In this document: in pieces, positions 1-64,000 of the stretch
How positions within the stretch are numbered: position 1 is the first letter of the stretch
How the letters are laid out: every line of letters starts with the position of its first letter
Assembly: GCA_029981855.1 (NCBI GenBank)
Contig: JARRCS010000002.1
Coordinates: 1 to 64,000, forward strand
Reading direction: 5' to 3'
DNA length: 64,000 nucleotides
From: Halanaerobiales bacterium
Lineage (GTDB): Bacteria > Bacillota > Halanaerobiia > Halanaerobiales > DTU029
Translations under genes and position numbers: made by a program
Notes under the pieces: model-generated
Seen by the model: the letters and a program-made list of their open reading frames with translations, nothing else
Database searches by the model: none
Told to the model about the DNA's origin: nothing

Positions 1-34
1 AACCCCTCCAATATACGTACATTTGTTTATTTAT

Positions 35-2074
35 TCATATTATAACACATATGTTCTCTTTTGTGAAGGGTTTCCTGTTTAAACTTAATAACCAAGTAAA
101 TCTATTATTAGCAATGGGCTGAATCTCTAGAAAATCATAGAATCTGGCTATCTCTTCGATCTCCCTGGAGGATTTATTGTCGACTATACTCCGGTAAAGC
201 TGGCCTGCTTCACAGGCAGAGCCCAGGATCAGGTTCTCCCGGTTAAAAATAAGTTCGCTTTTAAGAATCCGCGGTTTCCGGTAAAAATGGTCCAAATGAG
301 AGCTGGAAACCAGCCGGTAGAGGTCCTTTAAACCGGCCTTATTTTTAGCCAGGATAATTAAATGGTAAAGCGGAAGGTTCTTCCAGTCAATTTTCTTTGT
401 CAGCCGGTTAATCTCATCTAAAGAGACTATCTCCCGCTCTTTGAGGAAAGCCAGGGATTTTATTAAAATATAAGCGGTTGCTCTGGCATCATCAACTGCC
501 CTGTGATGGTTGGTAAGCTCCACTCCTAAATACTCACTAATGGTATTGAGTTTATGGTTCTTCAACTCCGGGTAGAGCGCCCGGCATAGACCCAGGGTAT
601 CTAAGAGAGAATACCTCTCCTCCTTCTTCCCGGTCTTTTGTAAGGCAGCCCTCAGGAAACTGTAATCAAAACCGGCATTATGGGCAACAAGTACCGAATC
701 CCCGATAAATTCAATCAAATCATCGATTACATCCTCTATCTTTGGTGCCTCTGCTACCATTTCATCAGTTATCCCCGTGATTTTAGTTATACCAGGTGGG
801 ATCTCTCTACCGGGATTAACAAAGGTACTATATTCATCTATAATCTCCCCCTCTTTTACCTTAATGGCACCGATCTCAATAATTTCGTCCTGGTTACTTT
901 TCAGACCGGTTGTTTCCAGGTCAAAGACGGTAAAGGTTGTCTCGTACAGCCGCCCCTCTCCGGGGTCGCTGATAATAGGTTTACCATCATCTACCATATA
1001 GGCTTCCAGGCCGTAGATAACCTTAATTCCATATTTTTTACCCGCCTGATAGGCATCGGGAAAGGCCTGAACAACTCCGTGATCGGTAATGGCGATAGCA
1101 GGATGGCCCCAATCAGCTGCCCTTTTAATTGCTTCTTCAACATCTACTACCGAATCCATCGCACTCATCCGCGTATGTAAATGTAATTCAATTCTTTTCT
1201 CCACCGCTTCATCCTGCTTTTCCGGTGGCTTAAAGGTATTAATGTCCCGGGCCATTAGGGTCAACCCCTTGCTGTACTGATCATACTGAACATAACCCCT
1301 TGCTCTAACCCAGTCACCTTCCTTAAGGCTACCCTTTAAATTATCCTGATTATTAATAAAGAATTTTACGGTAATGGAATTAGTATTATCGGTTATATCG
1401 AGAAGAAAAAGCTTGCCCCCCTTTTTAGTCTTAAAGCTTTCCATCTCAAAAACTTGGCCTTCAACAATAACACCGTCTTCTTCGCTCTCAATCTGATTAA
1501 GGGTATGGGTAGCTTTAGCGGTAATTTCCCGTCCCAGAATAATATTATTATTTTCCTCGGGCTGTCTTTTAACAGACTTTTCCTTTTTTAGCAACTTTTT
1601 AGCAGTGATTTCAGGAGTTACCTCGGGAATATCCCTCAGAAAATCCCCATTATCTATCCTGACTTTAAGCTCCTCCTCTAAATAATAGTAGAGGCGATTC
1701 TGTAAATAGTTAAGCATCTCCGGTTCAGATAATTTTTTATGGGCTATCCTGTTCTCAACTTCGATAATCAGGGTTTGTTCGTTAATACTTAAGTTTGCCC
1801 TTTCCAGCCAGCCATTAACATAGGGAAAACGCTCTTTGAATTCATACAGGAGCTGTGGCCAGAGGAATTTTATTTCTAACTCCAGAGGAAGGGGATTAAC
1901 AAGCTCTATCCGGTAACCCTTTAACTTCTCTTTAACAAAAGAAATTATCTCCTGCCCTTTTTGCTTACTGGCTAACTCTTCCGGAACAATTTTACAGGAT
2001 TTATTATCCTGATCAATGACTATGTATTTTACCTCCTTAGAGAAACCCTTACCAGTTTTAATAACTGTTTTCAT
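35..2074 (-). pseudogene. polC: DNA polymerase III PolC, N-terminal part only (interrupted)
   Basis: PolC is the Gram-positive replicative DNA polymerase with built-in 3'-5' exonuclease. Visible in order are an N-terminal domain (about 1-180), an OB-fold (about 200-280), the start of the PHP domain (RIELHLHTRMSAMDS, about 294), the DEDDh exonuclease (FDLETTG at 384, HNAGFD at 465, HHRAVDDARA near 523) and the resumed PHP domain. Homology ends near residue 659 (FLEIQPIANNRF, about base 98), and 20 unrelated residues lead to a stop. A full PolC is about 1,430 residues, so the palm, fingers and thumb are missing. Start ATG follows AAGGAGAGGGTT. Bases 1-97 look like foreign sequence carrying a promoter. 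A truncated pseudogene, an insertion or a split gene are all possible. Confidence 0.85.
39..67 (-). promoter_or_regulatory. Sigma-A-type promoter pointing out of the window at the polC break
   Basis: On the minus strand TTCACA (62-67) and TATAAT (39-44) are separated by exactly 17 bases. A GGAGGGG Shine-Dalgarno sequence lies at 3-9, so a start codon is expected a few bases beyond the left edge. This would transcribe a gene lying directly after the polC break. Confidence 0.6.
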
Positions 2075-2088
2075 AAACCCTCTCCTTA

Positions 2089-2751
2089 TCAGGAGCTCCA
2101 GTCGATTTCGAGCATCTCCTCGAGCTCCAACAACTTCTGATTAATAATTGCAGTCTCAAATCCTCTCGGCAGGTTTACTTCTAATTTGATCAGAATCTCG
2201 CCTTCATCTACATCCCTGTTCAGATGAACATTTCTGATACTGATATTCTCCTCACCGAAGGTTACCCCGATCTTACCCAGAATTCCGGGTTTATCCATTA
2301 CCCGGCAGACAAGTTTCCTTCTCTGAGTACCTTCAATAGATAACTCAATCCGGGAAAAAAAATAGAGGGTAACAAAGACTATCAATGTAGTTATCAGGGC
2401 TATATAATAATAGCCTCCACCGACTGCCAGGCCGATAGCAGCAACAGACCAAAGGCTGGCAGCGGTGGTCAATCCCTTGACAGATATACCCTCTCTGATA
2501 ATAGTTCCTGCTCCTAAAAAGCCCATCCCACTAACTACTTGAGCGGCTATCCTGCCCGGATCTACATTTGATTCCGGAAAGGAACCGGCCATGTTTATCG
2601 AAACCAGCATTAATAAAGCTGAACCCACCGCAACCAGGATATGGGTTCTGAACCCTGCTGGCCTATCATGGGTCTCTCTCTCCCAGCCAATTAAACCCCC
2701 CAGGAATAAAGCAACCAATATACGTAAAAAAGCCTGACTTAAACTAATCAT
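2089..2751 (-). CDS. MgtC/SapB-family membrane protein
   Basis: About 220 residues. The N-terminal part has several hydrophobic segments and the MgtC-type signature GWERETHDRPAGFRTH near residues 22-37. The C-terminal 75 residues look like a soluble ACT-like domain (VCRVMDKPGILGKIG). The family is linked to magnesium limitation and membrane physiology, but the biochemical activity is unsettled, so I do not assign a substrate. The ATG at 2751 follows GGTGAG; a longer reading from GTG at 2763 lacks a ribosome-binding site. It sits 14 bases upstream of polC and 65 bases after the glycosyltransferase gene. Confidence 0.85.
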   Translation of the reverse strand: MISLSQAFLRILVALFLGGLIGWERETHDRPAGFRTHILVAVGSALLMLVSINMAGSFPESNVDPGRIAAQVVSGMGFLGAGTIIREGISVKGLTTAASLWSVAAIGLAVGGGYYYIALITTLIVFVTLYFFSRIELSIEGTQRRKLVCRVMDKPGILGKIGVTFGEENISIRNVHLNRDVDEGEILIKLEVNLPRGFETAIINQKLLELEEMLEIDWSS

Positions 2752-2816
2752 TAATCTCACCACTTTATTAATATCCCACTAATTTTCACCAAATTTAGCC
2801 TAGATAGATGTACAAT

Positions 2817-3455
2817 TCAAACCAAAATATGATTTAAAAGAATAACCTTGAGAATATCCCAGTACATTTTAGCCCTGTCCATTACACCACGAGCCAGACC
2901 CCTCTTTTCCTCCTTCATCAAATGGGTTAATTCAGGCAGGTCAACAAACTTAATCCTCCCGTGTTTTTTTATAAATCTATTTATGGCAACTTCCACCCCG
3001 TAACCGGCCTTATGTAGATTCTCTATCTTACCGATGATTTCTTTTTTAACGGCCCGCTGTCCCGAGAGATTTGGTGTAAGCAACTGGGCCAAATCGGTTA
3101 AACCCCTACCCTCATTAAAGACACCAACAGTCATATCAGCCTTATTCTCTAAAATAGGATCTAATAGCTGTCTAATATGTAGTTCCTTCAGTCCGATCAG
3201 ATCTCCATCCAGCATCAGTATTATATCGGAATCAATCTCCTCAATCCCCTTCTGCAGGGCCGCACCCTTTCCCTGATTCTGCTGAAGGCTAATAACTCTG
3301 GCTCCTGCCTCCCTTGCTATCTCAGCTGTAGAATCAAAAGAACCGTCATCGACAACGACAATCTCAGCGAGCAATCTAAAGCCTTTTAAGATAGTAATGA
3401 CTGAATTAATTGTTTTCTCTTCATTATATGCAGGAATCAGGGCACTAACCTTCAT
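2817..3455 (-). CDS. Family 2 glycosyltransferase
   Basis: 212 residues with the GT-A nucleotide-sugar fold. N-terminal SALIPAYNEEKTI, then VVVDDGSFDST (about 34-44), QGKGAALQKGI and a DxD-type metal site in LMLDGDLIG (about 79-87). No membrane segments are seen, unlike dolichol-phosphate mannosyltransferases with C-terminal anchors. The closest-looking group is small cytosolic GT2 enzymes similar to glucosyl-3-phosphoglycerate synthase, but donor and acceptor cannot be read from the sequence. Start ATG is preceded by AAGGAGGACTATA. It lies 11 bases downstream of proS and is probably cotranscribed with it. Confidence 0.8.
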   Translation of the reverse strand: MKVSALIPAYNEEKTINSVITILKGFRLLAEIVVVDDGSFDSTAEIAREAGARVISLQQNQGKGAALQKGIEEIDSDIILMLDGDLIGLKELHIRQLLDPILENKADMTVGVFNEGRGLTDLAQLLTPNLSGQRAVKKEIIGKIENLHKAGYGVEVAINRFIKKHGRIKFVDLPELTHLMKEEKRGLARGVMDRAKMYWDILKVILLNHILV

Positions 3456-3466
3456 TATAGTCCTCC

Positions 3467-5170
3467 TTATTCTATCTTTTCTAAAAGATCGAGCACACCA
3501 TCTACGGCCTCTACTAAGGGTATATCAATCTGCTCACCGGTTCTGCGGATCTTTGCTTCGATTACTCCCCTCTCCAGCGCACGGGAACCGATGGTTATTC
3601 TTAAGGGAATGCCAATCAGATCGGCGTCATTAAACTTAACACCTGCCCGCTCATCCCTGTCATCAATCAGGACCTCTATTCCAGCCGCCTTAAGCTTTTC
3701 ATATAACCCTTCTGCTAGTTCCTCAGCTTTCCCTTTACCCAGAGGTAGAATGATTACCTGATAGGGGGCAATAGCCTTAGGCCAGATGATACCATTCTCA
3801 TCATGATGCTGTTCAATAGCTGCAGCCACCAGTCTGGTAATACCGATACCATAACTTCCCATAACTATTACCTGTTCCTTGCCGTTTTCATCAAGATAGG
3901 TTGCTCCCAGGCTCTCGCTGTACTTGGTCCCCAGTTTAAAGATATGGCCAACCTCTATTCCGGATTTAATCTCCAGGCTGCCTTCACATCTGGGACACCT
4001 GTCACCGGCCCTAACCATCCGTAGATCAACATACTCCTCCACCTGGAAATCCCGCCCGGGGTTAACATTTAGATAATGGTAGTCCTCTTCATTGGCCCCG
4101 GCAACAGCATTCCTGATGGATTTCACTCTCAGGTCAGCAACTACCCTTACCCCTTTCAAGCCAACAGGGCCGATAAAACCGGCCACACTATTAAAGTATT
4201 CAGTAAAATCCTCATCTGCAACCGGTGTCAGTTCCAGGACGTCAAGGTAATTTTTTAATTTAATCTCATTGAGCTGGTCATCTCCCCGGAGTAAAACCAG
4301 GACGGGCTCCCCATCAGCTAGTAAGCCCAGGGATTTAATAGTTTTTCCGGCCTCGGTATTGAGGAAAGCGGTTATATCATCAATGGCTTTCTGCCCGGGG
4401 GTTTTCACCTTTTCTAAGGGTTTCATTTCTTCATTATCTTCTTGAGCCTTAAAGCCCGCTTCTGCCCTTTCCACATTGGCAGCATAATCACACTGCTGGC
4501 AAAAGGCGATCTCATCTTCCCCGGCTTCAGCCAGAACCATAAATTCATGAGAGTCCTTACCACCCATGGGTCCTGTATCAGCCTCAACCGCCCTGACCTC
4601 TAAACCACAATTGGCAAAGGCTTTAGTATAGGCGTCATACATTATCTGGTAACTCTTATCTAACCCGGCAAAATCCCGATCAAAACTGTAGGCATCTTTC
4701 ATAATAAATTCCCTACCCCGCATTACACCAAACCTGGGTCTGATCTCATCCCTGACCTTAGTTTGAATCTGATAGAGGTTGAGGGGCAGATCTTTATAGG
4801 AACGGATCTCATCCCTGATAAGATCGGTAATTACCTCTTCATGAGTAGGTCCCAGACAGTATTCCCTTCCCTTCCGATCCTCAAATTTGATCATCAGGGG
4901 ACCAAACCTGTCCCAGCGGCCTGACTCCTTCCAGAGCTCGGCGGTATGTATGACCGGCATTAGAATCTCCTGAGCACCGCTTTCATCCATCGCCTGGCGA
5001 ACAATCTCTTCAATCTTCCTGATTACCCTGTAACCGAGAGGTAGATAAGTATAAACACCGGCGGTTAAACTCCTCATCAAACCGGCCCTTAACATCAACT
5101 GATGGCTGACTATCTCGGCCTCTGCCGGAATCTCCTTTAGTGTCGGTAGATATAATCTTGACATACGCAT
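3467..5170 (-). CDS. proS: Prolyl-tRNA synthetase (bacterial type)
   Basis: Charges tRNA-Pro with proline in the cytosol. 567 residues, the usual length for bacterial-type ProRS with an inserted editing domain. Class II motif 2 is seen as FGVMRGREFIMKDAYSFD (about 147-164), the INS editing domain lies about 225-385, motif 3 is GSYGIGITRLVAA (about 443) and the C-terminal anticodon-binding domain follows (YQVIILPLG). A CQQCDY...CPRCEG pair suggests retained cysteines around the insertion. AAGGAG lies 9 bases before the first ATG. ispG ends 6 bases upstream, so the two are coupled. Confidence 0.97.
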   Translation of the reverse strand: MRMSRLYLPTLKEIPAEAEIVSHQLMLRAGLMRSLTAGVYTYLPLGYRVIRKIEEIVRQAMDESGAQEILMPVIHTAELWKESGRWDRFGPLMIKFEDRKGREYCLGPTHEEVITDLIRDEIRSYKDLPLNLYQIQTKVRDEIRPRFGVMRGREFIMKDAYSFDRDFAGLDKSYQIMYDAYTKAFANCGLEVRAVEADTGPMGGKDSHEFMVLAEAGEDEIAFCQQCDYAANVERAEAGFKAQEDNEEMKPLEKVKTPGQKAIDDITAFLNTEAGKTIKSLGLLADGEPVLVLLRGDDQLNEIKLKNYLDVLELTPVADEDFTEYFNSVAGFIGPVGLKGVRVVADLRVKSIRNAVAGANEEDYHYLNVNPGRDFQVEEYVDLRMVRAGDRCPRCEGSLEIKSGIEVGHIFKLGTKYSESLGATYLDENGKEQVIVMGSYGIGITRLVAAAIEQHHDENGIIWPKAIAPYQVIILPLGKGKAEELAEGLYEKLKAAGIEVLIDDRDERAGVKFNDADLIGIPLRITIGSRALERGVIEAKIRRTGEQIDIPLVEAVDGVLDLLEKIE

Positions 5171-5176
5171 ATCAGA

Positions 5177-6232
5177 TCACTCCTTATACTTATCAATTTC
5201 AGATAATAATGCATCTAATAATTTTTCTTCACTAACTCTTTTAACTAATTTCCCCTTTTTAAAGATTAATCCCATTCCTTTGCCCCCGGCAATACCAATA
5301 TCAGCCTCCCGGGCCTCACCAGGGCCATTAACCCCACAACCCATAACGGCTATAGTTATCTGCTTGTCCATCCCGCTGACGGCCCTCTCTACCTTTTTGG
5401 CCAGATTAACCAGATCGATCTCAGTCCTGCCACAGGTAGGACAGGAGATAATTTCCGGCCCCCGCTGGCGGAGTTTCAGGGACTTAAGAATCTGCCAGCC
5501 TACCCTGACCTCTTCAACCGGATCACCGGTAAGGGAAACCCTGATAGTATCTCCCAGACCACGGATTAATAAACTCCCGATGCCAATAGCTGATTTAATT
5601 GTACCCGACCAGGGGGTACCGGCCTCGGTAATGCCGATATGGAAGGGGTAGTCAACCCTTTCAGCCAGCAGACTGTAGGCATTTAAAGTCATCCAAAGAT
5701 CTGTTGACTTCAGGGAAACAACAATATCAAAAAAGCCGTTTTCCTCTAAAAGGCGAATATGTTTTAAGGCGCTCTCTACCATTGCCCCGGCTGTAGGGCG
5801 GCCGTATTTCTTTAAAAGATCCCTCTCAATAGACCCGGAATTTACACCTATCCTGATAGGTATACCAGCCTCTTTAGCAGCCGTAGCCACCTCTTTAACC
5901 CGGTCTTGATTCCCAATATTACCAGGATTAATCCTCAAACCGTCAACACCCTGGTTAATAGCCTCTAATGCCAGCCTGTAATCAAAATGAATATCGGCAA
6001 TTAAAGGTATGGAGATCCGTTTTTTAAGCCGGGCCAGTTTTTTCGCGCTTTCCATATCCGGAACAGCAACCCTGATTATCTCACAACCGACGGCTACCAG
6101 TTCATCAATCTGAGCCACCGTGCTTTCAAGGTCAGCTGTCTTTGTATTGGTCATCGACTGTACACTGATGGGTGCATCCCCACCAACGGCCACATTGCCA
6201 TAGTAAACCTTTCTCGTTTTTCTTCTCTGCAT
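5177..6232 (-). CDS. ispG: 4-hydroxy-3-methylbut-2-enyl diphosphate synthase (flavodoxin)
   Basis: IspG/GcpE catalyses the penultimate step of the MEP isoprenoid pathway with a [4Fe-4S] cluster. 351 residues, normal for the short bacterial form. The TIM-barrel N-terminus has SVQSMTNTKT (24-33). Cluster ligands are in SCPTCGRTEIDL (about 263) and AVMGCGVNGPGEA (about 296), giving the expected CxxC...C pattern plus a Glu. It shares the locus with dxr (MEP step 2), uppS and cdsA, so the run supplies isoprenoid carrier and phospholipid precursors. A dispersed repeat separates it from rseP upstream. Confidence 0.97.
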   Translation of the reverse strand: MQRRKTRKVYYGNVAVGGDAPISVQSMTNTKTADLESTVAQIDELVAVGCEIIRVAVPDMESAKKLARLKKRISIPLIADIHFDYRLALEAINQGVDGLRINPGNIGNQDRVKEVATAAKEAGIPIRIGVNSGSIERDLLKKYGRPTAGAMVESALKHIRLLEENGFFDIVVSLKSTDLWMTLNAYSLLAERVDYPFHIGITEAGTPWSGTIKSAIGIGSLLIRGLGDTIRVSLTGDPVEEVRVGWQILKSLKLRQRGPEIISCPTCGRTEIDLVNLAKKVERAVSGMDKQITIAVMGCGVNGPGEAREADIGIAGGKGMGLIFKKGKLVKRVSEEKLLDALLSEIDKYKE

Positions 6233-6260
6233 TTCTATCCCATCCTATATATTTGATGCC

Positions 6261-6371
6261 TGACTACCGTTCGACAACAAACTTTACTTTAAACAAACTG
6301 CAAATAGATGTTGGAGAGATGTTTGGATCAAAAACATCTATTTGTTGGATAAAAAGCAATTCCTAACAGTG
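6261..6371 (+). repeat. Dispersed palindromic repeat, copy 1
   Basis: Contains the left flank (CCGTTCGACAAC ... ACTTTAAACAA), the core CAAATAGATGTT (6301-6312) and its perfect inverted partner AACATCTATTTG (6333-6344), then AAAAAGCAATTCCTAACAGTG on the right. The 12-bp stem has a 20-base loop. It lies between rseP and ispG. See the findings entry for the family consensus. Confidence 0.8.
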
Positions 6372-6373
6372 AT

Positions 6374-7447
6374 CTAAAACAGGGTCCTACCCAGGTCCCG
6401 GTAGATTAAAACGGCCATCAGGATCATCAATAAAACAAAACCGATGATATGGACAAAACCCTCTTTTTTAGGATCAATGGGTTTACCCCTGAGAACCTCG
6501 GCCAGAATAAAGATTATTCTCCCCCCATCCAGAGCAGGAAAGGGAATCAGATTAATAATCCCCAGGTTAATGCTAATTATGGCCATTAAATTCAGTAAGC
6601 TATATAAACCGATCTCTGCCGCCTGCCCGACCATACTGGCTATCATGATAGGCCCACCAATATCAGCGGCAGCTTTACCGGTGAGCATCTGTAAAAAGCC
6701 AATAATGGTCAGTTTAAAGACATACCAGGCCTGAATAAACCCCAGTTGAATAGCAGAGAAGAAACCGATATCCTTTCTGATAAGCTCCGGTGCAATCCCG
6801 ATAACCCCTCCACCGACAGTTTCATCATATCTTGGTGTAACAACCGTTTCTTTAACCTCTGAATCGCGAATAAACTTAATCCTTAGTTCCTCACCACTGG
6901 AATTATGGATGATTGTAGCCAGTTCATCCCAGGTATTGACCTTCTGACCGTTTATTTCAATTATCTTATCTCCGACCTTAAATCCGGCCTCAGCGGCTGG
7001 CTGCCCAGGAATAATATCTCCCAGAACATTTGAATTGGTACTATCTACTGGTATCCCATAAAAACTGAAGATGAAAATAAAGATAACAACTGCCAGCATG
7101 AAGTTCATAAATGGACCATTAAAGATAACGGCTAGCCTTTGCAAGGCCGGCTTTTGATCAAAACACTGACCCTTTTCCCGGGCATCAAAATAGATCTCCC
7201 TCTCCTCAGCACTCATATCATCATCAGGGGGAAACTCCCCTGTCATCTTACAAAAACCCCCCAGGGGAATTCCTCTAATAGAATAAACTGTCTCCCCCTT
7301 CTTCCGGGAAAAGAGCTTAGGACCAAAACCAAGGGCAAACTCCTCTACCCTGATACCCGCTTTTTTAGCAGTAATATAATGTCCGAATTCGTGGATAAAG
7401 ATCAGAATACCCAACACAATCACAAAACTAATTACGGTTAAAAACAT
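6374..7447 (-). CDS. rseP: Site-2 intramembrane zinc protease RseP
   Basis: 357 residues, polytopic inner-membrane metalloprotease of the S2P family that cleaves membrane-bound regulators such as anti-sigma factors. Zinc-binding HEFGH is at about 19-23 inside the first membrane segment. A single PDZ domain (IIPGQPAAEAGFKVGDKI, about 148) and the second catalytic motif NLIPFPALDGGR (about 296) near the C-terminus are visible. Start ATG follows AGGAGG. The gene overlaps the dxr stop by 10 bases. A dispersed repeat follows the stop. RseP beside dxr, cdsA and uppS is the common bacterial arrangement. Confidence 0.95.
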   Translation of the reverse strand: MFLTVISFVIVLGILIFIHEFGHYITAKKAGIRVEEFALGFGPKLFSRKKGETVYSIRGIPLGGFCKMTGEFPPDDDMSAEEREIYFDAREKGQCFDQKPALQRLAVIFNGPFMNFMLAVVIFIFIFSFYGIPVDSTNSNVLGDIIPGQPAAEAGFKVGDKIIEINGQKVNTWDELATIIHNSSGEELRIKFIRDSEVKETVVTPRYDETVGGGVIGIAPELIRKDIGFFSAIQLGFIQAWYVFKLTIIGFLQMLTGKAAADIGGPIMIASMVGQAAEIGLYSLLNLMAIISINLGIINLIPFPALDGGRIIFILAEVLRGKPIDPKKEGFVHIIGFVLLMILMAVLIYRDLGRTLF

Positions 7448-8595
7448 CCAACTAATACCTCCTCAGCCATCCTCCGGGCCCATTTATCTATTTCGTATAT
7501 CTCATCAAGGTCAGGATGGGCAACCGTCTCATGCAGATCCATTGTCTTCTCAACAATCCGGGGTATATCCGTAAAGGGTATCTTTTTATTTAAAAAGCCC
7601 TCAACAGCAATCTCATTGGCAGCATTAAGAACAACAGACAGACTACCTCCTTCCCTTCCGGCAGCATAAGCTAACCCCAGGGCGGGGAACTTCTCCAGAT
7701 CCGGTGCCCGAAAGGTTAACTTTCCTAGTTCTAGAAGGTTTAAGCTCTTTCCAATACCCCACTTTCTTTCCGGGTAGGTAAGTACATGCTGAATAGGAAT
7801 CCTCATATCTGCTACCCCTAATTCGGCCATGATTGATTTATCAATAAACTCTACCATGGAATGAATGATACTCTCCGGATGAATGACCACCCTTATTTTA
7901 TCATAGGGCTGTTTAAATAACCAGTGGGCCTCAATAACCTCTAGCCCCTTATTCATCAGGGTGGCAGAGTCAATACTGATCCGGCAACCCATATTCCAGT
8001 TGGGGTGGTTTAAAGCCTCCTCTACAGATACATCCTTAAGTCCCTCCCGGGGAAGATTCAGAAAGGGGCCACCAGAGGCCGTCAGAATGATCTCTTTAAT
8101 CTCATCCCGGTGATGGCCTGAGAGAATCTGAAAGAGGGCATTATGTTCACTATCAATTGGTAGGATGAAATCATCATTCTCCTCCAGATATTTATTAATC
8201 AACTCCCCTCCAATTACTAGACTCTCCTTATTGGCTAGACCCACTTTATTACCAGCCTTCAGGGCAGCCACGGTTGGCCTTAAACCTACCGCGCCGACCA
8301 GGGCATTAATAACCAGATCGGCCTCAGGCAGACCGGCAAGATATTCCAACCCCTCCAATCCAAGTAAAATATTAACCCTCTGGTCAGCTAATCTATATTC
8401 TAACTCTCTGGCCAAACTTTCATACATCACCACCAGATAAGAAGGACGGTATTTTCTGGCCTGCTCTTCCAGTAGATCTATATTCTTATTTGCTGTTAGT
8501 CCAATTACCTCCCATTCTCCAGCCAAAAAATCTACAACTTCCAAGGTCTGGGTACCGATTGAACCTGTAGACCCCAGGAGAACCAATTTTTTCAC
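7438..8595 (-). CDS. dxr: 1-deoxy-D-xylulose 5-phosphate reductoisomerase
   Basis: Converts DXP to MEP with NADPH, the committed step of the non-mevalonate isoprenoid pathway. 385 residues, family-typical. The NADPH-binding loop GSTGSIGTQTLEV is at the N-terminus; metal and substrate motifs ANKESLVIGG (about 121), ILPIDSEHNALFQ (about 146), TASGGPF (about 175) and the SATLMNKGLEVIEAHWLF block are present. I place the start at GTG 8595 (KKLVLLGSTG), 8 bases after AAGGAG; the longer GTG at 8604 leaves no spacing. It overlaps rseP by 10 bases. Confidence 0.96.
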   Translation of the reverse strand: MKKLVLLGSTGSIGTQTLEVVDFLAGEWEVIGLTANKNIDLLEEQARKYRPSYLVVMYESLARELEYRLADQRVNILLGLEGLEYLAGLPEADLVINALVGAVGLRPTVAALKAGNKVGLANKESLVIGGELINKYLEENDDFILPIDSEHNALFQILSGHHRDEIKEIILTASGGPFLNLPREGLKDVSVEEALNHPNWNMGCRISIDSATLMNKGLEVIEAHWLFKQPYDKIRVVIHPESIIHSMVEFIDKSIMAELGVADMRIPIQHVLTYPERKWGIGKSLNLLELGKLTFRAPDLEKFPALGLAYAAGREGGSLSVVLNAANEIAVEGFLNKKIPFTDIPRIVEKTMDLHETVAHPDLDEIYEIDKWARRMAEEVLVGCF

Positions 8596-8600
8596 CCATC

Positions 8601-9668
8601 TCACTCCTTATTGTTCTTACCGATTGAGATAATATCTGCATTAACAATTGCTTTGCTGATTACCAGTACCGCCGGTCCGATAATAAAGCCTATTGGACCC
8701 ATGGTTCTAAAACCCACATAGAGGGCTATCATGGTAGCAAGGGGATGAAAACCCAGGTTACTACCCATGACCTTGCCCTCAGCCCCCTGTCTAACTGCAG
8801 CCATCAGGGTATAGACGACCAGTAAGGAAAAACCATAGGAGATATCTCCCAGAACTAGATTATAAATAATCCAGGGGATAAAAATTAAGGCCGGACCGAT
8901 AATCGGAATTAGGTCTAGTAAAGCAGAGGCGATGCCAATTATCAGGGCATATTGATTCCCGATAATGGCCAGACCTATCCCGGAGATGATTCCGGTAATG
9001 GAGATTAAAATGATCTCTGCCCTGATAAAACCTATTGCTGAACTGACTAACTCCTTCTCTACCTTGAAAACCTTTATCTTCCACTTCCGAGGAAATAAAC
9101 CCATGATAAAGTCATTGATCTCGTCCCTGTCCTTGCTCATAAAAAAGGTAGCGATAAAGCTTAAAAAGAGAATGGTTAAAATAAGAGGAAGTTTGCTTAA
9201 GAGATTTAAAACACTATTAATCAGCATGATTAAGCCATTTTTCAGGGTGTTATACAAAAGCTGCAGATTATCATTTAAAGCATCCCTCACAGCAGGAGAG
9301 ATATCAAGTTCATTAATAAATTTTTGCAGGTTATTATTCTGATTGAGCAACCACTGAAACTGATTACCGAAAGTACTGTAATCGGGCAGATTGCGCAGCA
9401 GCCGGTTCAGTTCAAGATAGACCTGGGAAACCCCTAAGATAATTAAAGAAACCAGAATAGCTATCAATAAAACTAAAACAATAAAAACGGAAAGTCCTCT
9501 ACCTAAAGGAAACCATTCCTCAACCTTTTCAACAACCGGATTGATTAGACTGGCAAGGACTGCGGCAATAATAAAGGGGCTAAAGTAAATAAAAAAGTAC
9601 TTCATAGCTATTATGCTCAGGAAAAATAAACCTGTATAGATAATAAATTTTTTCAGCCACTCTTCCAT
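8601..9668 (-). CDS. AI-2E-family permease (YtvI/PerM-like)
   Basis: About 355 residues with roughly eight hydrophobic segments and a soluble stretch in the first half (about 85-140), the layout of the AI-2E transporter (UPF0118) superfamily. This includes the sporulation membrane protein YtvI, PerM and the quorum-signal exporter TqsA. The conserved C-terminal part has DLIPIIGPALIFIPW (about 235-249) and a KVMGSNLGFHPLATMIALYVGFR-type block. Substrate is unknown; several relatives act as Na+/H+ antiporters. ATG 9668 is preceded by GAGGGG. It is tucked between cdsA and dxr, almost touching dxr. Confidence 0.85.
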   Translation of the reverse strand: MEEWLKKFIIYTGLFFLSIIAMKYFFIYFSPFIIAAVLASLINPVVEKVEEWFPLGRGLSVFIVLVLLIAILVSLIILGVSQVYLELNRLLRNLPDYSTFGNQFQWLLNQNNNLQKFINELDISPAVRDALNDNLQLLYNTLKNGLIMLINSVLNLLSKLPLILTILFLSFIATFFMSKDRDEINDFIMGLFPRKWKIKVFKVEKELVSSAIGFIRAEIILISITGIISGIGLAIIGNQYALIIGIASALLDLIPIIGPALIFIPWIIYNLVLGDISYGFSLLVVYTLMAAVRQGAEGKVMGSNLGFHPLATMIALYVGFRTMGPIGFIIGPAVLVISKAIVNADIISIGKNNKE

Positions 9669-9714
9669 AATCCCCACCCCTCACAAAAATACCTCACCTT
9701 AAAAGCAGAACTTT

Positions 9715-9851
9715 AGCTCAGCTGCAAATAGATGTTGGAGAGATAATTAGAAATTTTTGTAAATGAGCCTTATTGAATCTGAGCTAAAAATCAGGCCGAA
9801 GTATCGGAAACATCTATTTGTATCTTATTGTAGCTCATAGTATTTGCAGCT
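9715..9851 (+). repeat. Dispersed palindromic repeat, copy 2 (long form)
   Basis: Left core TGCAAATAGATGTT (9723-9736) pairs with AAACATCTATTTGTA (9808-9822), enclosing about 70 bases. An outer pair AGCTGCAAATA (9720-9730) and TATTTGCAGCT (9841-9851) reaches the cdsA stop codon. This copy shows that the short forms could be internally deleted versions of a longer element. It fills the gap between the AI-2E-family gene and cdsA. Confidence 0.75.
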
Positions 9852-10657
9852 CATAATACCAGTTTTAAGAAATAGTAGGTAAAGGGGACGGCAAAGAGGA
9901 GGCTGTCAAATCGGTCCAGGATCCCTCCGTGGCCCGGAATTATTCTTCCCGAGTCCTTGACCCCCATATCTCGCTTGATAGATGATTCAAAAAGATCCCC
10001 CGCTATGGCAATTAATGAAACCAGCAGACCATATATCAGCCAGTAATAGGAAAAGACCTTCAGAAAGGAGGTATAGATACTTACCAGGAGAATACTTAAC
10101 ATAATTCCTCCGATGGCACCCTCCACTGTTTTATTGGGGCTAATCTTTTCCGCCAGTTTATTTTTGCCCAGGAGACGGCCGATAAAATAGGCTCCGGTAT
10201 CTGTTGCCCAAGTGGCAATCAACACCAGCCAGAGTGCCTTTGTCCGGTCAAAAGGCTCAAGAGCAAAGTCCCGTAGCAGAGGAAAAAAGGCCATCCCTCC
10301 ACCTATATAGATAACCCCCAGGAGATTATTGCCCAGGGTATTAACAAGGCCATAATTATTATCAGCTATAATATGATAAAGCAAAAAAGCAAATAGGAAG
10401 ATAAAAGCAGTTATACCATGGGGTAGATTGATAAACCCTCTATTAGTTAAATATGTATAGATAATTATAATTAGACTAAAAATCAGCAAAAATAGATAGT
10501 TATTAGTCCTGCTAAGAGGGAGCATGCTATTATACTCAATTACCGCCAGGGCGGTTATGATTAATATTAAAATTGAGAAGGGAAGTGACCCCCAGAAGAT
10601 GAAAAAGATAAACAAGATAATTCCGATTACCGCACTAATAAGCCTCTCGGTAAGCAT
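9851..10657 (-). CDS. cdsA: Phosphatidate cytidylyltransferase (CDP-diglyceride synthase)
   Basis: Makes CDP-diacylglycerol from CTP and phosphatidate in the membrane, the branch point for phospholipid synthesis. 268 residues, about seven membrane segments. The diagnostic C-terminal signature is intact: GDLFESSIKRDMGVKDSG followed by PGHGGILDRFDSL (about 220-252), together with TDTGAYFIGRLLGKNKLAEKISPNKT-type sequence at about 153. Start ATG lies 2 bases downstream of the uppS stop, so uppS and cdsA are translationally close. The stop codon abuts a dispersed repeat. Confidence 0.96.
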   Translation of the reverse strand: MLTERLISAVIGIILFIFFIFWGSLPFSILILIITALAVIEYNSMLPLSRTNNYLFLLIFSLIIIIYTYLTNRGFINLPHGITAFIFLFAFLLYHIIADNNYGLVNTLGNNLLGVIYIGGGMAFFPLLRDFALEPFDRTKALWLVLIATWATDTGAYFIGRLLGKNKLAEKISPNKTVEGAIGGIMLSILLVSIYTSFLKVFSYYWLIYGLLVSLIAIAGDLFESSIKRDMGVKDSGRIIPGHGGILDRFDSLLFAVPFTYYFLKLVL

Positions 10658-10659
10658 TT

Positions 10660-11373
10660 TTATTTACCACCCGCTTTATTTAAACCACCAAATTTCCTGT
10701 CTCTAATCTGAAAAACCCTGATCGCCTCAAGCAGATCATCCCCGGTAAAATCCGGCCAGTATTTATCTATAAAATAGAACTCAGCATAGGCACTCTGCCA
10801 TAAGAGGAAATTACTAAGTCTCTTTTCACCGCCTGTCCTGATTAAAAGCTCAACCTCCGGATAGGATGGATTATATAAATACTTATTAAGGTCCTCTACC
10901 TTTAATTGATCCGGGTTTAGCCCTCTATCTATCTCGGTGATAATTTTCCTGATCATATCCAGGATTTCCAACCTGCCACCATAATTAAAAGCAATATTCA
11001 GTTCCAGACCCTGATTATCTGCCGTCAGTCCTTCTACCTCAGAAATAGATTGTAAAATCCCTTTGGAAAGGCCCTCTCTTCTCCCGATCACCTTTACCCT
11101 GACATTATTCTCAAATAAATCTCTGGCCTGTTCTAACAGGGTCTGTTTGAATAATTTCATCAAAAAATTAACTTCCGCACCCGGCCGTTTCCAGTTTTCG
11201 GTTGAAAAGGCATAAACCGTTAAACAGGAAACTCCTAATTCACCGGCTTTCTCAGTAACCCTTTTTAAAGCCTTAACACCGGCTTTATGCCCCTCACGCC
11301 GGGGCAAACCCTTTTCCTCAGCCCAGCGGCCGTTACCATCCATTATAATAGCAATATGTGCTGGAATTACCAT
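10660..11373 (-). CDS. uppS: Undecaprenyl diphosphate synthase (cis-prenyltransferase)
   Basis: Builds the C55 lipid carrier for peptidoglycan from FPP and IPP. About 237 residues. The catalytic block HIAIIMDGNGRWAEEKG (near the start) holds the essential Asp in DGNGRWA. Later motifs are YAFSTENWKRP, NIAFNYGGR and LIRTGGEKRLSNFLLWQSAYAEFYF. I start at ATG 11373 after AGGGTGG; an upstream extension to 11403 would run into a G/C-rich hairpin. cdsA follows after 2 bases. Confidence 0.96.
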   Translation of the reverse strand: MVIPAHIAIIMDGNGRWAEEKGLPRREGHKAGVKALKRVTEKAGELGVSCLTVYAFSTENWKRPGAEVNFLMKLFKQTLLEQARDLFENNVRVKVIGRREGLSKGILQSISEVEGLTADNQGLELNIAFNYGGRLEILDMIRKIITEIDRGLNPDQLKVEDLNKYLYNPSYPEVELLIRTGGEKRLSNFLLWQSAYAEFYFIDKYWPDFTGDDLLEAIRVFQIRDRKFGGLNKAGGK

Positions 11374-11402
11374 AAAACCACCCTGACTGAATAAAATAAT
11401 CA

Positions 11403-11420
11403 CCCCCTCACGCGAGGGGG
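11403..11420 (-). terminator. Short GC-rich hairpin between the 67-residue ORF and uppS
   Basis: A perfect 7-bp stem (CCCCCTC / GAGGGGG) with a 4-base loop lies between the 67-residue gene and uppS. On the minus strand it is followed by TGATTATTTTATT, a weak U-tract, so partial termination or mRNA processing is possible rather than a clear stop of transcription. Confidence 0.45.
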
Positions 11421-11429
11421 ACCAGAATA

Positions 11430-11633
11430 CTATTCATACTTTTCATAACTCCAAATTAATGTTATCTCTTCTGGTCTAATCTCCCTTATAGCTAGTACCC
11501 TTTTAACTCCCAGCCCCTTTTTCTTATCAGGTGGGGCAGTTTCAACGGCCTCCACTTTATAACCCTGCTGTTGTAAAAAATTGATGGCGGCCTTAAGATC
11601 GAGGGCAAATAAATCCGGGAGTTCTACCTTCAT
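11430..11633 (-). CDS. Small conserved-looking protein, PASTA-like fold possible
   Basis: 67 residues, starting 2 bases after the frr stop and therefore probably in the same operon. The first half reads LPDLFALDLKAAINFLQQQG then YKVEAVETAPP, which resembles a single PASTA repeat (a pattern of VPDLxGLxxxxAxxxLxxxG). There is no signal peptide or membrane segment, unlike classical cell-wall PASTA proteins. The C-terminal half contains VLAIREI and ITLIWSYEKYE, beta-strand-like. I do not recognise a named family. Codon use and spacing argue that it is a real gene. Confidence 0.65.
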   Translation of the reverse strand: MKVELPDLFALDLKAAINFLQQQGYKVEAVETAPPDKKKGLGVKRVLAIREIRPEEITLIWSYEKYE

Positions 11634-11634
11634 T

Positions 11635-12192
11635 TTAAACCTCCATTATTTCTTCTTCTTTTTCGGCAAGCATTTTATCGATTTTTTTAACATATTCATC
11701 GGTTAATTCCTGAATATTATCCAGACCGCGATGGTAATTATCCTCTGAAATCTCACCATTTTTTTCCATTTCCTTTAATTTATCATTAGCCTCATGTCTA
11801 ATACTTCTAATAGCAATTCTTCCCTTTTCCGCTTTCTCATGAACGACCTTTACCAGCTCTTTACGGCGCTCTTCGGTTAACTGGGGAATATTAATTCTGA
11901 TAACATTCCCATCATTATTTGGATTTAAGCCAAGATTAGCCTTCATGATCGCCTTTTCAACATCACCAAGGGCCGATTTATCCCAGGGCTCGATTACCAG
12001 GAGTCTGGGCTCCGGAGCAACAACCTTGGCCAGCTGCTGGAGTGGTGTCTGGGTGCCGTAATAATCAACCATAATGTTTTCAACCAGTGAAGGACGGGCC
12101 CTGCCGGTTCTTACGGTATTAAAGTCTTCCTTCGTTGCCTGGACGGCCTTTTTCATCTTCTTTTCAGCTTCACTTCTAACCTTTTCAATCAT
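11635..12192 (-). CDS. frr: Ribosome recycling factor
   Basis: Splits post-termination ribosomes together with EF-G. 185 residues, the exact family length. Characteristic sequence includes VRTGRARPSLVENIMVDYYG (about 27-46), the conserved loop TPLQQLA, EPRLLVIEPWDKSA and the RRKELVKVVHEKAEKGRIAIR-type helix. Start ATG follows GGGGGGAGAAAG. It lies 32 bases downstream of pyrH, the common bacterial order tsf-pyrH-frr-uppS. Confidence 0.98.
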   Translation of the reverse strand: MIEKVRSEAEKKMKKAVQATKEDFNTVRTGRARPSLVENIMVDYYGTQTPLQQLAKVVAPEPRLLVIEPWDKSALGDVEKAIMKANLGLNPNNDGNVIRINIPQLTEERRKELVKVVHEKAEKGRIAIRSIRHEANDKLKEMEKNGEISEDNYHRGLDNIQELTDEYVKKIDKMLAEKEEEIMEV

Positions 12193-12224
12193 CTTTCTCC
12201 CCCCATTTAAAAGTTTACAATTAA

Positions 12225-12950
<726 letters not shown>

Positions 12951-13002
12951 CTACCCTCCATCTTTATTATTCGCTAAAAATCAATTAATCCCTTTTTCCT
13001 TT

Positions 13003-13033
13003 TAAAAAAGAGAACACCGCAAGTGCTCTCTTT
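13003..13033 (-). terminator. Intrinsic terminator after tsf
   Basis: On the minus strand an 11-bp stem (AAAGAGAGCAC / GTGTTCTCTTT with one wobble) and a 5-base loop are followed by a run of T. This probably uncouples rpsB-tsf from pyrH-frr-uppS. Confidence 0.7.
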
Positions 13034-13049
13034 ATTAAGAAACTTTATT

Positions 13050-13943
13050 TTATTTATTTATTTCCTTCATTACTTCAGCGGCGAAATCCTCTTCCTCTTT
13101 CTCAATTCCTTCTCCCAGTTCATAACGGGTAAAATTATTAACCTGAATATTCTCCTCTTTAAGCAATTGACCAACGGTTTTATCGGTATCTCTGACAAAA
13201 GCCTGTTCAACTAAACAGACCTGGGCATAGAATTTCTCCATTTTACCATCAACAATTTTATCGATAATATGTTCTGGTTTGCCTTCATTCAACATCTGTT
13301 CCCTGTATATCGCTCTTTCTTTGGCAATAACCTCATCACTTACCTCGTCTCTGGTTAAATACTCAGGGTTACTGGCGGCAATATGCATGGCAATATCCTT
13401 GGCCACCCTCTGGTTTTCTTCATTTAGTTCTGCATCGATATCAACAAGAACTCCGATCTTACCGCCCATATGTATATAACCCTGCAGGAAACCGGCGGTA
13501 GTATACCTTTTGAAACGGCGCAGATTTATATTTTCACCGATGCTGGCAATCGCTTCCTTAATTACTGTATTGACATCCTTATCTCCATCCAGGAACCAGG
13601 GTTCTGCTAAAACATCTTTAACTGTCTTAGCCTCACTCTGCAGGATATGTTTGGAGATATTAGAGACAAGATCCTTAAATTTTTCGTTCTTAGCAACAAA
13701 ATCGGTCTCACAATTAACTTCAACGACAATCCCTTTATTTTTTTCTTCATTGATCAGGACATTAACAATCCCCTCAGCTGCAATTCTGCCGGCCTTTTTG
13801 GCAGCAGCAGCTATACCTTTTTCACGTAAGTATTCTACAGCCGCCTCGATATCCCCATTGGTCTCATTAAGGGCATTTTTACAATCGAGTACTCCGGCTC
13901 CGGTTCTCTCTCTTAGTTCTTTAATATCTTTCATACTGGCCAT
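13050..13943 (-). CDS. tsf: Translation elongation factor Ts
   Basis: Nucleotide-exchange factor for EF-Tu. 297 residues. The N-terminal UBA-like region carries KELRERTGAGVLDCKNAL (about 8-25) and EAAVEYLREKGIAAAAKKAGR. The core has the hallmark VEVNCETDFVAKNE (about 73-86). The C-terminal part is PEHIIDKIVDGKMEKFYAQVCLVEQAFV-like. Start ATG follows AAGGAGGGATATAT. It is separated from rpsB by a dispersed repeat and a hairpin, and followed by a terminator. Confidence 0.97.
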   Translation of the reverse strand: MASMKDIKELRERTGAGVLDCKNALNETNGDIEAAVEYLREKGIAAAAKKAGRIAAEGIVNVLINEEKNKGIVVEVNCETDFVAKNEKFKDLVSNISKHILQSEAKTVKDVLAEPWFLDGDKDVNTVIKEAIASIGENINLRRFKRYTTAGFLQGYIHMGGKIGVLVDIDAELNEENQRVAKDIAMHIAASNPEYLTRDEVSDEVIAKERAIYREQMLNEGKPEHIIDKIVDGKMEKFYAQVCLVEQAFVRDTDKTVGQLLKEENIQVNNFTRYELGEGIEKEEEDFAAEVMKEINK

Positions 13944-13978
13944 ATATATCCCTCCTTCAATGGTTAATACCTTACTTC

Positions 13979-14038
13979 AACATCTATTTGCAGTTTACAA
14001 AAAGTAAATTCCTATAAAATCGGTCATCTATTTGTAGG
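13979..14038 (+). repeat. Dispersed palindromic repeat, copy 3 (right-end form)
   Basis: Carries AACATCTATTTGCAGTTT followed by ACAAAAAGTAAATTCCTATAA, matching the right end of copies 1 and 5, and then a second, shorter CATCTATTTGTAGGT. No left half is present. Located between tsf and rpsB. Confidence 0.65.
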
Positions 14039-14048
14039 TCAGGGTTTA

Positions 14049-14092
14049 TAAAAGGCGTGGTAAGAAGGAAGACCCTCCCCCAACGCCTTTTT
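14049..14092 (-). terminator. Hairpin after rpsB
   Basis: AAAGGCGT (14051-14058) pairs with ACGCCTTT (14083-14090) around a 24-base loop. The U-tract on the minus strand is short (TTTTAT), so this may be a partial terminator or attenuator between rpsB and tsf. Confidence 0.5.
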
Positions 14093-14097
14093 AAAAT

Positions 14098-14862
14098 CTA
14101 TTCTTCAACAATTTCCAGACCCTCTTCTTCAGCACCTTTAGCTTCAGCTTCTGCCTCTACAGCTTCAGCCTGTAACTGTTCACCCTGTTTACCGGCAAGA
14201 ACTGCATCTGCAATAACACGGGTAATTAATTTTATCGCTCTGATAGCATCATCATTACCCGGAATAATATAATCTATCAGATCGGGGTCACAGTTAGTAT
14301 CAACTATTGATACCACAGGAATATTAAGTTTCCTGGCTTCAGCTACAGCAATAGCCTCTTTCCGGGGATCGGTAATATAGACAACATCTGGAATCCTCTT
14401 CATCTCTCTAATTCCACCAAGAAACCTCTGTAATTTAGCGTGTTCTTTCTTTAACTGGATTACCTCTTTTTTAGGTAAAACATCAAAAAGACCCTCTTTT
14501 TCCATATCTTCAAGCTCTTTCAGGCGGGCAACACGTTCTTTAATGGTCTTAAAATTAGTCAGCATCCCACCTAACCAGCGCTGGTTTACATAAGGCATAC
14601 TGCAGCGCTCGGCCTCAGTCCTAATTGTCTCCTGGGCCTGTTTTTTGGTGCCAACAAAGAGGATTGTTTTACCTTGAGCGGCCATCTCTTTAACAAACTC
14701 ATAAGCCTTATCAATCAAGGAAACGGTTTTTTGCAGGTCAATGATATAGATCCCATTTCTTTCTGTAAAGATATAATCCTCCATCTTGGGATTCCATCTT
14801 CTGGTTTGATGGCCGAAATGAACCCCGGACTCTAACAACTGTTTCATATTAACAACCGACAT
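14098..14862 (-). CDS. rpsB: 30S ribosomal protein S2
   Basis: Small-subunit protein needed for S1 recruitment and translation initiation. 254 residues from ATG 14862, which follows AAAGGAGGTGGAAGAC; an in-frame extension upstream is leader RNA. Signature stretches are [46 protein letters not shown] and [26 protein letters not shown]. The C-terminal tail is unusually rich in Glu and Ala (about the last 25 residues), typical of variable S2 tails. rpsB and tsf form the usual pair. Confidence 0.98.
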
Positions 14863-14975
14863 GTCTTCCACCTCCTTTCCCGGTTTGCCTCCGCCCACTT
14901 CAACCCTTATTACCACTGTAATCGCTTACAGCACCAGGTAACAAAGTCCGCAGACGTGTGTATTTTTACACTAAT
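14863..14975 (-). promoter_or_regulatory. rpsB 5' leader, structured
   Basis: The untranslated leader is about 110 bases. It contains a perfect 6-bp hairpin CTGTAA/TTACAG with a TCGC tetraloop (14916-14931) and G-rich segments just upstream of the Shine-Dalgarno sequence. Ribosomal protein S2 is autoregulated through its leader in several bacteria; whether this leader belongs to such a class cannot be told by eye. Confidence 0.35.
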
Positions 14976-14979
14976 AGGT

Positions 14980-15008
14980 AGTATACCACATAAATTTATA
15001 ATTATCAA
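14980..15008 (-). promoter_or_regulatory. rpsB promoter
   Basis: On the minus strand TTGATA (15003-15008) and TATACT (14980-14985) are separated by exactly 17 bases, a strong vegetative promoter in the cheD-rpsB gap. It makes rpsB-tsf independent of the chemotaxis operon upstream. Confidence 0.75.
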
Positions 15009-15012
15009 TTGC

Positions 15013-15483
15013 TTAGATAAACTTTTTCCCATTTTTATAGGAACGGATGATTACAGTTCCATCCTCGGTATAAAACTCCATCGTCCTGCCGTAATTCTCC
15101 CCTACATCCTCGCCTATAATCTTAATCTTTTCTTTAGCCAGAGCCTGCCTTACAGCCTCTATATTCCTTTCACCTACTTTAAGATTAAAATCACCATTAA
15201 ACATATGAGCACCACCGGCCATCTTGGCAACCATATTTTCCCTTGAAGCCCCTAATTCTTCCATCTTTTCTATAACTAAAGGAATTCCTGTATCTGCATA
15301 TTTAGCCGGTTTCAGGCCTTTTTTATTTTCGGGTAGCATGATATGGATTAAACCCCCGATCTTTTGCAGACGATCATAGATGGCAACCCCTATACAAGAA
15401 CCTAAGCCTACTGTAACCAAAATATCAGGGGATTTACCGGTAGAATACTCAGCCATTCTTACCCTGATCTGGTCTATTTTCAT
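15013..15483 (-). CDS. cheD: Chemoreceptor glutamine deamidase CheD
   Basis: Deamidates glutamines of methyl-accepting chemotaxis proteins and is modulated by CheC. 156 residues. The catalytic Cys lies in TVGLGSCIGVAIYD (about 25-38) and the His in GGLIHIMLPE (about 44-53); the third element is AKMAGGAHMF. The start overlaps the end of cheC by 4 bases (ATGA-type coupling), consistent with a CheC-CheD complex. It is the last gene of the che operon; the rpsB promoter begins just after it. Confidence 0.95.
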   Translation of the reverse strand: MKIDQIRVRMAEYSTGKSPDILVTVGLGSCIGVAIYDRLQKIGGLIHIMLPENKKGLKPAKYADTGIPLVIEKMEELGASRENMVAKMAGGAHMFNGDFNLKVGERNIEAVRQALAKEKIKIIGEDVGENYGRTMEFYTEDGTVIIRSYKNGKKFI

Positions 15484-16097
15484 AAAGAATCCAACCCCAG
15501 TGATTGTAGTATTTTATCTAAAGAACCCGGATCAGGTATTAAAAAGAAATACCCCTCAATCTCATGATCACCATTAATAAAAACCGTCTCAATTAAGAGG
15601 GCATAATCACTCTCTTCACTGAGGCTTATCAGAGAAGAACTTAAGATGGCACCTGCCATATCATGAGCAAAAGCCGGAACCGTTTGTAGCAGGTTAAAAC
15701 CGGTCATCTGATTAATGGCGTTTAAATAAGAACCAGATAATATGTTGCCGATCTCTTTAATGGCTGATACTTGAATCTCATTTATCTCCTGGAAGTCAAT
15801 TGGCATATCTAAGACCAGAGCCAGTAGATGTTCTATACTATCTTCAGAAAAAAGCAGCAAAATCTTCCCGGGGGCTTCACCTATAACTTTAAGTAAAACA
15901 CCGATTACTCTTTGTTCACTCCCACCGGTAACCTCGGGAACCTCCGTCATCGGTAATATTTCAACTGAAGGAACGGTCATATTGATCTTACAATCCAGGA
16001 ACTGGGCAAAGGCTGTGGCTGCATTACCTGCCCCAATATTTCCTATCTCTCTTAAAGCATCTTTTTGCAAATTGGACAGGTTAAAATATCCTGCCAT
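15480..16097 (-). CDS. cheC: CheY-P phosphatase CheC
   Basis: Dephosphorylates CheY-P and activates CheD in the Bacillus-type adaptation system. 205 residues, full length. Two CheC motifs with the catalytic Glu/Asn pairs are visible: LREIGNIGAGNAATA (about 14-28) and IKEIGNILSGSYLNAI (about 112-127). Having two active sites fits CheC rather than single-domain CheX. Starts 12 bases after the cheW gene; overlaps cheD. Confidence 0.95.
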   Translation of the reverse strand: MAGYFNLSNLQKDALREIGNIGAGNAATAFAQFLDCKINMTVPSVEILPMTEVPEVTGGSEQRVIGVLLKVIGEAPGKILLLFSEDSIEHLLALVLDMPIDFQEINEIQVSAIKEIGNILSGSYLNAINQMTGFNLLQTVPAFAHDMAGAILSSSLISLSEESDYALLIETVFINGDHEIEGYFFLIPDPGSLDKILQSLGLDSL

Positions 16098-16109
16098 CTA
16101 CTTTCCCTC

Positions 16110-16613
16110 CTACTCCATCTCCATCCTATCTAACTCAAGAATCTCCTCTTCTGATAGAATCTTATTTAAATTTAATAAAATAAGCAGTTTATCCTCTAGT
16201 TTACCAACACCACTCAGATAATCCCTGTTGATACCCTTGACAATTTTCGGTGGGGTAGCTATATCCTTCTTATATAACCTGATCATTTCCTTTACATCGT
16301 CGACCTGCATGCCGATTAAAGAGTTATCTAATTCTACGACAATAATCTTCTGGTTCTCAACATCCCCGGTACTACCATTAAGACCCAGTCTCCTTTTTAA
16401 GTCAATGATCGGGATGATCTCTCCCCTCAGGTTAATAACCCCCTTAACAAAATCGGGGGCTTTAGGAACAAAGGTTAGATCGGTAGTGGTGATTATTTCC
16501 CTGGCCTGTTTTACATCAACACCAAACTGCTCTTCACCAATTAGAAAAACAATAAACTGTTTTTCCTCTATTTGTACGGTTTTGGCTGCTTTCTTATTTA
16601 AATTCGACAGCAT
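16110..16613 (-). CDS. cheW: Chemotaxis coupling protein CheW (second copy)
   Basis: SH3-like scaffold protein linking chemoreceptors to CheA. About 167 residues from ATG 16613, which follows AAGGGTGATC. Core features are FLIGEEQFGVDVKQAREII, FVKGVINLRGEIIPIIDLKRRLGL and the C-terminal SGVGKLEDKLLILLNLNKIL. It is the second of two adjacent CheW genes; the pair is clearly related but diverged. The upstream cheW ends 7 bases before it. One copy might act as a CheV-like or receptor-class-specific coupler, but no receiver domain is present. Confidence 0.93.
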   Translation of the reverse strand: MLSNLNKKAAKTVQIEEKQFIVFLIGEEQFGVDVKQAREIITTTDLTFVPKAPDFVKGVINLRGEIIPIIDLKRRLGLNGSTGDVENQKIIVVELDNSLIGMQVDDVKEMIRLYKKDIATPPKIVKGINRDYLSGVGKLEDKLLILLNLNKILSEEEILELDRMEME

Positions 16614-16620
16614 TTTAAGA

Positions 16621-17097
16621 TCACCCTTCCTGATCATTACCGAAAAGAAGTTTCTCCAGGTCGATTAAAACTAATAATCTATCTTCAATCTTACCTACCC
16701 CTTCAATAAACTCCTGTTCTATTCCCCCTGCAATCTCAGGGGCTGGCTCAAGTTCATTCATGTTTAGCCAGACAACCCCATTAACACTATCTACCACCAA
16801 CCCGATTAGGCTATCCCTAACTTCAATCGTAATAACCCTCTGTTTATCAGTAGTTTCGGTGGCAGCTATAGCAAATCTCTTTCTTAAGTCTATAACGGGT
16901 ACTATCTGTCCCCTTAAATTGATCACCCCGAGAACATAGTCAGGGGTATTAGGTACATTAGTAATCTTACTGGGTTTAATGATCTCTTTAGTCTGCAGTA
17001 TATTGATACCATATTCCTCTTCACCCAGCTGAAAGATAACAATCTGTTTCCTGTTAGCAGTCTGGTCTTCCTCCCTCATCTCAAGAATTTCTTCCAT
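16621..17097 (-). CDS. cheW: Chemotaxis coupling protein CheW (first copy)
   Basis: 158 residues. Typical CheW sequence: IVIFQLGEEEYGINILQTKEII, DYVLGVINLRGQIVPVIDLRKRF (about 62-84) and EGVGKIEDRLLVLIDLEKLL near the end. ATG follows GGGAGGATAGCT. It lies 13 bases downstream of cheA and is part of the compact cheY-cheA-cheW-cheW-cheC-cheD operon. Confidence 0.94.
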   Translation of the reverse strand: MEEILEMREEDQTANRKQIVIFQLGEEEYGINILQTKEIIKPSKITNVPNTPDYVLGVINLRGQIVPVIDLRKRFAIAATETTDKQRVITIEVRDSLIGLVVDSVNGVVWLNMNELEPAPEIAGGIEQEFIEGVGKIEDRLLVLIDLEKLLFGNDQEG

Positions 17098-17110
17098 AGC
17101 TATCCTCCCT

Positions 17111-19075
17111 CTATGCTATATTACGAACATCCAGAATCAGGGCCACATCTCCATCACCGACAATGGTTGCTCCACTAATATTTTTAATGTTAACCAGGTA
17201 ATTACCGAGTGATTTGATAACTATCTCCTGTTGATTTAATAATTCATCCACTATCAGGCCAACCTGTCTCTCGCCAGAATTAATGATTACAACCGGTATT
17301 TCAGCCTTCTTTTTAAAGTTGCCATATTCTACTTCCAGATTGAGCTGACGGGCTCCTTCAACGATAGGGATAGTTGAATCCCTCAGAACAATAACATCCT
17401 GACCCCTGACCTGGCGAATATCATCAGGATTAATCATAAGTGTTTCACTAATGGCCCCAAGGGGAATGGCAAAGATCTCCTGATTGACTTTAACCATTAA
17501 GGCCTGGGTAATCGCCAGGGTCAACGGTAAGGAGATGGTAAATCTTGTCCCTACATCCTTTTCCGATTCGATAAATACCTGACCATCTAGGGATTCAACA
17601 ATTCTCTTTACCACATCCATACCCACTCCCCGGCCAGAAATATCAGTAACTTCATCAGAAGTACTGAGACCGGGATGAAAGATAAAGAAAAGTTTCTCTC
17701 TCTCATCCATGCTTTCTATCTCTTCATGAGTAGTTAAGCCCATCTCTACAGCCTTTGCTGCCAGCTGATCAACATTAATACCTGTTCCATCATCTTCAAC
17801 CTCAATAATAATCTCACTACCCTTCTGATAAGCCTTTAATAGAATGGTCCCAGTCCGATTCTTACCCTTTTTTTCCCTTTCTCCGGGTAGTTCAATTCCA
17901 TGATCAACAGCATTCCGCAGGATATGTATTAAGGGGTCAGCAAGTTCATCAATTATTGACCGGTCCAGTTCGGTCTCTGCACCTTCAATCCTTAAATCTA
18001 CTTCCTTTCCCAGCTCTTTAGCCAGATCTCTTACTATTCTGGGAAAACGGTTAAAAATACCACCGATAGGTACCATTCTAATCTGCATAACTATATGGTG
18101 GAGTTCCATGGTTACCCTGTCCAGTTGCTGAATGATATCCTGGTAGATCTCCGAGCTAATCTTTAAACCTTCAAGTCTGGTTTTATTTATTAAGAGTTCA
18201 CCGACCATATTCATCAGGTTATCCAGCTTTTTAATATCAACCCTGACTGTAGGTGAGACTTCAAAATTGCTTAAGTTTTTTTTGCTCCGGTTCACCGTCT
18301 TTTCGTTATCTTCATCTTTAGCTTCCTTCTTTACAAAATCAAGATTTAAACATTCCACTTCCTCTACATCAACGATATTTAATAGTTCCTCCCTAATTTT
18401 TTCCTTATTAAGGGAAGAAACAAGGATCAAATAGATCTCAAAACCAAAATCTTCGTCTTCGATCGTATCTTTGGGAGGATTTGACTTAACCAGAAAACCT
18501 AGTTCCTGAGCCTTTTTTAAGACCATATAACCCCGGACATTTTTTAAAAGGCAGTCTTCCTTCAGGACGACCTTTATCTGATAAACCGAATCTGTTTCCT
18601 GGAGCTTAAGGGAGATTTGCTTTTTTTCCTTTTCTGTCAGCTTAAAGGAGTTCTGAGACCCTCTATCCTTATTATTATCATCACTTTGGTAACTTCCATC
18701 TAAATACCTTGTAAGTTTTTCTACATAACCACTAATATCAGTAACTTCTTCACCACTTTTTTTCAGGTCATCCACCAGGGTCTTAATATAGTCTATCCCG
18801 GCAAATAAAAGATCGATAATATCTTCTGTAATATGTAACTCCTTGTTTCTAACCTTATCAAGGATATTTTCAATCTTATGAGTTAGGTTGGTTAATTTAG
18901 AAAAGTTCATTGTGGCAGCCATTCCCTTTAAGGAATGAGCAGCTCTAAAAACTGCATTAATAATCTCTTCATCATCAGGGTTATCTTCTAACATCAGGAC
19001 ATTTTCATTTAAAATCTGCAGATATTCAGCAGATTCGTCAAAAAACATTTGTAAATATTGAGAATTAGTATCCAT
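17111..19075 (-). CDS. cheA: Chemotaxis histidine kinase CheA
   Basis: Receptor-coupled kinase that phosphorylates CheY. 654 residues with the full P1-P5 layout. P1 phosphotransfer domain has the phospho-accepting His47 in FRAAHSLKGMAATM. A P2-like region lies about 155-250. P3 dimerisation is about 275-340. The P4 ATPase carries HILRNAVDHGIELP (N box), VEDDGTGIN (G1), GRGVGMDVV (G2) and TRFTISLPLTLA. The C-terminal P5 domain is CheW-like. It sits 16 bases after cheY. Confidence 0.97.
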   Translation of the reverse strand: MDTNSQYLQMFFDESAEYLQILNENVLMLEDNPDDEEIINAVFRAAHSLKGMAATMNFSKLTNLTHKIENILDKVRNKELHITEDIIDLLFAGIDYIKTLVDDLKKSGEEVTDISGYVEKLTRYLDGSYQSDDNNKDRGSQNSFKLTEKEKKQISLKLQETDSVYQIKVVLKEDCLLKNVRGYMVLKKAQELGFLVKSNPPKDTIEDEDFGFEIYLILVSSLNKEKIREELLNIVDVEEVECLNLDFVKKEAKDEDNEKTVNRSKKNLSNFEVSPTVRVDIKKLDNLMNMVGELLINKTRLEGLKISSEIYQDIIQQLDRVTMELHHIVMQIRMVPIGGIFNRFPRIVRDLAKELGKEVDLRIEGAETELDRSIIDELADPLIHILRNAVDHGIELPGEREKKGKNRTGTILLKAYQKGSEIIIEVEDDGTGINVDQLAAKAVEMGLTTHEEIESMDEREKLFFIFHPGLSTSDEVTDISGRGVGMDVVKRIVESLDGQVFIESEKDVGTRFTISLPLTLAITQALMVKVNQEIFAIPLGAISETLMINPDDIRQVRGQDVIVLRDSTIPIVEGARQLNLEVEYGNFKKKAEIPVVIINSGERQVGLIVDELLNQQEIVIKSLGNYLVNIKNISGATIVGDGDVALILDVRNIA

Positions 19076-19091
19076 AAATACTAACCCCCCT

Positions 19092-19457
19092 TTAAGAATT
19101 TAGTGCTTTATCAACAGCCTCTAAAACCCTGTCAGGTTTAAAGGGTTTAACGACAAAATCAACTGCCCCTGCTTGGATGGCTTCAATTACCATAGCCTGT
19201 TGACCCATGGCGCTACACATAATTATTTTGGCATCTTTATTAATCGCTAATATTTTCTTAACTGCCTCAATGCCATCCATCTCAGGCATGGTAATATCCA
19301 TCGTTACCAGATCAGGCTGTAATTCTTTATAAGCATCTACTGCCTGTTTACCATTTTCTGCTTCACCGATAACTTCATAACCTCCATCGAGTAAAATATT
19401 TTTTATCATCATTCTCATAAATGCTGCATCATCAACTATGAGCACCGTTTTAGCCAC
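19092..19457 (-). CDS. cheY: Chemotaxis response regulator CheY
   Basis: Single receiver domain of about 121 residues that controls the flagellar motor when phosphorylated by CheA. Acidic pair VLIVDDAAFMR at the N-terminus, phospho-acceptor Asp in DLVTMDITMPEMDG, conserved Ser in IIMCSAMGQ and Lys in VVKPFKPDR. I start at GTG 19457 because AAGGAGGT lies 7 bases before it; the longer frame from 19481 would begin upstream of that ribosome-binding site. It is the first gene of the che operon. Confidence 0.95.
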   Translation of the reverse strand: MAKTVLIVDDAAFMRMMIKNILLDGGYEVIGEAENGKQAVDAYKELQPDLVTMDITMPEMDGIEAVKKILAINKDAKIIMCSAMGQQAMVIEAIQAGAVDFVVKPFKPDRVLEAVDKALNS

Positions 19458-19520
19458 TATTAATACCTCCTTATCTTTCATCTATAAATATATTCGACAA
19501 TAATTCAGTAATTCCTGCAA

Positions 19521-19546
19521 TAAAAAAGCCCTCAAAGAGGGCTTTA
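19521..19546 (-). terminator. Intrinsic terminator after codY
   Basis: AAAGCCCTC TTTG AGGGCTTTTTTA on the minus strand: a strong stem with U-tract immediately after the codY stop. It separates codY from the che operon. Confidence 0.88.
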
Positions 19547-19550
19547 GAGG

Positions 19551-20333
19551 TTAGGCCTTTAATTTTTCTAACTCCTCCAGTAGATAATCATTCAATACTT
19601 TAATATAGGTTCCTTTCATCCCGAGAGATCGTGACTCAATCACTCCGGCACTCTCAAATTTCCTTAAGGCGTTAACGATAACTGAGCGAGTTATACCTAC
19701 CCTATCGGCAATTTTACTCGCTACCAGCAGGCCTTCTTTTCCACCGAGTTCCTCAAAGATATGCTCAATAGCCTCCAGTTCCGAATAGGAAAGGGTATCG
19801 AGGGCAATTTGCACCGCGGCCTTTTTCCGGGCCTCCTTCTCGATCTTCTCACTCCGCGACCTTAGTATCTCCATACCAACAACAGAAGCTCCATACTCAC
19901 CCAAAATCAGATCCTGGGCAGTAAATTCTTTACCGTATCTGGCTAAAACAAGAGTACCCAGTCTATCTCCACCACCAACTACCGGAATAATTGTAGTTAA
20001 TTTGTTTTCAAACAGGCAGTTCTCTCCATCGGTAAAAACACATTTTCCTTCCTTCTGTTCGATATTGGCCTCCGTTTCCCTGATCCTTAATAAACCCTTA
20101 TTATAATCTTCAGGGAAATGTCCTACATCAATTACCTTTTCCTCCATGATATCGCATTCAAAATCATCTAATAGGCTGTGTCCAAGGATTGTCCCCTTTT
20201 TACTGGCTATATATACATTACAGCTAATAGCCTCACTCAATACATCAGCCATCTCGGAGAAATCAACTGGCCTTCCCCCTGTTCTCTGCAATAAACGGTT
20301 AATCTTTCTACTTTTTTCTAATAGGTTTTCCAT
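19551..20333 (-). CDS. codY: GTP- and branched-chain-amino-acid-sensing repressor CodY
   Basis: Global nutritional regulator of Bacillota. About 260 residues. N-terminal GAF domain (about 1-155) and C-terminal winged helix with the highly conserved recognition sequence [21 protein letters not shown] (split here as ASKIADRVG at about 205 and [19 protein letters not shown]). Start ATG 20333 has GGAGG 11-12 bases upstream, slightly long; a TTG at 20345 is too close to it. It follows hslU, as clpY-codY do in Bacillus, and ends at a terminator. Confidence 0.95.
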
Positions 20334-20379
20334 CTTATTCTTCAACCTCCACTTATATTTTTTGTCTTAAAGTAGTATT

Positions 20380-21765
20380 TTATAAGATGTATTTACTTAA
20401 ATCCTTATTCTGAACAACATCAGCAAGCTGTTTTCTAACATAATCAAGGTCAATTACAAATTCCTCTTCTTCCATCTCCGGTGCATTGAAAGAAAGATCC
20501 TCCAGTAATCTCTCCATAATCGTGTGGAGCCGTCTCGCACCGATATTTTCAGTCTGTTCATTTACCCTGAAGGCAAATTCAGCAATCTCTTCAATAGCCT
20601 CTTCCGTAAATTTTATCCTAACACCCTCGGTCTCCAATAGAGCTGTGTACTGTTTGGTCAAAGCATTTCTAGGTTTGAGTAAGATCTCTTTAAAGTTCTC
20701 CTTAGAGAGGCTTTTAAGTTCAACCCTAATAGGGAAACGCCCCTGCAATTCGGGAATTAAATCAGAAGGTTTTGAAACATGAAAGGCTCCTGCAGCAATA
20801 AAGAGAATATGATCCGTCTTAACCGGACCATATTTGGTCATAACGGTAGAGCCTTCAACAATAGGAAGTATATCCCTCTGCACACCTTCCCGGGAAACCT
20901 CTGGACCCATACCGGATTCCCGGCCGGCAATCTTATCAATCTCATCTAAAAAGACAATACCATCAACTTCAACCTTTTCAATCGCCTCTGAACTCACCTC
21001 ATCCATATCGATTAATTTCTGGGCCTCTTCCTGCTTCAGGATCTCTTTGGCCTCTTTAATGGTAACCTTTCTCTTCTTTTTCTGGGTCGGGAATAGATTC
21101 CCGAAGATATCCTGGAAGTTAATCCCCATCTCTTCAACCCCCGCACCGGAAAATACCTCCAGCATCTGGGGACCCTGGGTTTCGATCTTAATTTCAATCA
21201 GCTGATCATCCAATTCACCCCTGCGTAACCTAGCTTTTAACCTCTCCCTCCTCTCCTTAAGGCGGGTATAGGTTTCATCATTTAAGTCCTGCTCAACCTC
21301 TTCATCATTTAACAGGAAATCAAAGGGGTTTCTCCGTCTTTTCTTCGGTACTGGCAGTATGATATCGATAATCCTGTCTTCAGCCATGGCCTTAGCCTTA
21401 GGCTCAACTTCCTTTACCTTTTCCTTTTTAATCATTCTGATAGCGGTTTCTACCAGGTCCCTGACAATAGACTCTACATCACGGCCAACATAACCAACCT
21501 CGGTAAACTTGGTTACCTCAACCTTAATAAAGGGAGAGTTGGTTATCCTGGCCAGACGGCGGGCAATCTCAGTCTTTCCCACTCCGGTGGGACCAATCAT
21601 CAGAATATTCTTGGGAATGATCTCTTCCCGGAGTTCAGCCCCTACCTTCTTGCGGCGGTATCTATTGCGAAGGGCAATTGCTACAGCCCTTTTAGCATCA
21701 TCCTGACCAACAATATATTTATCGAGACTTTCCACAATCTCCCGTGGTGTTAACTCTTTACTCAT
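20380..21765 (-). CDS. hslU: ATP-dependent protease ATPase subunit HslU (ClpY)
   Basis: AAA+ unfoldase of the HslUV protease. 461 residues. N-terminal [23 protein letters not shown], Walker [14 protein letters not shown] (about 53-65), the GYVGRDVES pore loop (about 89), an intermediate I-domain (about 110-245, charged), Walker [12 protein letters not shown] (about 252) and sensor 2 [14 protein letters not shown] (about 393). ATG follows GGAGGTGAACT and lies 12 bases after hslV. Confidence 0.97.
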
Positions 21766-21777
21766 AGTTCACCTCCC

Positions 21778-22317
21778 TTAAATCTCTTCAACCGTAATTT
21801 GATTATTGGTATAAATACAGATGTCTGAAGCAATCTTCAGCGCCTGGTAAGCAATATCTTTAGCCTCTAGCTCATTTCCGTATTTAACCATAGCCCGCGC
21901 CGCTGCTAGGGCATAAGGCCCTCCAGAACCAATTGCGGTAATATTATCATCAGGCTCGATGACATCACCGGTACCGGAAATTAATAGTATTTTCTCATTA
22001 TTGGCCACAATTAATAATGCTTCAAGTTTTCTTAATACCTTATCTGTACGCCATTCTTTGGCTAATTCAACAGCCGCCCTTTCCAGGTTACCATGATATT
22101 CCTCCAGTTTCATTTCGAATTTCTCAAATAAGGTGAAGGCATCGGCTGAAGTTCCGGCAAAACCTGCCAGAACCTTATCATGGTAGAGGCGCCTTACCTT
22201 TCGGGCACCTGCTTTCATAATTGTATCACCTAAAGTAACCTGACCATCACCGGCCATAGCTACCTTATCTCTATGTTTAACTGCAATAACAGTTGTTGAC
22301 CTTATCTTTCCCGCCAC
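21778..22317 (-). CDS. hslV: ATP-dependent protease peptidase subunit HslV (ClpQ)
   Basis: Proteasome-like N-terminal threonine (Ntn) peptidase that pairs with HslU. 179 residues. The sequence begins with a seven-residue stretch ending in RS before TTVIAVKH; the first Thr is the predicted catalytic nucleophile, implying short propeptide removal. [16 protein letters not shown] (about 20-35) and [19 protein letters not shown] (about 115-133) are diagnostic. First gene of hslV-hslU-codY; a promoter is visible upstream. Confidence 0.96.
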
Positions 22318-22388
22318 CAGTCACTCCCCTCCTTTATTTAATTGTCAAATGATTCTAAATTGTTATTTATTTGTTTATCACTTTTTAT

Positions 22389-22418
22389 ATATTAACATAA
22401 GGGCTTGAATTATGTCAA
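22389..22418 (-). promoter_or_regulatory. hslV promoter
   Basis: TTGACA (22413-22418) and TAATAT (22389-22394) on the minus strand, 18 bases apart, about 72 bases upstream of hslV. A good vegetative match. Confidence 0.65.
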
Positions 22419-22449
22419 GAAAAAAAAGCAATAATTATTTCTTTTATAA

Positions 22450-22553
22450 TGTAACAATTATGTTAAAATAATGCCCTAACTATCTTTCAACTCCAATATC
22501 TATTTGCCGTTTTCAAAATGTTAAACAGAAAGTGTAACAATTACGTTAAATTA
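22450..22553. repeat. Pair of 20-base direct repeats between hslV and trmFO
   Basis: TGTAACAATTATGTTAAAAT (22450-22469) and the near copy beginning TGTAACAATTACGTTAAA at 22533 lie about 83 bases apart; the second overlaps the 3' end of trmFO. Each is also a loose dyad (TGTAACA-N4-TGTTAAA). They flank the truncated repeat copy 4 at the place where xerC/codV sits in Bacillus. Confidence 0.5.
22492..22530 (+). repeat. Dispersed palindromic repeat, copy 4 (degenerate right end)
   Basis: CCAATATCTATTTGCCGTTTTCAAAATG matches the right half of the family (AACATCTATTTGCAGTTTTCCAAAA) with several substitutions. No left half. Confidence 0.5.
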
Positions 22554-23857
22554 TTCATTTTAATAAAATTCGCTAGCTCCTTAAGGGCCCTCTCGGCAAG
22601 TTTGCCCTTCCGCTCCCATTTGTCTTTAATTTTTTCCTTGAGAGGGGGTAATAATCCAAAGTTAATATTCATAGGCTGTAGTCTGTCCCTATTCCTATCG
22701 GATATATATTGACTTAAGGCACCATGGGCTGTTGTTTCAGGGAAGACGAACAGTTCTTTCCCGAGTAGATAACGGGCAGCATTAATTCCGGCGATCAACC
22801 CGGAGCTGGTGGATTCGATATACCCTTCAACTCCTGTAATCTGACCGGCAAAAAAGACCTTCTCGTTAATCCGCGTCTGGTAGGTGGGGTGCAAAAGACG
22901 GGGAGAATTGAGATAGGTATTACGGTGCATAACCCCGTATCTAACTATCTCCACATTTTCCAACCCGGGTATCATCCTCAGGACCCTTTTCTGTTCACCC
23001 CATTTTAATCTGGTCTGGAAACCGACCAGGTTATATAAGGTCGCGCTGGTATTATCCTGTCTCAACTGAACGACGGCATAAGGCTCCTTACCGGTAGCAG
23101 GGTCAATCAGTCCAACCGGTTTTAAAGGCCCGAAGAGCAGGGTCTTTTTCCCCCTAGAAGCTATTACCTCTATAGGTAAACAGCCTTCAAAGTATTTATC
23201 CTCTTCAAAGTCATGAGGTCTATGAATTTCCGCAGAAACTAAAGCCTCCCAGAAGGCCTCATATTCCTCCCTGGTCATAGGACAGTTTAGATAGTCACCA
23301 TTATCCGCTTCATACCTGGAGGCGCGGAAGATTTTATCATAATTCAAACTATCAGCAGTTACTATCGGTGCAGCAGCGTCATAGAAGTAGAGGTAATCTT
23401 CCCCGGCAAACTCCTTAATCTTCCAGGCTAAACTATCCGAAGTTAAGGGTCCAGTAGCAATGATAACCACCCTGTCTTTAGGGATCTGCTTTACTTCCTG
23501 GTGGTGAACATGGACGAGGGGATGTTCCTTCAGAGTTGCGGTAACCGCCTTGCAAAACTGCTCCCGGTCAACTGCCAGAGCACGGCCTGCCGGAACTGAG
23601 TATTTATCCGCCTGGGAAATAATCAGGGAATTCAGTAATCTCAGCTCTTCTTTTAAGAGGCCGGCTGCATTCTGCAGGTGATTTGCCCGGAGAGAGTTAC
23701 TGCAGACCAGTTCGGCAAAATATTCTGTCTGATGAGCAGGGGTATGCTTTACCGGTCTCATTTCATATAGATCAACCTCTATACCCCTTTTAACTGCCTG
23801 CCAGGTAGCCTCACTGCCGGCAAGTCCTGCACCAATAACGGCTAATCTCTCCTTCAT
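22541..23857 (-). CDS. trmFO: Methylenetetrahydrofolate-tRNA-(uracil-5-)-methyltransferase TrmFO
   Basis: FAD- and folate-dependent enzyme making m5U54 in the T loop of tRNAs. 438 residues. N-terminal dinucleotide-binding [12 protein letters not shown] (about 7-18), then [21 protein letters not shown]-type sequence (about 51) holding the conserved Cys, and [19 protein letters not shown] near residue 340. It lies 2 bases downstream of topA, the common dprA-topA-trmFO order. Confidence 0.96.
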
Positions 23858-23859
23858 TA

Positions 23860-25947
23860 CTACCCCTCTTTCACCTCTTCCTCATAACCGCAACCCTTGT
23901 TAATACATTTATGGGTTAGACCCTTCTTTCTGGTTCTCTTTTCCACCATTAATCCGCCACATTGGGGACATTTCTTCTCTACAGGCCTATTCCAGGTTAG
24001 AAAATTACAATCAGGATAATTACCACAGCCGTAAAAAACCTTTCCCTTTTTACTCTTGCGCTGGACCAATTCCCCGTCTTCACATTCCGGACACTGTACC
24101 CCCGTCTTAATTAGATAGGGTTTAGTATTTTTGCATTCTGGATAGCCCGAACAGGCGAGGAATTTACCGTACCGCCCGTATTTAACTACCATCGGTCTGC
24201 CACATTTATCGCATTTTTCATCAACGGTCTCTTCCTTTAACTGAACCTCATCCATCTCCTCGCGGGCCTCTTCAAGCCTTTCGGCAAAAGGAATATAGAA
24301 ATCGGCCAGCACCTTTTTCCACTCATTCTTTCCCTCTTCAATACTATCAAGTCTTTCTTCCAGCTGGGCGGTAAATTCAATATCGGTTACATCGGGAAAG
24401 TGTTCACTTAAGAGATCCGTGACTATAAAACCCAGTTTGGTGGGTTTAAGCTGTTTGCCATCTCTCTCAACATACCCTCTGGAAATAATCGTTGAAATTG
24501 TTGGTGCATAGGTACTCGGCCTACCGATCCCCTCTTCTTCCAGAGTCTTAACCAAACTGGCCTCTGTATAGCGGGGAGGTGGCTGGGTAAAATGCTGTTC
24601 CGGTGTATACTCCAGAGGACGCAAACTTTCTCCTTCCGCAATCGAAGGGAGTATTTTATCCTCCATACGGCTGCTATCATCAATCTTAAGAAAACCGGGA
24701 AAAAGGATCTGCGAACCGGAAGCCCGGAAGAGGTACCTTTCACCAGCCTGAATATTAACAGTTAATATCTTATAAATTGCAGGACTCATCTGGCTGGCCA
24801 GAAATCTCTGCCAGATTAGCTTATATAATTTATACTGATCAGATGTTAAGTAATTCTTTATCCTATCTGGATACAGTTTAACAGAAGTAGGCCGGATGGC
24901 CTCATGTGCATCCTGGGCCCCCTCTGCAGCCCTGTATTTTTGAGCCTTACCAGGGAGATACTTATCGCCAAATTCATCCTTAATATAGGACAAGGCCTGT
25001 TGTTGGGCATCCCTGGAGATTCTAGTACTGTCGGTACGGATATAACTGATTAAACCAACAGTACCCTCTTTTCCCAGATCAATCCCTTCATAGAGCTGCT
25101 GGGCCAGATACATTGTTTTCTTGGCGGAAAACCCGAGCTGGGTGGCCGCCCTCTGCTGTAAAGTACTGGTAGTAAAGGGAGGGTTGGGATTTCTTTTTCG
25201 TTTCCTTTCCTTAACCTTCTTGACAATAAAAACCTCTTTTTTAATCTCTTCAAGAATCTTGTTTGCTTCCTCTTCACTACCGATTTTGAACTTCTTACCA
25301 TCAATTCTGTATAAATCGGCCTCAAAATTATCTTGCTCTTTACTTAAAGTAACAGTAATTGACCAGTACTCCTCAGGTTCAAAGGCTTCAATCTCCCTTT
25401 CCCGCTCACAGATTATCTTGACAGCAACGGTTTGCACCCTGCCGGCACTTAAACCCCTTCTGACCTTTTTCCAGAGGAGCGGGCTCAGCTTATAACCTAC
25501 CAGTCTATCCAGTAATCTTCTGGCCTGTTGAGCATTAACTAAATTTTTATTGATAGGTCTGGGATGCTTCAGGGCATTCTGGATTGCACTTTTAGTAATC
25601 TCGTTAAATTCAATTCTGGCCTTTTCTTGATTTAATTTTAAAGCCCGGTAAAGATGCCAGGAAATGGCCTCTCCTTCCCGGTCCGGGTCCGTCGCCAGCA
25701 GTACATCCTTACTTTTTTTCACGGCCTTCCTCAATTTATTTAAAATCTTGCCCTTGCCTCTAATCGTAATGTATTTGGGAGTAAAATTATTTTCCGTATC
25801 GATTCCTAACTTGCTTTTGGGTAAATCAATTATATGACCCATCGAGGCTTCAACTTTATAACCCTTACCTAAAAATTTGGAAATAGTTTTAGCCTTGGCC
25901 GGAGATTCAACAATAACCAGGGTGTCCCGCTCTTTCGTCTTGCCCAC
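23860..25947 (-). CDS. topA: DNA topoisomerase I
   Basis: Type IA enzyme that relaxes negative supercoils. 695 residues. TOPRIM domain with [12 protein letters not shown] (about 11-22) and [13 protein letters not shown] (about 87-99). The active-site Tyr is in [14 protein letters not shown] (about 302-315). The C-terminus carries three four-Cys zinc modules (CDKCGRP..., CPECEDG..., CPQCGGL...). I use GTG 25947, 6 bases after GGAGGT. It is preceded by the DUF494 gene with a 22-base gap. Confidence 0.97.
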
Positions 25948-25969
25948 AGCATCACCTCCAACAACTGAA

Positions 25970-26464
25970 CTAATTGATATATTTAAAATCTCCTGGTATA
26001 ATATTTTTAAATTCAGGTATTTCGGCTGAGATAAGCTCTAATTTCTTTTGATCAGCCACTACCTCTTCCAGGATATCCCAAAGATCACTGGTAGCGGTAG
26101 AACCATAATAGCTGTTCTGGATAATCTTCATTATTAATGTTTCATTCTCTTTAGGTGTTAACAAATTCATTGCCAGCAACCGTCTGATCAACCCCTGCAG
26201 CTTTACGGGGAGGTAAAGCTTCTCACCTATAGTAAAAACCCGATTATAGAAGGTGGCTTCTTCCAGATCACTTAAAGGGATATTTTCTGCCTCTATTATA
26301 TCCGTGGTATTATAAATTAATTCAAAGGCCTGGTCAATATCCTTAATATCATAACCTAGGTCCAGTAATTCCTGCACTACTTCTTCTTCCTCCATAATTA
26401 AGTCCTCATTATTCAACATCTTTTGAATAAGCAAGCTGATTATCTCTATAATATTAGTATTCAT
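25970..26464 (-). CDS. DUF494 family protein (Smg-like)
   Basis: 164 residues, all-helical and acidic. It matches the DUF494/Smg family usually found beside dprA and topA: MNTNIIEIISLLIQKM at the N-terminus, ELLDLGYDIKDIDQAFELI (about 51-69), and AMNLLTPKENETLIMKI in the second half. The molecular function of the family is not established. The operon position between dprA and topA matches the usual context and supports the call. Confidence 0.85.
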   Translation of the reverse strand: MNTNIIEIISLLIQKMLNNEDLIMEEEEVVQELLDLGYDIKDIDQAFELIYNTTDIIEAENIPLSDLEEATFYNRVFTIGEKLYLPVKLQGLIRRLLAMNLLTPKENETLIMKIIQNSYYGSTATSDLWDILEEVVADQKKLELISAEIPEFKNIIPGDFKYIN

Positions 26465-26531
26465 TTTACCTAATTCTCCCCTCTCCCCGGAAAAATAGCC
26501 ATTATCTACACCTTTTATAACTAATATATTA

Positions 26532-27647
26532 TTATAGAGGTTTTAAAAGATTTTGTAAACCCAAAAATGAATATTTTTTTCCTGCTTCACGGGAAACCAG
26601 TCCTTTTAATTCTAATTTTAGTAGGATGGTATTGACCTGAGAGGCCTTTTTTCCTGAAAGCTCTATAATCTTATTAATATGTAATTCCCCCTCTTCCTGT
26701 AATATCTCTATTAATTCTTGTTCTTCCCCGGTTAATTCTGGAAAGGTAAGTCTCCTCCCGCTCCTATCGCCTGCCGGGTTTTGGAAGAAAAATAATTCCT
26801 CCAGGATATCATCAATATTAGTAACCATCTTGGCCCCCTTTTTAATCAGGTCATTGGTGCCACGGCTCTGAGGCCTGTTGATATTACCGGGAACGGCAAA
26901 GAGCTCCCTTCCCTGTTCCAGGGCCAGCCCGGCGGTTATCAGTGAGCCGCTCCTGCTGGAGGCTTCAATAACAACCACTCCTAGGCTTAAACCGCTTATT
27001 ATCCGGTTTCTCTGGGGAAAGTTTCCCGGCACAGGCTCTACTCCGGGCGGAAATTCACTTAAGACCATCCCCCTTTTTTGTATCTCATAAAATAACTCTT
27101 TATTTTCGGGTGGATAGATAATATCCAGACCTGAGCCGAGAACGGCAATTGTTCTTCCCTTTGCCTTTAAAGCCCCCAGGTGACCATGGGTATCAATCCC
27201 TCTGGCCATTCCACTGATTACAGTTATACCTCTAGAAGCCAATTCATAGGCAAGTTTTTCCGCTATTTTCCGACCATAACCGGTGGAACGTCTGGAACCA
27301 ACAATCGCCACCGCGTTTTCACCTACAATGAAATTACCCTTATAAAATAATACAGGTGGTGGGTCATAAATATTCTTAAGTATTGCAGGGTAACTCTCAT
27401 CAGCAAGGGTTATAAATTCTATCTCCTCCCTCTTTAGTCTTGTTAACAGCTTATCAATATTTATCCTCTGCCGCTGCTCCACTATCCCTTTAGCCAGCCC
27501 ACCGATACCATGAACCCGGGCTAACTCCCTTTCGGAAGCCTGCCAGATAGAAAAGGGGTCGCCAAAATATTGGATCAGTTTACTGAGCCTGATAGGCCCT
27601 AACCCCTCTATCATACTCAAGGCCAGCCAGTAATACCGGTTATCCAT
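26532..27647 (-). CDS. dprA: DNA-processing protein DprA/Smf
   Basis: Loads RecA on incoming single-stranded DNA during transformation. 371 residues from ATG 27647 (DNRYYWLALS), which follows GGAGGTGATTTTT. A longer open frame to 27707 is an artefact that reads through dispersed repeat copy 5. An N-terminal SAM/HhH-like region precedes the Rossmann core with VAIVGSRRSTGYGRKIA (about 114), VISGMARGIDTHGHLGAL and AVLGSGLDIIYPPENKEL. The C-terminal winged-helix domain (DprA_WH) covers about 310-371. Confidence 0.95.
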   Translation of the reverse strand: MDNRYYWLALSMIEGLGPIRLSKLIQYFGDPFSIWQASERELARVHGIGGLAKGIVEQRQRINIDKLLTRLKREEIEFITLADESYPAILKNIYDPPPVLFYKGNFIVGENAVAIVGSRRSTGYGRKIAEKLAYELASRGITVISGMARGIDTHGHLGALKAKGRTIAVLGSGLDIIYPPENKELFYEIQKRGMVLSEFPPGVEPVPGNFPQRNRIISGLSLGVVVIEASSRSGSLITAGLALEQGRELFAVPGNINRPQSRGTNDLIKKGAKMVTNIDDILEELFFFQNPAGDRSGRRLTFPELTGEEQELIEILQEEGELHINKIIELSGKKASQVNTILLKLELKGLVSREAGKKYSFLGLQNLLKPL

Positions 27648-27676
27648 AAAAATCACCTCCGCTTTCAATAAAATTA

Positions 27677-27778
27677 GTGCCTCACTACCCTTTGGCAATA
27701 ACTGCAAATAGATGTTGGAAAGATGTTTGGAAACATCTATTTGTAGTTTTCCAAAAGGAATTTCCTATGGTGTTTAAA
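27677..27778 (+). repeat. Dispersed palindromic repeat, copy 5 (clearest short form)
   Basis: AACTGCAAATAGATGTT (from 27700) and AAACATCTATTTGTAGTT form an almost perfect long stem with a short loop (GGAAAGATGTTTGG). The left flank reads CCTCACTACCCTTTGGCAAT; the right flank is CCAAAAGGAATTTCCTATGG. Upstream of dprA. Confidence 0.85.
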
Positions 27779-27832
27779 TTAAGCCTGGTGGTCTTATCCG
27801 GTAACTCACCTTCAATCCCGGCCTGAGAAAGG

Positions 27833-27895
27833 TTATACCATGCTACGGCAATTATTAAAACCAGTAATTAAGGCATATAACCATTTTTTGCCCAT
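27833..27895 (-). pseudogene. Short, probably frameshifted membrane-peptide gene
   Basis: A strong Shine-Dalgarno sequence (GAAGGAGGG) and ATG 27895 start a 20-residue frame (MGKKWLYALITG...) that stops at 27833. Shifting frame after about codon 10 gives LVLIIAVAWYNLSQAGIEGE then LPDKTTRLNLNTIG, which looks like a natural signal anchor and short exported tail. That second frame then runs through repeat copy 5 as far as a stop near its left end. A one-base insertion or two-base deletion would explain it. A -10-like TATAAT lies just upstream. No family recognised. Confidence 0.4.
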
Positions 27896-27994
27896 TTCTA
27901 TCCCTCCTTCAATTATACATTATTATACCCTGATTGTTACTGAAATCCATGCAATATATTATCTCGTATATTAATACCATATTTATTAAGGTCT

Positions 27995-29317
27995 TTATAG
28001 ATTTTTAGAACCAGTTTTTATCTCCCTGTAAGCAATTACCTTCTCTTCATCCAGATTATAACCCTTGACAAAGACAAAATACCCGATGATACTAAAGATT
28101 ACGGCCAGCGGTGACGTCAAGTAAATACCTGTCGGGTGCTCAAGACTGTAACCAAAGTAATGAAAGAGGATCGAGAGGGTTACCCAGGATGAAACCCCCA
28201 TAATCATCTTGCTGATCAGGCCCTGGACACCGAAGAACATTGCCTCCCTCCTCTGCCCGGTTTTAGCCGCATCTTCATCGGTTATATCGGCAATAATGGC
28301 ATTGGGAATGATAAAAATAGCACTTACTGGAATACCGGCCAGGGCAACAATCAGAAAACCATACCAGAGCTGATCAAAAAAGAGCCAGGGGCGACCGATA
28401 AAAAAAACCAGAGCAAGGTCAAGAGCAAAGAGAAGAATGGAGAGACTAAAAACCTTCTTTTTACCGTATATATGAGTAACCTTCAGAATTAAAGGTGAAG
28501 CAGCTATAGCTACAATAAAGGTCCCGCCCAGCAACAGACCCGATCCCTGCTCACTAACCCCCAATAAAACACTGCCGATATAGGGAACGGCAATGGTCAG
28601 CATATTAATCCCGAACCAGAGCAGGAGATTGGCAATCTGATAAAAAAGGTAATTCCTGTTCTGAAACAGCTGGTAAAAACTTTCCCAGAAACTTAGATCA
28701 TTCTCCCTTCTCCGGTAGGGCTTTTCCCGGACTGTCAGCACAGGCAGATAAAAAAAGACAAGGGAGATAGCCCCCAGAATTAAACCCATTACCTTATAGC
28801 CAAACCGTTCAATTAAAATACCCGCACCAATCGAGGATAATAATAATCCGACAATATTAAAAATTGACTGGTAGGTAGAAATGGTTACCCGTTCATCAGG
28901 GTCAGGAGTTAACTCCGGTAACAGGGCCAGATAGGGGGCAACAACAACGGTAAAAAAGAAGAAAAAGGCACTCATAATGATAACCAGGTAATAAAAATTA
29001 AGCATACATACACCGTTGACAACAGGAAACCAGACCAGAATAAAGCTTAATACCAAAGGAAGGGCTCCGTATTTAATAAAGGGAATCCTTCTCCCCTTTT
29101 TATTGGTAGAATTATCGCTCCAGAAGGCAATCAGGGGGTCAGCAACCGCATCGACAATCCTTCCCAGAAGCAGGGCATAACCGACCAGAGCAACATTGAC
29201 AAAGCCATCCTTTTCAGGTGGTGCATAGAAATAGGCATGCCAGGTGACCACGGTCTGAGTAGTTAAGGCTATAGCCAGATAAGCACCGGAATACATCAGA
29301 TGTCCCTTCAGCTTCAT
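27995..29317 (-). CDS. GPH-family (MelB-like) sugar:cation symporter
   Basis: About 440 residues with 11-12 hydrophobic segments. The N-terminal pattern GYALLLGRIVDAVADPLIA then FWSDNSTNKKGRRIPFI (about 48-85) is the glycoside-pentoside-hexuronide symporter signature, with the cation-site Asp residues in RIVDAVADP and WSDN. The substrate cannot be read. ATG 29317 follows AAGGTG by 8 bases; a GTG at 29326 is too close. It is the last gene of the 31.9-28 kb accessory stretch, separated from the nitrilase remnant by a repeat. Confidence 0.88.
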   Translation of the reverse strand: MKLKGHLMYSGAYLAIALTTQTVVTWHAYFYAPPEKDGFVNVALVGYALLLGRIVDAVADPLIAFWSDNSTNKKGRRIPFIKYGALPLVLSFILVWFPVVNGVCMLNFYYLVIIMSAFFFFFTVVVAPYLALLPELTPDPDERVTISTYQSIFNIVGLLLSSIGAGILIERFGYKVMGLILGAISLVFFYLPVLTVREKPYRRRENDLSFWESFYQLFQNRNYLFYQIANLLLWFGINMLTIAVPYIGSVLLGVSEQGSGLLLGGTFIVAIAASPLILKVTHIYGKKKVFSLSILLFALDLALVFFIGRPWLFFDQLWYGFLIVALAGIPVSAIFIIPNAIIADITDEDAAKTGQRREAMFFGVQGLISKMIMGVSSWVTLSILFHYFGYSLEHPTGIYLTSPLAVIFSIIGYFVFVKGYNLDEEKVIAYREIKTGSKNL

Positions 29318-29348
29318 CTCATTCACACCTTTTTCTAAAAATTAATTG

Positions 29349-29466
29349 AATACCATAGGAAATTCCTTTTTTGCAAACTACAAATAGATGTTTTCGATTG
29401 CAGAAACCTTCTTTTTTGTTAGAAATTCATTAACTAAAAACTCCGTGATGGCCTTTATTTGTAATC
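29349..29466 (-). repeat. Dispersed palindromic repeat, copy 6 (opposite orientation)
   Basis: ACCATAGGAAATTCCTTTTTTGC then AAACTACAAATAGATGTTT is the reverse complement of the right end of copy 5, including the outer CCTATGGT block. A degenerate partner TTTATTTGTAATC closes it at about 29455-29466. It lies between the symporter and the nitrilase remnant. Confidence 0.7.
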
Positions 29467-29483
29467 GAGCTAGTAAATAAATT

Positions 29484-30035
29484 CTAAATAAAATAGTAGG
29501 CCTGGGGAAAGTACTTCTCCCAGAGTTCCCGGGTGGAATCAAGGTTATCCTTTAATCCCACAAGGGCATTAAGATCTAATTCTGCAATAACCATTTCCTC
29601 TCTATCAAAGCTTTTGGCCTCGGCAATGATCCCATTCCTTCCGGAAGTAATCTCCAGCGGCCCGTAGATTCCCGACTGACCGGTGAATTGAAAACCAAGA
29701 AAGTTACCGACCATGGCACTCTTAATCCCGTAGACCTTACTCTCCTGAACCCTGCCCCAGATACCGCGCAAAGCCGTCCAGTAGTTATAATCGGGATCAG
29801 GGTTGGCAACCGCCTGACGGGTAAGTGAGTTCATTTTAGCTACAAAATCCAGAGATTTTTCATATAAGCTCATCTCTAACTGCATGGCTGCTACCTTGAT
29901 CTTTGTATCGGAAACCGGAGCGGCTTTAGAAATATCTTTATTTGTTCTCTTAAGAAACCTCCTAATCCTGTTCGGATTTCCCCTCCAGAAAAGGTATTTT
30001 TTCAATAACCGGTTACGCCATTCTTCCCAGCCCAT
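29484..30035 (-). pseudogene. Carbon-nitrogen hydrolase (nitrilase family) with the catalytic core deleted
   Basis: 183 residues. The N-terminus KIKVAAMQLEMSLYEKSLDF (about 46-65) is the first strand and helix of a nitrilase fold. The C-terminal half (SAMVGNFLGFQFTGQSGIYG, then GIIAEAKSFDREEMVIAELD) is the family's last third. The central region that should carry the Glu-Lys-Cys triad is missing between about residues 76 and 80. Full family members are about 270-300 residues, so an in-frame deletion of roughly 130 or more residues is inferred. ATG 30035 has GGAGG 7 bases upstream. Catalysis is not expected. Confidence 0.7.
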
Positions 30036-30203
30036 CACCATTCCTCCTTCTATCGATTGCCAGGTTTTCCAGGCCGCTCTTTTGATATAAAGAGGGATTG
30101 AAGAATTTTCTCAAAAGAAAACTCTTCTGCCAGTCCTGAAAAGTAATTTCTAACCTGCATCTCTCCACAATTCCGGTCCTGAACGCCATAAAATCTCACC
30201 CTC

Positions 30204-31577
30204 TCAAACTTTTATCTGTTTCCAGTATCCCTGCCTAAATCTCAAGTAAACATAACTTCCCCGCATAGTCCAGTCAACAACCATGGCCAGCCAGGCACCA
30301 ACCAGTCCCCAGTTCAAGATATGAATAAACAGATAGGCCATCCCTAATCTGCCAATCCAGCTGGATACCGCCGTACTGTAGAAAACAGACCGGGTATCGC
30401 CTGCCCCTCTTAAGGCTCCGGCAAAGATAAACTGGGTCCCCATTTGTATCTGGGCAAAGGCCACAATTCTTAAGTTTCTCGCCCCGAGCCTGATAATCTG
30501 CGGGTCATCAGAGTATAACCTGATCAAAAACTCGGGAATCAAGAGAAAGATCAGAGCCATAAATCCCATAATTAAGGCTCCTATCTTCCAGGATTCATAG
30601 GCACTCTCCTCCGCCCTCTCCGGCTGTTCTGCGCCCAGGTTCTGTCCAACCAGGGTGGTGGCAGCAACCGCTATCCCGAAACCCGGCATGTAGGAGATGG
30701 ATTCAGCATTAATGGCTATCTGGTGAGCAGCGTAGGCTACCGTTCCCAGTCCGGCAACAACCCTGACATATAAAATCTGCGCCGCCCTCATTACCAACTG
30801 TTCCATAGTAGCAGGTAGACCGATCTTTAAGACCCTTTTTATCAGAGGTAGATCCGGTTTGAAGAAATTCTTACGGACAATAGTAATAATAGCACTTTCC
30901 CTGAAAACATATACAAAAAGAATAAACCCTCCGATAGTGCGGGCAAGAGTAGTGGCAACAGCCGCTCCATCAAGACCTAACCTGGGGGCACCGAAATGAC
31001 CGAAGATCAGGATATAGTTTCCGATTACATTTAAGACATTAACCAGTATATTTACCTTCATTGGGGTCCGGGTATCGCCCGCCCCCCTTAAAGCTGCTGA
31101 GATCATAAACCCCATAAACATAAAGAAGAGACCGGGTATCAACAGACGTAAGTAACTGGTTCCTAGAGGAATAACCTCAGTCTCGGCCCCTATCAAGGTA
31201 ATAATATTTTCAGCAAAGATATAGTAAATCGCCAGAATAAAACCTGAGACTATAAAGGAGGCCAATAGTGACTGCTGTAATACCCTGCCAGCCTCTCCCT
31301 CTTCCCCTGCCCCAATAAAACGGGCTACTAAGGCTGTTGTTCCCACACTCAGAGAAGCCCCGAGGGCCTGAGCCAGTAACAGGGGTTGAATTGAAAGGCC
31401 GATGGCAGTGATTGCTGCCGGTCCCAGCCGGCCTACCATCATCATATCAACGATCTGGGTAATGGTTGCCAGCGATTGTTCTGCAATTACGGGCCAGGCC
31501 AGCTTTAAAATAATCTTTTTGGCTGATTCCTTTCTTGTAATCATTTCTCTTTTTAATTTCTGATTACTCTGCATCAT
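30204..31577 (-). CDS. MATE-family multidrug/cation antiporter
   Basis: 457 residues from ATG 31577, the usual MATE length, with 12 membrane segments in two pseudo-symmetrical halves. Diagnostic sequence: KLAWPVIAEQSLATITQIVDMMMVGRLGPAA in the first helix pair, with PLLLAQALGASLSVGTTALVARFIGAG and ALRGAGDTRTPM (repeated in the second half as ALRGAGDTRSVF). It exports cationic compounds using Na+ or H+. The upstream in-frame extension to 31667 lacks a ribosome-binding site; ATG 31544 is an alternative start. Confidence 0.9.
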   Translation of the reverse strand: MMQSNQKLKREMITRKESAKKIILKLAWPVIAEQSLATITQIVDMMMVGRLGPAAITAIGLSIQPLLLAQALGASLSVGTTALVARFIGAGEEGEAGRVLQQSLLASFIVSGFILAIYYIFAENIITLIGAETEVIPLGTSYLRLLIPGLFFMFMGFMISAALRGAGDTRTPMKVNILVNVLNVIGNYILIFGHFGAPRLGLDGAAVATTLARTIGGFILFVYVFRESAIITIVRKNFFKPDLPLIKRVLKIGLPATMEQLVMRAAQILYVRVVAGLGTVAYAAHQIAINAESISYMPGFGIAVAATTLVGQNLGAEQPERAEESAYESWKIGALIMGFMALIFLLIPEFLIRLYSDDPQIIRLGARNLRIVAFAQIQMGTQFIFAGALRGAGDTRSVFYSTAVSSWIGRLGMAYLFIHILNWGLVGAWLAMVVDWTMRGSYVYLRFRQGYWKQIKV

Positions 31578-31673
31578 AAATGTGGACAACCTGCCTTTCC
31601 GGGACAATTTCAACTTAATAAGTATAGCATATATAAGTCTGGAAAGGCAATAAGGTCTTTGATACATACCATA

Positions 31674-31880
31674 TTATCTGCCATCTCCGGTTACCCTGTA
31701 TCTGGCAACCCCCTTTTTTCTTGCCCCCAGTTCAAAGTGGAGCATGGCAATACCACAATCCAGACGTTTTGAATAAAGGTCTTTGTCGGGGTTATCAACA
31801 GATATAGTAACCCCTCCATCACTAAATCTGAACCTCCAGGGCTGTCTATTAACTGAGTATAATAATTGGTTTCCCCTCAT
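31674..31880 (-). pseudogene. C-terminal remnant of a nitroreductase-family protein
   Basis: 68 residues. NRQPWRFRFSDGGVTISVDN and DLYSKRLDCGIAMLHFELGA resemble the last third of TM1586-type nitroreductases (NRQPWRF, then RLD-GIA-HFELGA). The N-terminal FMN-binding part is absent. ATG 31880 has AGAGGA 8 bases upstream, so the remnant may still be translated, fused to the original start by deletion. Not expected to bind FMN or be catalytic. Confidence 0.6.
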
Positions 31881-32026
31881 TAAATTTTTCCTCTTTATGT
31901 TAAATTATATATGAATTAAGGATAATAAACAATACTTTAACAAAATTAGTTGCTATTTAATTATGATACACTAAAAAACAATAACATTTTCTATAATATT
32001 ACATATATTATAGTATATAAAAATGG

Positions 32027-32034
32027 AGGGAGGT
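32027..32034 (+). promoter_or_regulatory. Ribosome-binding site fixing a TTG start
   Basis: GGAGGGAGGT lies at about 32025-32034, 6 bases before TTG 32041. The ATG at 32023 overlaps this Shine-Dalgarno sequence and cannot be served by it, so the TTG is the likely start. Confidence 0.7.
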
Positions 32035-32040
32035 ATTCTT

Positions 32041-32589
32041 TTGGGTACTTTTAAAAAAACATTCAAAATGTTTAATGTCGAGGCTGAAGAACAGGTTCAA
32101 GTATTTTTAGAAAGAACTGAAATGCTTAATTATAATGCAGTAGAATTATTAGATCCTGTTTTATCCGTTACTTTTGATAGAGTAATATTATTAAAGGATA
32201 AGGCTATAGTCCAGGGAAATATTTATAAAAATATAATCTACAAAGATGAAAATTTCTTCGTCCGGCATGAAATAGTAACTATTCCGGTTACAGCAACAGT
32301 AGAAATTCCGGGATTTAATCCTACAGTTACCGTTGGCAGGGCAAACAGGGCTGTTGTAACTAATAACGTAGTGGACATTGGTCCGGATAATCAAGGGAAT
32401 ACAAATGGTTTCGATATCCAGATATTTGTTAAACAACTCACCGCCTTCCAAAGACTAATTAACGCCAATGAAGTAGAAGAAAAAATAATACTGGACTTCA
32501 TCCTGAAGATCTCCAAATTTGACCAAATCGATCTAGAAATACCGGCTCCACCCAGAGTATTTGAATTCAGGAATGTTATCGATCCGTAA
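32041..32589 (+). CDS. SPOCS (DUF3794)-like protein
   Basis: 182 residues from TTG. The middle section VQGNIYKNIIYKDENFFVRH, then EIVTIPVTATVEIPGF (about 55-95), followed by the end of a second half EEKIILDFILKISKFDQIDL, matches the SPOCS/DUF3794 pattern known from SipL, SpoIVA-interacting and other spore- or exosporium-associated proteins. There is no LysM domain, signal peptide or membrane segment. It is a single gene on the plus strand with its own terminator, so it is monocistronic. A sporulation role is inference only. Confidence 0.65.
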   Translation: MGTFKKTFKMFNVEAEEQVQVFLERTEMLNYNAVELLDPVLSVTFDRVILLKDKAIVQGNIYKNIIYKDENFFVRHEIVTIPVTATVEIPGFNPTVTVGRANRAVVTNNVVDIGPDNQGNTNGFDIQIFVKQLTAFQRLINANEVEEKIILDFILKISKFDQIDLEIPAPPRVFEFRNVIDP

Positions 32590-32605
32590 ATTCAATTTAT
32601 TGGCT

Positions 32606-32632
32606 AAAGCCCCGGTTTAAACCGGGGCTTTA
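32606..32632 (+). terminator. Terminator after the SPOCS-like gene
   Basis: AAAGCCCCGG TTTAAA CCGGGGCTTTA: a strong stem with a small loop, followed by TTACTCCTT. It is A/T-flanked on both sides and may act in both directions. Confidence 0.85.
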
Positions 32633-32711
32633 TTACTCCTTACCAGCGGACCGGATCATATTCTCATAAAATATTATTGAATGTTAATAAATATACATTA
32701 TCTTGATATCC

Positions 32712-32740
32712 TTGACATAACCTCTTTAATCCGGTATACT
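32712..32740 (+). promoter_or_regulatory. Promoter of the lysine-riboswitch transcript
   Basis: TTGACA (32712-32717) and TATACT (32735-32740), exactly 17 bases apart, a near-consensus vegetative promoter. Transcription would start about 45 bases before the aptamer. Confidence 0.85.
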
Positions 32741-32786
32741 ATTTTTGCAAAATAATAAAAATAATATTTGAGAAATTGCCTCATCT

Positions 32787-32981
32787 ATTTTAGATGGGGT
32801 AGAGGCGCAAAGTCTGAAGAGTAGCTACAGAAACAGTGAACCTTTGTCTGTAGTGAAAGGCAGCTTTGCCGAAGTCTCTACTCGAGGGTTCATAGAGTAG
32901 AGGCTGGGCCTGTGCAAAATATGTACAGGACTGTCACTATGAACTTAACCCGGTTCATAGTGGAGTGCTATCTCATAAAAA
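32787..32981 (+). ncRNA. Lysine riboswitch (L box)
   Basis: Conserved core elements are in order: GGTAGAGGCGCAAAG, AAGAGTAGC, GTGAAAGGCAGCTTTGCCGAAG, GGCTGGGCCTGTGC and GACTGTCACT, then GTGGAGTGCTATCTC closing helix P1. These match the L-box class that turns off lysine biosynthesis or uptake genes when lysine is bound. It lies between a strong promoter and an intrinsic terminator, upstream of an NhaC-family transporter gene. Confidence 0.93.
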
Positions 32982-33017
32982 TAGGGAGGTGGTTTCAACT
33001 GGTGCATATGTCTTTTC

Positions 33018-33047
33018 ACCCGGCGGAATCACGCCGGGTTATTTTTT
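33018..33047 (+). terminator. Riboswitch-controlled terminator
   Basis: ACCCGGCG / CGCCGGGT stem with a short loop followed by TATTTTTT, downstream of the lysine aptamer and 137 bases before the transporter start. A strong Shine-Dalgarno-like GGGAGGTGG (about 32984-32992) lies between aptamer and terminator. Confidence 0.88.
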
Positions 33048-33183
33048 GGCCCGGTAATTCTGCCGGATAATTAAGCTTAAATATGGCTAACATAAGTCTG
33101 ATTAATTACCAGTCAATAATTTCTGCGCATATCTGTTTCCGCTTATTAATATTATGTATTAAAAACACTTAGGAGGTATTAAT

Positions 33184-34764
33184 ATGGAACACTACGGATT
33201 TTTATCATTGATTCCACCGATTCTGGCTATTGTTCTGGCCTGGTGGAGCAAAGAAGTTATCCTGTCACTATTTATTGGTGTCTTTGCCGGGGCGATGATT
33301 ATTAACAATTTTAATCCAGTAGCCGGTTTTATTCATACCCTGGACAAGTATATGCTTTCTTCTTTAGCTGATCCATGGGATGCCGGTATTATTATCTTTC
33401 TGCTGGCTATGGGAGCGATGATCGGTATTATTAATAAAGCCGGTGGGGTAGTAGCCATCGGTGAATTTGTGGCCAAAAAGGCCAGATCGGTTAAAAATAC
33501 CCAGTTTGCCACCTGGCTGATGGGAGTTCTAATCTTCTTTGATGATTATGCCAATACCCTGATTGTTGGTAATACCATGAGGCCGATCACCGATAAAATG
33601 AAGATCTCCAGGGAAAAATTATCATTTCTGGTTGACCTGACAGCTGCTGCCGTCTCCAGTATTATACCTATCTCTACCTGGATTGCCTTTGAGGTAGGGG
33701 TTATCAAAGATGGTTTCGATAAGATCGGTGTCGGGCTAAGTGCCTATACTACCTTTATTCAAACCATTCCCTACCGTTTTTACAGTATTTTTGCCCTGGT
33801 ATTTGCTTTGATTCTTATCTTTACCATGCGCGACTTTGGCCCCATGTATAAAGCCGAGGTCCGGGCCCGTAAAACAGGTGAGGTGTTAAGAAAGGGTTCA
33901 ACCCCCATGGTTTCAAAGGAATTAGATACAGTTGTAATACCGGAAGGCAAAAGTTTTAGTGTTACCGATGCTTTTTTACCCATTTTAGGGATTATTGTTA
34001 TTACCCTCTTCGGCCTATGGTATAATGGTGGGGGAACCGCTGCTGATGTAGGCATCAGGGATGCCTTTGGAAATGCTGATGCGAGTGTGGTTCTTCTCTG
34101 GGCTTCCTTCGGGGGTATTTTGATAGCAGGTATTATTGCTCTATTCAAAGGTATTCTTTCAATCGCCGAAATAATGGAGGCTATAATCGACGGAGCAAAA
34201 TCAATGTTCATCGCCAGTACCATTCTCTTAATGGCCTGGTCAATCGGTGGTATTACTGATGACCTGGGAACGGCTAATTACCTGGTCGGTATCCTGGGTG
34301 ATACCATCCCTGCCTTTATAGTTCCAATGCTACTTTTTATTATCTCGGCCTTTATTGCCTTTACCATTGGCAGTTCCTGGGGAACCGTATCCATTGTTAT
34401 GCCACTAGCCATTCCTCTGGGTCATGCCATCGGGGTTCCTTTATTACCGACTATTGCTGCCGTTCTAACCGCTGCCGTAATGGGTGATCACTGCTCACCG
34501 ATCTCAGATACGACAATTATGTCTTCGACTTCGTCAGCAGTTGACCATATCGATCATGTCAGTACTCAGTTGCCCTATGCCTTAATAACAGGAGTTGTGG
34601 CCGCAATTATCGGTTTCCTCCCGGCTGGTTTGGGGATTTCAGCCTATATCCTCCTGCCTCTAGGCTTTATCGTTCTCTATCTGCTGGTAAGGTTTTTCGG
34701 TAAGAGTGTTGATGAAGCTGACCTGGTAAATGTATCTTTAGAAGAGATCGGTCTAAAATATTGA
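33184..34764 (+). CDS. NhaC-superfamily transporter, probable lysine importer
   Basis: 526 residues, about 12 membrane segments. NhaC-family sequence includes IIFLLAMGAMIGIINKAGG (about 70-88), WLMGVLIFFDDYANTLIVG then NTMRPITD (about 111-140), TIGSSWGTVSIVMPLAIPLG and GDHCSPISDTTIMSS (about 438-452). NhaC proteins exchange Na+ and H+, but members under lysine riboswitches have been predicted as lysine transporters. The regulatory RNA here is stronger evidence than the family name. ATG follows AGGAGGTATTAAT. A terminator follows. Confidence 0.85.
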   Translation: MEHYGFLSLIPPILAIVLAWWSKEVILSLFIGVFAGAMIINNFNPVAGFIHTLDKYMLSSLADPWDAGIIIFLLAMGAMIGIINKAGGVVAIGEFVAKKARSVKNTQFATWLMGVLIFFDDYANTLIVGNTMRPITDKMKISREKLSFLVDLTAAAVSSIIPISTWIAFEVGVIKDGFDKIGVGLSAYTTFIQTIPYRFYSIFALVFALILIFTMRDFGPMYKAEVRARKTGEVLRKGSTPMVSKELDTVVIPEGKSFSVTDAFLPILGIIVITLFGLWYNGGGTAADVGIRDAFGNADASVVLLWASFGGILIAGIIALFKGILSIAEIMEAIIDGAKSMFIASTILLMAWSIGGITDDLGTANYLVGILGDTIPAFIVPMLLFIISAFIAFTIGSSWGTVSIVMPLAIPLGHAIGVPLLPTIAAVLTAAVMGDHCSPISDTTIMSSTSSAVDHIDHVSTQLPYALITGVVAAIIGFLPAGLGISAYILLPLGFIVLYLLVRFFGKSVDEADLVNVSLEEIGLKY

Positions 34765-34780
34765 TATACAGATAATTAAT

Positions 34781-34815
34781 GGTGCCGGGATAGAAAGTTT
34801 CCTGGCACCATTACC
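34781..34815 (+). terminator. Terminator after the NhaC-family gene
   Basis: GGTGCCGGGA and TCCTGGCACC form a 10-bp stem with one wobble around a 9-base loop, followed by ATTACCTTTAT. The U-tract is moderate. Confidence 0.65.
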
Positions 34816-34923
34816 TTTATCCATCAATAGAATAATCAGAGAAACTGGAACAAAACTTTTACCCTTTTTAGCTTAAATAAATGTATATTTCAAAAGCATA
34901 TATTATTAAAATCGAGTTAAGTA

Positions 34924-36420
34924 TCATAAATATAGTTTTTCCAAATAAGAGAGGTATCTAGCAAATATTTTTACATATTCCCTGACATTTTCCTTTACCG
35001 GATGGAATCTCCCTTTAACAACAAACCCCTCCTTTATCTCATCATAATCATCTATCCATCCCAGAGCTCTGAAGGCTATCAGGGCAGCACCCAGAGAGGG
35101 GGCACCTGCCTTTAATTCCAGGATATTTATGTCTAGATTAAGGATATCTGCTAATATCTGTGGCCAGATATTACTTCTACTGCCCCCACCGATCATATTT
35201 ATCTGGCGGGGGTGTTCTTCTTCCCCCAGCATTTCTCTGAGGTTATGCTTTAGGGAAAAGCCTACCCCTTCTAAAACCGCCCGTAACATCTCATATCTGC
35301 CGCTTTTCGTACCAAGACCGATAAAGCCACCATTATTCTCCTTTATCTTTACGGGGCTACGCTCACCGCTCAAAAAGGGGAAAAATAATATCCCCTCACT
35401 ACCGGCAGGAATACTACTAATTCTCTCCTCTACCCTACGATATTCTTCCGCCGGGATTTGAGCCATTTTCTCACCAGCGGCCAGGATCTTTAAGAGATAC
35501 CAGTCATAGGTTTTGCCGGCATTAAGGATTGCTCCAGCAAGAATATACCCATTCCCATCAACATTACTCAGGGAGAAGATATTTTTATTTGCAGAAACAC
35601 TTCCTGCCGGTGTGGCTAACCAGCCTGTCGTACCCAGATAACAGTAGATATCGCCTTCTTTCAGAGCCCCGGCTCCTAGGGTTGAGGCACCGAGATCCCC
35701 GGCACCGTTGATGACCGGGATACCTGCAGGCAGATTAAGTTCTGCCGCTGCCCTATCGCTCAAACTACCTGCCATACTACTGGCCTTTTGCAAGTGGGGT
35801 AGAAAGCTCCGGTCAAGATTTAACTCTTCAAGCAAATAAGTATTCCACTCACCCCGGATGATATCCAAAAAACCGGTTGTCGCGGCATTGGTATAATCAG
35901 TAATATTATTACCCGTCAGGCGAAAATTAAGAAAATCCTTGGCTCCGGTAATCAAATAACTGTGTTTAGAAAAGAGATCAGCCCTGTTCTCTCTTAAATA
36001 TAGATATTTATTAATAGACATCAGAGGATCAAAATTGTTTCCGGTTATCCTTTCCAGATAATCCTTCCCGAATAGCTCCTTTAACAGTTCACACTCCTTT
36101 TCTGCCCTGCCATCAGAATAAAGCAGAACCTCGGTTAGAGGTTCTCCCCGGACGTCCAATAATAAACAATCCTCCATCTGGCCTGTGGAAGAAATAGCTG
36201 CAATTTTCTTCCGGTTTATCTTATCATCATTTTTAAGCCTCATACATAAGGTTTTAATCCCTTCCCACCAATCCTCAGCTTTTTGTACCTGGTGACCATC
36301 CCGTTCATAGGTTTTGAGGGGATAATCATCTGTATAGATAGCATTTATATTTCTGTCAAAGATAACCATTTTAATTGCTGTTGTCCCCAGGTCAAAGGTT
36401 AAGATATATTCTCTCTGCAT
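34924..36420 (-). CDS. FGGY-family carbohydrate kinase
   Basis: About 498 residues. The N-terminal phosphate-binding loop is TFDLGTTAIKMVIFD; SSTGQMEDCLLLD (about 82) and GAGDLGASTLGAG (about 245-257) hold the substrate and catalytic Asp sites; NMIGGGSRSNIWPQILADILN (about 405) is the FGGY signature. The layout resembles xylulokinase, but ribulokinase or LsrK-like activity cannot be excluded. It is the last gene of the sugar ABC operon, so it probably phosphorylates the imported sugar or a derivative. ATG 36420 is chosen; GTG 36435 overlaps the permease stop. Confidence 0.85.
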   Translation of the reverse strand: MQREYILTFDLGTTAIKMVIFDRNINAIYTDDYPLKTYERDGHQVQKAEDWWEGIKTLCMRLKNDDKINRKKIAAISSTGQMEDCLLLDVRGEPLTEVLLYSDGRAEKECELLKELFGKDYLERITGNNFDPLMSINKYLYLRENRADLFSKHSYLITGAKDFLNFRLTGNNITDYTNAATTGFLDIIRGEWNTYLLEELNLDRSFLPHLQKASSMAGSLSDRAAAELNLPAGIPVINGAGDLGASTLGAGALKEGDIYCYLGTTGWLATPAGSVSANKNIFSLSNVDGNGYILAGAILNAGKTYDWYLLKILAAGEKMAQIPAEEYRRVEERISSIPAGSEGILFFPFLSGERSPVKIKENNGGFIGLGTKSGRYEMLRAVLEGVGFSLKHNLREMLGEEEHPRQINMIGGGSRSNIWPQILADILNLDINILELKAGAPSLGAALIAFRALGWIDDYDEIKEGFVVKGRFHPVKENVREYVKIFARYLSYLEKLYL

Positions 36421-36431
36421 TATTAGGCAAA

Positions 36432-37364
36432 TCACCTTCCCTCTACTTTTATTCCCTGAAAGACCAGAGCGGCTATAATAATTGCCCCGGTCAGCATGTC
36501 CTGAAAATAACTGGCTACCCCCAGCAGGGTCAGACCATTTTCCAGAACCCCCATTATTAAAACCCCGACAAAGGTCCCCGGGATATTGGGTTTTCCCTCT
36601 TTAAAAAGAGTCATTCCGAGAAAAACAGTGGCATAGGATTTTAAAAGATAGGCACCACCCGCTGTCGGATGGGCGGAACCGAGTTTAGAGGCAAGGATTA
36701 TCCCTGTTAAAGCCGCCAATCCGCTGGACAGACCGAAGGCAATCTGCTTATTCTTCTCGATTTTAATCCCTGAATATCTACTCGCCTTTTCATTCCCCCC
36801 GATTGCATAAAGGTGTCTCCCCAGCATCGTTTCATTAAAAAGGTACCAGAAGATAATAAAAATAATGACCATAATTAATGTAGAGATGGGTAGCCCCAAT
36901 ATCTCCCCCTGACCCCAGATAAGAAATTGATCCGGTATACCGGAAAAGATGATTGTCCCCTTGGAATACCAGAAGGTTATTCCACCCAGCAGTGTTCCGC
37001 TGGAGAGGGTGGTGATAAAGGATAGGATATTTAAATTAGCGACAAAAAAACCATTTAAAATACCGAAAAGGAAACTCATAAACAGTACCAGGGGAATAAC
37101 CAGGTACATGGAATAACCCGTAACCAGGAGACCGGCCGTAATGACCCCGGCAAAACTAGCTACATTGGCCAGGGAAAGGTCAAACTCACCGATAACCATT
37201 ACCATGGTAGCGCCGGTAGCAATAACTGCCAGTAGGGAGACCTGTTCCAAGATATTGGAAAAATTTCTTAAGGTAGGGAATACTCCGGGTTTGAGAAATG
37301 AAAAGGTAATTATTATCAATATTAATCCCATAAAGGTCCCGTACTTCCTTAATATCTCCTGCAT
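36432..37364 (-). CDS. Sugar ABC transporter permease (RbsC/XylH family)
   Basis: 310 residues, 8-10 membrane segments. GEFDLSLANVASFAGVI (about 62-78) is the conserved block of ribose/xylose-type permeases and YAIGGNEKASRYSGI (about 185) is the coupling-loop motif that contacts the ATPase. ATG follows GAGGGGG by 7 bases and lies 2 bases after the ATPase gene. Only one permease gene is present, so a homodimer is expected. Confidence 0.92.
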   Translation of the reverse strand: MQEILRKYGTFMGLILIIITFSFLKPGVFPTLRNFSNILEQVSLLAVIATGATMVMVIGEFDLSLANVASFAGVITAGLLVTGYSMYLVIPLVLFMSFLFGILNGFFVANLNILSFITTLSSGTLLGGITFWYSKGTIIFSGIPDQFLIWGQGEILGLPISTLIMVIIFIIFWYLFNETMLGRHLYAIGGNEKASRYSGIKIEKNKQIAFGLSSGLAALTGIILASKLGSAHPTAGGAYLLKSYATVFLGMTLFKEGKPNIPGTFVGVLIMGVLENGLTLLGVASYFQDMLTGAIIIAALVFQGIKVEGR

Positions 37365-37366
37365 AA

Positions 37367-38902
37367 TTAAACCCCCTCATAACTCAGCTGAAGGATATTT
37401 TTTTCACTTATCTCATCACCGCTTAAAATACCTCTAATTCTACCTTTACTCATAACTGCAACCCTGTCTGAGATCCTGATAATCTCGGACAGGTCGGATG
37501 ATATAACTATAACACCCCCATCTCTGCTTAAATCATCAATAAGACGATAAATCTCCTTCCTGGCCCCGACATCAATCCCGGTTGTAGGTTCATCAAAGAT
37601 AAAGACCGTTCTATCCTTGAGCAGCCACTTGCCGATAACCACCTTCTGCTGATTTCCACCACTTAAGTACTTAACCCGGATAACCGGTGAAGGTGTTTTA
37701 ATATCCAGTTCATCAACCAGTCCCCGGGTAGCCTTTCTCTCCTTGCCTTTATCGATCTTATTAAGCAAAGGGAATCTTAAAAATTGGCCAAGATTTGGCA
37801 GGGAGAGATTCTCACTGACTGTCATGTCTAGCACCAGTCCCTCTTCCCTGCGGTCTTCGGGTATTAAAATCAGACCATTTTCGATCATTGCTGCTGGATT
37901 AGGTCGCTCAATTCTCCGGCCTTTAAGGATTATCTCACCCTGCTCAATTTCTTCCAGCCCGAAGATTGCCTTCATCGTGTCCGTCCTCCCGGCACCGGTG
38001 AGACCGTAAAAACCTAACACCTCACCGGAATTAAGCGTAAAACTTATATTCTCAAATCCCCTTCCCTTAAGATTCTTTACCTCAAGGATTACCCCATGGG
38101 AACTCTTACTTTTAGCCCTAGCTAATATTTTAGCCTTAGCTGGATTTTTAGCTTCATTGGTATGACGGTTAAAGGCCTTTCCTTCTGTCATTAAATTTAT
38201 TAGTTCCTCCTTATCAATCTCATTAATACTTTTATCAGCAACCTTTCTGCCGTCTTTAAGGACCGTAACCGAGTCAGCAATTGCAAAAATCTCCTCCAGA
38301 CGATGAGAAATATAGATAATACCTATTCCTCTCTCTTTAATCTCTTCCAGATTCCTGAAAAGCTCCCTTACCTCTTTATCTGTAAGGGCTGCGGTCGGTT
38401 CATCAAGGACCAGGAGTTTCGTTTCCATCATAAAGGCCTTGAGAATAGCTACCAGCCACTTATCGGGTGTCGATAACCTGGAAACGGGAGAATAAATATC
38501 CAGCGTAAAGTTGAAATGCCCCATCAACTCTTTCACCCTTTTCTGCATCCTGTCTCTGGCAAAACGAAACCCCCTTCTGGGATAGCCAAATCCGAGCCAG
38601 ATATTCTCAACAGCATTAAAATAGGGGACCAGATTAAGATCCTGGTGGATAAAGGCAAGGCCTGCTTCCCTCGCCTGGTGGGGGGAATTCAAATTTAACC
38701 TCTCACCATTAAAATAGATCTCCCCCCTATCTGCCTGATAAATTCCGGCCAGGATCTTGATCAAGGTGGATTTACCAGCCCCGTTCTCACCTACCAGAGC
38801 TTTAATCTCCCCTCTATTCAGGGTAAAATCTACCCCGGAAAGGGCCCTGACTCCGGGAAAGGTTTTATCTATCTGCTCCATCCTTAAGAGTGTATCAGCC
38901 AT
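37367..38902 (-). CDS. Sugar ABC transporter, dual ATP-binding protein (RbsA/XylG family)
   Basis: About 511 residues containing two fused ABC domains. First: VGENGAGKSTLIKIL (Walker A), LSTPDKWLVAILKAF (an altered signature) and LLVLDEPTAALTD (Walker B). Second: FYGLTGAGRTDTMKAIFG (degenerate Walker A), VKYLSGGNQQKVVIGKWL (signature) and FIFDEPTTGIDVGAR. Degenerate halves are typical of this family. ATG 38902 follows GGGAGGT by 10 bases. Operon order is binding protein, ATPase, permease, kinase. Confidence 0.93.
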   Translation of the reverse strand: MADTLLRMEQIDKTFPGVRALSGVDFTLNRGEIKALVGENGAGKSTLIKILAGIYQADRGEIYFNGERLNLNSPHQAREAGLAFIHQDLNLVPYFNAVENIWLGFGYPRRGFRFARDRMQKRVKELMGHFNFTLDIYSPVSRLSTPDKWLVAILKAFMMETKLLVLDEPTAALTDKEVRELFRNLEEIKERGIGIIYISHRLEEIFAIADSVTVLKDGRKVADKSINEIDKEELINLMTEGKAFNRHTNEAKNPAKAKILARAKSKSSHGVILEVKNLKGRGFENISFTLNSGEVLGFYGLTGAGRTDTMKAIFGLEEIEQGEIILKGRRIERPNPAAMIENGLILIPEDRREEGLVLDMTVSENLSLPNLGQFLRFPLLNKIDKGKERKATRGLVDELDIKTPSPVIRVKYLSGGNQQKVVIGKWLLKDRTVFIFDEPTTGIDVGARKEIYRLIDDLSRDGGVIVISSDLSEIIRISDRVAVMSKGRIRGILSGDEISEKNILQLSYEGV

Positions 38903-38949
38903 TCGGTCACTACCTCCCTTTCCACAAAACAAAGCAACCAGGTCAGAAA

Positions 38950-38979
38950 CAGGTTAGCTATATCTAAATAGCTAACCTG
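38950..38979 (-). terminator. Hairpin between the binding-protein and ATPase genes
   Basis: A perfect 12-bp stem CAGGTTAGCTAT / ATAGCTAACCTG with a 6-base loop. There is no long U-tract, so it may act as a partial terminator or 3' mRNA stabiliser, the usual way to make binding protein in excess of membrane parts. Confidence 0.5.
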
Positions 38980-39004
38980 TCTTCAATCACTAAAACCTGA
39001 AAAA

Positions 39005-39057
39005 TTAATGTCTCACTATCGTTCGGTAACCTAATATACTTTAATAGTAACTGCAAT
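39005..39057 (+). repeat. Dispersed palindromic repeat, copy 7 (left-end fragment)
   Basis: ATGTCTCACTATCGTTCGGTAAC and AATAGTAACTGCAATT match the left flank and the first bases of the core of the family; the rest is lost. It lies between the two hairpins of the ABC operon gap. Confidence 0.5.
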
Positions 39058-39058
39058 T

Positions 39059-39114
39059 AAAAATTACGACATCGCTCAATGCGCAAGTGTCTAAACCATC
39101 ATTGCGTAATTTAA
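39059..39114 (-). terminator. Hairpin at the end of the sugar-binding-protein gene
   Basis: AAATTACG / CGTAATTT outer stem and CAATG / CATTG inner pairing on the minus strand, followed by TTTTTAATTG. It overlaps the stop codon region of the binding-protein gene and could be a leaky terminator. Confidence 0.5.
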
Positions 39115-40031
39115 TTATTTAAATACTTATCCACATTATCCCTGGTAATTAATACACTGGGAGCATAAATTATCCTGTCAGTTACCTCTTTACCAGCAAA
39201 AACCTTTTTTATCTGGTCAACCAGGATTTTACCCATCGCTTCAAAATCCTGTTTAACGGTAGCTATGATGGGAGAACCCTTTTTAATCATCTCCAGGGCC
39301 TGGGATGTACCGTCTATGCCTACAACAACAATCTTATCTTCCAGCCCTGCCTGTTGAATGGCCAGGGCAGCCCCGATTGCCGGTTCATCCCAGGCGGCCC
39401 AGACCGCATCAATATCGGGATTAGCTAATAAAATCGACTGCATGGCCTTCCGGGCATCTTCAATCGGACCGGGCACCTGGACAAAGTGTTCCGCTACTAC
39501 CTCAATATCATCCCTGGAAGCGGCGATAGCATCAAAAACCACTTCCCGTTTATAGACCCCAGGATGAGCGGAATGATATAATTTAACTACCTTTCCCTGT
39601 TTAATTTTATTGAAAAGATATGAGGTATTTTGGGCGGCCAGAACGTAATTATTTGAGGTTACATTACACTCTATCCCCGGGATATAACCGGCATCTCCGC
39701 CAAACACCGGTATACCGGCTTCATTGGCCATTTTGATCTGTTTTTTTAGCTGGTTAGGGTCACCCATTCCCATAACAATAGCATCTACACCCTGAGCGAT
39801 AACATCTTCATAGCGGTTAGCCAGGGCATTAAAGTCTCCCTTAGTATCAATTACCGTAACATGCCAGCCATTGGCCTCTGCCTCAGCCTTAAAGGACTGA
39901 ATCATTTTATTGGTGGTTACCGATGCCAGATAGGGTGTTAAAACCGCTATCTCCTTAGTTGCTGCTAAGCCTGCCACCGATACTGTAGAAATAAGAGATA
40001 AAACCATTATTAAAATTAACATCTTCTTCAA
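39111..40031 (-). CDS. Sugar ABC transporter substrate-binding protein
   Basis: About 306 residues. An N-terminal signal peptide (KKMLILIMVLSLISTVSVAGLAA) has no lipobox Cys. The mature part is a periplasmic-binding-protein type I fold: YLASVTTNKMIQSFKAEAEANGW, VIAQGVDAIVMG (about 80), AWAAWDEPAIGAALAI-like (about 214) and VVVGIDGTSQALEMI. This belongs to the RbsB/XylF group; the sugar is unknown. Start TTG 40031 is 8 bases after AGGGAG; a GTG at 40040 overlaps the Shine-Dalgarno sequence. First gene of the operon. Confidence 0.88.
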   Translation of the reverse strand: MKKMLILIMVLSLISTVSVAGLAATKEIAVLTPYLASVTTNKMIQSFKAEAEANGWHVTVIDTKGDFNALANRYEDVIAQGVDAIVMGMGDPNQLKKQIKMANEAGIPVFGGDAGYIPGIECNVTSNNYVLAAQNTSYLFNKIKQGKVVKLYHSAHPGVYKREVVFDAIAASRDDIEVVAEHFVQVPGPIEDARKAMQSILLANPDIDAVWAAWDEPAIGAALAIQQAGLEDKIVVVGIDGTSQALEMIKKGSPIIATVKQDFEAMGKILVDQIKKVFAGKEVTDRIIYAPSVLITRDNVDKYLNN

Positions 40032-40106
40032 TTTAATCACTCCCTGATTCTTTTTTTTTTAATAAAAGTAATTAGAATACATAACACTCCCATTAGATGA
40101 ACAAAT

Positions 40107-40172
40107 TGGCCTCATTATAGTTCGGCAATAACTGCAAATAGATGTTGGAGAGATGTTTGGAAATTTTTATAA
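40107..40172 (+). repeat. Dispersed palindromic repeat, copy 8 (left form)
   Basis: GCCTCATTATAGTTCGGCAAT then AACTGCAAATAGATGTTGG and AGAGATGTTTGGAAATTTTTAT. The right arm is missing. The end abuts the trpA stop codon. Confidence 0.8.
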
Positions 40173-40952
40173 CTATAAAGCTGCCTTAAGGCTTTTAATA
40201 AAGGAAGCCACTTCTGTTAACATCTGCTCGGGATTATCGTTATACCGGGCAATTATCTTGATTAAGGCACTGCCGATAATTACCCCGTCAACAAATTCTC
40301 TCACCTCCCTTACCTTATCCGGCCCATCTATCCCAAAACCCAGGGCGAGGGGAATATTTGCATACTGCCGAACCCTTTCTAAGTAACTCTTGATCTCCTG
40401 CAGAGGACCCTTCCTGTCCCCGGTAACCCCCAAGAGAGATACACAGTAAAGAAAACCACTGCTCCTTTTGGCGATCTCCTTTAACCTGCACTCGGAGGTA
40501 ACCGGTGTAGTCATTAATATACCCACAAGACCCTTACATTTAAGTCTCTGATAAAAGTCCTCATCTTGGTCAAAAGGCAGGTCAGGAAGAATTACTCCGG
40601 ATAACCCGACCTTGATTGCATCCTCTATAAAGCGCTCTTTTCCATACTGTAAAATACAATTATAATAGCCCATCAGGAGAAGCGGACTCTTTAAATGGCC
40701 TTTAAGTCTAAGTAGCATCTCCATTATCCCCGCCAGGGTTGTTCCGCTTTTTAAGGCCCTCTGGCCAGCAGCCTGGATAACCGGCCCATCGGCTAAAGGA
40801 TCGGAATATGGAACACCAACCTCAATTATATCTGCCCCTGACTTATCCAGGGTAAGTAGGAGTTCTTCGGTTGTTTTAAGGTCCGGATCCCCGGCCGTAA
40901 TATACGGTATTAATGCCTTTCTATCGCTGAAAACCTGCTCAACCCTGTTCAA
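40173..40952 (-). CDS. trpA: Tryptophan synthase alpha chain
   Basis: Cleaves indole-3-glycerol phosphate to indole, channelled to TrpB. About 259 residues. Catalytic Glu is in [21 protein letters not shown] and Asp in [15 protein letters not shown]; the phosphate site is [14 protein letters not shown] prefer TTG 40952 (NRVEQVFSD), 9 bases after AAGGAG, because the ATG at 40961 directly abuts that site. It overlaps the trpB end. A dispersed repeat begins at its stop. Confidence 0.96.
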
Positions 40953-42150
40953 TAGACTCATCTCCTTTATATTTAAGTACTGAATTTACATCCTTATCAC
41001 CGCGCCCGGATAGATTGATAACTACTACTTCTTCCTTAGAGAGTTCTGGTACCAATTTTAAGGCATAGGCCAGGGCATGAGAGCTTTCCAGGGCGGGGAT
41101 AATCCCCTCAATTTTGGTCAGCAGTTCAAAGGCAGCCACGGCTTCCTCATCAGTTACCGACTGGTAATCAACCCGTTTGATCTCATGGAGGTAACTGTGC
41201 TCGGGACCGACCCCGGGGTAATCCAGACCAGCTGAGATTGAGTGAGCCTCCAGGATCTGCCCATCCTCATCCTGCAGCAAATAGGATTTGCTTCCGTGAA
41301 GTGTGCCGATTTTACCCTGAGTGAGGGTAGCCGCATGTTTACCCATATTGATACCCCTGCCTGCTGCCTCAACACCGATTAATTTTACTTCCTTATCTTC
41401 AAGCAAGGGGTAGAAGATACCCATGGCATTACTTCCGCCACCAACACAGGCAATAACATAGTCTGGCAGCCGCCCCTCCTTTTCCCTGATCTGGACCTTC
41501 ATTTCATCGCCGATAATTCTCTGAAAATCCCGGACGATAGTCGGGTAGGGATGGGGACCAACCACCGAACCAATAATATAGTGGGTATCTTCCACATTGG
41601 TAACCCAGTCCCTGATGGCTTCATTGGTTGCATCTTTCAGGGTCTGGCTTCCTGAATATACCGGAATCACCTCTGCGCCCAGCAGTTTCATTTTAAAAAC
41701 ATTTAAGGCCTGACGCTCGATATCCTTTGCCCCCATATAGACACAGCATTTTAATCCAAATTTAGCAGCCGCTGTAGCGGTGGCAACACCATGCTGTCCT
41801 GCTCCGGTTTCAGCAATAATTCTCTTCTTTCCCATCTTAACCGCCAGCAAAATCTGCCCCAGAGTATTATTAATCTTGTGGGCCCCGGTATGATTCAGGT
41901 CCTCCCTTTTTAGATAAACCCTGGCCCCATCCAGGTAGGAAGTCAACTGGTCGGCAAAATAAAGAGGGGTAGGCCGTCCGCTATATTCCTTTAGTAGCTG
42001 GTCAAGTTCGGCTTTAAAATCCGGATCTGTACTTAAATTTGTATAAACCTCCTCCAGTTCCTCTAAAGCTGGTATTAAAGTCTCCGGAACAAAACGACCG
42101 CCAAACTCACCGAAATACCCCCTCTTTTTAGCAGAAAAAATATTATCCAT
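40939..42150 (-). CDS. trpB: Tryptophan synthase beta chain
   Basis: PLP enzyme joining indole and serine. About 403 residues from ATG 42150. [18 protein letters not shown] near the start, the PLP lysine in [18 protein letters not shown], and the phosphate-cup glycines [12 protein letters not shown] 42150 follows AGGAG by 8 bases. An alternative ATG at 42201 overlaps the trpF stop (ATGA) and follows AAGGAG by 5 bases, adding 17 residues; both may be used. Confidence 0.96.
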
Positions 42151-42197
42151 TTTTTCAGCTCCTAAAGAACTCTCAGTTAAATTGATATAACTCTCCA

Positions 42198-42833
42198 TCA
42201 TCCGGTCTCCTTTCCGTAGTTTAATTGAAACTCCCTTATTTCCCTGATAGCTTTATTAAGTAAATCCGGATCTTTAACTCCGGGTGAGCTCTCAACCTTA
42301 CTGTTCAAATCTATCCCGGCCATCTTTATCCGCTTTAGAGCAGTCCCTATATTTTCTGGACCCAACCCACCGGCCAGAATGAAGGGCTTATTGATCTTTA
42401 GTCCCTTAAGCAGTTCCCAGTCAAAGGAGAGGCCGGTTCCCCCCTTTTTACTACTGCTTTTACTATCAAAGAGAAAATAATCTGCAGCATCATACTTCTT
42501 AAGCAGGGTAAAATCATCCCGGGAAGAGATACTGAAAGCCTTAATAGTCTTTAAAGGGGTTCCGGCAATTACTTCCGGTTCCTCTTCTCCATGAAACTGG
42601 ATATAATCGAAAAGGCCGCTAGTAATTATCTCTTTTAGTTCCCTTTTATCAGGATTAACCACTACAGCAACCCTCTGGATAAAGGGGGGAAGATCGACGG
42701 TTAAAACCCTTACATCAGCCAGGCTGACCTGTCTGGGGCTTGGGGCCAGGATAAACCCCAGGGCATTAACCCCCAGCCGGCAAGCAAGCATTATATCCTC
42801 CCTTCGGGTTAACCCACAAAGTTTTATCTGCAT
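42198..42833 (-). CDS. trpF: Phosphoribosylanthranilate isomerase
   Basis: Third step after anthranilate in tryptophan synthesis. About 211 residues, TIM barrel. Catalytic Cys in [14 protein letters not shown] at the start, and catalytic Asp in [18 protein letters not shown] near the end; [10 protein letters not shown] and [11 protein letters not shown] lie between. ATG 42833 follows GGGGAGGT; a longer frame to 42872 has no such site. Confidence 0.95.
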
Positions 42834-42911
42834 GGAAGTTACCTCCCCCTGTTTGGAACAAATTGCCTTCACAAAACCTTCAACAATGTATGACCTAAGT
42901 ACCTCTTCAGG

Positions 42912-43658
42912 TTATTTACAGGAAAAAAGCTCTTTAATCTTTGCTACCGGGTCTTCGGCTCTCATCAGGGATTCACCGATTAAAACCCCGTTAATCCCCA
43001 GTTTTTTCAAGTATTCAATGTCGTTCCGTGTCTTGATACCGCTCTCTGAGACAAGGTAATATTTATCTTTAAGGTTCATCCTGACCAGTTCATTGACGAT
43101 TCTCTCCGTCGTTGAGAGCTCTACCGTAAAATCCTGTAGATCCCGGTTATTAATCCCGATAATCCGGGCTCCGCTCGTCAGGGCCTTTTTTAAATCATTA
43201 AGATTATGAACTTCTACCAGAGCCTCCATCCCCAGAGAGTGGGCAGTATCAAGTAGGTTCCGCAACTTAACTTCCTCCAGAATGGCAGCAATCAGTAAGA
43301 TAACATCTGCCCCAAGAAAGAAACTCTCATATACCTGAAGGGAATCGATAATAAAGTCCTTTCTTAAAATGGGAAGCCGGGTTTTCTTCCTCAATCTCCG
43401 TAAAATCTCTTTACTCCCCTGAAAAAATTTCTTATCTGTTAGGATGGAGATGGCATCAGTCCCCCCTTTTAAATAAGCCTTTAGCTGCAATACGGGATCA
43501 AAGTCCGGTTTGATAATCCCCTTACTAGGTGAAGCCTTCTTGATTTCGGCAATTAAGGTTATAGTTTCCTCTGTAAGTTTTGATATTAAAGAATTGCGGG
43601 GTTTCTTTATCTGTTCGACCTCAATCTTTTTCTCCGCTACTATCTTATCTAAAATCAT
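42912..43658 (-). CDS. trpC: Indole-3-glycerol phosphate synthase
   Basis: Decarboxylative ring closure giving indole-3-glycerol phosphate. 248 residues. LDKIVAEKKIEVEQIK, IAEIKKASPSKGII (catalytic Lys and phosphate site, about 37-50), ILRKDFIIDSLQVYES, GINNRDLQDFTVELSTT and LVSESGIKTRNDIEYL are all conserved. The ATG has no ordinary Shine-Dalgarno sequence next to it; GGGAGGAG lies upstream of a hairpin that could fold it to the right distance. Confidence 0.96.
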   Translation of the reverse strand: MILDKIVAEKKIEVEQIKKPRNSLISKLTEETITLIAEIKKASPSKGIIKPDFDPVLQLKAYLKGGTDAISILTDKKFFQGSKEILRRLRKKTRLPILRKDFIIDSLQVYESFFLGADVILLIAAILEEVKLRNLLDTAHSLGMEALVEVHNLNDLKKALTSGARIIGINNRDLQDFTVELSTTERIVNELVRMNLKDKYYLVSESGIKTRNDIEYLKKLGINGVLIGESLMRAEDPVAKIKELFSCK

Positions 43659-43665
43659 AAAGACT

Positions 43666-43707
43666 AAACCGCATCTTTAATCAAGATGGTAAGCGGTTTC
43701 TCCTCCC
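43666..43707 (-). promoter_or_regulatory. Hairpin separating the trpC Shine-Dalgarno from its start codon
   Basis: On the minus strand GGGAGGAG (about 43700-43707) is followed directly by AAACCG...CATCTT-loop-AAGATG...CGGTTT (12 pairs with a 5-base bulge). AGTCTTT and then the ATG follow. If folded, the effective spacing becomes about 7 bases. There is no U-tract, so a terminator is less likely. Confidence 0.5.
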
Positions 43708-43772
43708 TTCTGCACCCATTTCCTTGATGAATTACCCACCTAATATGCTTTAGATTTTGACCTGGAGAAAGT

Positions 43773-44798
43773 TTATGCCGATAATCCCCGGGAATTAGTA
43801 AATTCAATCAGCTCGGTTAACTTTTGATAGGCCTTCCCGCTATCAATTATTTCTGCGGCAAGGCCGACACCCTCCTGCCAGTTCTCTACCAGCCCGGTAA
43901 CAATAAAGGCTGCCGCCGCATTAAAGAGAACCACATCCCTTTTCGGGCCCGCTTTACCCCTTAAAATATCCAGGATAATCTCTTTATTCTCCTCAGGGGT
44001 TCCGCCAGTTAGCTCCTTGAGCCCGGCCCTCGGCAGATTGGCTTCCTCGGGGTAGACAACCAGCTCTTCAATCTTCCCATCATGTAAATAGGCTACATAA
44101 TTGGCCCCGGTTAGGGAGAATTCATCAACTCTACCATCACCGTTTACAACCATAGCCCCGCTAACCCCCAGGTTTTTTAGTACCTTGGTCAGAGGGAAAA
44201 CCAGTGAAGTGTCGTAGACTCCCAGTACTTGATAGTTGGCACCGGCCGGATTTGTTAGTGGTCCGAGAACATTAAAGATAGTTCTTAATCCCAGTTCTCT
44301 TCTCGGTTTTATGGCATATTTCATTGCCTGATGAAACTGGGGGGCAAAGAGAAACCCGAGATTGATCTCCTCAACACAGGCTTCCACCTCACCGGGTGAA
44401 AGGGCCAGATTGACACCAAGAGCCTCCAGCACATCAGCACTACCGCTCTTGCTTGAGACCGAACGGTTTCCGTGTTTGGCAACTGATAAACCGGCCCCGG
44501 CTAAAACAAAAGCTACGGTAGTTGAGATATTAAAGGTGCCACTACCATCACCACCGGTTCCGCAGGTATCGACGAGCTTATCTGTCCGGCCTTTAATACT
44601 AACTGCCTTCTCCCGCATTACTCGCGCTGCTCCGGTTATTTCACCGATGGTCTCCCCCTTCATCCTTAACGCCACCAGCAGACCGGCAATCTGGCTGTCC
44701 GTTGCCTTCCCTTCCATTATCGTCCTCATTACCTTCTCCATCTCCGGGATAGTTAAATCCCTTCCTGAAATAACCTTTTCCAGATAAGAATTCAGCAT
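43773..44798 (-). CDS. trpD: Anthranilate phosphoribosyltransferase
   Basis: Attaches PRPP ribose to anthranilate. 341 residues. PRPP loop DTCGTGGDGSGTFNIST (about 80), KHGNRSVSSKSGSADVLEALG (split motif at about 107), and the metal site in VVNGDGRVDEFSLTG. It is a stand-alone TrpD, not fused to TrpG. First gene of trpDCFBA; the trpE and trpG genes for the preceding step are not in the window. ATG follows GGGGG by 8 bases. Confidence 0.96.
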   Translation of the reverse strand: MLNSYLEKVISGRDLTIPEMEKVMRTIMEGKATDSQIAGLLVALRMKGETIGEITGAARVMREKAVSIKGRTDKLVDTCGTGGDGSGTFNISTTVAFVLAGAGLSVAKHGNRSVSSKSGSADVLEALGVNLALSPGEVEACVEEINLGFLFAPQFHQAMKYAIKPRRELGLRTIFNVLGPLTNPAGANYQVLGVYDTSLVFPLTKVLKNLGVSGAMVVNGDGRVDEFSLTGANYVAYLHDGKIEELVVYPEEANLPRAGLKELTGGTPEENKEIILDILRGKAGPKRDVVLFNAAAAFIVTGLVENWQEGVGLAAEIIDSGKAYQKLTELIEFTNSRGLSA

Positions 44799-44818
44799 CT
44801 TTCATTCCCCCTTCATTG

Positions 44819-44856
44819 AAAAAAAACCAGACCCATGTTTATGCATAAGCCTGGTT
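44819..44856 (-). terminator. trp leader terminator 2 (promoter-distal)
   Basis: AACCAGGCTTATG / CATGGGTCTGGTT forms a 13-pair stem with a 6-base loop, followed by eight T on the minus strand, 20 bases before trpD. The arm repeats the TAACCAGGCTTATG segment of terminator 1. Confidence 0.9.
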
Positions 44857-44922
44857 AATAAGTTAAGTAGATAAAATTGGCTTCCGACTTTAAGAAAAAA
44901 AATTACTAATAACCAAAATCAT

Positions 44923-44971
44923 AAAAAAAACCAGACTCACATTTTTATTGATGAAAAACATAAGCCTGGTT
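44923..44971 (-). terminator. trp leader terminator 1 (promoter-proximal)
   Basis: AACCAG...GCTTATGTTTTT pairs with AAAAATGTGAGT...CTGGTT, about 18 pairs with wobbles, followed by eight T on the minus strand. It shares its 5' arm with terminator 2. Confidence 0.88.
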
Positions 44972-44994
44972 ATAAGATGCGAATTAAGTACACA

Positions 44995-45045
44995 CTCATC
45001 TCATCTTTTCTTCCTCAACTAAACTAACTAACCTCGGCTCATCTA
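44995..45045 (-). promoter_or_regulatory. TRAP (MtrB)-type RNA-binding site in the trp leader
   Basis: The transcript carries nine (G/U)AG triplets. Seven begin at the promoter-proximal end (TAG GAG GAG TAG TAG TAG GAG), spaced by 2 bases with one exception of 1 base. After an 11-base gap come GAG and GAG, again 2 apart. This is the pattern bound by the 11-subunit TRAP ring. The segment AGCCGAGGTTA (45029-45039) inside it is complementary to TAACCAGGCT in both downstream terminators, giving an antiterminator that TRAP binding would block. Confidence 0.82.
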
Positions 45046-45063
45046 ATTATTCAATTTTTAAAC

Positions 45064-45092
45064 ATCATATCGTATTAATATAGATTTGTCAA
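45064..45092 (-). promoter_or_regulatory. trp operon promoter
   Basis: TTGACA (45087-45092) and TATGAT (45064-45069) on the minus strand, 17 bases apart, starting 15 bases after the stop of the metallo-hydrolase gene. The predicted RNA start (about 45057) lies just ahead of the (G/U)AG repeats. Confidence 0.85.
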
Positions 45093-45106
45093 CCCCTTAA
45101 TAAATT

Positions 45107-45856
45107 TTAACTACCTTTTTTATAGAAAATCTTCTCACCCCTGTGCTTAATTTCCGCCACCTTCACAGACGAATCCTTTAATTTTCCGGCAAATTGACCG
45201 GTAATCTGAAAATTATCTGCAAAGTGAATTGGTACAAGTAAAGACGGCTTAATCTCCCGGGCGAAATACTCCCCGGCAAGGTAATAATACTCCTCTAACC
45301 TGGGATCGACAGGGATAAAGGCTATATCTATCTTTTCTCCCCTGATCTTTTCTATCTCCCTTTTAAAGTCTGCCTCCTCCTTTTTCAGCTCCACTTCAGA
45401 AAAGCTTTTCCAGTGCCACCAGTTCAAATCCCCGGCATGGAAGATCGCCAGGTCATTCAACCGGACCAGAAAGGAGACACCCCTATCAGTCGAACCAAAG
45501 GTTTGAATATCTAAATCATCTATCCTCAGCTCTTCATCCTGGTCAAGGAAATAATATAAACCCCGATCAGGTAACTTCATGTTAATATCAGCACTAAGGA
45601 TATATTTTATGTCAGGGTTGGCCCTCTGCCATTCAAAGATAACCGGGTTAAAATGATCTCCGTGGCTATGGGAAACAAAAACACAAACCGCATCCCTGTC
45701 CTTGAAATCCTTAGCCGAAAGGACACCGCCAGAAATATCTCTTTTCCGCCCGGCTGGCTTATCCAAATAATAGTCAAAGACCAGAAAATACCTTTCTACC
45801 TCAATGGCAACCCCGCTATGGTAGAGATGAAAAATGCTTGCCTTTACCTTGCCCAT
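45107..45856 (-). CDS. Metallo-beta-lactamase-fold hydrolase (UlaG-like)
   Basis: 249 residues, cytosolic. Metal ligands are in FVSHSHGDHFNP (about 59-70) and in FHAGDLNWWHW (about 142-152), with the late His in VPIHFADN (about 219). The UlaG-like group of small MBL-fold hydrolases acts on varied phosphodiester or lactone substrates; no specific one is suggested here. It follows the ABC ATPase gene by 17 bases, so it may be cotranscribed with the exporter. Confidence 0.85.
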   Translation of the reverse strand: MGKVKASIFHLYHSGVAIEVERYFLVFDYYLDKPAGRKRDISGGVLSAKDFKDRDAVCVFVSHSHGDHFNPVIFEWQRANPDIKYILSADINMKLPDRGLYYFLDQDEELRIDDLDIQTFGSTDRGVSFLVRLNDLAIFHAGDLNWWHWKSFSEVELKKEEADFKREIEKIRGEKIDIAFIPVDPRLEEYYYLAGEYFAREIKPSLLVPIHFADNFQITGQFAGKLKDSSVKVAEIKHRGEKIFYKKGS

Positions 45857-45873
45857 AGAATCACCTCTGTAAA

Positions 45874-46782
45874 TTAGTCCCCGGTCAGCTGCTTAAACAC
45901 TTCCTTTAAAGAGGCTTCCTGAGAATGAATGTCCAGCACATTAAAATTCTCCCTGATTTTATCTAACTTTCGCCCCGCGTCCTGTGTATCTAATGATAAC
46001 CTGATTGTTAAGGTATTACTATCTCGATAAATCCGGTCTTCCGCAGATAAAATACCTTTTAATTTCATCTCCTCCTTTTCCACAGGAGATTCAATCCTTA
46101 TTTCCAGAAAGGGCTGGCCGTACTTGCGTTTTAAAACACCCGGTTTATCTATCGCTGCTATTTTCCCTCTGGAGATAAAGGCAACCCTGTCACAAAGCTC
46201 ATCGGCCTCTTCAAGATAATGGGTGGTTAAAAAGACCGTCTTTCCGGCCCTTTTAAAATCTTTAATAGCCTCCCGGATAACCTCGGCAGAGCGGGGATCA
46301 AGTCCGCTGGTTGGTTCATCCAGGATAAGCAGATCGGGCTCATGTAAAAGAGCGCGGCAGATTAAAAGACGCCGTTTCATCCCCTTTGAGTAATTTTTAA
46401 CCGGTCTGGAAGCTGCTTCTGCAAGCCCGTATCTTTCTAATAATAGATCAACCCTCTCCTCTTTGACCCGGTACATCCTGGCAAAAAAATCAAGGTTTTC
46501 TTTGCCGGAAAGCCTCTGATATAGATTATTTTCTTCGAAAACAACACCAATATGTTGATATATTTTGTCCCTAATAGTTTGCCCAAAGATTTTACATATA
46601 CCCGAAGTTGGTCTGCTCAAACCCGTTAAGATACGGATGGTGGTCGTCTTACCTGCCCCGTTAGGACCTAAAAAGCCGAAGACCTCTCCTGCCTCAACGG
46701 CAAAAGACAGCTCCCTGATAGCTGTAAAATCACCGTATTTTTTCGTTAAATCCTTAATGATAATTGGCTTGACAGTTGACAT
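45874..46782 (-). CDS. ABC-2 exporter ATP-binding protein
   Basis: About 302 residues. LGPNGAGKTTTIRILTG (Walker A, about 40-56), YSKGMKRRLLICRAL (signature), LLILDEPTSGLDPRSAE (Walker B) and LTTHYLEEADELCD (switch His). The C-terminal 80 residues form the DUF4162-like extension of the NatA/CcmA type. ATG 46782 follows GAGGAA by 7 bases; a TTG at 46797 overlaps that site. Partner permease lies 22 bases upstream. Confidence 0.93.
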   Translation of the reverse strand: MSTVKPIIIKDLTKKYGDFTAIRELSFAVEAGEVFGFLGPNGAGKTTTIRILTGLSRPTSGICKIFGQTIRDKIYQHIGVVFEENNLYQRLSGKENLDFFARMYRVKEERVDLLLERYGLAEAASRPVKNYSKGMKRRLLICRALLHEPDLLILDEPTSGLDPRSAEVIREAIKDFKRAGKTVFLTTHYLEEADELCDRVAFISRGKIAAIDKPGVLKRKYGQPFLEIRIESPVEKEEMKLKGILSAEDRIYRDSNTLTIRLSLDTQDAGRKLDKIRENFNVLDIHSQEASLKEVFKQLTGD

Positions 46783-46804
46783 ATATTCTTTCCTCAATTC
46801 AGGA

Positions 46805-47839
46805 TTATGTATTCATTGCCTTTTTAATCTTTATTAAGGCAAAGCCTAAGATAATCATGGAAAAAATAAGTAGTATAACCAGATTAAACCAGATATCTTT
46901 AAATCCACCCTGATAGATTAAAACCCTCTCCAAACCCTGCTGCAGGTAATAAGTGGGAAAAAGCTGAGCCAGTTGCCGGGTAAAAGCCGACAGGTCTTTT
47001 ATCAGTACCGGAAAGAGAAACGGGAAATAGATAACCGTTCCAATGGAACGGGCGGAAGACTGTGATTCAGTTATCACTCCTATTAATAAACCGAGGGCGG
47101 TAAAACCTAGAGAACCGGTAATAACAATCAGTAATAGGGATAATACCCCGGAGGGGCCAATCTCTAAAACCCCTTTCAGTAAACCCATGATTAAAACAGT
47201 AAGTACTGTAAAGATAATTCCAAAAATACCCTTGCCAATTAAAACCTCTACCATACTGGCCGGTGAAACAAGTAAGGCATCAAGGGTCCTATTATCCTTT
47301 TCTTCAGCCAGGTTGCCGGAAATAACTAAAACCCCGATCATTGTCATTGTTACTGTAATCCAGACCGGCAAAAAGGAAAATTCTACTCTAGAGTTTTCTA
47401 CCAGGACCACCTGCAGGTTAAAAGCTGGTTCAATCTTTAAATAGACCCGGATAAGATTTTGTAATGTATCCTTAAGCACCAGAGAATTGACGGGGTTTTG
47501 CCTGTCCAGGTAAAGAAGAAACATGTTCTTCCCATTACCCTTTTTAACTATCAGACCATCAATCAGGCCGTTTTCCATTGCTTTTTTGCCTTGATTAATA
47601 TCACTATACTTAAATATTTGCAAATTACCTGCTGTCCCTGAAATAAACTCTGCCAGATTACCGGTTTCACCCTCGATTATACCGATATTGAAGGTTTTAT
47701 CAAGTTGAGAATTATCAATGAGCGAAAAAAGTAAGGAAGCGGCCAGAGGTAGAATAACAACAATCAGGATGGTTTTATTTTTTAATGATTCCTTTAAATC
47801 TTTAATGATAATAGAACGAATTCTAGCAAGCTTGTGCAT
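46805..47839 (-). CDS. ABC-2 exporter permease
   Basis: 344 residues. One N-terminal membrane segment (TILIVVILPLAASLLFSLI), a large external domain (about 45-165) and five to six C-terminal segments: the NatB/YhgE-type ABC-2 layout. AEEKDNRTLDALLVSPAS (about 178-195) is the coupling loop seen in this family. It pairs with the ATPase next door. The substrate is unknown; Na+ or drug efflux are common for this type. Confidence 0.88.
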   Translation of the reverse strand: MHKLARIRSIIIKDLKESLKNKTILIVVILPLAASLLFSLIDNSQLDKTFNIGIIEGETGNLAEFISGTAGNLQIFKYSDINQGKKAMENGLIDGLIVKKGNGKNMFLLYLDRQNPVNSLVLKDTLQNLIRVYLKIEPAFNLQVVLVENSRVEFSFLPVWITVTMTMIGVLVISGNLAEEKDNRTLDALLVSPASMVEVLIGKGIFGIIFTVLTVLIMGLLKGVLEIGPSGVLSLLLIVITGSLGFTALGLLIGVITESQSSARSIGTVIYFPFLFPVLIKDLSAFTRQLAQLFPTYYLQQGLERVLIYQGGFKDIWFNLVILLIFSMIILGFALIKIKKAMNT

Positions 47840-47931
47840 ATTTGTACCATCCTTACATTTCCAGGAACAAATTGGCGAACTTCGTGGTCACAGGTCATAG
47901 TCTAACGAATATTCTTGGTTGGTTTTTTTAA

Positions 47932-47957
47932 AGAATCCCCCTATAAAGGGGGATTCT
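47932..47957. terminator. Hairpin upstream of the ABC-2 permease
   Basis: AGAATCCCCCT / AGGGGGATTCT, a perfect 11-bp stem with a 4-base loop. Neither side has a convincing U-tract (minus-strand continuation is TTAAAAAAACC), so it could be a terminator for the short peptide gene or an RNA-stability element. Confidence 0.5.
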
Positions 47958-48039
47958 AGAATATTTATTAAAACCATCATTTTCCGTTATATGTCACTTC
48001 TGGAAGGCTATCAAATTTTGGATAAATCATTGACCATAT

Positions 48040-48114
48040 TTATTGAGCAACAACGTTATTTAAAAAATAAATTACACCCCAGATAACAACAACCAAACCA
48101 ATTAGCTCAAGCAC
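48040..48114 (-). CDS. Hidden 24-residue single-membrane-span peptide
   Basis: GTG 48114 follows a near-perfect Shine-Dalgarno sequence (GGGAGGT at 48121-48127) by 6 bases. The 24 residues begin MLELIGLVVVIWGVIYFLNN and end VVAQ: one hydrophobic helix with an acidic residue at position 3 and polar C-terminus, like many regulatory membrane peptides. It lies between comM and the ABC-2 permease gene with more than 190 bases free on either side. No family recognised; reality rests on ribosome-binding site and composition. Confidence 0.5.
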   Translation of the reverse strand: MLELIGLVVVIWGVIYFLNNVVAQ

Positions 48115-48327
48115 CAAAATACCTCCCTTCATAAATTTAATTGAAACTCTTTTTCCATCCCTATGTAATTTATGTTTATATCTAAGGTAAAAGATAAAAA
48201 TTCTCTATAAATACTTTTTCTATATTATTAATTAAAATCCTGCAATCGCCGTAAAAATTTTTCCTTACAATTTTTGTTATTACTATACCCATCTATTATT
48301 CTTTTTCTTTAAAAAACATTCCGATAG

Positions 48328-49863
48328 TCAACTTAACATCCGGTCCAGGCTGCGATACTGGATGGCCTCGGCTAGATGAAAACTCTTAATCATCTCACTC
48401 TTATCCAGATCTGCTATAGTCCGGGCCAGTCTTAAAATCCGGTCATAGCCCCGGGCACTTAAACCCAGGCTTTCAATAGCCTTTTCCAGCAAGAACATTC
48501 CCTCATTATCTACCCGGCAGTACATTCTAAGGGCCTTACCTCTTAACTCGGAATTATAATTAAACTCCTCTCTCCGGTAACGCTCCAATTGTAGCTGGTG
48601 AGCAGCTATTACCCGTTTTCTAATCTCGAGAGAGCTCTCACCCCTTGTATCACCGGAGGTAATCTCTTCAACGTTCAGTCCGGGAACCTCAATATGGATA
48701 TCGATTCGATCCAGGAGTGGTCCTGAAACCTTGCCACGATAACGGTTTATCTGGGGAACGGTACAGTTGCATTCATGGCGGTCATCCCCGTAATACCCGC
48801 ACGGACAGGGGTTCATGGCAGCGACCAGCATAAATCTCGCCGGAAAGGTAACGCTCATTTCCACCCGGGCAATATTAACCTCTCCGTCTTCCAGGGGTTG
48901 CCTTAATAGTTCTAAAACCTCCCGCTTATATTCGGGAAGTTCATCCAGAAAAAGAGTTCCATGATGGGCAAGACTAACCTCTCCCGGTTCTGGAATACGG
49001 CCACCACCGATTAAACCTGCGGAAGAAATAGAATGATGGGGGGTTCGGAAGGGGCGCTGGCGGATCAAGCCACTTCCTGCATCTATCAATCCCAGAGTAC
49101 TATAAATCTTGGTCAACTCCAGGGCTTCCTCATCAGTCAGTGGTGGCAGGATGGTTCTGAGCCTCTTCGCCAGCATAGTCTTTCCCGAACCTGGAGGTCC
49201 GATCATAATAATATTATGCTTTCCGGCTGCAGCAACTTCCAGAGCTCTTTTAGCCTCCTGCTGTCCCTTGACATCTGCAAAATCTACTTTGTAATCTTTA
49301 ACCGCTGACTCTATTGTTGCTGCCAGGGGTAATCTATCTTCTTTAAGTTTCTTTCCCCGGATAAAGAATTCCAGAACGTCACTTAAGTTTCTAACTGCAG
49401 CTACCTCAATTCCCTCAACTAAAAGAGCTTCATTGTAATTAACCTCAGGGATAACCAATCCCCTGATCCCCTCCTCCCTGGCCCGTAAAGCCATGGGAAG
49501 AATACCCTTAACCTTCCGAACCTCGCCGGTAAGGGATAGCTCTCCTGCCAGGAGATAATTAGTTAATCTCTTTTCAGGAATTAAACCCTGAGCAGCCAGA
49601 ATGCCAACAGCTATAGCCAGATCAAATTGGGGGCCAATCTTTTTGATATCAGCTGGAGCGAGATTAATGGTAATCCGCTGAATGGGAAAATCAAAACCGG
49701 AGTTTTTAATTGCTGCTCTAACCCGTTCCCTGGACTCCCTGACAGCCGTATCCGGTAACCCTACTATATCAAAGGAGGGTAAGCCCCTGGTTATATCAAC
49801 CTCGACCTGGACCAGCATCCCCTCTATTCCCACTATAGTTGCACTTATAACCTTAGCTACCAT
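48328..49863 (-). CDS. comM: ComM/YifB-type AAA+ ATPase (magnesium-chelatase-like)
   Basis: Hexameric helicase that promotes branch migration during transformation in other bacteria. About 511 residues. N-terminal Lon-protease-like fold (GLPSFDIVGLPDTAVRESRERV), Walker A IGPPGSGKTMLAKRL (about 213), Walker B TLFLDELPEYK (about 302), and the zinc-like CPCGYYGDDRHECNC insert. C-terminal Mg-chelatase domain. ATG 49863 follows GAGGAG by 7 bases. Next to yraN, as in many genomes; together with dprA it hints at competence functions. Confidence 0.92.
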   Translation of the reverse strand: MVAKVISATIVGIEGMLVQVEVDITRGLPSFDIVGLPDTAVRESRERVRAAIKNSGFDFPIQRITINLAPADIKKIGPQFDLAIAVGILAAQGLIPEKRLTNYLLAGELSLTGEVRKVKGILPMALRAREEGIRGLVIPEVNYNEALLVEGIEVAAVRNLSDVLEFFIRGKKLKEDRLPLAATIESAVKDYKVDFADVKGQQEAKRALEVAAAGKHNIIMIGPPGSGKTMLAKRLRTILPPLTDEEALELTKIYSTLGLIDAGSGLIRQRPFRTPHHSISSAGLIGGGRIPEPGEVSLAHHGTLFLDELPEYKREVLELLRQPLEDGEVNIARVEMSVTFPARFMLVAAMNPCPCGYYGDDRHECNCTVPQINRYRGKVSGPLLDRIDIHIEVPGLNVEEITSGDTRGESSLEIRKRVIAAHQLQLERYRREEFNYNSELRGKALRMYCRVDNEGMFLLEKAIESLGLSARGYDRILRLARTIADLDKSEMIKSFHLAEAIQYRSLDRMLS

Positions 49864-49902
49864 AGTTATACTCCTCTCCAACTACTTATTACCTTTACAA
49901 AG

Positions 49903-50259
49903 CTAGAAAACATTCTCAAAATGGCGTAACCGGCCCTTTCCGTTTTCCCTGTCCACACAAATAGCAATAACATCAAACCTGATCTTCAACTTACTATAAT
50001 TGTTTTCTGCGAGATAAATACTGGCAATCCGCCTTATCTTCTGCTGCTTTCTAAAATCCACCGCCTCCTGGGGTGTGCCAAAATTTTTGCTTTTTCTGGT
50101 CTTGACCTCAACAAAGACGAGGTATTCCCCATCACTGACTATCAGATCGATCTCTCCCAGAAAAGAACGGAAATTGGTCTCAATAATCTCGTAATGATTA
50201 GCTTTCAGGTACTCTAAGGCCTTTCTTTCTCCCCATTCTCCAAGTTCCCGCCTGTTCAT
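49903..50259 (-). CDS. UPF0102 protein YraN
   Basis: 118 residues. GEWGERKALEYLKANHYEI, then EIDLIVSDGEYLVFVEVKTRKS (about 37-58) with the D...ExK arrangement of a restriction-endonuclease-like fold, and AVDFRKQQKIRRIASIYL. The family's function is not firmly established, but it is normally encoded beside comM and rnhB. ATG 50259 has no clear Shine-Dalgarno sequence. Confidence 0.88.
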   Translation of the reverse strand: MNRRELGEWGERKALEYLKANHYEIIETNFRSFLGEIDLIVSDGEYLVFVEVKTRKSKNFGTPQEAVDFRKQQKIRRIASIYLAENNYSKLKIRFDVIAICVDRENGKGRLRHFENVF

Positions 50260-50352
50260 CAATTTTCAGATCCCTTCTGCCAATTATTACCTGAAATTAT
50301 TAATATATATTATAATTCGCTATTAAAGCAATATATCCTGCTTTCTTTAATT

Positions 50353-50441
50353 AAATTAATGCTGCACTCTGTTCGGCAACTTGCTTTACCTTCAAACAAC
50401 TGCAAATAGATGTTAGAGAGATGTTTGGAAATTTTTTGTAA
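50353..50441 (+). repeat. Dispersed palindromic repeat, copy 9 (left form)
   Basis: CTGCACTCTGTTCGGCAAC, CAAACAACTGCAAATAGATG, then TTAGAGAGATGTTTGGAAAT and TTTTTGTA. No inverted right arm. It lies after the pur operon terminator. Confidence 0.8.
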
Positions 50442-50470
50442 AAAGATTTGATCAGCCTGAATAACGAATT

Positions 50471-50511
50471 AAAAAAAGCAATGTCCTGCTATAAAGCTGA
50501 ACATTGCTTAT
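50471..50511 (-). terminator. Terminator of the pur operon
   Basis: AAGCAATGTTC...GGACATTGCTT stem followed by TTTTT on the minus strand, starting 13 bases after the purH stop. Confidence 0.88.
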
Positions 50512-50523
50512 CTAAGAATAAAA

Positions 50524-52092
50524 TTAATGCCTAAAATGTCTCCTTCCCGTAAAAACCATGGCAATTCCATGCTCATTGGCAGCCTCTATCACCTGCTGGT
50601 CCCTGACCGAACCGCCCGGCTGAATTATCGCCTTAATTCCCTTCCGGGCTGCCTCCTCAATAGCATCAGGAAAGGGGAAGAAAGCATCTGAGGCAACTAC
50701 TCCACCTTGCTGGCGCCCCTCGGCTTTGCGTCCAGCGATAATCATCGCATCAACCCGGCTCATCTGGCCGGCCCCAACACCGACGATCATCTCGTCTTTG
50801 GCCATGACAATAGCATTAGATTTGACATGCTTGACTACCTTCCAACTGAATAGCAGATCTCTCATCTGTTCTTCAGTCGGTTTAACCTCAGTAACTACCT
50901 CTAGCTCGTCTTCCTTTAATTCAAGAATATCCCTCTCCTGAACCAGTAGCCCTCCGACAACCTTCTTCATATCGTAACCAGGTTCTTCTCTGTTGATATA
51001 AAGCTCTCCGGTCTCCAGGAGGCGGACATTCTTCCATCTTTCTTTCAGGATATTTAGGGCCTCATCGGTAAATTCAGGGGCAATTACCACCTCAACGAAT
51101 TTATCTTCTCCGGCAATCTCGGAGGCAACATCTGCCGTTACCTGACGGTTAAAAGCCACAATACTGCCGAAGGCAGAGAGCGGATCTCCGGCATGGGCCT
51201 TTTTATAAGCCTCAAGCAGGGTATCGCCCAGGGCCATACCACATGGATTGGCATGTTTGATTACCGCTGCCGCCGGTCTATCCGTAAATTCCTTAACCAG
51301 TTCCAGAGCCCCGTTGGTATCATTGATATTATTAAAAGAAAGCTCCTTACCGTGTAACTGTCTGGCCGTTGTAATCGAGGGCTCCTTCAGTTCCCTTTCC
51401 TGATAAAAAGCAGCTTTTTGATGGGGATTCTCCCCGTATCTTAAATCTAATTTCTTAATATATCTATCCTGAATTACTTCCGGAAAAGTTTCTTCTTTAC
51501 CTACAAGGTTACCCAGATAATCCTGAATCAGATGATCATACTGAGCCGTATGCCGGAAGGCCTTATAAGCTAACTCTAACCTCCTCTCCTGAGTTAAGAA
51601 GCCATTATTAGCCCTTAATTCTTCCAGGATATCAACATAATCATCGGGGTCAACTACTACCGCTACATCCTTATTATTTTTTGCCGCGGAACGGATCATT
51701 GTTGGTCCGCCGATATCAATATTTTCGATGGCTTCCTCCAGGGTGACATCTTTTTTAGCAATTGTTTCGGCAAAGGGATAGAGGTTACAGACCACCAGAT
51801 CTATCGTTTCAATCCCTTGTTCCTTAAGTTCCCTCATATGTTCCTCGTTACCCCTGACGGCCAGAATACCGCCATGAACAGCGGGATGGAGGGTCTTCAC
51901 CCGGCCATCCATCATCTCCGGAAAATTAGTAATTTCACTGATCTCAACTACGGGTAAACCTTCTTCTTTAAGCTTCCTGGCCGTCCCTCCGGTAGAAATC
52001 AAGGTTACCCCTAATTCATTCAACCCTTTCGCCAAATCAACAATCCCTTCTTTATTAGAAACACTCAGCAATGCCCTGTTAATTTTACGCAT
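50524..52092 (-). CDS. purH: Bifunctional AICAR transformylase / IMP cyclohydrolase
   Basis: Last two steps to IMP. 522 residues. N-terminal cyclohydrolase ([27 protein letters not shown]) and C-terminal transformylase with the catalytic Lys-His in [13 protein letters not shown] (about 275) and [20 protein letters not shown] then MSRVDA (about 425-450). Ends with [20 protein letters not shown] and RRHFRH. ATG has AAGGAG 10 bases upstream. Last gene of the operon, followed by a terminator. Confidence 0.97.
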
Positions 52093-52185
52093 AAAAGATT
52101 TACTCCTTTCTAAGTTTTAAACAATACATGGCCAAGCTATTTTATTCTAAAGTTATAGCTGATAAGCTATGAATATTTTTTGTAA

Positions 52186-52791
52186 CTATTCAACTACCTT
52201 GACCACTCTTCCCTCAATTTTAAGCCTACCTTCACTATATAACCTGATTGCCTCCGGATAGATCCTGTGTTCTTCTTGTAGAATTCGCTCTGCCAGGGTC
52301 TCTTCAGTATCACCCTCTTTGACCGGTACTGCCGCCTGTAAGATGATCGGTCCTGTATCCATTCCCTCATCAGCAAAATGTACGGTACACCCTGCTATTT
52401 TAACCCCATATTCCAGGGCCTGTCTCTGGGCATTCAAGCCCGGGAACGCCGGTAATAAGGAGGGATGGATATTCATAATCTTATTTTTATAGTGGCGAAC
52501 AAAATACGGGGTTAATAGCCGCATAAATCCGGCCAATATAACTAACTCAACCTTATGTTCCTCTAAAAGATTGATTATAGCCTGTTCAAATTCCTCTTTA
52601 GTAGCATAATCATCAGGATTAATATACTGATTGGGGATATGATACTTATTTGCTCTAGCTAAAGCCTTAGCTCCTTTCCGGTCGCTGATTACTATTCTGA
52701 TCTCAGTCTCAAGGTCTCCTCTTTGAATACTATCAATAATTGACTGCAAATTTGTCCCTCTACCTGAGGCCAGTACACCGATCTTTAACAT
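52186..52791 (-). CDS. purN: Phosphoribosylglycinamide formyltransferase (PurN)
   Basis: Folate-dependent formylation of GAR. About 201 residues. KIGVLASGRGTNLQSII at the N-terminus, the catalytic Asn-His-Asp set in MNIHPSLLPAFPG (about 105) and VHFADEGMDTGPII (about 140). ATG 52791 (or the adjacent ATG 52794) follows GAGGTGG; a GTG at 52800 overlaps that site. It lies 16 bases after purM. Confidence 0.96.
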   Translation of the reverse strand: MLKIGVLASGRGTNLQSIIDSIQRGDLETEIRIVISDRKGAKALARANKYHIPNQYINPDDYATKEEFEQAIINLLEEHKVELVILAGFMRLLTPYFVRHYKNKIMNIHPSLLPAFPGLNAQRQALEYGVKIAGCTVHFADEGMDTGPIILQAAVPVKEGDTEETLAERILQEEHRIYPEAIRLYSEGRLKIEGRVVKVVE

Positions 52792-52807
52792 CATTGCCAC
52801 CTCATTT

Positions 52808-53845
52808 TTATCTAAATTCTACCTTTTTAGCGTCTGTTGAACTTGCTCTCACCTCGCCGATTAAATAAGCCTTCTCACTCAAACTATTAGCCTTCTTAAT
52901 AATCTTCTCTGTTTCTTCAGCCGGCACAATCAATACCATACCGATTCCCATATTAAAGGTACGGTACATCTCCCTTTCTTCAATATTACCTATTTCCTCA
53001 ATCAATTTAAATACCTGCTGGACCGGCCAGCTGCCTTTTTCAATAACCGCTTTTGTCTTTTGAGGTAAAATCCGGGGAATATTTTCAAGCAAACCCCCAC
53101 CAGTAATATGAGCTATTCCGTTAACCGGGTACTGCTCTAATAACTTTAATACCGGTTTAACATAGATCCTGGTCGGTTTTAATAATTCCTCACCTAAAGT
53201 AGTGTTTAACCCTTTAATTTTATCTTCTACCCTCTTTCCTGCCACCTCAAAAAAAACTTTACGGGCCAGGGAATAACCATTACTGTGGAGTCCGTTAGAA
53301 GCAAGACCAATAACTTTATCTCCAGCCTTAATTTTCTCTCCTGTAATGATTTTGCTTTTATCTACCACTCCTACTACAAAACCGGCCAGATCATATTCTC
53401 CTGCATCATAAAAATCCGGCATCTCTGCTGTCTCCCCACCGATCAAGGCACAACCTGCCTCCTTACAGCCAGCCGTAATCCCTTTAACGATCCTGGCAAC
53501 CTTATCAGGATCTAATTTGCCGGTTGCCAGATAATCTAAAAAGAAAAGCGGCCGGGCCCCCTGGGCTAAAATATCATTGATACACATAGCTACCAGATCA
53601 ATACCCACTGTCTCATGCTTATCCATCATAAAGGCTATCTTAAGCTTAGTACCAACACCATCTGTGCCGGAGACTAAGACCGGTTCTTTATAACCACTTA
53701 AGTCAGGAGCAAAGAGAGCACCAAAGCCCCCTAAACCGGTCAATACCTCCGGTCCAAAGGTAGCTTTTACCTCTTCCTTTATCTTAGAAACAGCCTCTTC
53801 TCCTGCCGAAATATCTACTCCGGCATCTTTATATGATAATCCCAA
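52808..53845 (-). CDS. purM: Phosphoribosylformylglycinamidine cyclo-ligase (AIR synthase)
   Basis: ATP-dependent ring closure of FGAM to AIR. 345 residues. SYKDAGVDISAGEEAV, LVSGTDGVGTKLKIAF (about 57-72), HETVGIDLVAMCINDI and CALIGGETAEMPDFY are diagnostic. The start is TTG 53845, 7 bases after AGGAGGG; the purF stop lies within that ribosome-binding site, so the two genes are coupled. Confidence 0.97.
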   Translation of the reverse strand: MGLSYKDAGVDISAGEEAVSKIKEEVKATFGPEVLTGLGGFGALFAPDLSGYKEPVLVSGTDGVGTKLKIAFMMDKHETVGIDLVAMCINDILAQGARPLFFLDYLATGKLDPDKVARIVKGITAGCKEAGCALIGGETAEMPDFYDAGEYDLAGFVVGVVDKSKIITGEKIKAGDKVIGLASNGLHSNGYSLARKVFFEVAGKRVEDKIKGLNTTLGEELLKPTRIYVKPVLKLLEQYPVNGIAHITGGGLLENIPRILPQKTKAVIEKGSWPVQQVFKLIEEIGNIEEREMYRTFNMGIGMVLIVPAEETEKIIKKANSLSEKAYLIGEVRASSTDAKKVEFR

Positions 53846-53848
53846 TTG

Positions 53849-55228
53849 TTAACCCTCCTTCTTAACCTTATCTACCTCTACAGGGTAATCCCCACTAAAA
53901 CAAGCCGTACAGAAGCCGTAACCGTTAGCCTTAATTGAATTTAATAATCCTTCCTGACTTAAATAGGTTAGGGAATCCGCCCCGATATATTCACTAATCT
54001 CAGCAACACTCTTCTCAGCGGCAATTAATTCCTGACGCCGGGAGGTATCTAATCCATAATAACAAGGGTGAGTTACCGGTGGAGAAGTTATTGCCATATG
54101 AACCTCTTTAGCCCCTGCTGCCCTGATTCTCTTGATAATCTGCTTACTGGTAGTCCCCCTGACTATAGAATCATCAATCAGGATTACTCGCTTCCCCTCA
54201 ATTATCTCTTTAAGGGGATTAAGTTTTATCCTGACCTTCAAATCCCTAATATCCTGGGCTGGTTGAATAAAGGTTCTTCCTACATATCTATTTCTTAAAA
54301 TACCGTAATCATAAGGAATTCCCGATTCCTCAGAAAACCCTAAAGCAGCTGGAACCCCTGAGCTGGGAACCGGTACAATCAAATCTGCTTCTATTTTCAT
54401 CTCCCGCGCCAGCTGTTTTCCCATTTCTTTTCTAGCCAGATAAACACTTTGATCACCAATTATACTATCCGGGCGGGCAAAATAGATAAATTCAAAGATA
54501 CAGAAATTATAAGGCCTTTCCTCATAGTAGCGAAAACTCTCAATCCCTTCTTTATTGATAACCACCACTTCACCGGGTTTAATATCCCTGAAATGCTCTG
54601 CACCGATAATATCAAAGGCACAGGTTTCGGAGGCAACAACATAGCTTTCCCCTAATCTACCGAGGGACAAGGGTCTAAACCCATTGGGATCCCTGGTGGC
54701 GATCAGGCTGTTTTTAGTCATTGCTACAATACTAAAGGCCCCTTTAATCTGCTGTAAGCTCTGAGTAAAAGCCTCTATAATATCATCTTTAAAGGAACGG
54801 GCAACTAAATGGGCAATCACCTCTGTATCAAGAGTAGAATGAAAAATTGAACCATGGTATTCTAAGTTTGCCCTCAGCTCGCCACTATTAACCAGATTAC
54901 CATTATGGGCGAGGGCTAATTCACCTTTAATACTCTTAACTAATAAAGGTTGGGCATTAACTACTTTACTGGCCCCGGTTGTTGAATAACGAACATGGCC
55001 AATAGCCATCTCTCCTTCATCTAATGACGAGAGTTTTTCTTCATCAAATACATTTGTAACCAGCCCCATACCCTTGTGTAGATTAAATTCTCCATGATTA
55101 TTAACACAGATACCAGCACTTTCCTGTCCACGGTGCTGTAGAGCATGGAGACCTAAATAGGTTAGATTTGCCACACTATACCTTCCAGAAGGGTCATAAA
55201 TACCAAAGACCCCACACTCTTCTTCCAT
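53849..55228 (-). CDS. purF: Amidophosphoribosyltransferase
   Basis: First committed step of purine synthesis, using PRPP and glutamine. About 459 residues. N-terminal CGVFGIYD supplies the Ntn nucleophile Cys, preceded by only MEEE if ATG 55228 is used (AAAGGA lies 4 bases before it); a start at 55273 inside purL would add 15 residues. LHALQHRGQESAGI, the PRPP motif VILIDDSIVRGTTS (about 350) and late CFSGDYPV cysteine (iron-sulfur type) are visible. Propeptide cleavage is expected. Confidence 0.96.
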   Translation of the reverse strand: MEEECGVFGIYDPSGRYSVANLTYLGLHALQHRGQESAGICVNNHGEFNLHKGMGLVTNVFDEEKLSSLDEGEMAIGHVRYSTTGASKVVNAQPLLVKSIKGELALAHNGNLVNSGELRANLEYHGSIFHSTLDTEVIAHLVARSFKDDIIEAFTQSLQQIKGAFSIVAMTKNSLIATRDPNGFRPLSLGRLGESYVVASETCAFDIIGAEHFRDIKPGEVVVINKEGIESFRYYEERPYNFCIFEFIYFARPDSIIGDQSVYLARKEMGKQLAREMKIEADLIVPVPSSGVPAALGFSEESGIPYDYGILRNRYVGRTFIQPAQDIRDLKVRIKLNPLKEIIEGKRVILIDDSIVRGTTSKQIIKRIRAAGAKEVHMAITSPPVTHPCYYGLDTSRRQELIAAEKSVAEISEYIGADSLTYLSQEGLLNSIKANGYGFCTACFSGDYPVEVDKVKKEG

Positions 55229-55236
55229 CTTATCCT

Positions 55237-57426
55237 TTATTCTTCCATTCGGGAGGGAATACTCTCTTGCCATCTCCTTTTCATCTCCTCAACTTCAAGG
55301 TCAATTAGATTATTAATAATTAACCTATCTCCCATAACCTCTCCCAGTTTAGTAAAAGGAATAGCATGCTTTTTTGCCAGCTCTTCTACCTTTGCCAGAT
55401 TATCCTTTGTGACAGTAATTACAATTCTGCTCTGGGATTCGGAGAACAATAAAGCAGCAGGAGGTAAATCTGTCTCAATCTTTATCCTGGCTCCCAAACC
55501 ACTGGAGATACAGCTCTCAGCCAGATTTACTGCCAGTCCACCATCAGAACAATCATGGGCAGATTTCACAATCCCAGCTTTAATCGCTTCTAAACAGGTT
55601 TCTTGTACCTTCTTTTCTAGCCCCAGATCCAGTTCAGGTATCCTGCCTACCTCTAAATTATGAACAACCTTCAAGTACTCACTACCCCCGAGTTCTTCCT
55701 TTGTCTCTCCTAAAAGAATAATTATATCTTCTTCATCCTTAAAGTGATGAGTTGTAGCCAGATTTATATCTTCCAGTAACCCTACCATTCCGATGACCGG
55801 TGTGGGATAGATAGCCCCCTCAGGGCTTTCATTATAGAAGCTGACATTACCACCGGTCACCGGGGTATTTAAGGCCCGACAGGCCTGACTAATTCCATCT
55901 ACACTCTTTTCAAACTGCCAGAAGATCTCAGGATCCATAGGGTTACCGAAATTCAAGCCATCGGTGATTGCCAGGGGTTTAGCTCCCGAGCAGACAATAT
56001 TTCTGGCTGCCTCGGCAACTGCTATCGCTCCCCCCCTTTCAGGATCTAGATAACAGTAGCGGCCATTACCATCGGTAGTCATGGCTAATCCCTTCTTAGT
56101 CCCTTTAATCCTCAAGACCGCGGCATCGGAACCGGGCAAAACTACCGTATTAACTAATACCATATGATCATACTGCTGGTAGACCCATTCCTTACTGGCA
56201 ATATTCGGTGAACCTAGAACCTCCAATAGGCTCTGATTATAATCAGTAGGTTCTATCAGCCGGCTCAGGTCATAGTTTTGAACTTCATCTAAATAATCGG
56301 GGCGCCTGGATTCCCTCTGATAGACCGGAGCATCATCGGCTAAAGAACGGGCCGGCACCTCGGCGACTACCTCTCCTTTATTCAGGACCCTGATCATGCC
56401 ATCACCGGTCACTTTACCAATAACAGCAGCATGCAAACCCCATTTAGAGAATATCTCTTTCACTAGCTTTTCCTTACCCTTTTTTGGTACAACTAACATC
56501 CTTTCCTGGGATTCAGATAACATCACCTCATAAGGTGTCATCCCCTCTTCACGTTTCGGAACCAGATCAATATCCAGCTCAATACCCGTCCCACCGCGGC
56601 TGGCCATCTCGGAAGCTGAACTTGTTAAACCTGCTGCCCCCATATCCTGAATTCCAACCAGAGCCCCTGTTTTAATCAACTCCAGACTGGCCTCCAGTAA
56701 TAACTTTTCCATAAAGGGGTCTCCGACCTGAACGGCCGGCCTGTCTTCCTCCGACTCTTCTGTTAACTCATCAGAGGCAAAACTAGCCCCCTGAATCCCG
56801 TCCCTACCGGTAGCAGCACCGACTACCATTACCGGATTCCCAACACCTGCAGCTCTACCGGTAGAGATATCTTCATGATCCATAATCCCTACACACATAG
56901 CATTTACCAGGGGATTCCCTTTATAAGCATTGGAGAAATAAACCTCACCGGCAACCGTAGGGATACCGATACAGTTACCGTAACCGGCAATTCCCTCGAC
57001 CACTCCGGCAAAGAGATAACGAACATGTTCATCATCCAATTCCCCGAAACGTAATGAATTTAGGCTGGCAATCGGTCTGGCTCCCATAGTAAAGATATCA
57101 CGGATAATTCCCCCAACACCGGTAGCAGCCCCCTGATAGGGCTCAATCGCTGAGGGGTGATTATGGCTTTCAATCTTAAAGGAAATTGCCTGATTATCTC
57201 CGATATCTATAATTCCTGCATTTTCTCCCGGCCCCTGTAAAACATGTTTACCCTCAGTAGGAAATCTCTTTAAAACCGGTTTAGAATTCTTATAACTGCA
57301 GTGTTCTGACCACATAACCCCATACATGCCAAGTTCAGTCTTATTAGGTTCTCTTCCTAGTATATCAATAATCATATCATATTCTTCTTTAGTTAATCCT
57401 TCACTTTCCCATGGTTTCTCAGCCAC
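55237..57426 (-). CDS. purL: Phosphoribosylformylglycinamidine synthase subunit PurL
   Basis: The small (about 730-residue) PurL that works in a complex with PurS and Pur[37 protein letters not shown] (about 39-58), [29 protein letters not shown]-like mid region and [15 protein letters not shown] (about 635). I choose GTG 57426, 8 bases after AAGGGG; the track-length GTG at 57435 is directly next to that site. It overlaps purQ by 8 bases. Confidence 0.97.
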
Positions 57427-58120
57427 ACTTTTCACCCCTTTTATTTACATAATCAAGTATTGAAGCAAAGAGCTCATAACCGTCTTTACTTCCATCTCCT
57501 AAAATAGATTCAGCACAGCGTTCCGGATGGGGCATTAAACCGAAGACATTTCCCTCTTTATTGCAGATACCGGCAATATTAACAACCGAACCATTGGGAT
57601 TTTCTTCATCATCTAGATATTTAACTACGATCTGGTTATTGGCAATTAGTTCTGCTAATCCCTCGTCATCAATATAATAATTCCCTTCGCGATGAGCTAC
57701 AGGGATATTTAATATCTCACCCTTAGAATAGCGATTAGTAAAGGGGGTCCCGGCATTAATAACTTTAAGTTTAGTATATTTACAAACAAATTTTAAACTA
57801 TCATTAACCTTCATCGCTCCTGGTAATAATCCCGCTTCTAAGAGGATTTGAAAACCATTACAGATCCCGAGCACTAACCCACCATCTTTAGCATAACCAG
57901 TAACCGATTCCATCAAGGGAGAAAATCTGGCAATAGCGCCAGCTCGCAGGTAATCACCGTAGGAAAATCCACCAGGTAAAATCACGCAATCATAGGAAGA
58001 TAAATCTAATTTATCATTATACCATATCATATCAGTTGGCTGTTCTAATACCTCTTTAGTTACATGGTAAACATCCCGGTCACAATTAGAACCCGGAAAG
58101 GTTATTACAGCAAATTTCAT
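57419..58120 (-). CDS. purQ: Phosphoribosylformylglycinamidine synthase subunit PurQ (glutaminase)
   Basis: Class I glutamine amidotransferase subunit supplying ammonia to PurL. 233 residues. FPGSNCDRD at the N-terminus, nucleophile Cys in [17 protein letters not shown] (about 80-96), and the His-Glu pair in [12 protein letters not shown] (about 195-206). ATG follows GGAGGGGTAAT. Starts 1 base after purS. Confidence 0.97.
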
Positions 58121-58121
58121 A

Positions 58122-58382
58122 TTACCCCTCCATCTTCTCTACCTGGAAAGTATAATCTTCAATTACCGGATTAGCTAATAATCGCTGACACATCTCATCA
58201 ACCTGTTTATTGACATCTTCCTGGTTATCAGTATCTGCAATTATCAGTTCCATATATTTTCCTACATGCACATCTGCCACATTTTTATATCCCAGGGCAT
58301 TTAAGCCGCCTTTTACAGCCTTACCCTGCGGGTCTAAGATATTCTCTTTTAACATTATTTCAATCCTAACCTTCCACTTCAT
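58122..58382 (-). CDS. purS: Phosphoribosylformylglycinamidine synthase subunit PurS
   Basis: Small bridging subunit of the PurLQS complex. 86 residues. KVRIEIMLKENILDPQGKAV and LNALGYKNVADVHVGKYMEL are typical. It lies between purC and purQ; ATG follows GGGAGAT by about 6 bases. Confidence 0.95.
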   Translation of the reverse strand: MKWKVRIEIMLKENILDPQGKAVKGGLNALGYKNVADVHVGKYMELIIADTDNQEDVNKQVDEMCQRLLANPVIEDYTFQVEKMEG

Positions 58383-58437
58383 AATTATATCTCCCTTTCT
58401 GTTTTGGTAACTTAATTTTCGTCTCGCTAAATTGATC

Positions 58438-59145
58438 TTAATTCTTGAGTCTCCTTAATATCTCCTGATAGGCATCTTCTACTTCCCCTAAATCCCTCCG
58501 GAAACGGTCCTTATCTAACTTTTTCTTAGTCTCACTATCCCAGAAACGGCAGGTATCAGGTGAAATCTCATCACCCAGATATATCTTGCCATCCAATCCC
58601 TTACCAAACTCCAGCTTGAAATCTACCAGATCGATTTCTTTAGCCTTTAAAAACTCAACCAGGATATCGTTAATCTTAAAAGACAGTTCCTTAATTACAT
58701 TTACATCTTCTTCAGTAGCTAATTCCCGGGCATAGATATGGTATTCATTTATCATGGGATCCCCTAAATCATCATCTTTATAATAAAATTCCAGAACCGG
58801 TCTTTTTAATACCGTTCCTTCCTCTAATCCCAATCTCCTGGCCAGACTACCGGCAGCTATATTCCTCATTACTACTTCTACAGGGATAATCTCTAATCTC
58901 TTAACCAAAACTTCCCTTTCATTTAATTGTTCAATTAAATGGGTAGGAACCCCTTTCTCTGCTAACAATTCAAAGAAAATCGTAGAAATCTCCGCATTTA
59001 ATACACCTTTATTCTGAATCTGCCCCTTTTTCTTCCCATTAAAAGCTGTGGCATCATCCTTATACTCCACAACCAGCTTATCCTCTTTTTCGGTAGTATA
59101 AATCTTTTTTGCCTTTCCTTCATAAAGTAGCTCTTTTTTAACCAT
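58438..59145 (-). CDS. purC: SAICAR synthase
   Basis: Adds aspartate to CAIR. 235 residues from ATG 59145, which follows AAGGAGG; the longer frame to 59181 has no site. [44 protein letters not shown] and [20 protein letters not shown] then SPDTCRFWD are the conserved blocks. Confidence 0.97.
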
Positions 59146-59173
59146 TGTTTCTTCCTCCTTGATTTTAATTAGA

Positions 59174-59249
59174 TACCTCACTATCCTTCAGCAACTTTAC
59201 TTAAAACAACTATAAATAGATGTTGAAGAGATGTTTGGAAATTTTTTAA
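59174..59249 (+). repeat. Dispersed palindromic repeat, copy 10 (left form)
   Basis: ACCTCACTATCCTTCAGCAAC, ACTTAAAACAACTATAAATAG then ATGTTGAAGAGATGTTTGG and AAATTTTTTAAA. It lies between purB and purC; its end contains the purB stop codon. Confidence 0.8.
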
Positions 59250-60637
59250 ATCCCCAACTCTTCTTTCCAATATTCCACAACCTTCTCCGCCTTCTTATCA
59301 GCAATACCAATATATTTTTCCGGATTAACCAGTAATTCTTTTTGTCTTTCGGTAAACTGCTCTAAGTAGGGTTTTAACTCCTCTTTAACCTGGATTAACT
59401 CCCTTAAGGATTGACCGGTTTTTTCTACTTCTAAAGTTAACCTTCTTACCGCTTCATGAGCATCAGGATGGCCGTAGGAAGCCAGCAAGATATATAGGGG
59501 TTCAGCCACTATCATTTCTTTATTCTGTTCAAAATTCTTCTTTAGATTTTCACGATCAACAACCAGCTTCTCACATACCCTGATCAAGCGGTTAACTGCC
59601 GATAATAAACCGGCTATAATCTCAGGGATAAATCTACCCGAAGCGGAATTAGTTAGATCACGCTGGTGTTCCGACAACTGATCCTGATAAACAGTTACCA
59701 TCCGGGGCATAAATTCCTTCCAGAGACTCTTTATATTTTCGTAATTGATGGGATTACGTTTATGGGGCATGGTAGAAGACCCAACCTGTTCCTTAGCAAA
59801 ATATTCACCTACCTCACCGATCTCCGATCTTTGTAGATGCCGCATATCATCACTAAAACTGGCTATTACCCCGAAGCAGGAGATCAGGGAATGAACAAAG
59901 TCAGTTATATACTCAGGCTCTACAATCTGGGTAGAGTGAGTACCAGCCTCTAGACCTAACCCCTTTAAAACCTCAGTTTCAAAAGCCTCAGGGTCCTCAA
60001 AGAAGAGATGACTGGCATTATAGGCTCCTACAGCACCGGCAATCTTCCCCTTTAATTGCCGGCTACTTGCTTCAATAGCTTTAATTCTAGTACCCAGTCT
60101 ACTAACATACTCAGCTATAGCAAAACCGAAGGTAATGGGAACTGCATGTTGACCATGGGTCCTCCCGATCTGAACCGTTTCCTTTTCCCTGAGGGCAATC
60201 TCCATCAAGATTTTCTCTAATTTTTTTAGAGTTGGGATTACTAACTCCTCAGTAACCTCTTTGTAACGCAAGGAATTAGCGGTATCAACTATATCGTAAG
60301 AAGTAGCGGTAAAATGGACATAGGGTCTTGCTTCAGGACTGACCCGCCTTTGAATAACATTTACTAAGGCCCGGATATCATGCCTGGTCTTTTTCTCCTC
60401 CTCGTATACCTCCTCCGGAGTTACCTCTTGAGCTGCCGCCTCTACCTCTTGAGCTATTTCATTAGAACAGATTCCCGTCTTAGCTAAGGCCTTAACTAAG
60501 GCTGCTTCTACCGCTGCCTGGTATTTAATCTTAGCCTTCTCTGATAGATATCTTGAATACTGGGCAAATTCATCTTCCCGTAAAGAATAACGATGATCTA
60601 AAGGACTGATATTTTCAAAGATATCCCGGCTTAACAT
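59246..60637 (-). CDS. purB: Adenylosuccinate lyase
   Basis: Acts twice in purine synthesis (SAICAR and adenylosuccinate). About 463 residues. IGRTHGQHAVPITFGF (about 155), and the signature loop VGSSTMPHKRNPINYE (about 280) with catalytic Ser. ATG 60637 follows GGGAG by 8 bases; GTG 60646 is too close to that site. Its stop lies within dispersed repeat copy 10. Confidence 0.96.
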   Translation of the reverse strand: MLSRDIFENISPLDHRYSLREDEFAQYSRYLSEKAKIKYQAAVEAALVKALAKTGICSNEIAQEVEAAAQEVTPEEVYEEEKKTRHDIRALVNVIQRRVSPEARPYVHFTATSYDIVDTANSLRYKEVTEELVIPTLKKLEKILMEIALREKETVQIGRTHGQHAVPITFGFAIAEYVSRLGTRIKAIEASSRQLKGKIAGAVGAYNASHLFFEDPEAFETEVLKGLGLEAGTHSTQIVEPEYITDFVHSLISCFGVIASFSDDMRHLQRSEIGEVGEYFAKEQVGSSTMPHKRNPINYENIKSLWKEFMPRMVTVYQDQLSEHQRDLTNSASGRFIPEIIAGLLSAVNRLIRVCEKLVVDRENLKKNFEQNKEMIVAEPLYILLASYGHPDAHEAVRRLTLEVEKTGQSLRELIQVKEELKPYLEQFTERQKELLVNPEKYIGIADKKAEKVVEYWKEELGI

Positions 60638-60680
60638 CTTATTCACTCCCTTGAATTTACAGAAAACCTTAATTTTAAAT

Positions 60681-60864
60681 TAATGCCTCACTCCGTTCGG
60701 CAACTTTATTTTACTTTAAAACAACTGCAAATAGATGTTGAAGAGATGTTTGGAAATTTTTTGTATATGACTCTTGGTAAATCGAAAGGAAAAATTAGGT
60801 CGAGCCACAGGACATGGCTAGCTAATCTAGAGTCAGGATGACCCGTGTCTGTTTGTAGTTTAGT
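60681..60864 (+). repeat. Dispersed palindromic repeat, copy 11 (long form)
   Basis: The most complete left half: GCCTCACTCCGTTCGGCAAC, then TTTACTTTAAAACAACTGC, AAATAGATGTTGAAGAGATG and TTTGGAAATTTTTTGTA. About 90 bases later GTCTGTTTGTAGTTTA gives a diverged right arm. It fills most of the purE-purB gap. Confidence 0.8.
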
Positions 60865-60875
60865 AATCCTGTAAT

Positions 60876-61394
60876 TTAACGAGAATATTTAGCTAAATAC
60901 TCTTCATATCCCAATTTTTCTAACTCGGCAGCCGTCTCCATAACCTTATTGGCCATCTCTATCTTATACTCCCTAAACCTTTCTCGAAGTTCTTTATCAG
61001 CCACCCCTAAAACCTGAATTGCCAGCAATCCTGCATTCTTAGCTCCATTAAGTGCAACGGTAGCTACCGGTACACCTGCAGGCATCTGAACCATGGAATA
61101 TAAAGAATCAGCACCACCAAGGGTAGAGGTTTTAATCGGAACCCCGATAACAGGCAGGGGTGTATAGGCTGCTAAGACTCCCGCTAAATGAGCCGCCTTA
61201 CCGGCTCCGGCAATAATAACTTTAATCCCCCTCTCTTCAGCACTTTGAGCATATTCTTCTGCTCTTTTTGGAGTCCTGTGAGCAGAAATAACCGTTAATT
61301 CATACTCAACCCCGAACTCCTCTAATACCTTAGCTGCTTCCTTCATTACAGGCAAATCTGAATCGCTTCCCATAATAATTCCTACCTTAATCAT
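60876..61394 (-). CDS. purE: N5-carboxyaminoimidazole ribonucleotide mutase
   Basis: Class I PurE, 172 residues. [20 protein letters not shown] at the N-terminus, [15 protein letters not shown] (about 36-50), and [23 protein letters not shown] then [20 protein letters not shown]. No purK is seen next to it, so CAIR may be formed differently, or purK lies elsewhere. ATG follows GGGGAG. Confidence 0.95.
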
Positions 61395-61430
61395 CTAATC
61401 TCCCCTTTCAAAAAATTTCCACTGAATCGT

Positions 61431-61449
61431 GACATCTATTTGTAGTTTA
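61431..61449 (+). repeat. Dispersed palindromic repeat, copy 12 (right-arm fragment within purD)
   Basis: GACATCTATTTGTAGTTTA is the right arm alone. On the minus strand it reads AACTACAAATAG, which supplies the last three residues (Asn-Tyr-Lys) and stop codon of purD. Confidence 0.7.
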
Positions 61450-62719
61450 TTCTTTTCAAAGCCCTCTGGCCGATATCCGTCCGATAATGGACACCGGCAA
61501 AATCAATCTTTTCAACAGCACGGTAAGCTTTATTAATTGTTTCCCTGAAATCTTCACCTAAAGCAGTAACCCCCAGAACCCTGCCCCCGGCAGTTACCAA
61601 TTTACCATCTTTTAATTCTGTTCCTGCTTGAAAGACAGTTATTCCTTCCCGGCCATCAACATCATCTACACCGGAGATTTCCTTTCCTTTCTCATATTTA
61701 AGCGGATAACCACCGGAAGCCATAATCACACAAAGGGCTTTCTTATTCAGCCACTTAATCTTAATTTCATTTAGTCTTTCAGCAATGATTGCCTCTGCTA
61801 TCTCTACCAGATCGGTCTTTAAGAGAGGTAAAACTACCTGTGCCTCCGGATCCCCAAAACGAACATTATACTCCAGTACCTTAGCCTCTCCATCTGCTAT
61901 CATTAATCCAGCATAAAGAACACCTTTATATTTTATCCCTTCCTTTTTCAAGGATTCGATAGTGGGGATCAGTATTTCTTCATTAATTTTGTCCAGAAGT
62001 GCATCTGTAACTACCGGTGCCGGGGCATAGGCACCCATTCCTCCGGTATTTGGTCCCAGGTCTTCATCATAAACCGCTTTATGATCCTGAGAAGGTATCA
62101 TGGGAACTATCGTCTTACCATCAGTAAAGGCTAAAATAGAAGCCTCTTCTCCGCTTAAAAACTCCTCAATTACTATCCTCTCACCAGCCTTTCCAAACTT
62201 TTTATCGTTCATCATCATCTTTACCGCCTCAATGGCTTCAGCTTCAGTTTCTGCCACTATTACCCCTTTGCCTGCTGCTAATCCTTCAACCTTAACTACA
62301 ATTGGAGTTCCTTCCTGTTTAATATAGTTAATTGCTTTATCTGCATCGGTAAAGGTTTCATACTTTGCCGTTGGAATCCCGTATTTCCACATTAGATTTT
62401 TGGCAAAGACCTTACTCCCCTCCAGTTGGGCTGCCTTCTGAACAGGACCAAAGATCTTTAAACCCGCCTCCTCAAAAACATCGACAATACCGGCTACTAA
62501 AGGTGCTTCCGGTCCGACAAAGGTTAGATCAATAGCCTCTTCTTTAGCAAAATTAACTAAACTAGTAATATCAGTACTCTCTATTTCCACATTTTTAGCT
62601 AGTTTAGAGGTTCCGGCATTTCCTGGTGCCACAAATATCTCATCTACTCTCTTGCTCTGCGCTAACTTCCAGACTAAAGTATGTTCCCTACCGCCACTAC
62701 CAACCACTAAAACCTTCAT
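61436..62719 (-). CDS. purD: Phosphoribosylamine-glycine ligase
   Basis: Second step of purine synthesis, ATP-grasp fold. 427 residues from ATG 62719 (KVLVVGSGGREHTLVWKLAQ), which follows GGGGGG. The upstream open frame to 62986 is riboswitch RNA, not protein. FVGPEAPLVAGIVD, VVKVEGLAAGKGVIVAE, IEEFLSGEEASILAF and NTGGMGAYAPAPV then RFGDPEAQVVLPLL are conserved. The C-terminus and stop are made of repeat sequence (copy 12). First gene of the operon. Confidence 0.96.
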   Translation of the reverse strand: MKVLVVGSGGREHTLVWKLAQSKRVDEIFVAPGNAGTSKLAKNVEIESTDITSLVNFAKEEAIDLTFVGPEAPLVAGIVDVFEEAGLKIFGPVQKAAQLEGSKVFAKNLMWKYGIPTAKYETFTDADKAINYIKQEGTPIVVKVEGLAAGKGVIVAETEAEAIEAVKMMMNDKKFGKAGERIVIEEFLSGEEASILAFTDGKTIVPMIPSQDHKAVYDEDLGPNTGGMGAYAPAPVVTDALLDKINEEILIPTIESLKKEGIKYKGVLYAGLMIADGEAKVLEYNVRFGDPEAQVVLPLLKTDLVEIAEAIIAERLNEIKIKWLNKKALCVIMASGGYPLKYEKGKEISGVDDVDGREGITVFQAGTELKDGKLVTAGGRVLGVTALGEDFRETINKAYRAVEKIDFAGVHYRTDIGQRALKRINYK

Positions 62720-62735
62720 CAAATCCCCCCATTCA

Positions 62736-62797
62736 AAAACTAAAGCCCAGACAGGGGACCCCTTACTATTGAGTAGGAACCTCCCCGCCTGGGCTTT
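62736..62797 (-). terminator. Terminator of the tandem purine riboswitch
   Basis: AAAGCCCAG...CTGGGCTTT with an inner GGGG/CCCC pairing on the minus strand, followed by AGTTTTTG. Its 5' arm overlaps the 3' end of the ykkC-type aptamer, so ligand binding would prevent terminator formation. Confidence 0.88.
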
Positions 62798-62932
62798 TAT
62801 CCCTTCGGTGTGATATAAATATCTGTACCGCTCGGACCTGCTATTTACAGTCGGTATCCACCTGTACCGACATATCGGTGTTCTCATCTTGCACAGATAT
62901 AAAACCGGCTGTAAATACGGGAACCTAGGTAC
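62781..62932 (-). ncRNA. ykkC-type riboswitch, PRPP class inferred
   Basis: Minus-strand elements CTAGGTTCCCG (start), CAGGTCCGAGCGGTAC, ACACCGAAGGGATAAAAGCCC and AGGCGGGGAGG match the ykkC RNA core. ykkC RNAs sense guanidine (subtype 1), ppGpp (2a) or PRPP (2b). Position after a guanine aptamer and before purD points to the PRPP class, in which PRPP turns expression on. Ligand is inferred from context. Confidence 0.8.
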
Positions 62933-62937
62933 ACTTC

Positions 62938-63005
62938 CCTCATAGTCAGGTAGTTTACGGCTACCTGGTAGAGACTTGTGAGCCATATTCTCACAATTAT
63001 ATGAG
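62938..63005 (-). ncRNA. Guanine (purine) riboswitch aptamer
   Basis: Minus strand: CCTCATATAATTGTGAGAAT, ATGGCTCACAAG, TCTACCAGGTAGCC and GTAAACTACCTGACTATGAGG. Helix P1 is CCTCATA/TATGAGG and P2/P3 loops are intact. The specificity base (C in CTGACTATG) predicts guanine rather than adenine. It lies directly ahead of the ykkC-type aptamer. Confidence 0.93.
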
Positions 63006-63030
63006 GTACATTATTTATTTTTACAGATTT

Positions 63031-63059
63031 ATAATACCAGATTAAAATAGTTAAGTCAA
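63031..63059 (-). promoter_or_regulatory. pur operon promoter
   Basis: TTGACT (63054-63059) and TATTAT (63031-63036) on the minus strand, 17 bases apart. The transcript would begin about 20 bases before the guanine aptamer. Confidence 0.8.
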
Positions 63060-63092
63060 ATTAAAACCTAATTTTTATGTCAAAAATCTTCA

Positions 63093-63111
63093 GGGTAACC
63101 CGGGGTAACCC
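63093..63111. promoter_or_regulatory. Two tandem GGGTAACCC near-palindromes upstream of the pur promoter
   Basis: GGGTAACCC occurs at 63093-63101 and again at 63103-63111, spaced one helical turn (10 bases), about 35 bases upstream of the -35 box. The arrangement is operator-like. No known protein is suggested. Confidence 0.35.
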
Positions 63112-63180
63112 GAACCTAAATAAAATTAAAAAATCAAATTGGCCTAAAGACCATAATATTTAATATTAAAAATTTGATGA

Positions 63181-63224
63181 TGCCGGAAATTATGTTATTT
63201 ATAATACATAATTTCCTCCAGGCA
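63181..63224 (-). terminator. Terminator after queT
   Basis: TGCC...GGAAATTATGT / ACATAATTTCC...GGCA on the minus strand, a long stem with an A/T loop, followed by TCATCAAATTTTTAATATT. Closes the rnhB-queT transcript before the pur promoter. Confidence 0.7.
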
Positions 63225-63248
63225 TAAAAGCAATAAATAGCCCCCTTT

Positions 63249-63710
63249 TTAAAGGGTAACATCTAATCCTCGTTTTTTTAAGTAGTAGATCAAGGGATAT
63301 CCGAGCAAGAAGACAACTAATGCCTCACTAGCAGCTATCTCAATAGCCGTTAACCAGTAAGGTAGGTCAAATAAAACCTTGAGATAGATACTTATTAAAA
63401 GCCCGTTTAAGACAACCGGGCTGAGGTAGGCAAGGATACTACCGCGAAAATAATAAGTAAAATAGGCGGCTACCAGGGTTACAAGACTTCCCCCGATTAT
63501 ATCTACCAATCCCAATCCTCCAAAAATATTTGAGATTAAGCAGCCGATAAACAAAGCAGGAATAGCCTCCGGATAGATAATCGGTAAGACTGTAAGGGCC
63601 TCAGAAGCTCTAAACTGTAAAGGACCAAAACTAACCGGGGCCAGAATATATGTAATTACAATATATAATCCTGCTATTATAGCCCCTCTGGTTAACCTCT
63701 TTGTTGACAT
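63249..63710 (-). CDS. queT: QueT-family queuosine-precursor transporter (DUF988)
   Basis: 153 residues with about five membrane segments. RGAIIAGLYIVITYILAPVSFGPLQ, RASEALTVLPIIYPEAIPALFIG and CLISNIFGGLGLVDIIGGSL match the QueT/ECF S-component-like family, which takes up preQ1-type precursors. No preQ1 riboswitch is visible, since rnhB ends only 13 bases upstream. ATG follows GGGGGG. Confidence 0.88.
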   Translation of the reverse strand: MSTKRLTRGAIIAGLYIVITYILAPVSFGPLQFRASEALTVLPIIYPEAIPALFIGCLISNIFGGLGLVDIIGGSLVTLVAAYFTYYFRGSILAYLSPVVLNGLLISIYLKVLFDLPYWLTAIEIAASEALVVFLLGYPLIYYLKKRGLDVTL

Positions 63711-63723
63711 TTTTGAATCCCCC

Positions 63724-64000
63724 CTATTTATTATTTACTATTCTTTGATACTGGGCTCGATAAATCTCCCGTAATCTCTCTAGATTCTCCTCTGAAAAAC
63801 GCCCATATTTACTTATATCTTCCCCTAACTGGTAGAGTTTATTCTCATTCTGAACCTTGAGCAATTTTTCTTTGCACTTAAGAAAATTATATTTACTGAC
63901 AATAGAAAAGGAATAACGGTGGATCGGGGAAGGTCCGTGTTTCTTCAGGGCTTCAATATGCTCACTGGTTCCATAACCCTTATTCCGCAGAAAACCGTAC
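63724..64000 (-). CDS. rnhB: Ribonuclease HII, C-terminal part (cut by window edge)
   Basis: 91 residues plus the stop remain. The last conserved motif [20 protein letters not shown] followed by RYSF is present. Catalytic residues lie beyond the right edge. RNase HII removes ribonucleotides from DNA-RNA hybrids. It ends just before queT and is probably cotranscribed with it. Confidence 0.85.

Follow-up and report, generated by a model that had tools for sequence, protein, structure and literature searches.

TRAP attenuation is a textbook case of regulation from bacilli, with one rather weak terminator. In the closest described system, the TRAP (MtrB)-controlled leader of the Bacillus subtilis trpEDCFBA operon, an 11-triplet site just after the promoter contains the antiterminator strand, a terminator hairpin adjoins it, and the trp operon lies downstream. 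In B. subtilis, TRAP itself displaces RNA polymerase at U-rich stretches, and the trp leader terminators of bacilli are weak, unlike the strong canonical ones described here (PMC3913778). Tandem T-boxes, including those on trp operons, and tandem riboswitches duplicate the sensor with each terminator (PMC12452182). The leader analyzed here has in common with them two successive termination decisions on one signal, for which a pseudo-cooperative response is expected, but one sensor strand serves both of its terminators. The open papers searched contained no published study of TRAP attenuation in Halanaerobiales. The leader precedes trpDCFBA in a 64,000-nt stretch of DNA from a Halanaerobiales bacterium, which was analyzed as a whole and is referred to below as the window.

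The trpDCFBA leader and its TRAP site

The operon lies on the minus strand downstream of the leader, beginning with trpD (43773..44798; TIGR01245, 428 bits) and continuing with trpC, trpF, trpB, and trpA (40173..43658). By all features that can be tested in the sequence, there is good support for identifying the leader as a TRAP-type trp attenuator. No Rfam family, including T-box, was above its gathering score in the leader; the atoC RNA (RF01733) was rejected as its identity at 26.9 bits versus the 50 required. Elsewhere in the window, genes for an FGGY sugar kinase and a sugar ABC transporter are located directly 3' of trpA (34924-40040, minus strand), and there are a lysine riboswitch (32792-32978, plus strand, 118 bits) and a purine riboswitch (62923-63024, minus strand, 98 bits).

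A sigma-A-type promoter is predicted at 45064..45092 (minus strand), where TTGACA (45092) and TATGAT (ending at 45064) match 11 of 12 consensus bases and are separated by the 17 nt that the original prediction had given. This call is a consensus match, for which 1.7 sites were expected by shuffling; no other promoter-like site occurs on either strand of 44700-45300. A second promoter between the two terminators was rejected, there being no promoter-like sequence there.

The predicted TRAP-binding site (44995..45045, minus strand) begins approximately 12 nt downstream of the inferred transcription start and reads TAG-at-GAG-cc-GAG-gt-TAG-t-TAG-tt-TAG-tt-GAG-g-AAG-aa-AAG-at-GAG-at-GAG from 45045 to 44995. 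All nine (G/U)AG triplets claimed earlier are present, and two AAG triplets bring the total to 11. The triplet-chain score of the site, a measure of our own, is 7.4, compared with a maximum of 6.0 in 60 dinucleotide shuffles of the whole 64-kb window; the next best real chain in the window scores 4.3. The number of triplets is the typical one of about 11, while two of the inter-triplet spacers are 1 nt rather than the typical 2-3 nt. Because of these two spacers and the two AAG triplets, TRAP binding may be weaker than in bacilli.

The assignment presupposes a gene for TRAP, and mtrB is indeed encoded once in the genome of the window (PF02081, E 7.6e-39, 133.1 bits versus a cut-off of 21.3). 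The 78-aa MtrB matches solved TRAP structures along its length (E 7e-49 to 4e-23) and keeps TKF and AIKVRG. The search covered the genome of the window and those of 60 relatives, and 48 of these 61 have mtrB. It is located no more than a few kb from the trp operon in G011, G031, G038, G041, G048, G050, G053, and G056-G058; unlike in several families, it is on a different contig from trpDCFBA in the window's genome. A separate trpE is found on another contig (C28) of this genome, and its leader has a second TRAP site (GAGTTGAGCCCAGGTTAGTTTAGATGAGTTGAGTTTAG) and one terminator. This second leader (L134, 3757-3910) has eight clear triplets and a GGGAGC-GCTCCC hairpin, and its single terminator is AACCAGGGTG..CCCTGGTT.

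Serial terminators and one antiterminator strand

Two intrinsic terminators were found in the searched region, against 0.2 expected by shuffling, both on the minus strand. Terminator 1 (T1, 44929..44971) has an 18-bp stem (5' arm 44971-44963, 3' arm 44937-44929) with a 7-nt loop, and terminator 2 (T2, 44825..44856) has a 13-bp stem (5' arm 44856-44848, 3' arm 44833-44825) with a 6-nt loop. The hairpin energies are -18.7 and -16.7 kcal/mol, respectively, and each is followed by a U-tract that is an uninterrupted T run (~44928-44921 after T1 and ~44824-44817 after T2). Both terminators start with AACCAGGCTTATG, which their 5' arms have in common, and finish with TCTGGTT, bearing out the claim of two successive homologous terminators; the pattern AACCAGGCT-N5-30-TCTGGTTTTTT occurs in the window's genome only at T1 and T2. 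In the region comprising the T1 U-tract and the 72-nt inter-terminator spacer (44857..44928, minus strand), the part immediately before T2 is weakly antisense to the TRAP site.

The antiterminator strand AGCCGAGGTTA (45029..45039, minus strand) lies inside the TRAP site, and its bases AGCC-GA-GGTTA are complementary to both 5' arms. Pairing had been proposed to be equal with the two arms; it is nearly so, and slightly better with T2 (approximately -15.7 kcal/mol for T1 and -17.4 for T2). With their flanks, the duplexes reach -22.2 kcal/mol at T1, where 11 of 300 shuffles were as good, and -30.0 at T2, where 1 of 300 was. The strand recurs in relatives: the element GAGCCGAGGTTAG or GAGCCCAGGTTAG is also found in the trpD leader of G003 and the trpE leaders of G005-G007, as well as in the genome's own trpE leader. 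By pairing and by the staged folding described below, the antiterminator is located within the TRAP site and is mutually exclusive with the terminator.

The proposal that this locus reproduces the B. subtilis TRAP switch holds for mtrB, the trpDCFBA genes, and the anatomy of the site and the switch, i.e., an 11-triplet site just after the promoter with the antiterminator strand inside it and a terminator adjoining. It does not hold for the 5' stem-loop, which is absent before the triplets and for which the ~12 nt in front of the site leave no room, nor for the terminators, which are strong canonical hairpins here and number two, sharing the antiterminator-binding sequence. Other differences from B. 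subtilis are the 26 nt between T2 and the trpD ATG, with little room for a hairpin that sequesters the ribosome site, and an operon that begins with trpD, with trpE elsewhere behind its own TRAP leader. In addition, a PF15777 search of the window's genome returned no anti-TRAP gene above the cut-off; the sole match, below the cut-off and within a 373-aa frame, was rejected as a candidate and is presumably a DnaJ zinc domain. The leader has a single triplet chain and no second TRAP site before T2, and is thus not a two-site tandem TRAP attenuator. What is new in it is the serial arrangement of terminators behind one TRAP site, a variant of the Bacillus TRAP attenuator. TRAP itself could push the polymerase off at the U-rich stretches, as was shown for B. 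subtilis (PMC3913778), leaving the strand switch secondary. We consider this very unlikely at the present locus, where strong hairpins (-18.7 and -16.7 kcal/mol) are followed by uninterrupted U-tracts, whereas those of bacilli are weak and interrupted.

Staged folding of the window leader, which gives equilibrium probabilities at chosen RNA lengths and not kinetics, followed the strand from one terminator to the other. Before the 3' arm of T1 is made, the TRAP-site strand is on the T1 5' arm (p 0.88); when T1 is complete, its hairpin prevails (0.97). Before the 3' arm of T2 is made, the strand is on the T2 5' arm (p 0.89) with T1 still closed (0.96). When the TRAP site is masked, both hairpins form (T1 0.97, T2 0.96). 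At -62.6 kcal/mol, the minimum-energy structure of the leader combines T1 with the strand:T2 arm duplex, and the fold with T1 and T2 is close behind (-62.0 kcal/mol). With T2 complete, T2 is favored in the TRAP-free leader (0.90), so passage of T2 would have to be kinetic.

The two terminators had been expected to compete for one strand. The same strand does pair with both arms, but competition is probably not the mode, because RNA polymerase meets T1 and then T2, and staged folding favors successive use. We infer TRAP binding, termination, and their timing in the window leader as follows. When tryptophan is present, TRAP would wrap the 11 triplets and make AGCCGAGGTTA unavailable, T1 would form and stop transcription, and polymerases escaping T1 would reach T2, likewise formed. 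Without tryptophan, the strand would pair with the emerging 5' arm of T1, and T1 would be passed. T1, as the more stable partner, would then close behind the polymerase and release the strand, which would pair with the 5' arm of T2 as it emerges, so that T2 would be passed too. One antiterminator strand would thus be used twice, and the TRAP site would be re-exposed between the stops, where TRAP would have another opportunity to bind. We regard a two-terminator serial TRAP attenuator with such a strand hand-over as the best explanation, with a probability slightly above one half; for the hand-over itself, it is the best reading that the calculations suggest.

Alternatively, only T1 or T2 may be regulated, and the other would be a leaky terminator that lowers the output by a fixed factor. 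The full-length leader agrees with this, since T2 is favored without TRAP and with it (0.90 and 0.96), and so do two related trpD leaders, one (G002) with just one terminator, close to the T1 position, and the other (G003, with the strand GAGCCGAGGTTAG) in which T1 has decayed (-5.6 kcal/mol) and the T2 position alone is intact, which implies that one terminator suffices. In the window, however, both 5' arms retain the ten strand-pairing bases, the T2 arm is captured at p 0.89 before T2 is completed, and two strong serial terminators without relief would nearly silence the operon. A single regulated terminator is unlikely in our assessment.

The strand could also stay on the T1 5' arm, so that the freed T1 3' arm (GTGAGTCTGGTT) pairs with the T2 5' arm and disables T2; the decision at T1 would then be handed on to T2, with no second chance for TRAP. 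The duplex of these two arms is -16.6 kcal/mol in the window, matched by 1 of 300 shuffles, and it is also found in the sister genus g6 (-10.8 to -13.4 kcal/mol). This complementarity is, however, an automatic consequence of the likeness between the two 5' arms and is not above shuffles in most Halanaerobium leaders. In addition, the relayed state has an equilibrium probability of 0.00 at the tested stages in all tandem leaders and is 12 kcal/mol worse in the window than T1 with strand:T2. In a coarse macrostate kinetic model, the same state dominated before T2 completion if folding was fast; the model favored hand-over, relay, or T2 termination depending on the assumed attempt rate, which set T2 termination anywhere from 4% to >99%. 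As the main route, such a relay was rejected, being disfavored by staged folding and, in most Halanaerobium leaders, no better than chance, and we hold it to be quite improbable. For the hand-over, findpath gives a barrier of approximately 10 kcal/mol for the change from strand:arm 1 to T1, and the route starts at the AU-rich top of T1, which is free while the strand covers the T1 base.

Tandem terminators in related leaders

The trp leaders of the class were scanned with one script for a TRAP site and terminators. Two terminators behind a TRAP site are present in 13 leaders, i.e., that of the window and 12 others of the order. The others precede trpE, in three species of the sister genus g6 (G005-G007) and in nine species of the genus to which Halanaerobium salsuginis belongs (G030, G037, G026, G034, G035, G032, G033, G023, and G028); in the leader of G036, the first hairpin is weaker. 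A single clear terminator is the rule in other families. Like the window's leader, the Halanaerobium and g6 leaders have two terminators behind a TRAP site, with spacers of 66-301 nt, and a GAGCC-type antiterminator strand, but they precede trpE rather than trpD, and their terminators are not near-identical copies, which among the leaders scanned occur only in that of the window. The recurrence in relatives indicates that the double stop did not arise by chance and is not confined to the window's genome, and it suggests two successive checks for tryptophan ahead of the genes.

The other tandem leaders fold in a similar order; the values are weaker in some, and T1 is absent in G003. In 13 of the 13 other two-terminator leaders scored, the probability that the strand is on the T2 arm is 0.60-0.89 at the stage before T2 completion. 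We also compared the pairing of 21 leaders with their own TRAP site and with those of other genomes, using 20000 permutations that ignore kinship. The flank and arm of the last terminator pair better with the own site (mean -27.3 kcal/mol) than with foreign sites (-23.0 kcal/mol), a difference reached in 0 of the 20000 permutations, kinship being ignored. By group, and with the same disregard of kinship, the signal has p 0.002 in f1 alone and p 0.0007 in f3/f5, and it comes mainly from G005, G036, G003 trpD, G023, and G028. In the window itself, pairing of the T2 region is not specific to the own TRAP site (rank 6 of 21, and 15 of 21 for the flank alone). Co-variation of T1 with the TRAP site gave no signal (p 0.15), and TRAP-site antisense across the whole spacers of the tandem leaders was not in excess (p 0.30). 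This comparison of sequences supports an antiterminator based on the TRAP site at the last terminator and is not proof of its re-use.

Some of these leaders have further features. The inter-terminator spacer in the g6 trpE leaders of G006 and G007 (L129, L130) contains CTCTAATCTAAGCTT, a 15-nt antisense to the end of the TRAP site, and the best spacer:site duplex there is -40 to -43 kcal/mol; CTCTAATCTAAGCTT might re-hide the TRAP site after read-through. In G034 (L098, ~4437-4800), the T1-T2 spacer exceeds that of the closest sister species by approximately 200 nt and carries a palindrome-rich insert that may be a small mobile element. At the trpD ribosome-binding site within the operon, (G/U)AG triplets occur in Halanaerobium and other families (L038-L044, L046, L051, L058), suggesting that TRAP may also control translation.

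Biological significance

In its widest form, our reading is a tentative one: a serial attenuator, possibly kept across much of Halanaerobiales, in which the sensor-site strand freed by closure of T1 would be re-used on T2 and each polymerase would be checked twice by one site. The tighter or graded control anticipated from two terminators is plausible for the window leader. Two strong terminators on one sensor site would show how a response can be made steeper with a single copy of the sensor, and the tandem TRAP leaders would allow the timing of strand exchange behind a transcribing polymerase to be tested in a natural system. With these leaders, TRAP attenuation also reaches an order that is anaerobic and largely halophilic.
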